Origin: an uncultured Bacilli bacterium
GTDB lineage: Bacteria; Bacillota_I; Bacilli_A; RF39; UBA660
Assembly: GCA_947589435.1 (NCBI GenBank)
Contig: CANQBI010000013.1
Location: 1-40,967 of the forward strand
Length of the DNA stretch: 40,967 bases
Direction of reading: 5' to 3'
Shown here: piece after piece, positions 1 through 40,967 of the stretch
Numbering within the stretch: the first letter of the stretch is position 1
How the letters are laid out: every line of letters begins with the position of its first letter
Notes under the pieces: generated by a model
Told to the model about the DNA's origin: nothing
The model's input: only the letters and a program-made list of their open reading frames with translations
The model's database searches: none
Position numbers and translations under genes: made by a program

Positions 1-5
1 TCGTC

Positions 6-27
6 AAAAAAGGATTAAATTCCTTTT
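6..27 (-). terminator. Rho-independent terminator of the acyl-CoA ligase gene
   Basis: Read on the minus strand just after the stop at 39-41, a 7-bp stem (AAAAGGA with TCCTTTT, 21-27 and 8-14) with a 6-nt loop runs into a T tract. Confidence 0.7.
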
Positions 28-38
28 AATTTCGGTTT

Positions 39-1766
39 TTAATCCTCTCTACTAAAATTTTTCATGTCTTTATCCTGCTTTTTAATTAGTTCATCTCGTA
101 AAGCTAAATAATCAGTTTTAGCTAGTTTTGTTTTCGGAAATTCTTTTTTATAAATATATTCTCTTGGTAACATATAATGGGCTAAGTTTTTGGAGGCATA
201 ATCCATTATTTCTTTCTTTGTTGTATAGCTTTCTTCTACTCCATCTTCTAATATAATGAAGGCTTTGGCTATCTCTTGTTTATAAGAATGGGGTATACCT
301 ACGACACAAGCATCTTTTATATATTTATGGTCTTTTAACACTCTTTCAATATATTCAGGATAAATATTATAACCAGAAGAAATTATTATTCTTTTGATTC
401 TTTGAACATAAAAGATTACCCCATCTTCATCCATATAACCTAAATCACCAGTATGAATGTATAGTCTTCCATCATCGTGCCTTTTAAAGACATCTTTAGT
501 GGCTTTTTTATCATTTAAATAGCCATCCATAACGACAAAACTATGAATGCAAATCTCTCCTACTTCATTAGGTTTTAACTCTTCATAAGTTTGAGGATTA
601 CAAATACGCACAATATTACCTGGAAGAGGTATTCCGACACTTCCTAGTTTAGCACTTCCTTTAGTACCAAAAGTAACCGGTCCCGTGGTTTCCGTCATGC
701 CATAACCTTGAATGATTTTGGCTTTACATTGATGACTCTTTAAAAATTCATTAATAGCTTCACTCCTTTGGGGAGAAAGTGTATCTCCTCCAGAAATTAA
801 TCCTTTTATATAACTTAAATTAACCCCTTCTAAATGTTTATTTTTAAGCATCGCTTCAAAAAGAGTTGGGACCCCTAGTAAGAAGTTAGGATGATATTTG
901 GTAAGTAATTTATCAAATCTTTTGGCGTCAAACTTCGGTATTAAAATGGAAGTTGCCCCCCTGCAGATTGGAATAAACATTCCCACTACTAAACCTAAAC
1001 AATGGAAAATAGGTAATATTAAAAGTAAACTATCACCACTTTTAGCTTCCGGAAAGAATACTTTAGCTTGTTCATTAACGCCGATGATACTGCGATTAGA
1101 CAAACTAATTGTTTTTGGTATACCTGTGGTACCCCCACTGTGAAGATAAGTTGCTACCATATCTTTACTACCCTTTTCTTCTTTATCATTAGTATTACCT
1201 AACTTAATAAACTTCTTCCAAAAGATAAATAAACTATCTTCTTTAACTTTTTCATCTTTACTCGTCGCATTATATAAAGTATTAAGAATTATGGGCATCG
1301 AATCGGAAGGACTCGCAATAATTACTTTTTTTAAATGGGTATCTTTAATAATATTTTTAATCATACTATAAGTAGAATTTAAAGCAATTAAAATTTTACT
1401 TTTGGTTTTGACAATATATTCTTTAACTTCTTCTTCAGCCGAAAGGGGATGAATCATATTGGAAATGGCCCCAATTTTATTAACCGCAAAAAAAGATATA
1501 ACGGCCTCAGGAGTATTAGGCATTAAAATACTTACGACATCGCCAGATTTTACTCCTAAAGATTTTAAGGCACTCGCACACTTATCAATATAATCCCAAA
1601 ACATTTTAAAAGAAATTTTTCTTCCAAAATAATTTAAAGCCGTTAAAGAGGCGTAACTCTTTGTTTCCCTTTTCATATATGTATATAAAGACATATTAGG
1701 CATATTAACTTTTAATTCTTCTTTAGTATAAAATTTTTCCCATAAAAAATTCTCTTTTTTACTCAT
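39..1766 (-). CDS. AMP-forming acyl-CoA synthetase / ligase
   Basis: 575 aa, full length for the ANL (acyl-CoA synthetase) superfamily. It activates a carboxylic acid, probably a fatty acid, as acyl-adenylate and transfers it to CoA in the cytosol. Seen: the phosphate-binding motif SGGTTGIPK near residue 215, YGMTETTG near 360, the adenylate-binding HTGDLGYMDEDG near 445, and a C-terminal lid with ISSGYNIYP and a lysine-containing end (PKTKLAKTD). The ATG at 1766 has a good ribosome binding site (AGAGAGGA). It is the last gene before the left edge on this strand and is followed by a terminator. The exact acid cannot be read from the sequence; a long-chain fatty acid is the usual substrate of close relatives. 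Confidence 0.88.
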   Translation of the reverse strand: MSKKENFLWEKFYTKEELKVNMPNMSLYTYMKRETKSYASLTALNYFGRKISFKMFWDYIDKCASALKSLGVKSGDVVSILMPNTPEAVISFFAVNKIGAISNMIHPLSAEEEVKEYIVKTKSKILIALNSTYSMIKNIIKDTHLKKVIIASPSDSMPIILNTLYNATSKDEKVKEDSLFIFWKKFIKLGNTNDKEEKGSKDMVATYLHSGGTTGIPKTISLSNRSIIGVNEQAKVFFPEAKSGDSLLLILPIFHCLGLVVGMFIPICRGATSILIPKFDAKRFDKLLTKYHPNFLLGVPTLFEAMLKNKHLEGVNLSYIKGLISGGDTLSPQRSEAINEFLKSHQCKAKIIQGYGMTETTGPVTFGTKGSAKLGSVGIPLPGNIVRICNPQTYEELKPNEVGEICIHSFVVMDGYLNDKKATKDVFKRHDDGRLYIHTGDLGYMDEDGVIFYVQRIKRIIISSGYNIYPEYIERVLKDHKYIKDACVVGIPHSYKQEIAKAFIILEDGVEESYTTKKEIMDYASKNLAHYMLPREYIYKKEFPKTKLAKTDYLALRDELIKKQDKDMKNFSRED

Positions 1767-1834
1767 GATTTAAGTCCTCTCTTAATTATCATAATTAAAT
1801 TATACAATAATATGCCTAATTTAACAATGAAAGT

Positions 1835-2218
1835 TTAATGAAATATTAAGAATTTTTGGACTAAATAATTGACAATAAAGATAATAAAATCAACGGGTAT
1901 TTTAATAATTGTTGGGTTAATTAAAATAAATTTAGCTAAAGTATCTACTAAGAATGCTGATAAAAACATTTGGATGATAACAAGCATAATATACTTAATA
2001 AATTCAGAAGTATATTTATTCTTACTTTGAAATACTTTATTTTTATTCATTAAAAAATTAAATATGGAAGATATGACTCTTGCGATAATCGTGGCATAAA
2101 TAATATTTAATATTAGATTATTAAATAAATGAAATAGAGAGATATCGATTATAAAACTTAAGATAGCTACCACAATATATTTTATAAATACTTGATATTT
2201 CTTAATTACTTCTTTCAT
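1835..2218 (-). CDS. GtrA-family membrane protein
   Basis: 127 aa with four hydrophobic segments in the usual GtrA spacing: near residues 12-30, 35-55, 72-92 and 102-122. The short hydrophilic loop after helix 2 carries FNFLMNKNKVF, which matches the N-[FY]-x-x-x-[KR]-x-x-x-F signature of the family. GtrA proteins are thought to help move polyprenyl-linked sugars across the membrane for cell-surface polysaccharides. Ribosome binding site AAGGAAG precedes the ATG at 2218. No glycosyltransferase is adjacent, so the partner is unknown. Confidence 0.82.
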   Translation of the reverse strand: MKEVIKKYQVFIKYIVVAILSFIIDISLFHLFNNLILNIIYATIIARVISSIFNFLMNKNKVFQSKNKYTSEFIKYIMLVIIQMFLSAFLVDTLAKFILINPTIIKIPVDFIIFIVNYLVQKFLIFH

Positions 2219-2323
2219 TTTTCTTACTTCCTTAAATTAATTGTAATCTATTTTAATTTTGTTGTCTATATATGAGAAAAAGAATATTGAAATAAATGTG
2301 ACTACAATCAAGATTAGAAAATC

Positions 2324-2851
2324 CTAGTCTTGGTATTCTTTTTTACCTAAACTAATAACTTCTTTAATAAATTCATCTTTCGCGGCCGTATATTTAGGGC
2401 GTTCATTTGCATACATTTCAGCAAGCTTCATTTTTAAATTATTATACTTTGTAATATATTCAGGATGTTCTTCTAAATACCTTTTAAAGTATAATTGATC
2501 AAAGTAGGTATCACTACCCTTTAAGGTTACATGAAGATAATGACTCCTGGCTTCTTCTGGACCTTTTGCAAAAAAGAAACGATCAGGTATTCCTCTTTGA
2601 CCTCTGTTTTCATAATTGTAGGGTTTTAATATTTCTTCAATTTTAGGTATATCTTTTAAATCTTTTATGACCACTAAAATATCAATTATGGGTTTGGCCC
2701 ATAATCCTTTTACCGAAGTACTTCCTACATGATGAATTTCTAAAAGATAATCTTTTAATAAACTTTCTAATAATTCTTTTTCTTTTGTGTATTCCTCATG
2801 CCATCCTTCATCATAAGGCATAAGTTTTACTATTCCTCTTGCTAAAGCCAT
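2324..2851 (-). CDS. GrpB family (UPF0157) nucleotidyltransferase-like protein
   Basis: 175 aa, the usual length of GrpB proteins. Diagnostic motifs: YDEGWHEEYTKEKELL at the N-terminus, then HHVGSTSVKGLWAKPIIDILV (residues about 40-61), in which the GSTS and the PIIDI acidic segment correspond to the nucleotidyltransferase fold, then RGQRGIPDRFFFAKG and RSHYLHV. The family fold resembles minimal nucleotidyltransferases; the substrate is unknown in most species. It could form an operon with the PHP gene upstream, 43 nt away. Confidence 0.88.
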   Translation of the reverse strand: MALARGIVKLMPYDEGWHEEYTKEKELLESLLKDYLLEIHHVGSTSVKGLWAKPIIDILVVIKDLKDIPKIEEILKPYNYENRGQRGIPDRFFFAKGPEEARSHYLHVTLKGSDTYFDQLYFKRYLEEHPEYITKYNNLKMKLAEMYANERPKYTAAKDEFIKEVISLGKKEYQD

Positions 2852-2894
2852 TTTAACACCTTCTTCTTTAAATATTATATCATTTATTTCTTAA

Positions 2895-3989
2895 TTATAG
2901 AATATCTTGAAATTCTTTAGAACTAATTTGATAAAATTCTAAATTATCATAAAAACTTAAACTACTATCATGACTATCCGAACCAATAGACATTTTTAAA
3001 TGATATTTTTTTAATAAATTTTTAAAATTATTTAAATCTTCATAATGAGTTCTAACATTAAGTTCTAATCCGATAACATGGGGATTATTTTTAATTATAT
3101 CTTCCACTACTTTTATTTTTTGTTCCATAGGATGAGCAAAAAACAAAGGATAATTTTTGTTTAATTCTTCTACTTTTAACTGACCATAAGAATTTACCGA
3201 TATACTACCACACATTGGCTCATCCCACCAATCATCATCAACCTCTTTTACTCCCAACATGGATAATAAAAGGCGGGTACTATAAAAATTTTCTTCGACC
3301 GGTAAATATTTATCTCTTAATTTAGCATATCTTTTTTCTTTATACTTTCTTCTATCTTCATAAATATCCCATTTATTATTTCTCTCTAACAAATCTAAAA
3401 TTTGAAAGTTAGTTATTTTTTTACTTTTAAATTTAGTCATTAAATAGGTACATAAAGTAGTATATTCGGGAACTAAATTATTAGTATTTAAAAATTCTAA
3501 ATATTCTTCATAAGAAATACTTAAATTATTTTGCTTTAAAATTTCTTGAATAGTCATATTATGGTCTAATCTTATAAATTGCTTTTGACTTCTTTTAAAG
3601 TTAGCTTCTTTAGAAATTTTTACTTTTTCTTTTAAAGTAGCATCACAAGGATTTAAAAATAATTCCACAAAATGACATTGATAACCATAAGAGGGATTAT
3701 CAATTGTAAATTCAATTCCCGGAACTATATAGGGATAAGTAAAACCATCTTTAACGTAGTTATAAATTTCTTTGTAAGCCTCTAAAGTATCATGATCGGT
3801 AATACTAATAACATCAAAACCCTTACTTTTAGTGGTTTCTAAGATTTCTTTAATACTTTGTTTTCCATCAGCACTATAATTAGAATGAATGTGTAAATCA
3901 ATTTGCACTTTTTCTTTTTCTTTGGAAAGTTTTAATAATTCTTTTTTTAAGTTCTTTAAATAATTTTCCCAAAATTCATAGTTATTCAT
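2895..3989 (-). CDS. PHP-domain metal-dependent phosphoesterase
   Basis: 364 aa. The N-terminal PHP motif 1 is DLHIHSNYSADG (near residue 32), motif 2 is SITDHDT (near 61), followed by PGIEF; the C-terminal part has FFAHPMEQ, GLELNV and GSDSHD, the remaining metal ligands. These His/Asp residues bind a metal cluster that hydrolyses phosphoesters; relatives act on small nucleotides (pAp-type) or histidinol phosphate. There is a long insert between residues about 120 and 250. The start overlaps the stop of the upstream gene by 4 nt (ATGA), so the two are translationally coupled. Substrate not assigned. Confidence 0.82.
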   Translation of the reverse strand: MNNYEFWENYLKNLKKELLKLSKEKEKVQIDLHIHSNYSADGKQSIKEILETTKSKGFDVISITDHDTLEAYKEIYNYVKDGFTYPYIVPGIEFTIDNPSYGYQCHFVELFLNPCDATLKEKVKISKEANFKRSQKQFIRLDHNMTIQEILKQNNLSISYEEYLEFLNTNNLVPEYTTLCTYLMTKFKSKKITNFQILDLLERNNKWDIYEDRRKYKEKRYAKLRDKYLPVEENFYSTRLLLSMLGVKEVDDDWWDEPMCGSISVNSYGQLKVEELNKNYPLFFAHPMEQKIKVVEDIIKNNPHVIGLELNVRTHYEDLNNFKNLLKKYHLKMSIGSDSHDSSLSFYDNLEFYQISSKEFQDIL

Positions 3990-4498
3990 TTTAACCTCTT
4001 TATATCTTCATTTTCACTATAAAATAAATATTTAGTTACGGGTAGTCCATTTAAGGAATTAAAAGCAAATGAGAAAGAACCAAATTCTTCATGGACAAAT
4101 AAGTCTATTCCTTTAAAAGGAATTAATTTTACCGACATTGGGGTATTTTTAATTAGATAATCTTCTAAGATTTTTAAACCTTCTAAACGATTATTTAAAA
4201 CATTATCATACCCGGGAATAATGGCATATTCAATGGTTATTTCTTTATCAATCGTAAAATAAGCCATCATCTCATCTAAAATATCTAAAAGTTTAGAGGG
4301 ACTAGCATGACCTACAATACCAAGTTTATGTTTCCTATCATAAAAAACAAGGCCATAACAAGTTGCTAAAGCTACAGTGCCCACGATAGGCTTATCACTT
4401 GTGGAGGCCACTATCTCATTCATGTAGGCAATTTGGGCTTTCTTTTTTAAAGCCAGTTCTAAAGTTTGTAAATTATCCTTTAAATTATTTTCTTCCAT
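3986..4498 (-). CDS. Conserved hypothetical protein, CheD-like fold suspected
   Basis: 170 aa from the ATG at 4498. I chose this start over the in-frame ATG at 4516 because an extended -10 box (TGTTATAAT, TATAAT at 4505-4510) lies exactly 6 nt upstream, which puts transcription start at or next to the ATG. The core GTVALATCYGLVFYDRKHK followed by GIVGHASPSKLL resembles the Cys/His layout of CheD glutamine deamidases (TCGLGSCV...H), but other CheD residues are not obvious and no chemotaxis genes are near. It ends in TGA overlapping the PHP gene. Function unknown. Confidence 0.6.
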   Translation of the reverse strand: MEENNLKDNLQTLELALKKKAQIAYMNEIVASTSDKPIVGTVALATCYGLVFYDRKHKLGIVGHASPSKLLDILDEMMAYFTIDKEITIEYAIIPGYDNVLNNRLEGLKILEDYLIKNTPMSVKLIPFKGIDLFVHEEFGSFSFAFNSLNGLPVTKYLFYSENEDIKRLK

Positions 4499-4504
4499 AC
4501 CCCA

Positions 4505-4513
4505 ATTATAACA
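4505..4513 (-). promoter_or_regulatory. Extended -10 promoter for the 3986-4498 gene, likely leaderless
   Basis: TGTTATAAT is an extended -10 element (TG, one base, TATAAT). The hexamer ends 6 nt before the ATG at 4498, so the transcript would begin essentially at the start codon. No clear -35 is visible. Confidence 0.5.
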
Positions 4514-4571
4514 CATTTTCTTTTATTATTCTTTAATTATTGTTATAATAACTTTAGAAAGGTGGGATAAA

Positions 4572-5519
4572 ATGATTACGCATGAAGATATTATAAAGAG
4601 TATCAAAAAAGTTTGTGATAATTCAACTCATGTCCATATTAATAAAGATAAAATAAAAGAAGCCCTTGTCTATTTACAAGGCTTTCAAAAAGAATGGCTT
4701 CCTAATGAAAAATTAGGAATTAATAATTTTAAAGTTGAAGATAAAATTAAATATTTAATTATTTGTGAATCTTTAAATTTTTGTTTTTGGGATACTCCCA
4801 TCAAATGGAAAATAGAATATCAAAGTGTTTGGTATTCAGGTTCTTATGCCTTATTTTTTAGTATAACCAAAGCCTTACAAAATGGTTATGATTTACTAAA
4901 CCCAGAATACTTAGAAAAAATAGATATAAATACAATAGATGAAATATTTAAAGGTACCACCAGTATTCCGATGTTAGAAGAAAGACTTAGTATTTTAAAA
5001 GAATTAGCCCAAGAATTTAAAACATTTAATTATGAAGACTTTCTAAATGTTCATAGTGATATCGAACTCTTAAATAAAATTATAACTAATTTTCATAATT
5101 TTAGGGATATTAGTATTTATAAAGGTGATAAGGTTTATTTCTTTAAAAGAGCTATGTTACTCGTGGGAGATCTTCTTTCTAATATCGAAGAAATAAGAAA
5201 TAATATAATAAATAATGATAATATGCTCGCTTGTGCCGATTATAAAATACCGCAAGTGTTAAGACATTTAGGTATTCTAGAATATAGTGATGATTTAAAA
5301 GAACTTATTGATAATAAAAAAGAAGTAATTCATGATAGTGAGGAAGAAATCGAAATAAGAGCGGGTATGCTTTATGCGATTGAACTCATTAAAAAAGAGT
5401 TAGAGGATAAAAACATCCATCTAAACTCTAGTGAAATTGATAACTCTTTATGGCTCTTAAGTAAAAATCCCGACTTTAAAGAACATCCGCATCACTTAAC
5501 AAGAACCATTTATTATTAA
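4572..5519 (+). CDS. qng1: Queuosine salvage protein (DUF2419, Qng1 family)
   Basis: 315 aa. It matches the queuosine 5'-phosphate N-glycosylase/hydrolase family (human C9orf64/QNG1, bacterial DUF2419), which frees queuine base from Q nucleotides for tRNA modification. Seen: FCFWDTPIKWKIEY near residue 72, GSYALFFSITKALQNGYD near 90, PMLEERLSILKEL, FKRAMLLVGDL near 196, CADYKIPQVLRHLGILEYSD near 220, EEEIEIRAGMLYAIELIKKE near 259, and the C-terminal HHLTRTIYY that parallels the human end. Ribosome binding site AAAGGTGGG. Diverges from the gene at 4498 and overlaps the convergent gene by 4 nt. No other queuosine gene is in the window. Confidence 0.88.
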   Translation: MITHEDIIKSIKKVCDNSTHVHINKDKIKEALVYLQGFQKEWLPNEKLGINNFKVEDKIKYLIICESLNFCFWDTPIKWKIEYQSVWYSGSYALFFSITKALQNGYDLLNPEYLEKIDINTIDEIFKGTTSIPMLEERLSILKELAQEFKTFNYEDFLNVHSDIELLNKIITNFHNFRDISIYKGDKVYFFKRAMLLVGDLLSNIEEIRNNIINNDNMLACADYKIPQVLRHLGILEYSDDLKELIDNKKEVIHDSEEEIEIRAGMLYAIELIKKELEDKNIHLNSSEIDNSLWLLSKNPDFKEHPHHLTRTIYY

Positions 5520-5842
5520 TCTTCTTCTACTTTTTCTAAAAATATTTTCTTATCAAAGGCTCCTTTCTTGGAGCTTTTTTCATTACCCTTTTTTATAATA
5601 TCTTCTAAAGTAACATTTTCTAACATTCCTAAATATTTAATAACTTCCAGTAAATCCGCAAGTTCTTCTACTCTATCCATTCCCCTTGCCGATAATACTT
5701 CCTTCATTTCTTCTTCTAACTTTTTTTCCAGTTCTAATTTGTATTCTTCTTGATTTAATACTCTTGTATAAGGAATACCTTTATTACTTTTTATAATTTC
5801 CGGTATCTTATCTCTTACTAATTTATTATATATCTTTTCCAT
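5516..5842 (-). CDS. MazG-like NTP pyrophosphohydrolase
   Basis: 108 aa. The opening YNKLVRDKIPEII and the EEEMKEVL ... RVEELADLLEVIKYLG pair of helices (residues about 45-75) give the E-x2-E ... E-x2-D metal-binding layout of all-alpha NTP pyrophosphatases. This small group is often annotated as phosphoribosyl-ATP pyrophosphohydrolase-like and is thought to clear damaged nucleotides. It overlaps the end of the upstream CmpB-like gene by 17 nt, so the two are likely cotranscribed. The true substrate is unknown. Confidence 0.8.
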   Translation of the reverse strand: MEKIYNKLVRDKIPEIIKSNKGIPYTRVLNQEEYKLELEKKLEEEMKEVLSARGMDRVEELADLLEVIKYLGMLENVTLEDIIKKGNEKSSKKGAFDKKIFLEKVEED

Positions 5843-6500
5843 TTTCTACTTTTTCTTTCTTTTTTAATATTTTAAATTTCGGATAAGAATCTTTAATATG
5901 CCGATAAAGAATCGTATTATTTTCTAACCATTCACTAACCTTCTTCTTAATAGCTTCGGTATTATCTTTATGATGTTTTTTAATTTCCCCTTTAATTTTA
6001 TTCATAATATTAAATGAAACAGCATTATCTATTATATAAATAACGAGTAAAATAATAGTTAAAATAAGTCTTACTTTAGGACTAATCATATTAACTAATT
6101 TCATGAAAAAAGGATTAATAAAGTAAACAATCGAAGTTCCTAAAATACCAAAAGGAATCATGGTTTCTAAACAAATACGCCCATTAATATTAAATTTTCT
6201 CTTAGAATAATCCCACCACCGAGCTTTAAATAACTTTTCCATAATATAAGATGTAAAATATTCTAAAACTGAACATATCAAAATAGACTTTAGAAATACT
6301 CCCAGAAAATCTTTCGTATCCGTGCCAATTAAAAGTAATATTCCAATAACTCCATAACCATATATAGGACATATTGGGCCAATTAAAAAGCCACGATTAA
6401 CAAATCTTTTTAGTTCAAATAATTTACAAATTACTTCCATTAACCATCCTAAAAAAGAATAAATGATAAATAAAAGAAAATATGTTGTAAAAGTTTCCAT
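5826..6500 (-). CDS. CmpB-like putative ABC-transporter-type membrane protein (PF06541)
   Basis: 224 aa from the ATG at 6500, chosen because GAGGTGG sits just upstream; the open frame extends to 6611 but that part runs over the terminator and the end of the preceding gene. The family core is clear: YSFLGWLMEVICKL near residue 10, RGFLIGPICPIYGYG near 35, YFTSYIMEKLFKARWWDYS near 80, and GRICLETMIPFG. About five membrane helices, then a charged cytoplasmic tail. The family is widespread in Firmicutes with no proven function. Confidence 0.8.
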   Translation of the reverse strand: METFTTYFLLFIIYSFLGWLMEVICKLFELKRFVNRGFLIGPICPIYGYGVIGILLLIGTDTKDFLGVFLKSILICSVLEYFTSYIMEKLFKARWWDYSKRKFNINGRICLETMIPFGILGTSIVYFINPFFMKLVNMISPKVRLILTIILLVIYIIDNAVSFNIMNKIKGEIKKHHKDNTEAIKKKVSEWLENNTILYRHIKDSYPKFKILKKKEKVENGKDI

Positions 6501-6542
6501 ACTCCACCTCTTTAAATATAAATTTATTATATCACAGAGGTC

Positions 6543-6571
6543 AAAAAAATAGTATGCTTTTTGCATACTAT
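6543..6571 (-). terminator. Terminator overlapping the stop codon of the first P-loop ATPase gene
   Basis: A perfect 9-bp stem (ATAGTATGC / GCATACTAT, 6549-6557 and 6563-6571) with a 5-nt A-rich loop on the minus strand, followed by a T tract at 6543-6549. The stop codon (6568-6570) is part of the stem. Confidence 0.8.
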
Positions 6572-7518
6572 AAATATAATCTTCTTCTTTTTTCATCACC
6601 CATATTAGCAAATCCTAAAGCAGAATCTGGATTTAGAGCTTCCTCTAATACTTGGGTATTTCTATCGATATCTCTTAAATCTAAATTAGAATAAATATTA
6701 AAGATAATACTTTTCATTTTGCTAATATTTCCCTTAGTACCCTTAATTAACATATCAATAGCGTCATCAGTTAATAATTTATTAATACCAATGATATCTA
6801 TTTGTTTACTATTAAAAACATGATTATATATTAAATAACGATTTATGATATTAATAATAGTATCTTTATCATAACATACTTCTACAACATTACCTAAGTT
6901 TAATAAATAATCAGGATTATTTTCACTAGATACGGTCATAATTATATTAAAATAATCTTTAAAGTTATCAAAAATTATTTTTTGATATAAAGCATCATTA
7001 GGTTTAGCTTTATCAAAATCATCAAAAACTAATGTTAACTCTGGCATTTGAATACTCATTAAGATATCATAAAAATTACTTAATAACCCTTCTTTAGCTA
7101 CATTTAATACTTCTCTACTTTCTCTAGATAAAACAGTATAAAATGAACCCATTTGAACATATACTCTTGTTAAATCAATTATTGTTTTTACTCTTTTACT
7201 CATAAAATAGAATTTTGTCTTATATAATTTCTCATCTGTTTTTTCAATATGATTAATAATAGAATCAATTACTAAAGCAACATAATAAGCCTCAAGCATT
7301 TCTTTATTACCTAAAGCAAAAGCATTATTAGCACTTAAAGTTGCATCAATATAATTTTCATTATGTTTAACTAAATAATCTAAAATTGTAGATTTACCAC
7401 TTCCAGGTTTACCTACTAAAAAGGTAGTCCCTTTACTATCTTTTAGACTATTAACTTTTTCCATTATTGGTTTTTGATAAATAACATTTCTTTCATTAAT
7501 ATCTATCAATCCAATCAT
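6568..7518 (-). CDS. P-loop ATPase of the STAND/AAA type, paralogue of 27794-28738
   Basis: 316 aa. Walker A GKPGSGKST at residues 36-44 and Walker B LTLVFDDFDK at 161-170, followed by MTVSSENN (sensor-1-like, near 194) and a helical C-terminal half (KGTKGNISKMKSII) typical of STAND/ORC-type ATPases. The last residues RRRLYL match the KRLYL end of the second ATPase in this window. It has its own promoter and terminator, so it is monocistronic. Start uncertain: the ATG at 7518 directly abuts AAAGGGG, while a TTG three codons on (7509) has better spacing. Target or partner unknown. Confidence 0.7.
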   Translation of the reverse strand: MIGLIDINERNVIYQKPIMEKVNSLKDSKGTTFLVGKPGSGKSTILDYLVKHNENYIDATLSANNAFALGNKEMLEAYYVALVIDSIINHIEKTDEKLYKTKFYFMSKRVKTIIDLTRVYVQMGSFYTVLSRESREVLNVAKEGLLSNFYDILMSIQMPELTLVFDDFDKAKPNDALYQKIIFDNFKDYFNIIMTVSSENNPDYLLNLGNVVEVCYDKDTIINIINRYLIYNHVFNSKQIDIIGINKLLTDDAIDMLIKGTKGNISKMKSIIFNIYSNLDLRDIDRNTQVLEEALNPDSALGFANMGDEKRRRLYL

Positions 7519-7538
7519 CCCCTTTAACTTGAGACTAT

Positions 7539-7567
7539 ATTATACACCAAACGACAAGAAATGTAAA
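7539..7567 (-). promoter_or_regulatory. Sigma-A promoter of the first P-loop ATPase gene
   Basis: Minus strand: -35 TTTACA (7562-7567), 17-bp spacer, -10 TATAAT (7539-7544), about 20 bp before the start codon. Confidence 0.75.
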
Positions 7568-7598
7568 GTATTTTGACTTAAGTTTACTTATTTTCTTA

Positions 7599-8131
7599 AT
7601 TCTCGAAGTAAATGCAATTATCATAAAGTCAGTTGCATTTACAATGAGAATAAATATTGCTTTTACTTTGAGAATAACTATCTTTATAAAATTAAAACTA
7701 ATTAATAACTTTAATTGCATTTACAATGAGAATTTGTACAATATGTTTTTCCACTTTATATTAAAAGTTCTTTGGTTCTTTCTTTCAAGAAAGAATGCCT
7801 AACCGGCGAGGTTGTTTTATAACCTTTCCCGGCTTCTTTGCTTATCTTTCTTTTCCGCAAAAGAAAGTAAGGCCTGTCTGGCAAGACATTCATTTCTTAT
7901 GTTAAAATGATTTTTAATAAAATAGTGATAAAAATCAATAATATTTAGATTTAGATGATATAAAAAAAGCTAATATTTCTTTCCTTAAAAATGATTGAGT
8001 TAAAATTGCATTTACTTTGAGAATAGCCAAAAATCATTAAAAAAATCGGTATACTTTTTTACCGGTTTTTTAGTTGCTTTTACTTTTGTCTTTTAATTGC
8101 TCAATTTACTGGTTGCATTTACTTTGAGAAT
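7599..8131. mobile_element. Transposase-less repeat element (MITE-like or remnant of an insertion sequence)
   Basis: Six copies of a 19-bp sequence close to TTGCATTTACTTTGAGAAT lie here: inverted at 7599-7617, direct at 7633-7651, 7657-7675, 7715-7733, 8006-8024 and 8113-8131. The outermost copies face each other like terminal inverted repeats, and the inner ones resemble the multiple end-repeats of IS21-type elements. No transposase frame is present. The middle (about 7740-7925) holds a perfect palindrome (TTCTTTCAAGAAAGAA) and a hairpin (GGTT/AACC inside CCGG/CCGG). The stretch explains most of the gene-free 7519-8188 region. Confidence 0.55.
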
Positions 8132-8188
8132 TCACCAGTTTACTTATTTCGGGTTATAGTTCAAATTTAGGATTGGTTATTCATTATA

Positions 8189-9412
8189 TTATGAACCACT
8201 CAAACTTGTGATGATGTATGGACTAGATTCTGTCCCTGTTCCTATTATGCTTACTTCGGATTCAAGATAGAAGACTGGGCGAACCGCAATCCTACTGTCC
8301 ACCCAAGTGTAGTTCATGGAGCCGTTCGAATGCGTAAACCACGCCTCGTAATGGCTGCTACCATAGCCATACCTAGTCATTGTCCATTCGTCAGTACTTC
8401 CATATGTCCCTGTTTTTCCGCTCATTGTGTTGGTAATATGAAGCCAACTATTAGTGTTTCTTGCGTATGTCCATGAATTATAATAATCACTGGCATACAT
8501 TAAACCTATTGGGTATTTTGAACTCGTTCTTGTTTTTGCCTCTGCTCCACTACTTGCTGCGTTCGTTCTATTTCCTTTCCACCAATATACTTCTTTTATT
8601 AAGTCTTTTACCCCTAGTCCATTGTAGAAACCACTTTCATTTATTGATACTCTTACTGTATTACTTGCATTATCCCAATCTATATTTGATTCATAATTTG
8701 TTGACCATGCTTGGCTTGTACTTGAAGGAATTACTTTTATTACCTTTAACATGCCTTTTTCTAATCCTAATGAATTACTTTCATTGGCTTCTGTTCCGTC
8801 GGTTACTCCGATTATACGATATAAATATTTATTGTTTTCAGCACTTCCACATGTATCTGGGTTAAGTGGCCCTCCTATACATACGAAGTTATTTGTTACT
8901 TGGTCTTTGGTCCCTTTAAATCTATATAATCCTTCTACTGCTACTCTACTTCCTTGTTTTCCTTGTCCTATTGTTGTACCACTACCATAATATTCTCCAC
9001 CTTGAGCATCTAATGTTTCTAATGCATGTCTTCCTTTACCAAAGTATAAGGTACAATATATGGTTTGTTTTGTTTTAATGTGTGCTGTATATGTTGTTTC
9101 ATCAAATGACAAAATATTTTTACTTGGCACACTTACTCCTTCACTATCAGTACATTCTGCCCCTGCATATAAGTATACATTTTTATCTGGCCATGTATTT
9201 CTGTCTTCTGCTTCATGCCATCCAAAATCATTTTCTCCTTCATTTTGAATCATTATAGCTAGTGATTTGTCTTTTTCTTTAAATACATCTATTGTTTTAA
9301 TGTCCTCTAAAACTTTAGAATTTTTTGAATTATTAAAATAAACATAAAATTCAAATATTACACTTATTGTTAAAACTACTACTAAAACATTTAATATTAT
9401 TCGCTTTTTCAT
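8189..9412 (-). CDS. Membrane-anchored surface protein with DGR-type variable C-terminal domain
   Basis: 407 aa. Residues about 4-27 are a hydrophobic signal/anchor; the rest is extracellular, Ser/Thr/Tyr/Asn/Gly rich with a few Cys. The C-terminal domain has YPIGLMYASDYYNSW, then RYGYGSSHYEAWFTHSNGS, then SRIAVRPVFYLESEV. This layout (W/G core ending in AVRPVFYL) is that of variable domains served by diversity-generating retroelements, and it aligns with both template repeats near 38.9 and 40.3 kb. Start ATG 9412 follows AAGGAG. It is 13 nt downstream of the G-tract gene, so one operon is likely. The ligand is unknown. Confidence 0.75.
   Translation of the reverse strand: MKKRIILNVLVVVLTISVIFEFYVYFNNSKNSKVLEDIKTIDVFKEKDKSLAIMIQNEGENDFGWHEAEDRNTWPDKNVYLYAGAECTDSEGVSVPSKNILSFDETTYTAHIKTKQTIYCTLYFGKGRHALETLDAQGGEYYGSGTTIGQGKQGSRVAVEGLYRFKGTKDQVTNNFVCIGGPLNPDTCGSAENNKYLYRIIGVTDGTEANESNSLGLEKGMLKVIKVIPSSTSQAWSTNYESNIDWDNASNTVRVSINESGFYNGLGVKDLIKEVYWWKGNRTNAASSGAEAKTRTSSKYPIGLMYASDYYNSWTYARNTNSWLHITNTMSGKTGTYGSTDEWTMTRYGYGSSHYEAWFTHSNGSMNYTWVDSRIAVRPVFYLESEVSIIGTGTESSPYIITSLSGS
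8263..8370 (-). other. Variable-region-like segment of the surface protein
   Basis: 36 codons from AGG TAT GGC to TTC TAT. Same length as template TR2 after removing one base, and its 3' end (GCGGTTCGCCCAG then CTTCTAT) is almost identical to TR1. By my hand alignment to TR2, about 16 differences fall on template adenines and about 15 on other bases. The segment is therefore related to, but not directly copied from, either template in this window. Confidence 0.55.
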
Positions 9413-9425
9413 TATCTTTCACTCC

Positions 9426-10236
9426 TTACTTAAAATATACATAACAGGTATTTGGTCCATCTGTATCTATTGTAAATCCATCTGTATCATTGTAATCTAT
9501 GTTAGTTGCTACTTTATCATTGGAACATTTATATCCCACATATGTCTTACCTGTTGGTATGGTACTAGACATTTTATATTTATTTCCTTCATAATCTCTA
9601 TCGCCACTTGAATCTTGAATATAAGCATACACTATTACATCGGATATCTTATCTCTATCATAATAAAGTCTACATACTATTTGATTTGGTTTAGTTTCGG
9701 ATACTGTTATGTCTACTGTACCATCATCTTCTATTTTATAATCTTCAGTATATGTTGTTCCTTCTTCGTTATCTTTGGGATAACAATTAGATATATCTTG
9801 ATTTAATTTATATCCATTGTCAGGAGTATATTTAACTTCTATATATTTCTTTGGATTATCAGGCATTTGGATATACCATATAACATTGACATCTGTACTT
9901 TTACCACTTATTGGTCCATCTTTTACTGTTTCACCTTCACCAGCAAAGTTTCCCACTTTAGATGTAAATATTGGAACAGGTTCCATTTCATAATTATAAT
10001 AAGCATGAGTTTGATTTAAATATAATAAAGCCACTAAAAAAACTACACATATAACTATGTATATTATTTTAAAATTTAATTTTTCTTTTATATTATCAAG
10101 TTTATCTTTAAAGTTATTTGGTATGAATGCTAAAGATATTAGGGTATTACAATAACCCCCCCCCGATTTGGGTATTTAGAACTACTAATGTAATTATTGC
10201 TACATATAATACTATTCTTTTAATTTCTTTCTTCAT
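9426..10236 (-). CDS. Surface protein, out of frame at a G9 tract (candidate phase-variable gene)
   Basis: As sequenced, translation from the ATG at 10236 (ribosome binding site AGAGG, 7 nt away) runs 29 codons and stops just after a run of nine G (10156-10164). Removing one G joins this start without a stop to the downstream frame, giving 269 aa: a first hydrophobic segment, a short charged linker, a second membrane segment ending QTHAYYNYE, then an Asp/Tyr-rich extracellular part with Cys in CYPKD, VCRLYY, GYKCSND and NTCYVYF. The downstream frame alone has only a GTG inside the membrane segment (10034). It heads the operon with the surface protein at 8189-9412. No family recognised. Confidence 0.6.
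10156..10164 (-). repeat. Homopolymeric G9 tract inside the coding region
   Basis: Nine G on the minus strand in a very AT-rich gene. G8 or G11 would open the frame; G9 and G10 both lead to a stop within a few codons. Such tracts are classic slipped-strand switching sites. Confidence 0.85.
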
Positions 10237-10344
10237 ACACATACCTCTTTTATATTATTAATATATTTATTTAATTTTATACTAATGTTGTATATACCGA
10301 ATATTAATTACAAAATAAAAAATATTCTTCTACCTTACATTTAA

Positions 10345-10373
10345 ATAATATCTCAAATAATGCCATAAGTCAA
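10345..10373 (-). promoter_or_regulatory. Promoter of the surface-protein operon
   Basis: Minus strand: -35 TTGACT (10368-10373), 17-bp spacer, -10 TATTAT (10345-10350). It leaves a leader of about 100 nt before the ATG at 10236. Confidence 0.6.
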
Positions 10374-10463
10374 TATCTCATAGAGTATAATATGTAAAGA
10401 TACAATAATTGTGCTTATGATATAATTTATTATTTATAAATGACATAAAGAATATACTTAAGC

Positions 10464-10488
10464 AAATAAAAAGTCCCATTAAGGAACT
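10464..10488 (-). terminator. Terminator of structured RNA copy A
   Basis: Minus strand: AGTTCC-TTAAT-GGGACT stem-loop (10472-10488) with one G-U pair, followed by TTTTTATTT. Confidence 0.75.
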
Positions 10489-10600
10489 AATTATTTGTGC
10501 TCGGGTTGTTTGCAGTTGACAACCGGCAACGCTCGCTAGAGATTATTGTCCGTAGCAGGGAATGCACCGAGCAGCCTAGTGCACACAACTTAACTTGTCA
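10464..10600 (-). ncRNA. Structured RNA copy A, downstream of the 210-aa gene
   Basis: About 135 nt with its own promoter and a terminator. On the minus strand it folds into hairpin P1 (GTGCA/TGCAC, 10579-10583 with 10563-10567) whose loop pairs with a distal segment (TGCTCGG 10498-10504 with CCGAGCA 10567-10573), a pseudoknot; an internal stem P3 (GCTA/TAGC, 10535-10538 with 10553-10556); and a stem GGTTGT/ACAACC (10504-10509 with 10519-10524). Copy B has the same helices made of different bases, which is strong evidence for RNA structure. The motif GTTGACAACCGGCAAC (+ strand) is identical in both copies. No known RNA family recognised. Confidence 0.7.
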
Positions 10601-10605
10601 ATTAT

Positions 10606-10634
10606 ATTGTATCATTTTTAGGTTTAATTGTAAA
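10606..10634 (-). promoter_or_regulatory. Promoter of structured RNA copy A
   Basis: Minus strand: -35 TTTACA (10629-10634), 17-bp spacer, extended -10 TGATACAAT (hexamer 10606-10611). It overlaps the end of the 210-aa gene. The same arrangement precedes copy B. Confidence 0.75.
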
Positions 10635-11256
10635 GTGTTTTTTTCTCACATTGCTTTATTAATTTTACTTTTTTAATTTTAATTTGCTTTAATCCTCCAA
10701 TTAAAAGGTTATTATCTTCGACAATAAATGTTTCAATTATATAATTATTTTTATATAATTCTTTAATTGAAAGCATGGGATAAACTAAATGGTTAATATC
10801 ATATACTTCTTTATATAAAACATAATTGCCTTTTAGTAGTGTGCTCCTCCATGTCTTATATTTATCCAATACTTTTAAATAACTTCTCTTTTCAATAGTA
10901 TTAAAAAACATAATTAAATATGATATTCTTTTCTCTACTTCCTTAAAACTAATTTGACAATATGCATTTTGTTTAATTTCACTTCGAATTGATTCCCAAG
11001 TAATTTTACCATTTAAAATATTATTTAATCCTTTATATCCTCGATAATTGATTTTACTATTACTATTCTTATAAACATGTTGAAGTCCTAATAAATGAGG
11101 TAAAGCTTTTTTATAAATTTTAACTTTAATAACTTTATCTTCAGTTTCAATTTCTAAAGTATACCCATCATATTTTTCAAAATATAAAGCAATATCTTTT
11201 AATGAATAATCCTTCCAATTTATTTTTTTAAAAACTGTATCTAATACTTTTTTCAT
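10624..11256 (-). CDS. Hypothetical protein, possible PBECR4-like nuclease/toxin
   Basis: 210 aa, soluble, very Lys-rich. Seen: YTLEIETEDKVIKVKIYKKA (residues about 32-51), HLLGLQHVYKNS near 54, INYRGYKGLNNILNGKITW near 69, a central helical stretch QISFKEVEKRISYLIMFFN, and near the end YIIETFIVEDNNLLIGGLKQ. The HLLGL segment plus the late strand pair reminds me of the PBECR4 group of Barnase/EndoU/ColicinE5/RelE-like nucleases found in phages and mobile elements; this is a weak match by eye. The gene stands alone between two copies of a structured RNA, and its ribosome binding site is folded into a hairpin, both of which suggest tight control, as for a toxin. Confidence 0.5.
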   Translation of the reverse strand: MKKVLDTVFKKINWKDYSLKDIALYFEKYDGYTLEIETEDKVIKVKIYKKALPHLLGLQHVYKNSNSKINYRGYKGLNNILNGKITWESIRSEIKQNAYCQISFKEVEKRISYLIMFFNTIEKRSYLKVLDKYKTWRSTLLKGNYVLYKEVYDINHLVYPMLSIKELYKNNYIIETFIVEDNNLLIGGLKQIKIKKVKLIKQCEKKTLYN

Positions 11257-11263
11257 TTTTATT

Positions 11264-11287
11264 CTCCGCCTTTCTTTCGAAAGGAGG
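11264..11287 (-). promoter_or_regulatory. Hairpin that hides the ribosome binding site of the 210-aa gene
   Basis: On the minus strand CCTCCTTTC (11279-11287) pairs with GAAAGGCGG (11266-11274) across a GAAA tetraloop, eight pairs and one mismatch. The 3' arm is the Shine-Dalgarno sequence, 7-9 nt before the ATG at 11256. CCTCCTTT is itself identical to the anti-Shine-Dalgarno end of 16S rRNA. Confidence 0.65.
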
Positions 11288-11374
11288 TTATTTAATCAAC
11301 AGCGTTATATTAGTATACAAGCAAATATTGATATTTAAGACGTTAATAACAAAATTGGTAGACTTAAGGCGAAT

Positions 11375-11486
11375 AATAATTTTGTGTCTGGATTGTTAGT
11401 AGTTGACAACCGGCAACAGCGTGCCAGATATTATTGTCCGCGGCACGGAATATACTAGACACCAAGTATATCAGCATCACCTGTCA
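11375..11486 (-). ncRNA. Structured RNA copy B, upstream of the 210-aa gene
   Basis: Homologue of copy A on the same strand. Helices: P1 ATATAC/GTATAT (11450-11455 with 11466-11471), pseudoknot GTGTCT/AGACAC (11384-11389 with 11457-11462), P3 CGTGCC/GGCACG (11420-11425 with 11442-11447), and GATTGT/ACAACC (11391-11396 with 11406-11411). All keep pairing although most bases differ from copy A. No terminator is evident after it, so it may read on for about 120 nt as the leader of the 210-aa gene. A further long-range pair ACAAAATT/AATTTTGT lies between 11348 and 11386. Confidence 0.65.
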
Positions 11487-11491
11487 ATTTA

Positions 11492-11520
11492 ATTGTATCA
11501 TTATTGGGTGATAAAGTAAA
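11492..11520 (-). promoter_or_regulatory. Promoter of structured RNA copy B
   Basis: Minus strand: -35 TTTACT (11515-11520), 17-bp spacer, extended -10 TGATACAAT (hexamer 11492-11497). It starts just after the histidine kinase stop codon. Confidence 0.7.
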
Positions 11521-11537
11521 GACTTTTTAATTTTCTT

Positions 11538-12638
11538 TTAAATAATCGGAAGTTTAATCGTAAAAGTAGTCTTATTATCTTTAGACATAGCGGTAATATT
11601 TCCTTTATGAAGTTCAATAATCTCTTTACTAATGGCAAGTCCTAAGCCACTTCCACCAGTTTTCGTAGTTCTACTCATGTCGGCTCTATAGAATTTTTCA
11701 AATATTTTTTTAAGTTTTTCTTCGGATATTTCCCCTTCATTAGTAAAAGTAATAATTATTTCATCTTTATTTTTAATTGTTTTTACATCTATTTCTTTAG
11801 AAGTGCTATAATAGATAGCATTTCTAATTAAATTACTAAATACTCGAGCCAGTTTTTCTGAATCCCCATAATATTCTAAAGAACCAGTTATATCTAATAT
11901 TAATTCTTTGTCATTTTCTTTTAGTATTGGATAAAAATCTTCTTTTAATTGACTAAGCATCATATTAATATCTAATTTTTGTTTATCTAAAATAATCGTT
12001 TCACTATTAAAACGAGCGATATCAAATAATTCATTAATTAAATTTTCTAAATGATAGGCTTTATCTAAAGCAATTTTAACATATTTTTCTCTTTGTTTTT
12101 GAGGCATATCTTTTACTTCATCGATTAGTGATAAATAACCAATCGTAGATGTAAGCGGAGTTTTTAAATCATGAGCAAGATAGACTATTAAATCATTTTT
12201 TCGTTGTTCATTTTCTTGGGCTTTTCTTTTATTTTTTAAATTATCTTCCTTTAAATGATTCAATTCTTTTTGAAATACTTCTAACTCTTTAGGTAGTTCA
12301 ATATAAAGACTTTCATCACTTAAGAGTTTTTCAGCTTGACTAGTTAAAGAATAAATAAAATTATTATATTTTTTAACTAAAAAATATATGATTAACAAAA
12401 TACCAATTAACCAAATTATAACAAGGATAATAAGACCATTAAAAGAATCAAAAAAGCCATAAACAAAACTTTTAAAACTAACATAAATATTGGGATTAAT
12501 GTCATATAGCCATTGATAGTTAAACCTTTTTAAAATACTAAAAATTAAAGTAATTAGGGCTGGTAAAAACAAAGACCATAATATAATCTTTAAAAATAAA
12601 TCTAAAAAAGTATTTTTCAGTAATTTATTATTTTTCAA
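11538..12638 (-). CDS. VanS-like sensor histidine kinase
   Basis: 366 aa. Two membrane helices (residues about 11-36 and 66-90) flank a small extracellular loop of about 30 residues, too short for a folded sensor domain. The H-box is LAHDLKTPLTSTIGYLS with His156, the N-box NLIRNAIYYST, and the ATP lid GGSGLGLAISKEI. The H-box and DHp sequence are of the VanS/EnvZ type. It is third in an operon after a C39 protease and its response regulator, and overlaps the regulator by 11 nt. The short loop suggests that it senses a membrane-level cue or another protein. The signal is unknown. Confidence 0.88.
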   Translation of the reverse strand: MKNNKLLKNTFLDLFLKIILWSLFLPALITLIFSILKRFNYQWLYDINPNIYVSFKSFVYGFFDSFNGLIILVIIWLIGILLIIYFLVKKYNNFIYSLTSQAEKLLSDESLYIELPKELEVFQKELNHLKEDNLKNKRKAQENEQRKNDLIVYLAHDLKTPLTSTIGYLSLIDEVKDMPQKQREKYVKIALDKAYHLENLINELFDIARFNSETIILDKQKLDINMMLSQLKEDFYPILKENDKELILDITGSLEYYGDSEKLARVFSNLIRNAIYYSTSKEIDVKTIKNKDEIIITFTNEGEISEEKLKKIFEKFYRADMSRTTKTGGSGLGLAISKEIIELHKGNITAMSKDNKTTFTIKLPII

Positions 12639-13311
12639 TTTTATAACCTACTCCCCATATTGTTTTAATATATTTCGGATTTTTAGAAGTATCGTGCATT
12701 TTTTCTCTTAAGTGTCTAATATGCACCATAATGGTATTATTATCACATTCATAATATTTTTCTTGCCAAACATTTTTAAATAAATCATCAACGGCCACAA
12801 CATTGCCTCTATTTTGACATAGATACCACATAATGGCAAATTCAATTTTGGTTAAATTAATCTTTTTTTCATTAAAATAAAACTCATGCGTATCTTGATT
12901 TATGACAATACCTCGAAAGTCAATCACATTTTCTTTAGGGACTTCGTTATACTCTTTATATCTTCTTAAGTGCGCTTTCACTCTCGCCACTAACTCTAAA
13001 GGTTCAAAAGGTTTGGTTAAATAATCATCAGCCCCGATTGTTAGTCCTTCAATTTTAAAACCTTCCTCTACTTTGGCCGTTACAAAAATAATCGGAAAAT
13101 TATATTTTTCTCTAATCTTTTTACATAAAGAAAAACCATCCATATCCTTCATCATGACATCTAAAATAGCTAAATCAATTTTAACTTTATCTAAAAGTTT
13201 TAAAATATCTTTACTTTCATAATATTTATATACTTGATAATTTTCTTTTTTTAAATATATTTCTATTAAATCTGCAACTTCTACTTCATCATCTACCACT
13301 AAAATATTCAT
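12628..13311 (-). CDS. VanR-like response regulator (OmpR family)
   Basis: 227 aa. Receiver domain with the acidic pair VVDDE at residues 5-9, phospho-acceptor Asp51 in AILDVMMKDMDG, Thr78 and Lys100 in YLTKPFEP, then a winged-helix DNA-binding domain (residues about 130-226) ending WGVGYKIEK. The residue pattern is that of VanR/OmpR regulators that pair with VanS kinases. No van resistance ligase genes are in the window, so the name refers only to the subfamily. It is 25 nt downstream of the C39 protease gene and coupled to the kinase. Confidence 0.9.
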   Translation of the reverse strand: MNILVVDDEVEVADLIEIYLKKENYQVYKYYESKDILKLLDKVKIDLAILDVMMKDMDGFSLCKKIREKYNFPIIFVTAKVEEGFKIEGLTIGADDYLTKPFEPLELVARVKAHLRRYKEYNEVPKENVIDFRGIVINQDTHEFYFNEKKINLTKIEFAIMWYLCQNRGNVVAVDDLFKNVWQEKYYECDNNTIMVHIRHLREKMHDTSKNPKYIKTIWGVGYKIEK

Positions 13312-13336
13312 ACATAACCTCTTTTTTAATTATAAT

Positions 13337-14200
13337 CTAGATATAAAATTCCCACAAGTTTTTTATCCCACTTTTTATTCTTTCATAGTCCCATAAGACA
13401 GAACTTCTTATTTTACTGTTGGGATCATTCACTATTATTTTACCATTTTTTATACCTGCTAAAACAATATAATGGCCATTAATGGTAAAATCACCTTTTC
13501 GCATACTGCAAATAATGGGATGGTCTTTTTCTAAGGCTTCATAAATAACATTTTTATCTAAAGATAATTCTTTCACCTTTACTCCAAAGTGCGTACTTCC
13601 TTTCCGCATTAAATTCCAAGTAGTGCCACTGCCCTTTAAATAATAGTTATTATCTTCGGCAAACTTCGCCATATAATAAGGGGTGTAAGTATTGTTCTTA
13701 GTAAGGTAGGTAACGACCATGGATAAGGCGGTGGGACCACAACCAGAAACCGCGATTAAACTATCGCCATATTTGGCATAACCCCAGCGTTCATCCCATT
13801 GAAATAAGGTAGGTACACTATCAGATATTTCGCCAATATTATCACTATAGTATTTGTATTTTTTATCTTTATATTTCAAAACAAAGGAAGCCATTTCGGG
13901 ATTATAAGATAAAGCCTCCAGTAAAGATTCCGGATAATCTTCATAATTATTTAAAATTTTTTTAATATCAATATTTTCCTTACTAAATTCTTTTAATCGA
14001 CTCTTAACACTGCCATTATTATACTTTAAAATAGATACCTCATCATAATTAGTAATCTCTTTTCTTTCCCCATCAAATTTTACTTCTTCAGTGTTACCAA
14101 CATTAATACTACTACCCTTAAATAAATTATAATTTAACTTTAAGATAACCAAGATTATACCAACTAAAATAAAAATTATTAAAACTCTTCTTCTTTTCAT
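13337..14200 (-). CDS. Membrane-anchored C39-family cysteine peptidase
   Basis: 287 aa. An N-terminal signal anchor (residues about 5-22), a spacer of about 100 residues, then a C39-like papain fold: VSGCGPTALSMV with Cys154, NGHYIVLAGI with His243, and VNDPN with Asp259. Not linked to an ABC transporter, so it resembles the stand-alone C39-like group (PF13529) rather than a bacteriocin exporter. It heads the two-component operon and could cut a surface substrate or act as its sensor partner. The ATG has no ribosome binding site; an extended -10 box lies 6 nt upstream. Confidence 0.82.
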   Translation of the reverse strand: MKRRRVLIIFILVGIILVILKLNYNLFKGSSINVGNTEEVKFDGERKEITNYDEVSILKYNNGSVKSRLKEFSKENIDIKKILNNYEDYPESLLEALSYNPEMASFVLKYKDKKYKYYSDNIGEISDSVPTLFQWDERWGYAKYGDSLIAVSGCGPTALSMVVTYLTKNNTYTPYYMAKFAEDNNYYLKGSGTTWNLMRKGSTHFGVKVKELSLDKNVIYEALEKDHPIICSMRKGDFTINGHYIVLAGIKNGKIIVNDPNSKIRSSVLWDYERIKSGIKNLWEFYI

Positions 14201-14206
14201 AGTTTA

Positions 14207-14215
14207 ATAATAACA
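14207..14215 (-). promoter_or_regulatory. Extended -10 promoter for the C39 peptidase operon, likely leaderless
   Basis: Minus strand TGTTATTAT (hexamer 14207-14212), 6 nt before the ATG at 14200, with no Shine-Dalgarno sequence in between. Same geometry as at 4505-4513. Confidence 0.45.
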
Positions 14216-14272
14216 GAAAAATTATTTTAATTACTTAATTAAATCTAAAAATAATCTTAATTTTTTCTTAAG

Positions 14273-14839
14273 TTAGATAGGTAAGGCTTTAAATATAAAA
14301 GGAGTTATAAAATAAAGAACAATATTTAAAATTAGAACAAAAATAATAATATATAAAGAAGAAATAAAATTCATAATTAATTTATCTTTAATTAAATTAT
14401 CTTTTTTATATATAATAAAACCAATGACGAGTCTTCCGATATTAATAATTTTTTGAATATAGAAAATTAATAAAATTAAAAATAGAAGTTTATTAACAAT
14501 AAAATACATAAGAAAAATAAATATTCCTTTAAAAGAATAAGTAAATAAAAAACTCATAAGCATAAAACCTAAAGATAAACTTTCATAAAAAAGATAAAAG
14601 ATACCTAAAGGAATACCGATAAAAAAGAAGGATAACACTAAAATAATTGACATGATAATTAAATCTTTTAAGATAGCATTATATTCATAAGAAAAAGAAT
14701 TATTAAGACTATTAATTATCGTATTTTTAATATCACTATTTTGCATTAAGAAATAAATAAGACCAAAACTAAAACCAATTATTAATACTATTAAGACAAA
14801 TAATAAATACTTTTTGTGCTTCCGCAAATATTTTAGCAT
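14273..14839 (-). CDS. spoIIM: SpoIIM-like (DUF95) membrane protein
   Basis: 188 aa with five predicted membrane helices: about residues 9-31, 58-78, 83-103, 107-128 and 160-184. A short loop IPLGIFYLFYESLSLGF (near 76-92) follows the family pattern in which small and aromatic residues lie between helices 2 and 3. SpoIIM anchors the SpoIID/SpoIIM/SpoIIP peptidoglycan-remodelling complex during engulfment. A SpoIIP gene is 17 kb away in this window; SpoIID is not seen. In lineages that do not sporulate the same proteins may serve in division. The exact assignment within DUF95 is uncertain. Confidence 0.7.
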   Translation of the reverse strand: MLKYLRKHKKYLLFVLIVLIIGFSFGLIYFLMQNSDIKNTIINSLNNSFSYEYNAILKDLIIMSIILVLSFFFIGIPLGIFYLFYESLSLGFMLMSFLFTYSFKGIFIFLMYFIVNKLLFLILLIFYIQKIINIGRLVIGFIIYKKDNLIKDKLIMNFISSLYIIIFVLILNIVLYFITPFIFKALPI

Positions 14840-14931
14840 ATAATCACCCAGTTAATAATATGCGAAATATCTTTAAAAAATGTAAAAATTATGGTATATT
14901 AGATATAGTTTTAGATGGGAATGAGGAGATT

Positions 14932-15024
14932 ATGAATAAAAAAACAAGAAGAATAATTGTCTGGGTTATGCTTTTCTTAATGCTTGCTTCTTTTGTAGCA
15001 GGAGTTATTATTTACTTAATATAA
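14932..15024 (+). CDS. Small single-pass membrane protein, DUF4044-like
   Basis: 30 aa starting MNKKTRRIIVWVMLFLMLAS. Ribosome binding site GAGGAG lies 5 nt before the ATG. A positively charged N-terminus followed by one membrane helix is the whole protein, as in the short DUF4044 family of Firmicutes. A possible -10 (TATAGT) lies about 25 nt upstream. It overlaps the convergent prepilin peptidase gene by 9 nt. Function unknown. Confidence 0.7.
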   Translation: MNKKTRRIIVWVMLFLMLASFVAGVIIYLI

Positions 15025-15783
15025 AGAAAAGAAAACTAACAAATTTGTAAATTTTTCAATGAAAACAAAGATTATAATCATTGAAGCGATTAAAAATGGA
15101 CCATATGGAAGTTCATTTTTTTTGTAGATATAAGTATTTACTAAAGCATAAGGTAAGGCTAAGAATGAAGCAAAGATTAAAGCAATTAACCCCATACGCA
15201 TCCCAATATAAGGGTAGCCAATCGATAAACCGATTAAGAAAGATAGTTTAATATCTCCGCCTCCTAGAGATTCTCTTTTAAATAGAAAGTCTCCCAGAAG
15301 TTTAATTAAATACATTATGGCAAGCATTCCTAAACCATACAAAACTCCAAATAAAGCACTCTTTAAACCAACTTCATAGATTTTTAAAATAAATACTAAA
15401 ATAGAGGCAATAACTAAAGGACTATCTAAAATAATTAAATATTTTAAATCCGTAATAAAGATAATAATAGCTAAAGATACTAAAACTAAATAGATATAAA
15501 ATCTAATGGTATTACCTAAATATAAATAACCGAAAAGAAAACATAAACCAGTTAATAATTCTACCCAAAAATGGTCAATAGATATTTTCTTATGACAATA
15601 ACGACACTTCCCTCTTTGAAAAATAAAAGAAAATAAAGGAATAAGTTCATACCACTTAAGGGTGTGATGACAATTATCACACTTACTTCTTCCGGTTATT
15701 TTTTCGCCCTTGGGTAGTCTAGTTCCTAAACATAAATAAAATGATCCTAAAATAGTTCCTAATATAAACATTAAAATGGCCAT
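15016..15783 (-). CDS. Prepilin peptidase (A24 family)
   Basis: 255 aa from the ATG at 15783, preceded by AAGGAG; longer frames run back over the PilC gene. The N-terminal domain has the zinc-type pairs CDNCHH and CRYCHKK (residues about 32-65). The two catalytic aspartates are in FITDLKYLIILD and in the GGGDIKLSF motif. It cuts the leader of type IV pilins and methylates the new end. It lies 10 nt after the PilC-like gene, so the pair forms a partial type IV pilus or competence-type operon. No pilin or assembly ATPase is within the window. Confidence 0.92.
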   Translation of the reverse strand: MAILMFILGTILGSFYLCLGTRLPKGEKITGRSKCDNCHHTLKWYELIPLFSFIFQRGKCRYCHKKISIDHFWVELLTGLCFLFGYLYLGNTIRFYIYLVLVSLAIIIFITDLKYLIILDSPLVIASILVFILKIYEVGLKSALFGVLYGLGMLAIMYLIKLLGDFLFKRESLGGGDIKLSFLIGLSIGYPYIGMRMGLIALIFASFLALPYALVNTYIYKKNELPYGPFLIASMIIIFVFIEKFTNLLVFFSLY

Positions 15784-15793
15784 ATAAAACTCC

Positions 15794-17359
15794 TTATAAT
15801 AATTTATCGTACATTCCAAACATTGGAATAACAACAGAGATAATGATACCTCCAACAACAATGGCAAGCATACTAATTAAAACTGGTTCGATAAAACTTT
15901 TTAAATTATTAACGACATTCCGATGTAATCCTTGGTAGTAGACACTAACCTTTTCCATCATACTATCAAGCTCTCCGGTAGATTCACCGGTAACAATCAT
16001 AAAGTAAGCCGTTTCTGGGACCGCCCAATGGTCTTTGAAGGCTTCGGATATCTTTTCCCCCTTAACAATATTATTAATGGTTTTAAATAAAATAGATTTA
16101 TAAATTTCATTATTCGTTATCTTACTTAAAATATCAATACTTTCGGTAATAAAGACATTATTTCTTAAAAGGGAGGCAAAAGTTTTGGTAAATATCGCGA
16201 GTTCATTATAAATAATAATATCTTTAACTACGGGTATATGCATAAGTAATGTTTGGACACTTCTTCTAAAGGCTTTAATATTTTTGTAGGCTACTAAAAT
16301 AACTAGTAAGGTAAATGCTCCAATCCCAATTATAGAAACAATATTATTTTTTAAGAAATTACTCATATTAACAACAAATAAAGTTAAACCTGATATTTCC
16401 AAATCATTTTGACTATAGATTTTAACAAATTCCGGAATAATAAAAACTAAAATAAAAGTAATAACGACAATAGCAAAAACACTGATAATCGCGGGATAAG
16501 TCATCGCACTTTTCATTTGTTTTTTAGTCTCATCCATTTCGGTATAATAGTTTGCCATATCCTCTAAAGTTTCAATTAAAGTACCACTGGCTTCGGCAGC
16601 TTTAACCATATTAATTAAGAAAGCGGGAAACATATCCCCTTGTTTTTCTAAGGCACTCGAAAATGATGAACCTAGGGTTAGTTCATAAGAAATGGCTTGA
16701 AAAGCTCTGGCTTTACTTTTCTTTTTAGATACTTGTTTTCCTAATATTTTAATAGAGTCATTTAAAGTAATCCCCGCTTTTAAGTAAGTAGCAAGTTGGG
16801 TAAGCCAGAAGACTAATTCTTTCGTACTCATCTTTGGACTTGTAAGAGCCGAATCTTTAAATAAAAAATTAATTAAAGGACTCGTTTTAATACTATATAC
16901 GGTATAACCTTCATTAACTAAGAAAGCATTAATATCTAGTTTGGATAAACCATTCATGGCCCCCTTAATAATCTTACCAGACTCATCTCTTACTTTAAAA
17001 TAGTAAGCATTCATCTCTTTACTACGAGTAGCTCCCGTTGTTTGTAAATCTCTTAAAAGTTCCCGATAATCCGCCTCTAATTTGGCTAAAGTTTTGGCAC
17101 TATATTTATAAGTTTTATTTCCTTTGTTTTCTTTCTTTTTAACTTCTTCCATTATGGCATTACTAGGTTCTTTTAATCTTTTATAGCCTTTACCCAAACG
17201 CCAGGTAATCGTATTATATAAATAAACAAACAAATCATAAGTAACAGCTTTAACCCCAATTAAAGCATAAGTAACGATAGCAAAAATAGTTAGAATGATG
17301 TTCTTAAAAAATTCTATAACGCTAACATACCAAAATTTTTTAGTATCGGTTTCACTCAT
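15794..17359 (-). CDS. Type II secretion system F / PilC-like inner membrane protein
   Basis: 521 aa. Two T2SSF domains, each with the family pattern: LVFWLTQLATYLKAGITL ... AAEASGTL ... AMTYPAI (residues about 180-310) and ELAIFTKTFASLLRNNVFI ... TGESTGEL (about 385-505), with membrane helices at about 295-315, 340-360 and 485-510. It is the platform protein that connects the pilus motor to the growing fibre. Unusual: an extra N-terminal part of about 110 residues with one membrane helix (residues about 12-45) and a Lys-rich linker, not found in standard PilC. Confidence 0.9.
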   Translation of the reverse strand: MSETDTKKFWYVSVIEFFKNIILTIFAIVTYALIGVKAVTYDLFVYLYNTITWRLGKGYKRLKEPSNAIMEEVKKKENKGNKTYKYSAKTLAKLEADYRELLRDLQTTGATRSKEMNAYYFKVRDESGKIIKGAMNGLSKLDINAFLVNEGYTVYSIKTSPLINFLFKDSALTSPKMSTKELVFWLTQLATYLKAGITLNDSIKILGKQVSKKKSKARAFQAISYELTLGSSFSSALEKQGDMFPAFLINMVKAAEASGTLIETLEDMANYYTEMDETKKQMKSAMTYPAIISVFAIVVITFILVFIIPEFVKIYSQNDLEISGLTLFVVNMSNFLKNNIVSIIGIGAFTLLVILVAYKNIKAFRRSVQTLLMHIPVVKDIIIYNELAIFTKTFASLLRNNVFITESIDILSKITNNEIYKSILFKTINNIVKGEKISEAFKDHWAVPETAYFMIVTGESTGELDSMMEKVSVYYQGLHRNVVNNLKSFIEPVLISMLAIVVGGIIISVVIPMFGMYDKLL

Positions 17360-17454
17360 TTTGCTACTCCTTACTATTCTTTTAAAAATTATACCATAAA
17401 AGATGGTGTGTTTCTAGTATTTACTTGCATAAACTATTAATAGGTGATTTATTT

Positions 17455-17733
17455 ATGTTTGGACCAAACCCCACTGGGCCATTTTCTTTAACTAAAATTA
17501 TTGGCGGGTTATCCAAAACTTTAGGAATGGTTAATCAAATGATACCCCTTTATAAAGAGGCCAAACCCATGCTTGCAAATGCCCGGAATGCTTTAGGACT
17601 TATAAAAGAAATGAGTAATAACACCACGCAAAGAGTAATGGAAAATACTGAAAAAAATTTAAGACCAATTAAAGAGAAAATGACTAATTATCATAATTTT
17701 ACCGAACAAAAAGGACCTACTTTTTTTCAGTAA
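17455..17733 (+). CDS. YqfQ/VrrA-like small protein
   Basis: 92 aa from the ATG at 17455 (ribosome binding site AGGTGA); the frame is open from 17425. It begins MFGPNPTGPFSLTKIIGG and continues with a helical part LGMVNQMIPLYKEAKPMLAN. In Bacillus, yqfQ lies in the same dnaG-sigA-trmK neighbourhood and has a similar amphipathic pattern, so I assign it by context and by the short match. Its 3' end overlaps the convergent trmK gene by 17 nt. Function unknown. Confidence 0.55.
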   Translation: MFGPNPTGPFSLTKIIGGLSKTLGMVNQMIPLYKEAKPMLANARNALGLIKEMSNNTTQRVMENTEKNLRPIKEKMTNYHNFTEQKGPTFFQ

Positions 17734-18337
17734 GACCTTTTAATAAATGATTTTCATATAATAATTTTATTTTTTTAGTTAAAGGAACTTTTTTTAAAAG
17801 TTCTTTATTTTTATTTAATAAATACAAATAGTATTCTTGATTATTACTTATCCCAAATAAGATTTCTTTCTTTTTTAACTTTTGATGTCCTTTCCCAAAT
17901 AACATAATATTATAATAATGTCCTTTTTCATAGATTACTACTTCTTTTTCCAACGCATAACCTAAATTATTTAAAAAATTTCTTAATTTAGCTTGTTCAT
18001 TATGGGTATCAATAATAAGTTTAGGAGGAATATGTTCGTTATTTAAAATATCTATAATAGTATTTGTACCCATCCCGGCAATTACCGCGGTATTAAAGGA
18101 TACGGGTATATCTTTAAAACCATCACTTAAAAATGTTTTGATTTTAACATTATACTTTTGAAAATTATTTTGGGCACCCTCTAAGGCTTTGGGACTTATT
18201 TCACTAGCATAAACATCACACACTAAATTATTCTTTTTTAAATAGATACTTAAATAGCCATGATCACAACCAACATCAAGAACAATATCATCCTTGGAAG
18301 TAAAGGAAGCTAAAGTTTTAATTCTTTCACTATTCAT
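17717..18337 (-). CDS. trmK: tRNA (adenine(22)-N(1))-methyltransferase TrmK
   Basis: 206 aa. SAM-binding motif VLDVGCDHGYLSIYL at residues about 19-33, then YASEISPKALEGAQNN, and AVIAGMGTNTIIDIL near 82, which is the TrmK-specific GMG segment in place of the usual motif IV. It methylates N1 of A22 in tRNA. Its place one base after rpoD repeats the Bacillus order dnaG-sigA-(..)-trmK, which confirms the call. The protein is a little shorter than B. subtilis TrmK. Confidence 0.92.
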   Translation of the reverse strand: MNSERIKTLASFTSKDDIVLDVGCDHGYLSIYLKKNNLVCDVYASEISPKALEGAQNNFQKYNVKIKTFLSDGFKDIPVSFNTAVIAGMGTNTIIDILNNEHIPPKLIIDTHNEQAKLRNFLNNLGYALEKEVVIYEKGHYYNIMLFGKGHQKLKKKEILFGISNNQEYYLYLLNKNKELLKKVPLTKKIKLLYENHLLKGLTEKK

Positions 18338-18338
18338 C

Positions 18339-19445
18339 TTAACTATCTAAGAAATCTCTTAACTTTTTGGCTCTTGATGGATGTCTTAATTTTCTTAAAG
18401 CTTTGGCTTCAATTTGTCTAATCCGCTCTCTTGTAACACTAAATCTTTTTCCAACATCCTCTAGGGTATGGCAAGTTCCATCAGACAATCCAAATCTTAA
18501 CTCTAATACTTCTTGTTCTCTTGGTTGAAGAGTTTGTAAAACATCTTTAATTTCTTCTTTTAAAATCTCATTTTCCGTATATTCTTCTGGTGATAAACTA
18601 CTTTCGTCTTTAAGGAAATCTCCTAAATGAGAATCATCTTCTTCTCCAATTGGGGTTTCTAAAGATACGGGTTCTTGACTAATTTTAATAACTTCTCTGA
18701 CCTTTTCGACCGAAATACCCATTTTTTTGGCTATTTCTTCTTCACTAGGTTCTCTATTTAATTCCAAAGTCATTTGTCTTTGAATTCTCACCATTTTATT
18801 AATGGTTTCGACCATATGAACGGGTACTCTTATGGTTCTCGCTTGATCGGCTAGAGCTCTTGTGATAGCTTGTCTTATCCACCAGGTAGCATAAGTTGAG
18901 AACTTATAACCTTTATCATAATCAAATTTTTCAACGGCTTTCATAAGCCCAATATTACCTTCTTGGATTAAGTCTAAGAATAAAAGACCTCTTCCGACAT
19001 ATCTTTTGGCAATACTTACGACTAAACGTAAGTTACTTTCCGCAAGTAATCTTTTCGCTTCTTCATCACCATCCGCAATCCGCATGGAAATATTCATTTC
19101 ATCTTCACTCGATAAAAGACTAATTCTCCCAATTTCTTTTAAATACATTCTAACGGGATCATTAATATTAATGTCTTTCGTAATCTCGGCATCATCTAAA
19201 ATTTCGACTTCAAGATTTAAATCAGATGGGTTTTCGCCAGCATCTTCGGCTCCTTCCGCATCTTCTTCGGTAATAACACTAATCCCGGCATCTACGAAAG
19301 TATTATATAAATCATCTAAAGTATCACTATCAATCTCTAATCCTTTTAGGGCATTAGCAAGTTCTTCAAATGTTATATAACCTACTTCTTCTCCTTTTTT
19401 AATTAATTCTTCTTTTCTTTCTTCAATTGTTTTAATTTCAACCAT
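18339..19445 (-). CDS. rpoD: Primary sigma factor RpoD (SigA)
   Basis: 368 aa. A short region 1.1 (residues about 1-55), an acidic linker, then region 1.2 [17 protein letters not shown], region 2 [20 protein letters not shown] and [18 protein letters not shown], region 3 [11 protein letters not shown], and region 4 [22 protein letters not shown]. Full set of primary sigma factor features, so it reads the TTGACA/TATAAT promoters seen through this window. It sits 4 nt after dnaG and 1 nt before trmK, a tight operon. Confidence 0.97.
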
Positions 19446-19449
19446 TTTT

Positions 19450-21198
19450 TTACACTTCCTTCTTTGCTTCTATTCTTTTTTTCATCATTTTTATTTGTTT
19501 ATTAATATTATCTATTTGTTCATTAATATCTTGTGTTTCTTTAATCTTTTCTTTAATTTTATTCGTACTTTCTTTATTTAAAATATTATTTAAAGCCTCA
19601 ATATACTCTAAAAACACCTCTTCTTTTAATTCACTATCAAATATTATACCACTTATATTATTAACCATATCTCTAATTTTATCGTCATTTTCCGCATAAG
19701 AGATAAAATCAGCTAAATTAATTTTGCCATGACACTTAATATAATACTCAATTTCTTCCACTAAATATCTTTCTTCTTTATTTTTTAAATAACCTAATCT
19801 TTTATTAAAAATCTTTAAATATTTACTATCACTCATTAAGTAATATAAGATTGTATTAGCACATATACTATATTTATCTCTTTTTGGAGGCCTTGGTTTT
19901 GGTACTTCTTCTTTCTCTTCTTTTGACAATGTTATTTCTTTTTTTAGAAATTCTAAGTCCAAGCCATAATCATTCGCCAGTTTTTGAATCGTTATTTCTT
20001 TCGTGATATTATCTTCATCTTTAATCATTTCTAAGACTTGTTTAACATAAGTAACGAGTTCATCGGTATTATTTAAATTATGATTGTTCTTTAAATAATC
20101 CATTTTATAATCTAAGAAGTTTATACTATGTTTAATAACATCTCTAAATTTGTCGACCCCCATTTTAACAATATATTCATCAGGATCTTTGGCTCCACTT
20201 AATCTAACTACTTTTGGTTTCACATTGCTTTTTAAAAGTTCATCCCCAATATTTAAAGTAGCCATTTCTCCCGCATTATCATTATCAAGCATTAAGATAA
20301 TCGGCACATGAAGTTTTTTTAATATACTTATTTGTTCTTTCGTTATATTGGTTCCCATTAACGCTAAAACATTTTTAATACCACTTGAATACATTCTAAT
20401 GGCATCCATATTACCCTCAACTAAGATGACTTCTTTTTCTTCCCTGATATAACTTTTCGCATTATAGTAGTTAAATAAGATATTCCCTTTTTTGTATATT
20501 TCCGTTTCTTTGGTATTGATGTATTTGGCAGCATCTTCGCCATTAAATATTCTACCCGTAAATCCTACTACTTTACCATCTAAATTGGTAATCGGAATCA
20601 TTATCCGATTCGTAAACCGGTCATATCCCTCTAAACCATTTTTATTAATGAGTCCTAAATCATCTAATTTGGTTAAACTATAATCTTTTTTTCTTAAAGC
20701 ATTATATAAATACTTATTATCATTTAAAGAATAACCAATTTGAAATGTTTTAATTATTTCATCAGTAATATTTCTTGTTCCTAAATATTCTTTAGCTTTT
20801 ACGCCATCTTTACTATTTAAGTTGTTTTGAAATATTTTAGCTGAATAATCCATAATCTCATAATCTTCTTTAAATTTGGTATTCTCAACTTTTACCGGAG
20901 TATAATCAAGAGGTATACCCACTTTATCCGCTACTCTTTTAACGGCTTCAGGGAAACTAATACTTTCATAATCGGAAACAAAGTTAAAGACATTCCCACC
21001 TTTATTACAAACAAAGCATTTATAAATTTGTCTATCCCGTGATATGGACATACTTGGTGTATGGTCATCATGAAAAGGACAAAGACAAAAATAATTCTTT
21101 CCTTGTACTTTAAGTGGAATGTTATAACTCGAAATAATATCTACGATATCTGCTGAATTTCTAATCTCATTAATTTTACTTTCACTAATAAATTCCAT
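19450..21198 (-). CDS. dnaG: DNA primase DnaG
   Basis: 582 aa. N-terminal CHC2 zinc finger: [10 protein letters not shown] with Cys40/His43 and CFVCNKGGN with Cys61/Cys64. Then the catalytic core with VVGFTGRIF near residue 211 and the TOPRIM motif [19 protein letters not shown] and MLDNDNAG (about 255-320). The C-terminal helicase-binding region is Lys/Glu-rich and diverged. It lays RNA primers at the replication fork. Start ATG 21198 has AGAGGGG. First gene of the dnaG-rpoD-trmK operon. Confidence 0.97.
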
Positions 21199-21249
21199 TT
21201 TTCCCCTCTAATTATATATATTGTAAAGATACCCCGAATTTCCTTTTTT

Positions 21250-22074
21250 TTATTTAATTTTTTCTAATTTTTTAGGTTTTTCTGCATTCATTTCTTCTTG
21301 AATAGCCTCTTCAAACTCTTCAATTTTTATTTTTTCATAAGCCATAAAAAGTAAAGTTTCTAAGTCTGTTACTTCCGTATTTAAATCTTTTTGAAGCATC
21401 TTAGTTAAATAATCTTTAACATCTTTAGGCATTTCCGGATATACTTCTTCATAACCAAGATAACAATCTAAATAATACTCGGCCATTTCTTTAATACTAG
21501 CTTTATTTTGTTCTTCTTCCCTATCTAGTTCATCTAACCGGTCAATTCTTTTATTTTCTTTTTTAGTTATGGCATTAACACAATTTGTGAAAGTTATTTG
21601 AATAGTTTGCATAGTTTTATCCATTCTTTTCTTGACTTTTTCCGTGAAAACTAAAGTGTTAGCCCGAGCAATAGCTTTAGTCATTGTTAGAAGAAACACA
21701 ATAAGTCCGGGAATAAAATTTAGGAAAGCAGCGATTAGAAGAGATGCTAAAAGACCACCTGAACATAAAATTTCGGTAAACTTATTAACTTTTTCTTCAA
21801 TTAAATTTAAAACAGCAATTTTATTATTTATATCTCCTAATTCATCAGTATAATCATTTAAAATATTAAATTTTTTATAACAATCATAAATTGTCTCATC
21901 ATCATTATTGTAATATTCCAAAAATAATTTATCGATTTTTCTTTGATGTTCTTTTAGTTCCTCTTCATATTTTAAATAAGCACTTCTATGTCCTTCTTCA
22001 TAAAAATATAATTTAATATCCGTTAAAATATCTTCAATTATACTTAATATTTTTCTTTTTGCCTTATCAAACAT
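21250..22074 (-). CDS. Hypothetical membrane protein with coiled-coil tails
   Basis: 274 aa. Long charged helices (residues about 25-95), a hydrophobic hairpin near 104-132 (LCSGGLLASLLIAAFLNF ... LIVFLLTM), then another charged helical part with an acidic Lys/Glu C-terminus. Ribosome binding site AAAGGAGAAGG. It overlaps the upstream membrane-protein gene by 31 nt and shares its overall plan (coils around a membrane hairpin), so the two may be distant paralogues or partners. No family recognised. Confidence 0.65.
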   Translation of the reverse strand: MFDKAKRKILSIIEDILTDIKLYFYEEGHRSAYLKYEEELKEHQRKIDKLFLEYYNNDDETIYDCYKKFNILNDYTDELGDINNKIAVLNLIEEKVNKFTEILCSGGLLASLLIAAFLNFIPGLIVFLLTMTKAIARANTLVFTEKVKKRMDKTMQTIQITFTNCVNAITKKENKRIDRLDELDREEEQNKASIKEMAEYYLDCYLGYEEVYPEMPKDVKDYLTKMLQKDLNTEVTDLETLLFMAYEKIKIEEFEEAIQEEMNAEKPKKLEKIK

Positions 22075-22649
22075 TTTTCCTTCTCCTTTATTAAATCTTC
22101 TTCATAAGTTATATCTTCTTCTAGACTAGCAAATTCTTCATTTTTCTTAGTAAATAACCGATATATATTACCATTAATAACATTTATTTTGGTAACTGTA
22201 TCAATAGTATGATTAAAATAATTAGTCATTTTAGTATCTTCTTTATTGTAGATATCACCATTTACGGTCACAAATAAATAATTTAAGTAAGTAGCAAACA
22301 AACCTAAAGGAAAATTTAAAATAATTAGAAAAACTGTAATAAGCACATTAAGCATCGATTTAAGAATTATTTCCGCTCCAAATTTATATAAATAATCACT
22401 AGATATTTTATTGGCATCTAGTCTGTCTAAAGAATCTCCTAGAGTTTTATATTTTTCGAATAACTCCTTAAACTCTTCTATCGTTAAATTACTTGCCATT
22501 AGACCATCAAAAACACTTCCAAATTCATCTTTAACTTTTATTAAATCATTTTCGAATGTTTCATAATCATAACCTTCAAATTTTAAAGTAACCAGACTTT
22601 TAAAAAATTCATTAATATCTCTAAAAAAAGTTTTTATCTTTTCCAACAT
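22044..22649 (-). CDS. Hypothetical membrane protein with coiled-coil tails
   Basis: 201 aa. Helical N-terminal half rich in Glu/Lys/Phe, a membrane hairpin at about residues 98-132 (MLNVLITVFLIILNFPLGLFATYLNYLFV), and a charged C-terminal helix. Ribosome binding site AAAGGTGG. First of two overlapping genes of similar build. It lies downstream of the rpmF terminator, so it probably has its own promoter. No family recognised. Confidence 0.65.
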   Translation of the reverse strand: MLEKIKTFFRDINEFFKSLVTLKFEGYDYETFENDLIKVKDEFGSVFDGLMASNLTIEEFKELFEKYKTLGDSLDRLDANKISSDYLYKFGAEIILKSMLNVLITVFLIILNFPLGLFATYLNYLFVTVNGDIYNKEDTKMTNYFNHTIDTVTKINVINGNIYRLFTKKNEEFASLEEDITYEEDLIKEKEKCLIRQKEKY

Positions 22650-22702
22650 AGAACCACCTTTTTGCTAAATCTATATTATACAAAAATTTAAGATTTAGTC
22701 AA

Positions 22703-22724
22703 GAAAAAAGAGGATTAAATCCTC
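22703..22724 (-). terminator. Terminator after rpmF
   Basis: Minus strand: GAGGA/TCCTC stem with an A/T loop (22710-22724) followed by six T (22703-22709 on the opposite strand is A-rich). Confidence 0.75.
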
Positions 22725-22734
22725 ATTAATTAAC

Positions 22735-22920
22735 CTATTTTTCTTCTTCAATTTTTAAAACATTTTCACCCTTATAGTTACCACATTTTGGACAAGCTCT
22801 GTGAGGTCTAATTGCGGCCCCACATTTTGGACATGTTGTAACTGTAGGAGCTTCCTTTTTTAAATGAGTTCTTCTCATTCTTTTTTTAGTTTTACTTGTT
22901 CTTCTAAAAGGAACTGCCAT
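22735..22920 (-). CDS. rpmF: 50S ribosomal protein L32
   Basis: 61 aa. Starts [19 protein letters not shown], then a zinc ribbon CPKCG ... CPKCG (residues about 34-47) with both CxxC pairs kept. It is the zinc-bound form of L32. Two bases downstream of yceD, the standard bacterial yceD-rpmF arrangement. Confidence 0.97.
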
Positions 22921-22922
22921 AA

Positions 22923-23399
22923 CTAATCATCACCTTTCAATAAATCTTTTAATTTTTCAAGTCGTGGATCTATCCCAGCGGACTTTTCATCTTCACTTTT
23001 TAACTCCCAACCTTCACCTTTTAAATGAGTGTTCTCACTTTTAGTAAAACTAATTGGGACTTCCAATACAATATTTTGCCATAAAAGTTCTTTTAAATCA
23101 AGTATATTTTGCGATTTTTCGTAAACATTTTCGTAATTTTCCTCTAAAGTATCTAAATTTTCGTCAATATCTAAAGAAAAATGATAAGGAACAACTTCTA
23201 AAGTGAGGGAATCAATGATGAGCATTTCGCCTTCAAAATTTAAATTAACGTAGATTATTCCTTCTCTTTCTTCGATATTTCCTTTAACGTAAGCGTTATC
23301 TAAACCTTTTATTCGGAAATCTATACTATCATCATATAAAACTTGTTCATTAATCTCTATGCTTTTTTTAATATTTAATTCATCTAGTGCGATTTTCAT
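22923..23399 (-). CDS. yceD: YceD family (DUF177) protein
   Basis: 158 aa. Acidic protein with the DUF177 pattern: [20 protein letters not shown]-like core ([20 protein letters not shown] near residues 69-88) though the usual Cys is replaced, and a C-terminal [16 protein letters not shown]. The IDPRLEKL-x-x-LL ending next to rpmF is diagnostic. The family is needed for normal 23S rRNA accumulation in plants and bacteria. The start overlaps the upstream gene by 20 nt. Confidence 0.88.
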
Positions 23400-23796
23400 T
23401 TAAACCACCCTTTCTTTCTTCAATTACTTCTTCGATAAATTCTTCTAATCTTTTAAAAACATCTTCTTTTTCATATTTATCATAATAAGGGGCTCTTTCT
23501 AACTCAGGTACTTCAAAAATATCCCAATAAGCAAGTTTCAAATGGAAGGAAATAATCCCTTTAGGAGTATTCAAACCAACTAAAAAATCACCTTCAAACA
23601 TCGGGTCCTCTTCTTCCTTAAAATGTTTTTTACTTTTCCAAGAAATTTCTGGAAATATATTACAAACAAGAGCCAAAAGAAGCGTTCTTTCTTTTAAGTA
23701 ATCTGAAAATGTATGATGCGTATCACTAATACCTTTTACACTAACTCCCCCATCTTTTAAATTTTTTATTTCTTTATTAATATCTTCAATTGTCAT
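23380..23796 (-). CDS. Conserved hypothetical protein, phage-type WDGF/WDGH-like
   Basis: 138 aa from the ATG at 23796 (AAGGGG 8 nt upstream); the frame is open to 23841. Seen: SDTHHTFSDYLKERTLL, then FPEISWKSKKHFKEEED, then LVGLNTPKGIISFHLKLAYW and FEVPELERAPYYDKY. This matches the small proteins often seen in phages with H-T-F-x-E-L-Y-x-H-R, W-K-S-K-x-H and TPxGxxTYH motifs. It begins the yceD-rpmF operon under a good promoter, so here it is chromosomal. Function unknown. Confidence 0.65.
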   Translation of the reverse strand: MTIEDINKEIKNLKDGGVSVKGISDTHHTFSDYLKERTLLLALVCNIFPEISWKSKKHFKEEEDPMFEGDFLVGLNTPKGIISFHLKLAYWDIFEVPELERAPYYDKYEKEDVFKRLEEFIEEVIEERKGGLNENRTR

Positions 23797-23812
23797 AAAC
23801 ATTCCCCTTTTA

Positions 23813-23841
23813 ATTATACTAACATCTATTAAATCTTGCAA
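23813..23841 (-). promoter_or_regulatory. Sigma-A promoter of the 23380-23796 / yceD / rpmF operon
   Basis: Minus strand: -35 TTGCAA (23836-23841), 17-bp spacer, -10 TATAAT (23813-23818). Confidence 0.8.
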
Positions 23842-23882
23842 ACATTTTTCGGGAGTGTTATTATTTATTTAAGGTGGATTGT

Positions 23883-24176
23883 ATGTATAGATTAAAGTAT
23901 TATTCTTTAAATAAGAATGAAAAAAAAGAATTAAAAGATAAATTTTATGAAACGGATACGGGAAAAGTTGTTAAGTTTCATTTAAATAGACTTTTTATTA
24001 CGGGTATATTTGGTCTTATATTTGGCATTATTTTAATTGTAATAAATAAAAGTATTTGGGAAATTGTTTTAGGAGTTTCTTTAATTGGTATTTGTTTATT
24101 CTTTATTATCAGCAGTTTTTGGGTAAGAATTAATAAAATAAATGATTATTTAGTTAAAACTAATAAGAAAAAATAA
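23883..24176 (+). CDS. Small hypothetical two-helix membrane protein
   Basis: 97 aa from the ATG at 23883 (AAGGTGG 5 nt upstream; a GTG at 23874 is inside that site). Charged N-terminus, two membrane helices (about residues 38-55 and 60-82), and a Lys-rich tail. Divergent from the yceD operon; followed by another small membrane gene after 20 nt. No family recognised. Confidence 0.65.
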   Translation: MYRLKYYSLNKNEKKELKDKFYETDTGKVVKFHLNRLFITGIFGLIFGIILIVINKSIWEIVLGVSLIGICLFFIISSFWVRINKINDYLVKTNKKK

Positions 24177-24196
24177 AATAACTCATATGATTTAAT

Positions 24197-24568
24197 ATGA
24201 ATTATGATAAAAGAGATATGCAAAAGCTAAAAAATGAAGATATAATTTGGTATATCTATTTTTTGATTGTCATATTTGCTTTACTTGCTAATAAATATGA
24301 AGAAGATTATTTAGTAAATAAAAATTACCAAGATAAACTAAAGGGGCGCAAAATAAATATTGTTCTTTTAATCGTCGCCTCCTTTATCTATTTATATTTT
24401 ACGAATGAGGCCATCGAAGACTTAAGAATATCCAAAATGACTAATACCGGGATTAGAAAGTCGGAAGAAAGATTAATTACAACTTTAACTTTTTTAGCAG
24501 CGGGTACTCTCGCTATTTACACAGAACTTGATGATAACAGTACCGACATTGATTTAGCTATTTTCTAG
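24197..24568 (+). CDS. Small hypothetical three-helix membrane protein
   Basis: 123 aa. Hydrophobic segments at about residues 16-33, 53-69 and 92-109 separated by charged loops, with an acidic end (TELDDNSTDIDLAIF). The ribosome binding site is poor. It overlaps the convergent deacetylase gene by 4 nt. Likely cotranscribed with the small membrane gene before it. No family recognised. Confidence 0.6.
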   Translation: MNYDKRDMQKLKNEDIIWYIYFLIVIFALLANKYEEDYLVNKNYQDKLKGRKINIVLLIVASFIYLYFTNEAIEDLRISKMTNTGIRKSEERLITTLTFLAAGTLAIYTELDDNSTDIDLAIF

Positions 24569-25710
24569 AGTGCTTTATAATATATTTTGTTTTGTTCTAG
24601 AGGAATATTTTTAAGTTTAAATAACTCCGAGACACTCATAACTTGATAACCTTTACTATAAAGAAGAGGGAGTAACTCCTCAATGGCTTTAACGGTGGTA
24701 TCATAAGAATCATGAAATAAAATAATATCGCCATCTTTAATATTATCTAAAACATAATTGACAATATAATTGGTATTTCGATAACGCCAGTCATTGGTGT
24801 CTAAATTCCATAAAATAAAAGAAGTAGGAATAAGAGTGGTTTGATTATTTAAAATATTCCCATAAGGAGGTCTTAATAAAGTTAAATCTTTTTGAAATAA
24901 TTTTTGATAAATACTATTCATTTTATTATAATCATTAATTATCTCTTCATCAGTAAGTTTTTTCATATTAGCGTGATTATAAGTATGCGATCCTATTTCA
25001 TTACCATCACTATTAATACTTAAAAGTAAGGCTTCGTTATTAATAGTTCTTGTTCCCACTACAAAAAAAGTGGCATGGAAATGGTTGTCTTTTAAATAAT
25101 CTAATATTTTATCCGTTTTATTTTTATTGGGACTATCATCAAAAGTAAAAGCCACACTCTTTTTAGAAAGCGTATAATCATAACCACTTTCATTTTGATA
25201 ATCTTTATCTAAAAGGACCGTAAAATTTAAATAATCTTTTATTTCATTATAATTAACTTTTAAATATAAAAGTTCCTCTACTTCAGGATTAATATTATAA
25301 TTACTAAAATAGATTACGAGTTCATTTTCTCTTAATAAATAATCATATTTAACCTCTTCTTTTAAGAGGGATTCTACAATAAATTTGGGATATTTTAAAG
25401 TAAGAAGTTCTTTAATTTTTTCGTTATATAAACTTGCTTTATCTTCTTTAATTAAATCATTCATTGTTATTTCATTATTAGAAGTAGCATCATAAATTTT
25501 TCCAATATAATTATCATCATTATCTTTATATAAAAAAGAAGTTAGGTCATTTAACACATTTTTCTCAACTAAAACATATTCGGGATTTTCTTCATAAAAG
25601 CAATAATCAACTACTTTTTCTTCCTTTTTAGAAAAATACATACTAAGAAAAAGAATATTACTTATTCCTAAAATTACAATCATAATTTTTAAAATACTAC
25701 TTCTATTCAT
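24565..25710 (-). CDS. Polysaccharide deacetylase (NodB domain), membrane anchored
   Basis: 381 aa. Signal anchor at about residues 7-25, then an N-terminal region of about 150 residues of DUF3298/RsiV type, then a NodB domain: FTFDDSPNKNKTDKIL (motif 1, Asp pair), SHTYNHANMKKL (metal His pair), RPPYGN (catalytic Arg), WNLDTNDWRYR and ILFHDSY (His near 350). The protein should deacetylate N-acetylglucosamine in the cell wall, like PgdA, outside the membrane. The ATG has no ribosome binding site and a -10-like CATACT lies 6 nt upstream, so it may be leaderless. Confidence 0.88.
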   Translation of the reverse strand: MNRSSILKIMIVILGISNILFLSMYFSKKEEKVVDYCFYEENPEYVLVEKNVLNDLTSFLYKDNDDNYIGKIYDATSNNEITMNDLIKEDKASLYNEKIKELLTLKYPKFIVESLLKEEVKYDYLLRENELVIYFSNYNINPEVEELLYLKVNYNEIKDYLNFTVLLDKDYQNESGYDYTLSKKSVAFTFDDSPNKNKTDKILDYLKDNHFHATFFVVGTRTINNEALLLSINSDGNEIGSHTYNHANMKKLTDEEIINDYNKMNSIYQKLFQKDLTLLRPPYGNILNNQTTLIPTSFILWNLDTNDWRYRNTNYIVNYVLDNIKDGDIILFHDSYDTTVKAIEELLPLLYSKGYQVMSVSELFKLKNIPLEQNKIYYKAL

Positions 25711-25742
25711 AGTATTAGTATGAACAGAAATAGTTTAGTTAT

Positions 25743-26568
25743 TTACTTTAGAATATCATTTAAATAATTTTTGTAAGTATCATGCCATATTTCATTATAT
25801 TCTAAAGGAGTTAAAGTTTTATTACCTATTTTTTTATTAACTAGTTTCATAAAAGGGGTTGTATAATCTCTACCATCTTTAATACTTTTTAAAACAAGTT
25901 CACTCCAAACATAATTATCTTGGTAATATTTGGTATTTTTAAAGTTTTGTTCTAAAATATTATAAGTATCACTTACTTTAAATTCTCTTAAATTTGTTTT
26001 TAAATCATCTAATTCTAAGATAACATATTTATAGGTTGGGCCATCGGTAGGTTCCCCAATTGAACCGGGATTTAAAAATAGTTTACCCTTATACTCTTCT
26101 TTTAAATATTTATGGGTATGTCCAAAAAGACAAATATCAAAATCATATTTTGTCATATATTCTTGAAATAACGCCTCAAATAGTGTCTACTGTATGCCCA
26201 TATTCATCTCCATGAATAAGTAATATTTTATAACCATTTAAAGTAATTATTAAATGATTTTCTAAAGAACTTAAATAATTTAAATCTTCCACTTCTAGAT
26301 TATTATAAGTATAACTAATAGTTCGATAATTACTATAATCTTTTAATTTAGGATTATAATTAAGTAAATACTTCTCTCTATTTCCTAAAATAACATAATC
26401 ACCATATTCTTTAATTATTTGTAAAATATCTTTTTCACATTCCCCATCGGTAAGATAGTCTCCTAGAAAAAGGACTTTATCTACGCATTTCTCCTTTAAA
26501 TCTTTAATGGCGAGCTTTAAAGCGATTAAATTCGCATGAATATCACTAATAATTGCTAATTTCATCAA
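25743..26568 (-). pseudogene. YfcE/MJ0936-type metallophosphoesterase, split by a +1 frameshift
   Basis: Two frames make one protein. The first (26568 to about 26178, 130 aa) has the metal motifs ISDIHANLIAL, FLGDYLTDG, VILGNREKYL and LLIHGDEYG, then stops at TGA. The second frame continues FEALFQEYMTKYDFDICLFGHTHKYLK, LNPGSIGEPTDG and a C-terminal tail of about 80 residues. Removing one base near 26181-26186 restores a 274-aa protein with all metal ligands. This is either a genuine mutation or a sequencing error. Relatives are phosphodiesterases of unknown target. Ribosome binding site AAAGGA. Confidence 0.75.
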
Positions 26569-26607
26569 AAATCATTCCTTTATCGTAAATATTATAACAT
26601 AATTATC

Positions 26608-26636
26608 TTGCAACTTAAATTTAATTATAGTATAAT
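26608..26636 (+). promoter_or_regulatory. Sigma-A promoter of the tRNA pair
   Basis: -35 TTGCAA (26608-26613), 17-bp spacer, -10 TATAAT (26631-26636), 11 bp before the first tRNA. A divergent -10 (TATAAT on the minus strand, 26591-26596) serves the phosphoesterase gene. Confidence 0.85.
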
Positions 26637-26647
26637 GAAAAAGCAAT

Positions 26648-26724
26648 GGACCTCTAGCTCAGCTGGTTAGAGCATCCGGCTCATAACCGGGCGGTCGTAG
26701 GTTCGAGTCCTACGAGGTCCACCA
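26648..26724 (+). tRNA. tRNA with CAT anticodon (Met or Ile2)
   Basis: 77 nt with encoded CCA. Acceptor GGACCTC pairs with GAGGTCC; D arm AGCTCAGCTGGTTAGAGC; anticodon stem CCGGC/CGGGC-type around CTCATAA; T arm GTAGGTTCGAGTCCTAC. The sequence is very close to Bacillus CAT tRNAs with the GGACC acceptor, which I recall as the lysidine-modified Ile2 type, but elongator Met cannot be excluded. It is not the initiator, since the first pair G-C is intact. Confidence 0.9.
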
Positions 26725-26731
26725 TTAAATT

Positions 26732-26815
26732 GCACCTGTGGCGGAACTGGTAGACGCGCTAGACTTAGGATCTAGTGGATAATCCGTGGGGGTTCGAGTC
26801 CCTTCAGGTGCACCA
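26732..26815 (+). tRNA. tRNA-Leu (anticodon TAG)
   Basis: 84 nt with encoded CCA. Acceptor GCACCTG/CAGGTGC, D arm GGCGGAACTGGTAGACGC, anticodon loop ACTTAGGAT giving TAG, a short variable arm (GGATAATCC) typical of class II tRNAs, and T arm GGGTTCGAGTCCC-like. It reads CUA/CUN leucine codons. Confidence 0.95.
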
Positions 26816-26826
26816 CTTTAAACGTT

Positions 26827-26850
26827 AACTAGAATATTTTCTAGTTTTTT
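26827..26850 (+). terminator. Terminator of the tRNA pair
   Basis: AACTAGAA/TTCTAGTT stem (26827-26834 with 26839-26846) and a 4-nt loop followed by a T tract, 11 bp after the tRNA-Leu. Confidence 0.85.
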
Positions 26851-26886
26851 TAATTTAAAAAGAACTTGATGTATTTATCATAGTTC

Positions 26887-27144
26887 TTACATTCTATTCT
26901 TTTTAATATCTGGAATAACAAGTGTATTATCATTCATGTAACTATCAGCTTTATTGACCATATCATTAATAGATGCCATATATGGTTCAACGGCTTTCAA
27001 TTCTTCGCTTGTCAAATATTCCTCTAAACTTCGATACTTTTCCACTCCTTTATAATCTTTAATATAACCCTTACAATGAAGATAAATTGCTAATTTCACT
27101 ATAGCGGTCATCAAAAATTCATCTTTTACTTCTTTTCCTGGCAT
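26887..27144 (-). CDS. Small hypothetical protein
   Basis: 85 aa from the ATG at 27144, chosen because AAGGAGG lies 7 nt upstream; the frame is open to 27180. Starts MPGKEVKDEFLMTAIVKLA, soluble, helical, Lys/Glu-rich, with EEYLTSEELKAVEPYMASI in the middle. Single gene between the tRNA terminator and a divergent gene. No family recognised. Confidence 0.65.
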   Translation of the reverse strand: MPGKEVKDEFLMTAIVKLAIYLHCKGYIKDYKGVEKYRSLEEYLTSEELKAVEPYMASINDMVNKADSYMNDNTLVIPDIKKNRM

Positions 27145-27221
27145 AAAAACCTCCTTCTTCTTACTTTTAGTATAACACAAAAATAAATTGTTTGTAAATT
27201 TATTGTTAAATTATACTTTGT

Positions 27222-27249
27222 TTGACAAATAAAAATATTATGTTATAGT
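27222..27249 (+). promoter_or_regulatory. Sigma-A promoter of the 27274 gene
   Basis: -35 TTGACA (27222-27227), 16-bp spacer, -10 TATAGT (27244-27249). Confidence 0.75.
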
Positions 27250-27273
27250 ATTGTTTACGAGGAGAATAAATCT

Positions 27274-27765
27274 ATGAAAGAATCTATAACTAGTCATCAT
27301 TTAATGGTCTTTATGGGAAGTTTCTATACAAATAATTTAGAAGTTAATAATGATTTTATTACTTACGAGAGAAATCCTAAAGCAAATTATAGATTATACA
27401 TGGATTTAGAGACTGAAGATATAATTAAAGTTTTAAAAGATAATATTCTTAAATTTGAAGAAGAAAATATTACTTTATATCTGCCTATCCTTAAATATTC
27501 TAAAGAAGAATATTGTAAAAGTTTTAAAAAGTTACAAAATTGGTTTAAAGAACAAATAGTTAATCATCCTTTAGAGGATGTAATTAAGGAAATAAAAAGC
27601 AAATATGAACGAAAATTTAAAAATATTTACCCTACTTTTGAACAAATTGATACAATTAATGACACACCATTAGAGGAATATCTAGAAGAACATCAAGAAA
27701 ATGGTTTTATTGAAAATTATTGTTTATCAGAAGAAGAAAAATTAGTAGTAAAATTATATAGATAA
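27274..27765 (+). CDS. Hypothetical soluble protein
   Basis: 163 aa, acidic/lysine-rich, alpha-helical in the middle (KYSKEEYCKSFKKLQNWFKE, residues about 75-95), no membrane segment and no recognised motif. Ribosome binding site GAGGAG, own promoter, and a two-way terminator shared with the convergent ATPase gene. Possibly functionally tied to that ATPase by position only. Confidence 0.65.
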   Translation: MKESITSHHLMVFMGSFYTNNLEVNNDFITYERNPKANYRLYMDLETEDIIKVLKDNILKFEEENITLYLPILKYSKEEYCKSFKKLQNWFKEQIVNHPLEDVIKEIKSKYERKFKNIYPTFEQIDTINDTPLEEYLEEHQENGFIENYCLSEEEKLVVKLYR

Positions 27766-27768
27766 AAT

Positions 27769-27789
27769 AAACACTCATTTTAGAGTGTT
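27769..27789. terminator. Bidirectional terminator between the 27274 and 27794 genes
   Basis: AACACTC/GAGTGTT stem (27770-27776 with 27783-27789) with an A/T loop, with T-rich runs on both strands. Confidence 0.8.
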
Positions 27790-27793
27790 ATTT

Positions 27794-28738
27794 TTATAAA
27801 TATAATCTTTTTTGAGGGCTTATTTCATCTAAATAATCTTGCTTTTTAATATCATCTTTCGCTACAAGTAAAAGTAATTTCTTTAAATTTTGTTTAGTTA
27901 ATTCTTGAGGGTTTTGAATTCTTTTAAAAACTGCTAACATAACTTTTAAATTACCTTTACAAACATTTATTAATTCTTCATAAAAATCATCTTTAAATTC
28001 TTCTAATCCCGGATTATTTATTTTTAAAATCATTTTGACAACTTCTATTTTTTCACTATAATCTATTCTCTTAATAACATATTCTTTTCTATCTAAATCT
28101 TGGGCTTTCATAGAAGAATTTAAATGTCTATCATCAGAAGTTAGAATTACTTTATCAAATAAATTAAAATACTTTTTTAAAATAAGTTGGCTTGTTTTAC
28201 TTACCCCATTTATCCAATCAAAACGGTCAATAGCCATATTTAATTTTTCGATTCTTAATAATTCTTTAATCTTTAATAGAAGTTGTTTAGATAAATCCGA
28301 ATTTTTTAAGGTACTTTTTAAAAAATCAGAACTTAAGTATACTCCATCATTAATTTGACTAAAAAATATAGATGAAATACCTTCTAATTTTTGATAAGTT
28401 TCTTTAAAATATTTATCATAAATTAAAGGATAATTCCGATTTAAAAAGGCTAAAATTTGAAAACAAATCATTAACTCATAATATTCTAAAAAAACTTCTT
28501 CAGTGTAAAATTCATTAGGATTTTTGGAAAAAGTAATACTGGAATCAAAATTCATCTTAATTGTTTGTTCCCTTGTTCCTAGTCCTCTATTTTCTAGATT
28601 ATAAAGAATGGTGCTTCTACCCATTCCTCTTTTACCTGTCAATATAAATTTTTGACTTGGACTTTCTAATATTTCATTAGTAACATCATCAACTGGTTCT
28701 CTTACAAAAGTGCTTCCTTTAGTTATATCTTTTTCCAT
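27794..28738 (-). CDS. P-loop ATPase-like protein with altered Walker A, paralogue of 6568-7518
   Basis: 314 aa. The P-loop reads GKRGMGRST at residues 35-43: the invariant Lys of Walker A is Arg. The Walker B equivalent is NMAIDRFDW near 168, followed by VILTSDDRHL (sensor-like, near 198). Length, spacing of motifs and the last residues (KRLYL) match the first ATPase, whose Walker A is intact (GKPGSGKST). This one may bind but not hydrolyse ATP. A STAND/ORC-like helical C-terminal half follows. Function unknown; the pairing suggests an active and a regulatory form. Confidence 0.68.
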   Translation of the reverse strand: MEKDITKGSTFVREPVDDVTNEILESPSQKFILTGKRGMGRSTILYNLENRGLGTREQTIKMNFDSSITFSKNPNEFYTEEVFLEYYELMICFQILAFLNRNYPLIYDKYFKETYQKLEGISSIFFSQINDGVYLSSDFLKSTLKNSDLSKQLLLKIKELLRIEKLNMAIDRFDWINGVSKTSQLILKKYFNLFDKVILTSDDRHLNSSMKAQDLDRKEYVIKRIDYSEKIEVVKMILKINNPGLEEFKDDFYEELINVCKGNLKVMLAVFKRIQNPQELTKQNLKKLLLLVAKDDIKKQDYLDEISPQKRLYL

Positions 28739-28792
28739 AAAATACTCCTTAATAATAATTTATTATAATATACAAATTTTTTAAAAACAACC

Positions 28793-28831
28793 AAAAAATA
28801 AGAAGATTTAGGTAAATTTCTAAATCTTCTT
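28793..28831 (-). terminator. Terminator of the 29515-28846 gene pair
   Basis: Minus strand: AAGAAGATTTA/TAAATCTTCTT, an 11-bp perfect stem (28800-28810 with 28821-28831), followed by ATTTTTT. Confidence 0.85.
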
Positions 28832-28845
28832 ACTTCCTTTTTATT

Positions 28846-29082
28846 CTATCTACAACGGTTAAAAACAAAATCTTGTTCATGAGCTTCAAAACTATCTGGT
28901 GAAGTTGGAACAAAGCCCTCTAATTCTATTTCACTTAATCTATTTAAATATTGTTCTTCTTCTAATCTGGCAAGTTCCGGAATTAAAATAGGCATATATT
29001 CTCTTCTTATAAACATCTTTTTACTTAAATTTTTAAGTTCTAGTAAAGAGGCTCTACAATCTTCATACATATCTTTCTTCAT
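28846..29082 (-). CDS. Small hypothetical protein
   Basis: 78 aa from the ATG at 29082 (AAGAGG upstream; the frame is open to 29127). Starts MKKDMYEDCRASLLELKNLS, helical, with RREYMPILIPELARLEEEQY, and ends DFVFNRCR. No membrane segment. Second gene of a two-gene operon with a strong promoter. No family recognised. Confidence 0.6.
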   Translation of the reverse strand: MKKDMYEDCRASLLELKNLSKKMFIRREYMPILIPELARLEEEQYLNRLSEIELEGFVPTSPDSFEAHEQDFVFNRCR

Positions 29083-29092
29083 TTTAAGCCTC

Positions 29093-29515
29093 TTAATGTT
29101 TATCTTGTAACATATTAAGTAAGTCAATTTTAAACATATCTTTGGAAGCGTTTTTCTTACTTATCATAATACCTTTATAAGTTGTAAGTTCACTCATATG
29201 TCCTTCAAGTAAAATATTTGCTGGTGTAATTTCCTCTAAAACGACAACTTGTTCTTTATAATGAACAGTATAAATTAACTTAACTTCCCCATGAATTTGT
29301 GTAAACATTTTATCACTTGGTAATTTTAATTCGTACTTTTCGGTACCATTAATTTTATTGGAATCAACCTTTTCTCCTAAAAATTCGCCATTACGTAAGG
29401 CTGGATAAAAATCAAAGTTTAACTTTTTAAAAGCAAGCATATTATACTTCTTTAAAGCCCTCTCTAATTTTTTAAATTCGTTTTCATTAATGTAATCTAA
29501 AACGTATCCTTTCAT
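29093..29515 (-). CDS. Hypothetical soluble protein
   Basis: 140 aa from the ATG at 29515, with AAGGGGG 9 nt upstream. Mixed alpha/beta protein: a helical start (NENEFKKLERALKKYNMLAF) and then alternating strands (GEVKLIYTVHYKEQVVVLEEI, residues about 75-95). Under the best consensus promoter in the window, so probably well expressed. It is followed after 10 nt by the 78-aa gene. No family recognised. Confidence 0.65.
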   Translation of the reverse strand: MKGYVLDYINENEFKKLERALKKYNMLAFKKLNFDFYPALRNGEFLGEKVDSNKINGTEKYELKLPSDKMFTQIHGEVKLIYTVHYKEQVVVLEEITPANILLEGHMSELTTYKGIMISKKNASKDMFKIDLLNMLQDKH

Positions 29516-29542
29516 AATGTCTACCCCCTTAATTACGTGATA

Positions 29543-29571
29543 ATTATAGCACAAACTAAAAAATATGTCAA
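29543..29571 (-). promoter_or_regulatory. Perfect consensus sigma-A promoter
   Basis: Minus strand: TTGACA (29566-29571), 17-bp spacer, TATAAT (29543-29548). It drives the two hypothetical genes at 29515-28846. Confidence 0.92.
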
Positions 29572-29656
29572 CTATTTGTATAATTTTTAAGATTTTTTAA
29601 CAAACAATTGGCAAACAAAGCATTTATTTGATATAATTATAAGCCTTATTTTGACA

Positions 29657-29908
29657 TTATTTTTCTTTTAGATAGACAATAGTTTCCCCTAGGTTCCAAT
29701 TATTAAGATGAAAATGGTCCACTAGAGGATGTTCTTTTAAAATTTTTTGAACTTCTTTCGTTAGAATATTTGTACTTTTACCATGAATAATAATAACTTC
29801 TGGTATTCCCATTTTGTAGTTATCTTGCAAAAACTCGTTAACTATAGCATAAGTAACCGCGACTTCTTCGCCATGCAAATCTAGATGAGGCGTTTTACTA
29901 GTTAACAT
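29657..29908 (-). CDS. Stand-alone Smr-domain protein
   Basis: 83 aa, the length of one Smr domain. LDLHGEEVAVTYAIVNEFL at residues about 8-27 is the LDxHG signature; EVIIIHGKSTNILTKEVQKIL near 38-58 is the central HGK(G/S)xxxL motif. Smr domains, best known at the C-terminus of MutS2, nick or bind nucleic acid and act in ribosome rescue or recombination. It overlaps the PfkB gene by 11 nt and is coupled to it. Confidence 0.85.
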   Translation of the reverse strand: MLTSKTPHLDLHGEEVAVTYAIVNEFLQDNYKMGIPEVIIIHGKSTNILTKEVQKILKEHPLVDHFHLNNWNLGETIVYLKEK

Positions 29909-31004
29909 TTTGGCCTTCTGTATTCATATTCATAGCTCTAGCATCATTACTAGAGTCAGGAATATTTAAATTTTCTGGTTCGACACTTGGTGTTGGTGCC
30001 TCATTAGAATTGGCATTTACTTGGGAATTTGTTTGAGTCTCTGGTGTAGCATTATTTTGCTCGGTATTTGGAGTTGGCATTGTATTATTTGGATTATTCG
30101 CCGCCCCAAATTTACTATCATAATAAGTAGATACTTCTGTTAAAGTTGGAATAGACATTCTACTGGTAAGTTTGGTTGTAGATAAAGAGGCCGCAATGGT
30201 GGCATAAGCAATACTTTTCTCTAAGCCGAATCCTCTTGCCATTCCATAGATGAAAGCTCCAGAGTATGCATCCCCTGCTCCATTGGTATCTACGATATTC
30301 GTTTTAACTACGGGCATTATTTTAACTTGATTATTAATGGCATAAAGTGATCCTCTTTCCCCTAAAGTAATTATTAAATCAGCTTTATTAAATCTTTGAC
30401 GAAGTTTATTATAAACATTTACTAAAGTAGCACTATTATTATAATCAATAGTCATATTAGTAAGGATTTCGGCTGTTTCTTTATTACAAATAATAAAGTT
30501 AACATATTTACATAATTCAATTATTTCATTATTAACTCTAGATACAATTAAATAACTAGGTATTTTAGGATATTTATCAAAGGCGGATACGGAAGCATTA
30601 AAATCATTTCCATCAACGACAATAACATCGGGAGCCATTCCAAAGGCATATTTCTTTAAATTAGCATTATTAGATATTTCAAATATCGTTTTATTTTTAC
30701 TGGTTGTATTTAAAATAACAATATTTTGAGCGGTTTTCCGGTCATATGTCGTTTCAATATAATCACATCTTACCCCAATATTTTCATATTCTTTTTTAAT
30801 TTTATTCGCCGCATCATCAGCACCCACGACAGAGGCTATATAAGTTTCAATGCCCCATTTACCAAGTAAATAGGCAATATTACCCGCGTGTCCACCCCCA
30901 CACTCATTTTTTTCGGTAATTCTTACAATTTGATTTTCTTTAATTGGTTCATTTATTGAACATGTCGTTTCTAATACGGAACTTCCGATACAAAGTACTC
31001 TCAT
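29898..31004 (-). CDS. PfkB-family carbohydrate kinase with a low-complexity C-terminal tail
   Basis: 368 aa. PfkB signature 1 NECGGGHAGNIAYLLGKWG (residues about 33-51) and signature 2 VDTNGAGDAYSGAFIYGM (near 238-255) with the catalytic Asp. The enzyme should phosphorylate a sugar or nucleoside; relatives include ribokinase and adenosine kinase. Odd: after the domain ends near residue 300 there is a tail of about 65 residues made mostly of Asn, Thr, Pro, Ser and Glu, ending in NMNTEGQNVN. Such tails are unusual in this family. Confidence 0.85.
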   Translation of the reverse strand: MRVLCIGSSVLETTCSINEPIKENQIVRITEKNECGGGHAGNIAYLLGKWGIETYIASVVGADDAANKIKKEYENIGVRCDYIETTYDRKTAQNIVILNTTSKNKTIFEISNNANLKKYAFGMAPDVIVVDGNDFNASVSAFDKYPKIPSYLIVSRVNNEIIELCKYVNFIICNKETAEILTNMTIDYNNSATLVNVYNKLRQRFNKADLIITLGERGSLYAINNQVKIMPVVKTNIVDTNGAGDAYSGAFIYGMARGFGLEKSIAYATIAASLSTTKLTSRMSIPTLTEVSTYYDSKFGAANNPNNTMPTPNTEQNNATPETQTNSQVNANSNEAPTPSVEPENLNIPDSSNDARAMNMNTEGQNVN

Positions 31005-31056
31005 TATATCAACCCTTACTTTCTTACCCTCTAATTATACAATAAAATATTAGGTT

Positions 31057-31389
31057 TTAAAAGAGTGAGTTAATAATATCTTTGACAAATCTTGCCCCAT
31101 CGTAAACTAAAACTTCAATTCCACTCGTTAAATTATCTCCTAAAGTAGACATATAACTACTATAATCCGGTCTTTTTTGATTTAAAAAGGCACTAATATC
31201 AACATCTTCGCCATTTTGAACTCTCCGTTCAAATTCTTTAATCCCTTCTTCGGTTAACACTACTTTATCTCTTATTTTACTTTCATAATAACCACTGGTA
31301 CTCGCTATATACAAAGCCATAAACACAATGAATAAAAGTCCTAACACTTTAAGAGGCAAATTTTTCTTCTTCTTACCCATTTTCTTCAT
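31057..31389 (-). CDS. Hypothetical single-pass membrane protein linked to spoIIP
   Basis: 110 aa. Lys-rich N-terminus and one membrane helix (residues about 14-30), then an acidic extracellular part with EEGIKEFERRVQNGEDVDIS. Overlaps the spoIIP gene by 17 nt, so it is probably cotranslated and may work with SpoIIP at the cell surface. No family recognised. Confidence 0.65.
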   Translation of the reverse strand: MKKMGKKKKNLPLKVLGLLFIVFMALYIASTSGYYESKIRDKVVLTEEGIKEFERRVQNGEDVDISAFLNQKRPDYSSYMSTLGDNLTSGIEVLVYDGARFVKDIINSLF

Positions 31390-32287
31390 CCCTTATAAAT
31401 TCACTTAAAAGCTTAGCTAAAACTTTTAAAGTATTATTTACTTCTCTAATATTATTATATTGACCTCCTACTTCAATTAGCATGGTATTGGGACTAAAAT
31501 CTTGATTGTAAATACCATTTACCCCTTTACCACTTTTTTTCATAATTCCTCGGCATAAAGTATCGTTATAAGCATCAATTTTTTCTCTAAAACGGGTGGC
31601 AAAATCTAGGTTAACCTGATAGTTTTCATGGTCAAGTCCAACCACAAATAAAACTCTAGCGTAAGCTTCTCCCTCAATATTGGTGGTCGTTTTTGTATAA
31701 ACTGATGAATCTCTATGTAAATCAATAAAATATTTCAAAGTGGGATTTTTTTCCTTGGCACTTTCCATAAATTGTCTACTTATTTTATAGGAACTTCCAT
31801 ATTTTAAATTTAAAGCATGAAGAGCATCGGCAATATTATCTTCTTCCACAATAGCTCCAATACCTTCGTCATGTAAATATTCCTTAAGCATTTTACTCGC
31901 CACAAAAACACCCGATTTAATATTATAAGGTTCCATAATACTCATATCATATTTTTCTTCTTGGTGGGTATTATAAATATAGACAATATTATCTAGATAT
32001 GGTTTATCTTCTTTTATTTCGACTTTTTCTTCCGGATTTTCTTCTTTGACTACGGCTTCAACCTCATTTTTATCGATATTAAAAGCATACTTTAATAAAA
32101 AATCAACATCTTCAATTTTGTCTTTTTCTAAATTAAAATTATCTTGCATTAAAATATCAATTAAAGTATCATCTTTAACTAAATTATGCTGATATAAAAA
32201 ATTAATCGTTAAAGCCATACTAATTAAAAAAACTCCTAAATAGATAATGGTATAATTACTTTTCTTTTTACTTTTAAATTTTCTCAT
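31373..32287 (-). CDS. spoIIP: SpoIIP-like N-acetylmuramoyl-L-alanine amidase/endopeptidase
   Basis: 304 aa from the ATG at 32287, chosen because GGTGG lies 5 nt upstream. Signal anchor (about residues 10-32), a short linker, then the SpoIIP domain: VYIYNTHQEEKYDM with the metal His, ASKMLKEYLHDEGI, YFIDLHRDSSVY with the second His, and NTMLIEVGGQYNN near the end with the catalytic Glu. In spore formers SpoIIP cuts peptidoglycan at the engulfing septum with SpoIID and SpoIIM. A SpoIIM-like gene is also in the window. Confidence 0.88.
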   Translation of the reverse strand: MRKFKSKKKSNYTIIYLGVFLISMALTINFLYQHNLVKDDTLIDILMQDNFNLEKDKIEDVDFLLKYAFNIDKNEVEAVVKEENPEEKVEIKEDKPYLDNIVYIYNTHQEEKYDMSIMEPYNIKSGVFVASKMLKEYLHDEGIGAIVEEDNIADALHALNLKYGSSYKISRQFMESAKEKNPTLKYFIDLHRDSSVYTKTTTNIEGEAYARVLFVVGLDHENYQVNLDFATRFREKIDAYNDTLCRGIMKKSGKGVNGIYNQDFSPNTMLIEVGGQYNNIREVNNTLKVLAKLLSEFIRDEENG

Positions 32288-32369
32288 CTTATCCACCAAT
32301 TATATTATAAATAATTACTTTTAAATATTATGTCAAATAATGTCTTTTAACTAACAAAATTGATATTTC

Positions 32370-32398
32370 TTGCACATTAACATATTTTTTGGTAAAAT
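32370..32398 (+). promoter_or_regulatory. Promoter of rpsT
   Basis: -35 TTGCAC (32370-32375), 17-bp spacer, -10 TAAAAT (32393-32398). The ribosome binding site AAGGAGGG follows. Confidence 0.7.
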
Positions 32399-32425
32399 TA
32401 ATATGAATTTTTAAGGAGGGATTTT

Positions 32426-32689
32426 ATGCCAAATATCAAAAGTTCTAAAAAAGCAGTTAAAGTAATTGCGAAAAAAACTGAAGAAAATCATGAACTAAAG
32501 ATGCGGGTTAAGAACTTAATCAAATCTTGTGAAAAAGCGATTGCCGCTGGTAATTCTGAAGAAGCTAACAAAATATTCAAAGAATTCCAAAAAACAATCG
32601 ATGCTGCTTTACAAAAAGGTTTAATTAAAAGTAATACCACAGATCGTGAAAAACAAAGATTAAATGCTAAAATTAAAAATATGAAGTAG
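32426..32689 (+). CDS. rpsT: 30S ribosomal protein S20
   Basis: 87 aa, standard length. MPNIKSSKKAVKVIAKKTEENH with a Lys-rich helix, then KNLIKSCEKAIAAGNSEEAN and the C-terminal KGLIKSNTTDREKQRLNAKI typical of S20 (KGIIHKNKAARKKSRL in Bacillus). It binds 16S rRNA early in 30S assembly. Single gene with its own promoter and terminator. Confidence 0.96.
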   Translation: MPNIKSSKKAVKVIAKKTEENHELKMRVKNLIKSCEKAIAAGNSEEANKIFKEFQKTIDAALQKGLIKSNTTDREKQRLNAKIKNMK

Positions 32690-32709
32690 TTTACTACTTT
32701 GTTTTTTTT
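32684..32709 (+). terminator. Terminator of rpsT
   Basis: AAGTAGT/ACTACTT stem (32684-32690 with 32693-32699) with a 2-nt centre, followed by a T tract. The stem contains the stop codon. Confidence 0.8.
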
Positions 32710-32733
32710 TGATAAAATGATTATGTGATATTT

Positions 32734-33681
32734 ATGAAGAAATATATTATACCTTTAATTTGTTATGCACTTATATTAGTAATTTTACTTAATGCTGGTA
32801 AGATTACGAGTTTTTTAGCGAAAACAATTTCGAACAAACCAGTTTTAACTATAGGAGATGGTAATGCTTATACCAAAGATTATGATTTTTTATATGTCCA
32901 AAATAGTAAAGATTATATTCCCTACTCTTATGATGATTTAATGGACATCATTTATAGTGTCATTAATCAAGGTTGGGAAGATTTTACCTTCTATTGCCCT
33001 AAAGAATATACGGAATGTGCGGAAGATATTGCCGAGATTACTAAAAATGAATTTATGCTTACGCATTTAAATAATTTTGTCCATCCTTATAATAGTTTTA
33101 ATTCCCTTAAAACATCCATTAAAGAAGATGGCGAAATAACGATTAATGTCACTTACCTATATAAAAATGAAGAAATAGAGGTTATTAATCAGTATGTCGA
33201 TAATTTAATTAAAGAATTATATGATGCAAGTTTAGATGATTTTGAGAATATCAAATTAATTCATGATTATATTATTGACCATACAAAATACGATACGGTA
33301 AGAAATGATACCGGAGATAGTGAATATGAATCCTTTAATGCTTATGGCCCTGTCGTATCTGGTTATGCTACTTGTAATGGTTATGCTGATTTAATGAGTA
33401 TTATCTTAACAAAACTTGGCTATCAAAATTATAAAATAGCCACAACTAAAGAAGAAATTAGTTATGAATCTAATGGTCATGTCTGGAATGCCGTTAAAAT
33501 TGATGATGAGTGGTTCCATTTAGATCTTACTTGGGATGATCCCGTTAGTAGTGATGGTAAAGATTATTTATATCATAAATATTTCTTAGTTACGAATGAA
33601 GAATTACAAAAAGCCGACTCTGGTGAAGTTAATGTCGAAGAACATAACTTTGATAGAAGCATTTATTTAGAATTTAGATAA
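32734..33681 (+). CDS. Transglutaminase-like domain protein, exported
   Basis: 315 aa from the ATG at 32734. Signal anchor at about residues 4-24, then a domain with the papain-type triad of transglutaminase-like proteins: VSGYATCNGYADLMSIIL with the catalytic Cys near 214, NGHVWNAVKIDDEWFHLDLTWDD-type core with His near 252 and Asp near 267. Such proteins in Firmicutes are usually extracellular proteases or cross-linkers of the cell wall; the substrate is unknown. It follows the rpsT terminator and precedes a promoter, so it is monocistronic. Confidence 0.82.
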   Translation: MKKYIIPLICYALILVILLNAGKITSFLAKTISNKPVLTIGDGNAYTKDYDFLYVQNSKDYIPYSYDDLMDIIYSVINQGWEDFTFYCPKEYTECAEDIAEITKNEFMLTHLNNFVHPYNSFNSLKTSIKEDGEITINVTYLYKNEEIEVINQYVDNLIKELYDASLDDFENIKLIHDYIIDHTKYDTVRNDTGDSEYESFNAYGPVVSGYATCNGYADLMSIILTKLGYQNYKIATTKEEISYESNGHVWNAVKIDDEWFHLDLTWDDPVSSDGKDYLYHKYFLVTNEELQKADSGEVNVEEHNFDRSIYLEFR

Positions 33682-33710
33682 TTGACAATAAAAATAGATT
33701 ATGCTAAAAT
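33682..33710 (+). promoter_or_regulatory. Promoter of the 33738 gene
   Basis: -35 TTGACA (33682-33687), 17-bp spacer, -10 TAAAAT (33705-33710), immediately after the previous stop codon. Confidence 0.8.
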
Positions 33711-33737
33711 ACTCTCCACCAAAGGGGGTATTTTTAA

Positions 33738-34286
33738 ATGAATGAAACAGAACAACTATTAGAAAATAATATAAATACTTTAAATGGAGAAATTAAAGAA
33801 ACTGAAAAGAATGTTTCAGAATATACCGAATTAAAATTCTTTGCTAAAAAAATGTTAAAATTCCAATTAATATTAGGATTATTAATATTAGGTTTAAATG
33901 TTATTGGAAATTTAACTTTTTATCATAATATTAAACTATTATCTAATATATATACATTTTCAGTTAATATATTAGGTATGGTCGGTTTATGTTCAGTTTA
34001 TTGGGGAATAGTTAAATATGTAGCAAATAAAAAAATCAAAGGTTTTACTAGTAAATTAAATAAAGGTATTTCTTTAAAAAATCAATATACTCATGACCTT
34101 GAATTAGAAAAAGAAAATCAAAAATTTAGAGAGTATTGTCGTATAAAGTCAAATAAACTAAATGCCTTAGATTTATATCAAGACAAAATTACTGATATTG
34201 ATATAAACAATGAATTAAATCTGGCATACAAAAATGGAATAAACAATAAACCAAAACATTTAGCTTTAACTAGAACAAAAAAATAA
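33738..34286 (+). CDS. Hypothetical membrane protein with coiled-coil ends
   Basis: 182 aa. A Glu/Asn-rich helix (residues 1-30), two membrane helices (about 42-60 and 76-97), and a charged helical C-terminal part (LELEKENQKFREYCRIKSNK). Ribosome binding site AAAGGGGG. The plan resembles the two membrane proteins at 21250-22649, without evident sequence similarity. No family recognised. Confidence 0.65.
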   Translation: MNETEQLLENNINTLNGEIKETEKNVSEYTELKFFAKKMLKFQLILGLLILGLNVIGNLTFYHNIKLLSNIYTFSVNILGMVGLCSVYWGIVKYVANKKIKGFTSKLNKGISLKNQYTHDLELEKENQKFREYCRIKSNKLNALDLYQDKITDIDINNELNLAYKNGINNKPKHLALTRTKK

Positions 34287-34321
34287 TCAAAATCAAGTTG
34301 TAAATTTTATGGAAACTAAAT

Positions 34322-34354
34322 AGAGCCCTATATTGGACTCTTATTTATTTTTTT
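34322..34354 (+). terminator. Likely terminator of the 33738 gene
   Basis: AGAGCC/GGACTCT stem with one bulged A (34322-34341) followed by a T-rich run that enters the end of the convergent miaA gene. Confidence 0.5.
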
Positions 34355-35192
34355 CGATATATTCGACTACTTCTTCATAAGTTTTATTAAAATCCTTAAA
34401 ATTAGTATTAAACCAAGTTATATTCATTTGATTATTAAACCAAGTATATTGTCTTTTAGCATAATGACGGGAATTCTTTTTAATTAATTCGATAGCGTCT
34501 TCTAAAGATATTTCTTTATCTAAATACTTAATAATTTCTTTATAACCAATAGCGCGACTTAGTATACTCGTAAAACCATATTTTTGATATAAACTTTTTA
34601 CTTCTTCCACTAAACCATTTTGAACCATCTCATCTACTCTCCTGTTAATTCTTTCATATAACAATTCTCTATTCGTAGTCAAACCTATAAATAAAGCATC
34701 ATATAATAAAACTGGTTCTTTAGGATTTTTATTTTTGCGATTTAAAAAGTTTTCGAGTCTTCTTCGATTATTTTGATGAATATTTAAATTAGGATTAATA
34801 TCTAAGCACATTTTATATAATTCTTCATTTGTATACTCATCATAATTATTGTTTTCCATTTCACTAAATTCATAATCATATAAAGCACTTTTTAAATAGA
34901 GACCGGTTCCTCCCACAATAACGATATTACGGTCTTTATTTTTATCTATAATTGTTCTTAAATCCTTTTGATAATCACAAACACTATAATCTTCATTAGG
35001 TTCTTTAATATCAATTAAAAGATGTTCTACTCCTTCCTTCTCTTCTTCCGTTACTTTAGCACTCCCAATATCAAGATGTTTATATATTTGGGTAGCATCA
35101 CACCCTATAACGAGAGCATCATATTTTTTAGCCAGCATAACACTTAATTTCGTTTTTCCAACCCCTGTTGGTCCTACAACACATATAATCAT
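34341..35192 (-). CDS. miaA: tRNA dimethylallyltransferase MiaA
   Basis: 283 aa. P-loop GPTGVGKTKLSVMLAKKY at residues 7-24, the tRNA/substrate segment DATQIYKHLDIGSAKVT near 33-49, HLLIDIKEP near 58, IVGGTGLYLKSALYD near 96, then a shortened insertion and RAIGYKEI near 228 and HYAKRQYTWF near 257. It adds the dimethylallyl group to A37 of tRNAs reading UNN codons. It is slightly shorter than E. coli MiaA, as is common in small Firmicutes genomes. Divergent from tmcAL. Confidence 0.95.
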   Translation of the reverse strand: MIICVVGPTGVGKTKLSVMLAKKYDALVIGCDATQIYKHLDIGSAKVTEEEKEGVEHLLIDIKEPNEDYSVCDYQKDLRTIIDKNKDRNIVIVGGTGLYLKSALYDYEFSEMENNNYDEYTNEELYKMCLDINPNLNIHQNNRRRLENFLNRKNKNPKEPVLLYDALFIGLTTNRELLYERINRRVDEMVQNGLVEEVKSLYQKYGFTSILSRAIGYKEIIKYLDKEISLEDAIELIKKNSRHYAKRQYTWFNNQMNITWFNTNFKDFNKTYEEVVEYIEKNK

Positions 35193-35274
35193 AATATCTT
35201 CCTCATTTGTAATTAGTATAGCAAATAAATTGACATTTAAAAAGAGAATTGTTATATTAAAGAAGTGATTTATT

Positions 35275-36390
35275 ATGAATATTATTGGTATTATTTGTGA
35301 ATATAATCCTTTTCACAATGGACATATTTATCATTTACAAAAAATTAAAGAAATGTATCCGGACTCTTTAATCATTTTAGTTTTAAATGGTTACTTTTTA
35401 GAACGTGGGGAAATTTCTTTATTATCGAAAGAAAATAAAACTAAAATAGCTCTTCAAAATAACATCGATATCGTATTAGAATTACCTTTTGTTTTTGGAT
35501 GTCAAAGTGCCGATAAATTTGCAAGTATTTCTGTGCAAATGTTAGAGAGTTTTAAATGTGATTATGTCATTTTTGGGAGTGAATCTAATGACATTCATAA
35601 ATTAGAATTAATCGCCGATTATACTCTAAATAATCAAGATGAATATAATACTTTAGTTAAAAGTTATTTAGATAAAGGCTTAAATTACCCCACGGCTCTT
35701 GCTAAAGCCTTAAAGATTGACTTTGATTTTACGCCCAATGATTTACTAGGTATTTCTTATGTTAAAGCGATAAAAGAAAATAATTATCATATTAAACCTC
35801 TAACAATTAAAAGAACTAATGACTATAAAGATACCACTTTAAATAGTGATATAGTGAGTGCCTCCAATATTAGGGAAAGAATAAAGAATAATAAAAGTAT
35901 TAAAAAAATGGTTCCTGGGATTACTTTAAAATATTTAGAAAATATAAGTTTAGATAATTTATTTCCTTACTTAAAATATAAAATAATCACGGATAATAAT
36001 TTAGATGACTATTTAGATGTTGAAGAAGGAATCCAAAATCGTCTTAAAAAAATCATTTATGACTGTTTTAATATGGATGATTTAATTAATAAAACGAAAT
36101 CTAAAAGATATACTTATAATCGTCTAAGAAGAATGTTTATTCATATTTTAATTGGTCTTAAAAAAGAAGATATTAAAAATTTAAATTTAGAATACATTAA
36201 AGTATTAGGTTTTAATAATAATGGTAAAAAATATTTAAATAAAATAAAAAAGGAAATAGATATTTCCCTTACTTCCTTAAAAGATTCTCTTACCTATACT
36301 TATGAACTTAAATGTGCCTCTATTTATGATTTAGTAAGTAAAAATAAGGCTTTAGAATTTGAACTTCATAACAAACCAATCACTAAATAA
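35275..36390 (+). CDS. tmcAL: tRNA(Met) cytidine acetate ligase TmcAL (YlbM)
   Basis: 371 aa. Nucleotidyltransferase start IGIICEYNPFHNGHIYHLQK (residues about 3-22) with the HxGH-like motif, VLNGYFLERGEI near 36, LPFVFGCQSADKFA near 70, SDIVSASNIRERI near 193. The enzyme makes ac4C at the wobble base of elongator tRNA-Met from acetate and ATP. The family is confined to Firmicutes and relatives, which supports the lineage. Ribosome binding site GAAGTG. Convergent with the DGR operon. Confidence 0.95.
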   Translation: MNIIGIICEYNPFHNGHIYHLQKIKEMYPDSLIILVLNGYFLERGEISLLSKENKTKIALQNNIDIVLELPFVFGCQSADKFASISVQMLESFKCDYVIFGSESNDIHKLELIADYTLNNQDEYNTLVKSYLDKGLNYPTALAKALKIDFDFTPNDLLGISYVKAIKENNYHIKPLTIKRTNDYKDTTLNSDIVSASNIRERIKNNKSIKKMVPGITLKYLENISLDNLFPYLKYKIITDNNLDDYLDVEEGIQNRLKKIIYDCFNMDDLINKTKSKRYTYNRLRRMFIHILIGLKKEDIKNLNLEYIKVLGFNNNGKKYLNKIKKEIDISLTSLKDSLTYTYELKCASIYDLVSKNKALEFELHNKPITK

Positions 36391-36428
36391 ATGTTTAGAA
36401 TACCGAAAGTTTTAACCATAATAAAAAT

Positions 36429-36716
36429 TTAATTTATTAAATCTTTCCAAGAATTAATTAAATTGGTTAATCTAAATCTTAAATAATAAATATTATACAT
36501 ATTATTTTCATATTCCTGATGGTCTATTATCTCCATATTTCTTACTATAATATAATTTATTTTTAAGCGTTCTAAATCTTTTAATTTGCGAAATTTTAAA
36601 AATTTTAATAATTCTTTATCTTCTTTATAACCAATATACTTATTATCTTTTTGAAATAATATAATAGTCTTGGGATAAGTTCTTTTAATAAAAACATATC
36701 TATTTTTGTAAGCCAT
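36429..36716 (-). CDS. Small protein of the DGR operon, perhaps MutS-domain-I-like
   Basis: 95 aa, overlapping the reverse transcriptase gene by 17 nt, so it is part of the operon. The start RYVFIKRTYPKTIILFQKDN and then KINYIIVRNMEIIDHQEYEN resemble the opening strands of MutS domain I (KEKYPDxxLLFxxGDFYE), but the metal and mismatch residues are missing. The assignment is weak; a role in the retroelement is inferred from position only. Confidence 0.45.
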   Translation of the reverse strand: MAYKNRYVFIKRTYPKTIILFQKDNKYIGYKEDKELLKFLKFRKLKDLERLKINYIIVRNMEIIDHQEYENNMYNIYYLRFRLTNLINSWKDLIN

Positions 36717-37824
36717 GCACTCTATTAAACCAATATTTATTGATTGCCCTTCTAACTTTCATTTGACTTCCATATTTTCTGTTATACCAATAACTCATTA
36801 TCGAACAAAAAGCTTCATTAAAAGAAATAAAACCATGTTCATACATATAATAAGTTCTTTTAACTCTTTTTTTTGTTTTTTCATAGGCTTCTCTTCTTAA
36901 TCTCACAATTGTCTTCTTACCTACAACTTTGTAATTGTATCCTAGAAAAACAAACCCTTCATTATTTTTTACTATTTTGGTCTTTTTACTATTTAATTTT
37001 AATTTATACTTAGTATTTAAAATAGTTTCAATTTCTTTTAAAGCATTTTCTAAGACTTTCTTATCATGATGAATTAAAACAAAATCATCCATATAACGCA
37101 CATAATATTTAATATGTAAATTATGGACAATATAATGGTCTAATTCATATAAATAAAAAATAGATAAAAATTGACTAGTCATATTTCCAATAGGTAACCC
37201 TTTACCGTATTCATAATAAGGTAGACTATCAATTTCTTTTTTAAATTGTGGGTGTTTCTTCGTATAATTTGTTTTAATCGTTTTAATAATTTTATTTATA
37301 TATTCTTCATTGGTACTATCAATAATTATTTTTAAAAAGTCATATTCTTCTTTTGATAACTTATCTTTAACAAGACTCATTAAAACTTCATGATCTATAG
37401 AATAAAAATACTTGCTTATGTCTAGTTTTAAAATATAAAAAGTTTCATATTTTTTATTTTTCTCTAAAAATTTTTTAACCATTTTAATTCCATAATCCGT
37501 ACCCATACCTTTACGGGTAGCGATATTCCGGTCATCTAAATATTTAGAAAGTTTTATTTCTAAAACGTATCTCGCAATAAAATGATTAATAATTTTATCC
37601 GTGATACTTAAAGCCATCACAATCCGATGCTTAGGCTCTTTAATCAAAAAAATATTATATTTTCCCCCATCATACTCCCCTGTTTTAAGGACATTAATTA
37701 TATGATTTATATTTTGAAATTTATTTTTCTCAAACATATATACTTTATGTTTGTTTTTAACATTTTTGGATATTTCTTTTTCATATAAATTTAAAATGGT
37801 ATCTAAATTACAATGTTCCTTCAT
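36700..37824 (-). CDS. Reverse transcriptase of a diversity-generating retroelement
   Basis: 374 aa, DGR-RT length. Motif order: RKGMGTDYGIKMVKKFL (residues 104-120), catalytic Asp in LKLDISKYFYSIDHEV (132-147), GKGLPIGNMTSQFLSIFYLY (207-226), which is the DGR-type [LIV]GNxxSQ motif, and YYVRYMDDFVLI (240-251) with the YMDD box, then LNSKKTKIV and FLGYNY. These features, with no maturase or endonuclease domain, separate DGR enzymes from group II intron and retron enzymes. It copies a template RNA with errors at adenines. Overlaps Avd by 17 nt. Confidence 0.88.
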   Translation of the reverse strand: MKEHCNLDTILNLYEKEISKNVKNKHKVYMFEKNKFQNINHIINVLKTGEYDGGKYNIFLIKEPKHRIVMALSITDKIINHFIARYVLEIKLSKYLDDRNIATRKGMGTDYGIKMVKKFLEKNKKYETFYILKLDISKYFYSIDHEVLMSLVKDKLSKEEYDFLKIIIDSTNEEYINKIIKTIKTNYTKKHPQFKKEIDSLPYYEYGKGLPIGNMTSQFLSIFYLYELDHYIVHNLHIKYYVRYMDDFVLIHHDKKVLENALKEIETILNTKYKLKLNSKKTKIVKNNEGFVFLGYNYKVVGKKTIVRLRREAYEKTKKRVKRTYYMYEHGFISFNEAFCSIMSYWYNRKYGSQMKVRRAINKYWFNRVHGLQK

Positions 37825-38188
37825 TACTTTTACTTTCTTGGATACTATATTTTATCCACCTGTAAACCATTTTGGAAATAGCTTCAAGTTCATTTGATTT
37901 ATTTAAACATTGTTTTTCATTAATATATTTTTTCTTATAAGCTCTTTCTAAATAAAAATCTAACATATTAATTTTGGCTAATATTTCTATTTGCAAATGA
38001 TTTTTTTCTTTAATATCTTCTATTTCATTAGCAATAAAAACTAATTCTAAAACTTTTAAAGCATCTTTATAAATCATATCTTTAGTCAAAAATTCTTTTC
38101 TGGGAAAATTAACTAACATTGTCTCTAATCCTAGAATGAATTTTTTCATGTTTTTAATTATTAAAAATTTTTCAGTTCGATATTGCAT
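37808..38188 (-). CDS. avd: Avd-like accessory protein (four-helix bundle)
   Basis: 126 aa from the ATG at 38188. All-helical, basic, with the pattern of Avd and 23S-rRNA-IVP proteins: LETMLVNFPRKEFLTKDMIY (residues about 22-42), KVLELVFIANEIEDIKEKNH, IEILAKINMLDFYLERAYKK, INEKQCLNKSNELEAISKMV and WIKYS at the end. Avd forms a pentamer that binds the reverse transcriptase and template RNA and is needed for mutagenic copying. It lies directly before the RT gene and overlaps both neighbours. Confidence 0.82.
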   Translation of the reverse strand: MQYRTEKFLIIKNMKKFILGLETMLVNFPRKEFLTKDMIYKDALKVLELVFIANEIEDIKEKNHLQIEILAKINMLDFYLERAYKKKYINEKQCLNKSNELEAISKMVYRWIKYSIQESKSNEGTL

Positions 38189-38552
38189 CTTCAATTACTT
38201 CAAGTATATGGTCTAGTTCTTTAGCATTTAATTTGCGAATTGCCGTTTCAATTTTTTGAAACCGCTCTTCAATAGATAATTCGCTAATTCCTTTTTTAAG
38301 AATATTTTTGTAATTATTAATTTTTTTAAAATTTTTTTCATCTTTTTTCTCGTTTTTTTCATAAACTACATAAGATATTTCATTGTCTAGTAAAGCATTT
38401 ATAACTTTGTTATAGGCAGTTTCGGGAAACCCTACTCCCCCTTTTTCCGCCACAATTTTATAACCAGTAATATAATGAAGCACTATCGCATCATCTCCAA
38501 AGACATTATAAAATTTGCCGGAACGTCTTAGTTCAACTACGTCGTTTTTAAT
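38172..38552 (-). CDS. MutS-domain-I-like DGR accessory protein, probable ATT start
   Basis: 126 aa. LRRSGKFYNVFGDDAIVLHY near residue 8, then GYKIVAEKGGVGFPETAYNK and LLDNEISYVVYEKNEK give the fold pattern of MutS domain I (GDFYExFGxDA ... GVPxxAxxxxxxxLxxxGxxVAICEQ). A Lys-rich linker and a helical C-terminal part (LSIEERFQKIETAIRKLNA) follow. I extend it past the GTG at 38483, because that start would cut the domain; the only start codon upstream is ATT at 38552, with AGGAG 10 nt before. Small MutS-like (MSL) proteins are known DGR partners. Confidence 0.65.
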   Translation of the reverse strand: MKNDVVELRRSGKFYNVFGDDAIVLHYITGYKIVAEKGGVGFPETAYNKVINALLDNEISYVVYEKNEKKDEKNFKKINNYKNILKKGISELSIEERFQKIETAIRKLNAKELDHILEVIEDAISN

Positions 38553-38631
38553 TTTTCACCACTCCTTTTTTAGTTTGTCGCATTTCTCATAATTTTATTT
38601 ATAAGTTCATCACCTACCTACTCTTAAGATG

Positions 38632-38660
38632 ATTATAACATTATTTTTCTAATCTTTAAA
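38632..38660 (-). promoter_or_regulatory. Promoter of the DGR protein operon
   Basis: Minus strand: -10 TATAAT (38632-38637), 17-bp spacer, -35 TTTAAA (38655-38660, weak). It lies between the TR1 terminator and the operon, with a leader of about 75 nt. Confidence 0.55.
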
Positions 38661-38689
38661 TATAAAATTTTTAAATTCTCTTTTTGCGA

Positions 38690-38738
38690 GAAAAAATAAC
38701 GGAGTGCTAAACAAGTTTCGTAAAACTTATTATCTCCG
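38690..38738 (-). terminator. Hairpin and T tract ending the TR1 RNA
   Basis: Minus strand 38738-38700: outer stem CGGAG/CTCCG, inner stem AAGTTT/AAACTT with tetraloop TACG, then ATTTTTT. The equal-length hairpin after TR2 keeps pairing with different bases at four positions. The run of T makes it a plausible Rho-independent terminator. Confidence 0.8.
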
Positions 38739-38798
38739 TTTTTAGTTTGGAAATATATTCCTAGATAATCTTTGTCTTCTATCTTCCCTAGTATATAG
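38737..38798 (-). repeat. 62-nt spacer identical to 40190-40251
   Basis: Every base is shared with the second template unit, while the template cores differ in length and in many bases. Such conservation suggests that this part is needed for cDNA priming, as the spacer is in the Bordetella phage DGR. Confidence 0.85.
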
Positions 38799-38971
38799 CC
38801 ATAGCCATATAATCACTCAAGTTATAGAAGGCTGGGCGAACCGCATTCGTATTGTTCACATTGCCATTATTCCAGTCCAAGGAGCCGCTCGTATTCACAT
38901 TCCACGCAATGTAATTGCCCCAGTCGCTGTTGTAGCCATACCTAACACTTATATCAAGATTACCTATCTAT

Positions 38972-38980
38972 ATTATATCA
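38972..38980 (-). promoter_or_regulatory. Extended -10 promoter of TR1 RNA
   Basis: Minus strand TGATATAAT (hexamer 38972-38977). The same nonamer precedes TR2. No clear -35. A terminator for the upstream gene lies just before it, so TR1 is an independent unit. Confidence 0.6.
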
Positions 38981-39005
38981 TTATTTATCTTTTTATTTTA
39001 ATATA

Positions 39006-39034
39006 ACTAAAAAAGTATCAATTAATGATACTTT
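39006..39034 (-). terminator. Terminator of the Rpn-family gene
   Basis: Minus strand: AAAGTATC/GATACTTT 8-bp stem (39012-39019 with 39027-39034) and a run of T. It isolates the template RNA unit from the gene before it. Confidence 0.8.
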
Positions 39035-39045
39035 ATAACATAAGA

Positions 39046-39967
39046 TTATTTTAATTTTTCAATATCTTCAGTATTTAAATTAGTAATCTCAGATATTTCT
39101 TTAATGGAGTATCCTTTTTCTAACATATTCTTGGCAATGTCTTTTTTATTTTCTTCGATACCTTGAATTTTTCCCTCTTCAATGCCTTTAACTATACCTT
39201 CCTCGATGCCTTCCTTTTTGGCTTCATTAACTCGCATTTGTTCTCTTATCTTAGCCTCTTCTTCTCTACTTATCTCTCTTCTGAATACAAAATCATCATT
39301 TAACTTTTCCACTTCTTCTTCCACTCCCTTTATTAGTTTATCTACCTTTGCTAACTTCCTTAACTCCTCTTTATTAGCATCTAACATTACTAAATAAATG
39401 TGAGTCTTATCTCCTTTTATGTTCTTATCATACCAAAGATGCTTATACTTTGCAATATTAACCGTTATGATTTTAAAACTATTGCTATATCTTACTCCTT
39501 TAGCATCTTGAACATAAAATGTTTTCTTCTCTTCTTCCTTTTTACTTTCATTAAAATTAATATCAATATGTAAGACTTCTAATTTTTCATCAATATCTTC
39601 GATATATTCTCCCCTTAACTTCTTTTGAGAGTATAGTGATGTATAATATACTAAATTTCTTTCTTTGGTTGATTTATCAAAGTTAGTATTTAATTCCACA
39701 TTTATTAATTTATTATCTTTAGTACTTACTAATATATCTAAGATATTTACTTTACTTTTGACATTCTTAATAGGTAAATTCTGTAGGGACAAAACTAATT
39801 ATCTTTACTTCTTCCTCTAAAATATCTGTTAATACTTTTTCTAAAACTTCTGGATTAACATCTATTACCTTTTTAAATACTCTATCATATTTTAAATGAT
39901 AAAATTTATTTCCTTCATTTTCCCCATTTTGTTCTTCTAATTCATTTTCTATTTTTTCTGCTAGCAT
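39046..39967 (-). pseudogene. Rpn-family (PD-(D/E)XK nuclease/transposase) gene, frameshifted
   Basis: Starts at ATG 39967 (AAAGGAGGAG upstream). The first frame, KYDRVFKKVIDVNPEVLEKV then IISFVPTEF, shifts at a TTT run near 39779-39782; the second continues LPIKNVKSKVNILDILVSTK, LINVELNTNFDKS, KKLRGEYIED, KTHIYLVMLDAN and a Glu/Gly coiled repeat (EEGIVKGIEEGKIQGIEE). The D-x-N ... VEL-x-T core matches the PD-(D/E)XK family of Rpn recombination-promoting nucleases. One T less would give about 306 aa. Mutation or sequencing error. Confidence 0.75.
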
Positions 39968-40141
39968 TAAATCTCCTCCTTTATTTTTATCCAACTAATT
40001 AACCGTTTTTTATTCTTTTTTTACTATTAAAATTTAAGTCAATATTTTTCCTCCCTTCACTTATATTATTGTAAAAAAATCTCGGATTTCCTTTTTTTTC
40101 GTGAAATTTCTTTTAAAAAAGAACACATTTGTTGTAAAAAT

Positions 40142-40191
40142 GCAAAAAATAACGAGGTGATAGATAAATCTCGTAAAATTTATCATCCTCG
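40142..40191 (-). terminator. Hairpin and T tract ending the TR2 RNA
   Basis: Minus strand 40191-40153: outer stem CGAGG/CCTCG, inner stem ATAAATTT/AGATTTAT with tetraloop TACG, then ATTTTTT. Same 39-nt length as the TR1 hairpin, with compensating base changes. Confidence 0.8.
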
Positions 40192-40251
40192 TTTTTAGTT
40201 TGGAAATATATTCCTAGATAATCTTTGTCTTCTATCTTCCCTAGTATATAG
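40190..40251 (-). repeat. 62-nt spacer identical to 38737-38798
   Basis: Second copy of the perfectly conserved spacer between template and hairpin. Homology between the two units extends on both sides, from the hairpin to the promoter. Confidence 0.85.
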
Positions 40252-40414
40252 TCTTAACCATATAATCACTCAAGTTATAGAAGGCTTTGGCGAACCGCAT
40301 TCGTATTGTTCACATTCCAGTTGTTCAAGTTGCCGTCCGAATTCACATTCCACGCATTGTAATCGCCATAATTGTTGCCATACCTATCATAATTATCAAG
40401 ATTACCTATTTATA

Positions 40415-40423
40415 ATTATATCA
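40415..40423 (-). promoter_or_regulatory. Extended -10 promoter of TR2 RNA
   Basis: Minus strand TGATATAAT (hexamer 40415-40420), directly after the stop codon of the truncated Rpn gene. Confidence 0.55.
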
Positions 40424-40804
40424 TTATTTTATTTTCTTTTTTATTTCATTTAACTCTTTTAAAGAAATATTAGTATATTTTCTTATTTCTTTATTAGATA
40501 ATCCACTTTGAAGCATATTCTTTACAACTGATACAAGTTCTTCTTTCTTTCCTTCTTTTTTTCCTTCTATCCTTCCAGTTTCTTTGCCATCAGAATAAAT
40601 AAACTTCTTTTCAAGTTCTATTTCATCTTCTCTTGTTCTATTAATAGTCAATGTTCCATCTTCATTAAATATATACACTTGATTTCTAACCTCCCTTACT
40701 AATTTATCTTTCTTACTTAATTTATCTAATTCTTTATCATTACATCCTAACATAGCCAAATATATATGTTCTTTTTCCCCTTTCAAATTCTTTGTTAAAG
40801 TCAA
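40424..40804 (-). pseudogene. Truncated C-terminal part of an Rpn-family gene
   Basis: About 126 aa: KGEKEHIYLAMLGCNDKELD matches the KGDKTHIYLVMLDANKEELR part of the neighbour, followed by the charged coil (EGKKEGKKEEL) and LSNKEIRKYTNISLKELNEI. The PD-(D/E)XK nuclease core is missing; upstream the frame meets a 98-bp direct repeat. It opens with a TTG only. It is probably a non-functional duplicate of the Rpn gene at 39046-39967. Confidence 0.7.
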
Positions 40805-40967
40805 TATAAAAATTTTTTTTAAGTCCTTTTAATTATGTAGGAAATCCTACATTTTTATATTAGCACTATCACAGTTTTTAAGTAGATTATTGTTAAAGTC
40901 AATATAAAAATGTAATATTTGGTCCATATAATTATGTAGGAAAACCAACATTTTTAAATGAGCCTTA
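40793..40967. repeat. 98-bp direct repeat at the right edge
   Basis: TGTTAAAGTCAATATAAAAA recurs at 40793 and 40891, 98 bp apart, and each copy continues with AATTATGTAGGAAA about 40 bp later. In the first unit that part is a perfect palindrome (ATGTAGGA/TCCTACAT, 40835-40852) followed by T. The second unit is cut by the window edge. No gene seen here. Confidence 0.65.

Follow-up and report, generated by a model that had tools for sequence, protein, structure and literature searches.

Phase variation through G tracts and diversity-generating retroelements (DGRs) with remote targets are both already known. In Neisseria, G tracts lie at coding as well as promoter-spacer positions. Campylobacter jejuni NCTC11168 contains 29 polyG/C tracts (PMC4965091). 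A G-tract switch has also been described for the sortase pili of Bifidobacterium breve (bbr_0113 and bbr_1889), where slippage was measured and the OFF state involves transcription polarity (PMC9187656). DGRs with remote C-type-lectin targets have been reported in cyanobacteria (PMC7517822). DUF6273 proteins, which are C-type-lectin-like and carry the variable region at the C-terminal end, are known as DGR targets from Faecalibacterium prophages (PMC11792537) and as tentaclins (PMC10743442).

The locus considered here belongs to an uncultured Bacilli bacterium and lies in a window of 40,967 nucleotides, by which we mean the whole stretch of DNA that was analysed. As in B. breve, the organism is a Gram-positive gut commensal, the switched product appears to be a surface structure and the reference state is OFF. 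The start codon and a signal-like leader are likewise placed in a short upstream ORF that is followed by a G tract and a downstream ORF without a start, and the ON state is reached by -1+3n. However, B. breve has two such loci, these encode sortase pilins, and no DGR has been reported there. The contingency loci (SSR) of Campylobacter and Neisseria share with our genomes the many tracts of about 8 to 11 G, in coding and promoter positions, but these organisms are proteobacterial pathogens or near relatives, and their tracts mostly serve surface-modifying enzymes and single genes. In our uncultured Bacilli genus, by comparison, copies of a single leader module recur across a family of paralogous cassettes. 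Described remote-target DGRs resemble ours in having a reverse transcriptase, an Avd-like protein, template repeats and dispersed targets, whose A-biased variable regions lie C-terminally in genes that are here of putative DUF6273/CLec type. They differ in that the single 1.44-Mb genome studied here has about 25 variable regions along with 13 copies resembling templates, with many targets behind a putatively phase-variable leader. An open-access literature search found no report that joins slippage switches and DGR targets in one cassette, and the coupling, the scale and the lineage appear to be new.

Materials and methods

The host genome (G000) comprises 1.44 Mb in 62 contigs at 93% completeness. 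Its near relatives are uncultured Bacilli bins and separate public assemblies. Genome-wide counts were obtained by pattern searches, and each tract length is that of one assembly consensus.

The G tract and its reading frames

We consider it very probable that the G9 tract acts as a slipped-strand phase-variation switch in the reusable 5' module of a two-gene surface cassette. The features of the locus are the following.

10345 to 10373, minus strand: putative sigma-70 promoter, TTGACT-17-TATTAT, a consensus match only, marking the 5' boundary of the conserved leader block
10285 to 10300, minus strand: TCGGTATNNNCAACA motif of the 5' region
10243 to 10250, minus strand: Shine-Dalgarno sequence AAAGAGGT, conserved in most of 26 copies
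10147 to 10236, minus strand: leader ORF, MKKEIKRIVLYVAIITLVVLNTQI followed by GGGLL and a stop, the OFF product at G9
10156 to 10164, minus strand: G9 tract of the proposed switch, ON at n mod 3 = 2
9426 to 10157, minus strand: P0001, body of the predicted switched membrane/surface protein, with the second hydrophobic segment, a THAYYNYE motif and a mostly beta C-terminal part
8189 to 9412, minus strand: P0002, the cassette's second gene, for a predicted membrane-anchored protein of DUF6273/CLec type, and predicted DGR target

The plus strand reads CCCCCCCCC at 10156 to 10164, which agrees exactly with the position and length that the earlier note had given for the tract. On the minus strand, the ATG at 10236, preceded by an AGAGG box a few bases upstream, leads through 24 codons into GGGGGGGGG (10164 to 10156) and then TTA TTG TAA, and the 24-codon leader is thereby terminated after 29 codons. 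With one G fewer, 245 further codons are open and the product reaches 269 aa, so that the start, the stop and the alternative frame are all as that note had described them. With one G more, a stop follows after 8 codons. The note had also called a long G run exceptional in such AT-rich DNA, and the composition of the window (26.7% GC) bears this out. By run-length count, G9 is its sole G/C run of more than 6, shorter runs become steadily rarer up to a length of 6, after which the next length present is 9, and the Markov expectation for runs of at least 9 is 0.02 to 0.09 per window.

Ahead of the hydrophobic segment, P0001 lacks a start codon of its own. About 40 matches to its family occur in the host genome, and most tract-less paralogues begin with an ATG (MIKEK...) directly before this segment, whereas the tract copies read NNLKDKL at that point and have no start codon there. 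In 20 tract copies, no in-frame ATG, GTG or TTG occurs in the first 33 codons 3' of the tract, and later in-frame starts lie inside or adjoin the hydrophobic segment. Because no usable in-frame start follows the tract, P0001 is left without a good start at the wrong tract length; internal reinitiation after the tract was rejected, as there is no suitable start codon.

The hydrophobic segments, together with a low-confidence structure model (pLDDT 61), suggest that P0001 is probably membrane-anchored and surface-exposed. This model had no match with E<0.001 in the PDB, and searches with the sequence gave no meaningful match and no Pfam or NCBIfam match. No relative was found among viral contigs. 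Upstream, the TCGGTATNNNCAACA motif is conserved in most members of the P0001 family, most tract-less paralogues included, at a varying distance from the start codon. The block common to the paralogues extends from about -245 (its start ranges from -245 to -195) to +80/+99 relative to the tract.

The proposed 5' module would thus consist of a promoter, the leader ORF, the G tract and about 30 further codons. At 9 or 10 G, translation would end in the leader and no P0001 would be made; at 8 or 11 G, the leader would be fused in frame to P0001.

Coding tracts in the host genome and its relatives

The host genome contains 21 tracts of at least 8 G, nearly all of them in two recurrent contexts. 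In the first (design A), ATC-Gn-TTATTGTAA is embedded in a common leader (MKKENKNLVLYVTILTLVVLISSI and variants), of which the host has 12 copies. A further coding tract, C8:21450, is a G9 behind another leader, and its reading frame requires n mod 3 = 1. These 13 host coding tracts belong to cassettes of the kind described and are OFF wherever the frame is readable in the assembly. One more tract, which occupies the outermost bases of contig C42, has a coding-like context and is not readable further. Four host contigs break off no more than about 10 nt from a G tract (C1:11, C28:17663, C42:1 and the end of C44), a pattern that the repetition of the leader module probably explains.

When 38 genomes of the genus were searched by pattern, design A turned up in three, with 12 copies in G000, 8 in G026 and 6 in G032. 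The tract is G9 in 22 of these 26 copies, G10 in two, G8 in one and G11 in one. Since ON requires n mod 3 = 2, two copies are ON, namely G8 on contig C81 of G032 and G11 on contig C68 of G026, and 24 are OFF. Both ON copies are intact, and the G11 copy gives a full read-through protein of 273 aa. The earlier note had taken the tract for a substrate of slipped-strand phase variation, and this reading gains support from the recurrence of leader and tract in three species, at lengths of 8, 9, 10 and 11 and with two natural ON copies; no orthologue arranged as two separate genes was seen.

The tract is uninterrupted in 26 of 26 copies, though GGG accounts for 14% of the Gly codons in the genes of the window, and it occupies the same codon in all three species. 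Loci matched by their flanks keep the tract between species, and lengths differ between the G10 copy on host contig C15 and its upstream-flank match on C10 of G026, a G9. Loss of mismatch repair was also considered as a cause of the tracts and rejected: MutS and MutL are both encoded, so the genome is not mismatch-repair-deficient. Directly observed are the reading frames, the 26 copies with their differing lengths, the two ON copies with intact frames and the lack of an alternative start; that tract length changes within the population, and that such changes alter the cell surface, we infer.

Promoter-spacer tracts

The second context in the host genome (design B) is TTGACA-N10-G8/9-TATAAT, in which the tract fills the promoter spacer. 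Six tracts of this kind are complete and one is cut at a contig end, and they mostly precede genes for small secreted-looking proteins (MKNLKMFAIAVMAFAVMA...).

Host spacer tracts (contig:position): C2:4525, C4:53580, C5:2, C15:32988, C15:35983, C15:38551, C23:18475

The pattern TTGAC-N-G7+-N-TATA[AC]T is found in 29 of the 38 genus genomes, with up to about 40 occurrences per genome, and the reversed-pattern control gave 0 occurrences in the same 38. Between identical flanks, genome G004 has 13 tracts of G9 (spacer 16) and 12 of G8 (spacer 15), and one architecture in G022 has 16 of G8 and 8 of G9; spacers of the TTGACA-N10 design are 18 to 20 long. Such G8/G9 mixtures between identical flanks are as expected of spacer-length phase variation. 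Counting coding and promoter positions, this genus of uncultured gut Bacilli has up to about 50 G tracts of at least 8 per genome, an abundance that makes the question testable on existing metagenomes.

Alternative explanations

Programmed transcriptional slippage or ribosomal frameshifting would keep G9 fixed and the DNA length constant while yielding the full protein at a low level. A family with 22 of 26 tracts at exactly G9, out of frame, is compatible with such a mechanism, as is the over-representation of OFF copies (2 ON against about 9 expected at one third, p 0.0025 for copies that are not independent), and a mostly-OFF consensus fits a leaky, low-output design. The simplest reading of the OFF excess is a modal length of nine in the lineage combined with a common frame. 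The predominance of G9 could have arisen through shared descent or gene conversion instead of equilibrium slippage, and it could also mean that there is little switching. We nevertheless consider programmed slippage or frameshifting unlikely. Tracts of 8, 10 and 11 exist, in-frame ones included, and after a -1 ribosomal shift at G9 translation would run into the other stop, which leaves read-through to a +1 shift only. Moreover, C8:21450 is also a G9 yet needs the other frame, so a length of nine does not serve one particular shift. The promoter-spacer tracts lie in promoters and are of mixed length, and therefore cannot be frameshift sites.

It is also conceivable, if very improbable, that the leader-tract copies are decaying frameshifted pseudogenes and that the functional genes are the tract-less paralogues, which are constitutive. 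Most copies are indeed out of frame in the assembly, but the downstream frames are open over about 245 to 650 codons in complete copies, and species whose closest P0001 relatives are about 86% identical have preserved the leader, the tract and the frame alike. The intact state of all 26 tracts and the two ON copies likewise speak against decay. We give just as little credence to an assembly or sequencing artefact that hides a true length of 8 and a gene that is ON, for although errors are common in homopolymers and the tract coincides with the ends of several contigs (C1, C28, C44), G9 is found at the same place in three separate assemblies, other lengths are called too and the tracts are exceptional whatever the exact n.

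The two-gene cassette and the retroelement

P0002 begins 13 nt after P0001 and has its own Shine-Dalgarno sequence, AAGGAG. The earlier note had placed this downstream gene in the same operon, and the examined P0001 paralogues conform to this, with a P0002 relative behind them or fused to them; many of these relatives terminate in a DGR variable region. A Pfam match to DUF6273 was obtained for 3 of 10 members of the P0002 family (best 2.4e-6), the P0002 of the window having none, and its structure model is of low confidence (pLDDT 57). Among P0002 paralogues, hypervariability and GC richness mark the 100 nt that immediately precede AVRPVFYL. A reverse transcriptase, an Avd-like protein and both template repeats are present in the same window as the switch, at 36.7 to 40.4 kb.

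8278 to 8375, minus strand: DGR variable region at the 3' end of P0002, with A-biased changes relative to the best template
36700 to 37824, minus strand: DGR reverse transcriptase (PF00078, E 3.6e-18; phrog_1423, E 9e-74), with IGNMTSQ and YMDD
37808 to 38194, minus strand: Avd-like accessory protein (phrog_3206, 'Avd protein of DGR', E 4.2e-15)
38835 to 38944, minus strand: template repeat TR2
40289 to 40386, minus strand: template repeat TR1

IGNMTSQ is the form taken here by the DGR-type [IVL]GxxxSQ motif, and the reverse transcriptase is 100% identical in G026 and 97% identical in G032. The match of the Avd-like protein to PF22296 (bAvd) has an E of 2.3e-6, below the Pfam cut-off. Relative to the best template, the variable region of the window is changed at 14 of 30 A sites and at 7 of 65 non-A sites (Fisher p=2e-4). 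For the eight best-matching variable regions, also against the best template, the counts are 137/256 at A (54%) and 47/537 at other positions (9%); for all 26 they are 443/799 (55%) and 398/1796 (22%), some regions, such as that on C2, being too diverged to count as clear targets. Judging by this substitution pattern, the tip of P0002 is probably rewritten by the DGR that the window encodes.

The host genome further contains 13 dispersed noncoding copies that resemble the template repeats.

Template-like copies in the window: 38835 to 38944, 40289 to 40386
Template-like copies elsewhere in G000 (contig:position): C4:53246, C6:3994, C6:27935, C6:29591, C6:31070, C7:21232, C7:45000, C11:30182, C18:19870, C28:17213, C45:9243

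They differ by whole codons, more often at A (106/473) than elsewhere (52/786), as if they were themselves targets of mutagenic homing or formed a template library. The template repeats of the window are adjoined by an ORF of the PD-(D/E)XK transposase family (39046 to 39792) and by a short ORF without a Pfam match (40424 to 40804). A second reverse transcriptase of the host (L222, C17:1610 to 2185), near which no template repeat was seen, looks unrelated to the DGR.

At six fused loci (C3b, C20 and C8 in G000, C11 and C77 in G032, C2 in G026), the tract, the anchor and the variable-region domain belong to a single ORF, and the DGR target, a P0002-type domain, is thus gated directly by the tract. 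P0001 and P0002 are separate genes at the window locus. An effect of the OFF state on P0002 in this unfused operon is possible; despite the polarity described in Bifidobacterium, we do not put it higher because P0002 has its own Shine-Dalgarno sequence and no Rho gene was found in the host genome (93% completeness), and Rho polarity on P0002 was rejected as an explanation on the same ground.

Under slipped-strand switching of the leader, a population would at any time express only small parts of the repertoire, in a changing selection, and the repertoire itself would also be mutated by the retroelement. We see an even chance that this amounts to a two-layer system of antigen variation, in which a many-template retroelement would rewrite the tips of about 25 dispersed cassettes, slippage in the common, recombining leader would select the few of the switched cassettes that are displayed, and cassettes would be gained, lost and swapped behind the leader. 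If both layers are active, this would be a bacterial repertoire system that separates the production of variants from the choice of what is displayed. The bacterium thus seems capable of varying the set of surface proteins that it makes as well as what these bind.

Possible exchange of cassettes, and neighbouring repeats

The orthology of the upstream flanks of the leader and that of the genes downstream are not always concordant. The copy on host contig C15 matches C10 of G026 at 93% up to +243 and not at all beyond, and its cassette matches C8 of G026. Similarly, the host copy C3a matches C11 of G032 at 89% up to +226, where the match ends, and its cassette matches C3 of G026. The entire leader-cassette of host contig C10 (-229 to +2013) is absent from the corresponding site in G026. 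These sequence comparisons point to recombination at the common leader module, and the discordant flanks may also have arisen by rearrangement through another route.

Tandem units of about 115 nt with promoter-like boxes occur at 10480 to 10600 and 11380 to 11500, one of them followed by a terminator-like hairpin. The repeat at 10480 to 10600 has no Rfam match and a fold z of -0.6. Relative to C33 of G032, a gene at 10624 to 11256 with a weak phrog_3446 match is inserted between these units.

Follow-up and report, generated by a model that had tools for sequence, protein, structure and literature searches.

Protein operon and template RNA units

The DNA under study (the window) is a stretch of 40,967 nucleotides from an uncultured Bacilli bacterium of the gut (GCA_947589435.1, CANQBI010000013.1:1-40967). 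Within positions 36429-40430 its minus strand carries an operon encoding a MutS domain I-like protein (MSL; 38172..38552), an Avd-like protein (37808..38194), a reverse transcriptase (RT; 36700..37824) and, as the last gene, a conserved 95-residue protein of unknown function (36429..36716); two template RNA units lie upstream on the same strand. MSL, Avd and RT keep the same order in relatives, where the 95-residue protein is likewise conserved, following the RT or near it.

The RT was recognized by RVT_1 (E 3.6e-18) and displays both motifs of the DGR kind ([ILV]GxxxSQ and YxDD) as LPIGNMTSQ and YMDD, in agreement with the GNMTSQ and YMDD reported by the initial annotation. Its open reading frame is intact and 72-100% conserved in relatives, and the protein has a single match in the whole genome. 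The best match in a PDB profile search was 8ub7 (E 2e-26), listed there only as "Reverse transcriptase" and which we take to be the BPP-1 RT, followed by a group II maturase (1.5e-12). Assignment as a group II intron was not met, there being no Rfam match at E <= 1 in 36000-40967 and an RT score of 94.6 bits against a cut-off of 300 (group_II_RT_mat); nor was that as a retron, with 49 bits against a cut-off of 235 for the Retron St85 model and an associated RNA that carries a template matching coding genes.

The description of the second protein as Avd-like stands only in part: it weakly matches NF033474 (E 2.2e-8) and Pfam bAvd (E 2.3e-6), but both scores fall below the curated cut-offs, and the PDB profile search gave no match for it; the gene is nevertheless kept in the operon. 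The MutS-like character of MSL was borne out by MutS_I (E 3.1e-8), a match that lies above the cut-off when the reading frame is extended upstream of the first ATG, GTG or TTG, and the gene is kept beside Avd and RT in relatives. At the 5' end of this frame (38546-38570) there is no in-frame ATG, GTG or TTG; the start codon is possibly ATT, or there is a frameshift within an A run. An in-frame GTG is apparently present in the homolog of genome G003.

Unit 1 (38691..38964, minus strand, 274 nt) runs from GGTAATCTT to a T-run and was delimited by the unit alignment and a covariance model (E 5.5e-31). It contains template repeat 1 (TR1; 38835..38943, AGGTATGG to GGTTCGCC), which the variable repeats (VRs) C26v, C1v2, C15v and C9v match with A-biased differences, and it ends in a terminator hairpin and T-run with a covarying stem (38691..38740). 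Unit 2 (40144..40406, minus strand, 263 nt; E 1.1e-29 and unit alignment) comprises TR2 (40289..40385), the best template for VRs C3v1 and C12v2, and a terminator of the same kind (40144..40193), also with a covarying stem. The extended -10 TGATATAAT precedes both units on the minus strand (38972..38980 and 40415..40423), and both contain an identical 62-nt stretch (C+TATATACTAGGG...AAAAACG). All of these elements had been named in the initial annotation and are seen in the sequence, as is the terminator that it placed before TR1, a minus-strand hairpin with T-run at 39033-39009. Between the two units (39046-39994) lies a frameshifted gene for an Rpn-like recombination-promoting nuclease, an intact copy of which adjoins another template unit, C6a (L054:2582-3475).

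The template RNA is a covarying RNA of about 265 nt, in which five helices hold in an alignment of 38 units. One joins the 5' end GGUAAUCUU to AAGAUUAUC in the spacer, another the template 3' end CUUCUAU to AUAGAAG in the spacer; the remaining three are a small hairpin, the terminator stem and a stem inside it. Paired cells amounted to 95.8%, vs 87.7% in shuffles and 41-54% when the register was slid, and the real structure surpassed all 500 shuffles in covariation, 18 of the 34 pairs having changed on both sides. An unaided RNAalifold consensus recovered the same helices. A known RNA family was ruled out in so far as Rfam gave no match at E <= 1 in 36000-40967.

With at most one mismatch, the -10 is found in all 38 units, and in 36 of them it lies 6-8 nt before the conserved GGTAATCTT. 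The TG extension, although present in both window units, occurs in only 8/38, thus an extended -10 cannot be taken as general. A -10-like hexamer also appeared in 57% of shuffles of this AT-rich DNA; since the bare hexamer is weak evidence, the promoter argument rests on its fixed place. From promoter, terminator and covariation we infer, without RNA-seq data, that the units would be transcribed separately.

Copy number and distribution of the units

Each window repeat, used as query, returned 12 further full-length copies in the genome, just the kind of additional units that the initial annotation had suggested searching for, and a covariance model derived from the 3' portion of the 38 units found exactly 13 (all E <= 7.2e-27). 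The window contig has two, C6 has four, three of which lie within 3.5 kb, and C7 has two; C4, C11, C18, C28 and C45 have one each, which makes 10 separate places on eight contigs. A binning artefact was rejected: several contigs and several genomes each carry more than one unit, and co-binned strains cannot explain the 13, because 8/13 sit on three contigs carrying at least two. Phage origin was also rejected; searches of viral contigs gave only two weak matches (23-27% identity), and the system therefore looks cellular.

Among congeners the template RNA was present in 18/38 genomes, in 1 to 13 copies (0-13 across all), and template and target numbers correlate across the 38 genomes (rho 0.60). 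In an order-wide sample every RNA match fell within one family, with 1-3 copies outside the genus. Related Bacilli MAGs, with rabbit gut as a frequent source besides ruminants and other origins, supplied 80 RT loci, and 54 of these have the RNA near the RT. Because of this proximity and of the 1-3 copies outside the genus, a template RNA adjoining the operon is the likely ancestral state, with multiplication later in this genus.

Genome G037 (L121, L145) carries 11 well-conserved template RNAs and no RVT_1 match in a 94%-complete assembly; the RT may have been lost, its contig may be missing, or the set of templates may exist without the enzyme. In G026 the RT-proximal unit lacks the template core and six other units match the model in full.

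The idea of templates multiplying as cassettes is favoured by the expansion in copy number and by joint duplication with neighbouring genes (L049, L051, L054 and window 39046-40406), but no insertion mechanism could be shown. The Rpn-like nuclease gene was duplicated together with two units (TR2 and C6a), and a DUF3800-like gene, its family assigned by eye, lies downstream of three duplicated ones (C7b, C6b and C6c). At the RT locus of G031 the upstream flank of TR2 is joined to the downstream flank of TR1 and the Rpn gene is lost. Judged from such comparisons (window 38691-40406 vs G031:C4 L275 and G026:C7 L285), the template units look like recombination junctions. Also by eye, the C45 unit is near AbiE-like and the C4 unit near MazF/PemK-like toxin-antitoxin genes (L053:361-1729, L055:1473-1889).

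Target genes, variable repeats and the landing site

One target gene lies in the window itself (8189..9412, minus strand), identified by its VR match, a structural model and lectin-like alignments; it encodes a membrane helix, a beta domain and a lectin-like domain. Its VR (8262..8375, minus strand), followed by the landing site (IMH) CAGTCTTCTATCT, differs from template C45 at 14/32 template adenines and at 9/74 other bases. Elsewhere about 20 VRs match templates. When 20 VRs in 19 genes were aligned with a scoring that has no preference for A, mismatches were found at 321/629 (51%) of template A positions vs 211/1487 (14%) of other bases; the excess at A is absent when mismatches are counted by target base, hence the direction is from template to target. 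The outcome that would have refuted the initial annotation, namely no gene in the genome matching a template with adenine-biased differences, was thus not met.

The target family, scattered over many contigs, numbers about 45 paralogs; at E <= 1e-20 there were 47 matches, since some genes were hit twice. The proteins have a membrane helix at the N-terminus, a beta domain and, C-terminally, a lectin-like domain, and the centre of the VR lies about 40 codons before the end of the gene. At about 1.2 kb each, these genes amount to about 4% of the 1.4-Mb genome. Many C-type lectins aligned with the target model at Z 4-6 over residues 175-387, the best alignment (Z 13.8) being with a Thomasclavelia IgA peptidase; Foldseek alone, run on the same model, returned nothing under E 0.1. 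A C-type-lectin-like fold is in consequence a prediction that is supported, not proven, and display of these proteins on the cell surface is an inference.

The VRs are hypervariable between near relatives. Comparing G000 with its relative G031, the VR was clearly less alike than both flanks in eight of the 12 reciprocal-best target pairs with a scored VR, as in one pair with 74% identity in the VR vs 91% and 95% in the flanks. Not all paralogs are currently diversified: in about a third, resemblance to a template hardly exceeds chance or does not exceed it at all, and one paralog is 99.8% identical in G000 and G031.

Different VRs have different best templates (C11, C13a, C6b, C6c, C6d, C45 and C13b each being the best for some), and template-target pairs are not clean, many VRs having 5-20% non-A mismatches to their best template. 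A clean one-template-to-one-target pairing was looked for and not found; segments of a VR often fit different templates (e.g. C4v). In L067:1550-1658 and other VRs the 5', middle and 3' parts match different templates, which may reflect mosaicism or templates missing from the assembly.

Directly after the VR most targets read CCAGTCTTCTATCT. Valine is encoded there by GTC in 31/44 cases vs 27/809 elsewhere in the same genes, and phenylalanine by TTC in 35/41 vs 60/429; because these codons are rare elsewhere in the genes, the IMH nucleotides are conserved beyond what the protein requires. The target GTCTTCTATCT complements the spacer's AGATAGAAGAC exactly, and this 11-nt site is found in most targets. 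The same spacer segment that pairs with the template 3' end thereby complements the target, and its fit to the template's own 3' end is poorer than that to the target, IMH and its template counterpart IMH* being different (CAGTCTTCTATCT in the VR vs AGCCTTCTATAACTT in the TR). At several loci of other genera both partners have changed and yet match each other, the spacer reading AGATAAAGGAC and the VR GTCCTTTATCT; at several others the complementarity is not exact. Several templates have extra or fewer bases between CGCC and IMH* that are absent from the targets; since these length differences would shift the frame, transfer must stop before them, and GGTTCGCC probably contains the end of the transferred tract. 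An invariant spacer adenine, that of AUAGAAGAC, directly follows the helix formed with the template 3' end; a G in the template just upstream of this helix is likewise invariant.

Interpretation and relation to known DGRs

RT motifs, A-biased TR/VR differences, a VR near the gene 3' end and a difference between IMH and IMH* are all met, hence membership of the DGRs is well supported, with the reservation that Avd scores below cut-offs and that retrohoming activity is inferred. The canonical cassette, in which a single template is transcribed with avd or RT, is not met. Very probably this is a cell-encoded DGR whose template became a small structured RNA gene and multiplied, one operon serving 13 of them in trans. 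The G026 unit that lost its core while six others stayed complete speaks for this reading, as does the joint rise of template and target numbers; the sub-threshold Avd scores, the unclean template-target pairs, the missing RT of G037, the paralogs without template similarity and the loci of other genera lacking exact spacer-VR complementarity speak against it.

The MSL-Avd-RT operon would act on the 13 template RNAs, each predicted to start at GGUAAUCUU and to fold back by pairing this end with the 3' spacer. The CUUCUAU-AUAGAAG pairing would then bring the invariant spacer adenine next to the template, and this adenine, by analogy with BPP-1, may prime mutagenic cDNA synthesis. In the case of TR1, the spacer RNA ...AGAUAGAAGA extended by the putative cDNA CTGGGCGAACC... 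would equal exactly the bottom strand of the target IMH. Given a shared IMH, every template could act on every family member of sufficient homology, and a common landing site combined with many templates would allow one enzyme set to serve the whole family. The priming model is an inference that rests on sequence alone, without biochemistry. The proposal of the initial annotation that stand-alone templates let one enzyme serve many remote targets gains support from the 13 units, the single RT and targets on multiple contigs, trans service itself being inferred.

As to the role given to the landing site, the complementarity of spacer and IMH might be a mere by-product of spacer-template pairing and template-target homology, with no separate recognition or priming element. 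Template and target do have the core CTTCTAT in common, and within the RNA this core pairs with the spacer; yet the target GTC..CT fits the spacer where the template has GCC/GAC and an AA bulge, and the target retains GTC and CTN although codon preference runs the other way, making the by-product account unlikely, though one that deserves to be kept in mind. We give little credence to the view that this is an ordinary DGR in which one or two templates are active and the remainder are decaying copies, spread through duplication and recombination and out of use. Some units are degenerate, as the core loss in G026 illustrates, units were duplicated with neighbouring genes and look like recombination junctions, and G037 has units without an RT, all of which would suit such decay. 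It is hard to reconcile, however, with 13/13 units keeping the -10, all helices and the terminator, with template cores that retain adenine-rich codons and an open frame, and with VRs that differ in their best template, the seven units named above each being the best for some VR. That the whole system is a fossil, with nothing but remnants left of template, targets and RNA and with VR differences of old date, seems to us very improbable indeed: there are no activity data to exclude it and non-A mismatches between VR and template are many, but the RT reading frame is intact and conserved, the VRs vary strongly between near relatives, and compensatory changes maintain the RNA pairing.

Known DGRs usually have one template beside the enzyme, and in BPP-1 the target is a C-type lectin. 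The likeness of our reading, a DGR with dispersed template RNA genes, to BPP-1 extends to the RT and, at sub-threshold similarity, to Avd, to a spacer with a candidate priming adenine and to an IMH opposed to a mismatched IMH*: cDNA synthesis in BPP-1 is primed from an adenine inside the spacer and begins at the template 3' junction (PMC12875486), and directionality is imposed by an IMH that is mismatched to the template (PMC3240598). The BPP-1 template is single and located between avd and brt, whereas here 13 RNA genes are dispersed over the genome, each with its own terminator and a short, structured spacer; a MutS-like protein accompanies the RT, and the chromosomal targets are many. Cyanobacterial DGRs have many remote C-type-lectin targets for few RTs (survey PMC7517822; Trichodesmium PMC8867640); there the targets multiplied, here the templates did too, as separate RNA genes. 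In the parts of the MetaCSST survey available to us, Stenotrophomonas SKA14 has two TRs and Pseudomonas costantinii six, the latter case being termed atypical with few A-to-N changes (PMC6642488); these resemble the present system in having more than one template per DGR, and those parts do not describe stand-alone template RNA genes spread over a genome. In Thiohalocapsa PB-PSB1 targets are diversified in trans (PMC10907252), by several partly complete DGR loci and not by one RT operon with many template genes.

Within a literature search that reached few subscription papers and preprints, we came across no description of template RNAs that are numerous, dispersed and independently promoted, and no paper on DGRs in this bacterial group. 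As far as that literature goes, what is new is the organization, with templates as dispersed single RNAs in this number; multiple templates, remote targets and action in trans were already known. Such a DGR is organized like a guide-RNA system, one protein set with many small RNA genes and many targets, and most of its templates would escape surveys that search for repeats in the neighbourhood of the RT gene (as in PMC8144416). With the conserved RNA as a model, orphan templates can be searched for; it also offers a template design that is compact and brings along its own promoter and terminator. Whether DGR templates evolve through the system's own errors becomes a testable question.

On this last point we compared 22 templates from the three nearest genomes. 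At nine anchored AAC/AAT codons, 63 changes were found at the two A positions vs eight at the third, and there was no silent change at the third position only; counted as distinct variant codons the figures are 33 vs 3 (p 5e-4), such p-values being rough as the sequences are related. Templates may have been overwritten by mutagenised cDNA or converted from diversified targets, residues becoming fixed in a growing template library, a proposal that we advance tentatively and regard as quite possible if short of probable; if true, the library would be a kind of heritable memory. Of two ortholog pairs, C6d and G031:C67 are 89% identical in the core and 96-97% in the flanks, and in C7a and G031:C12 the core is unchanged.
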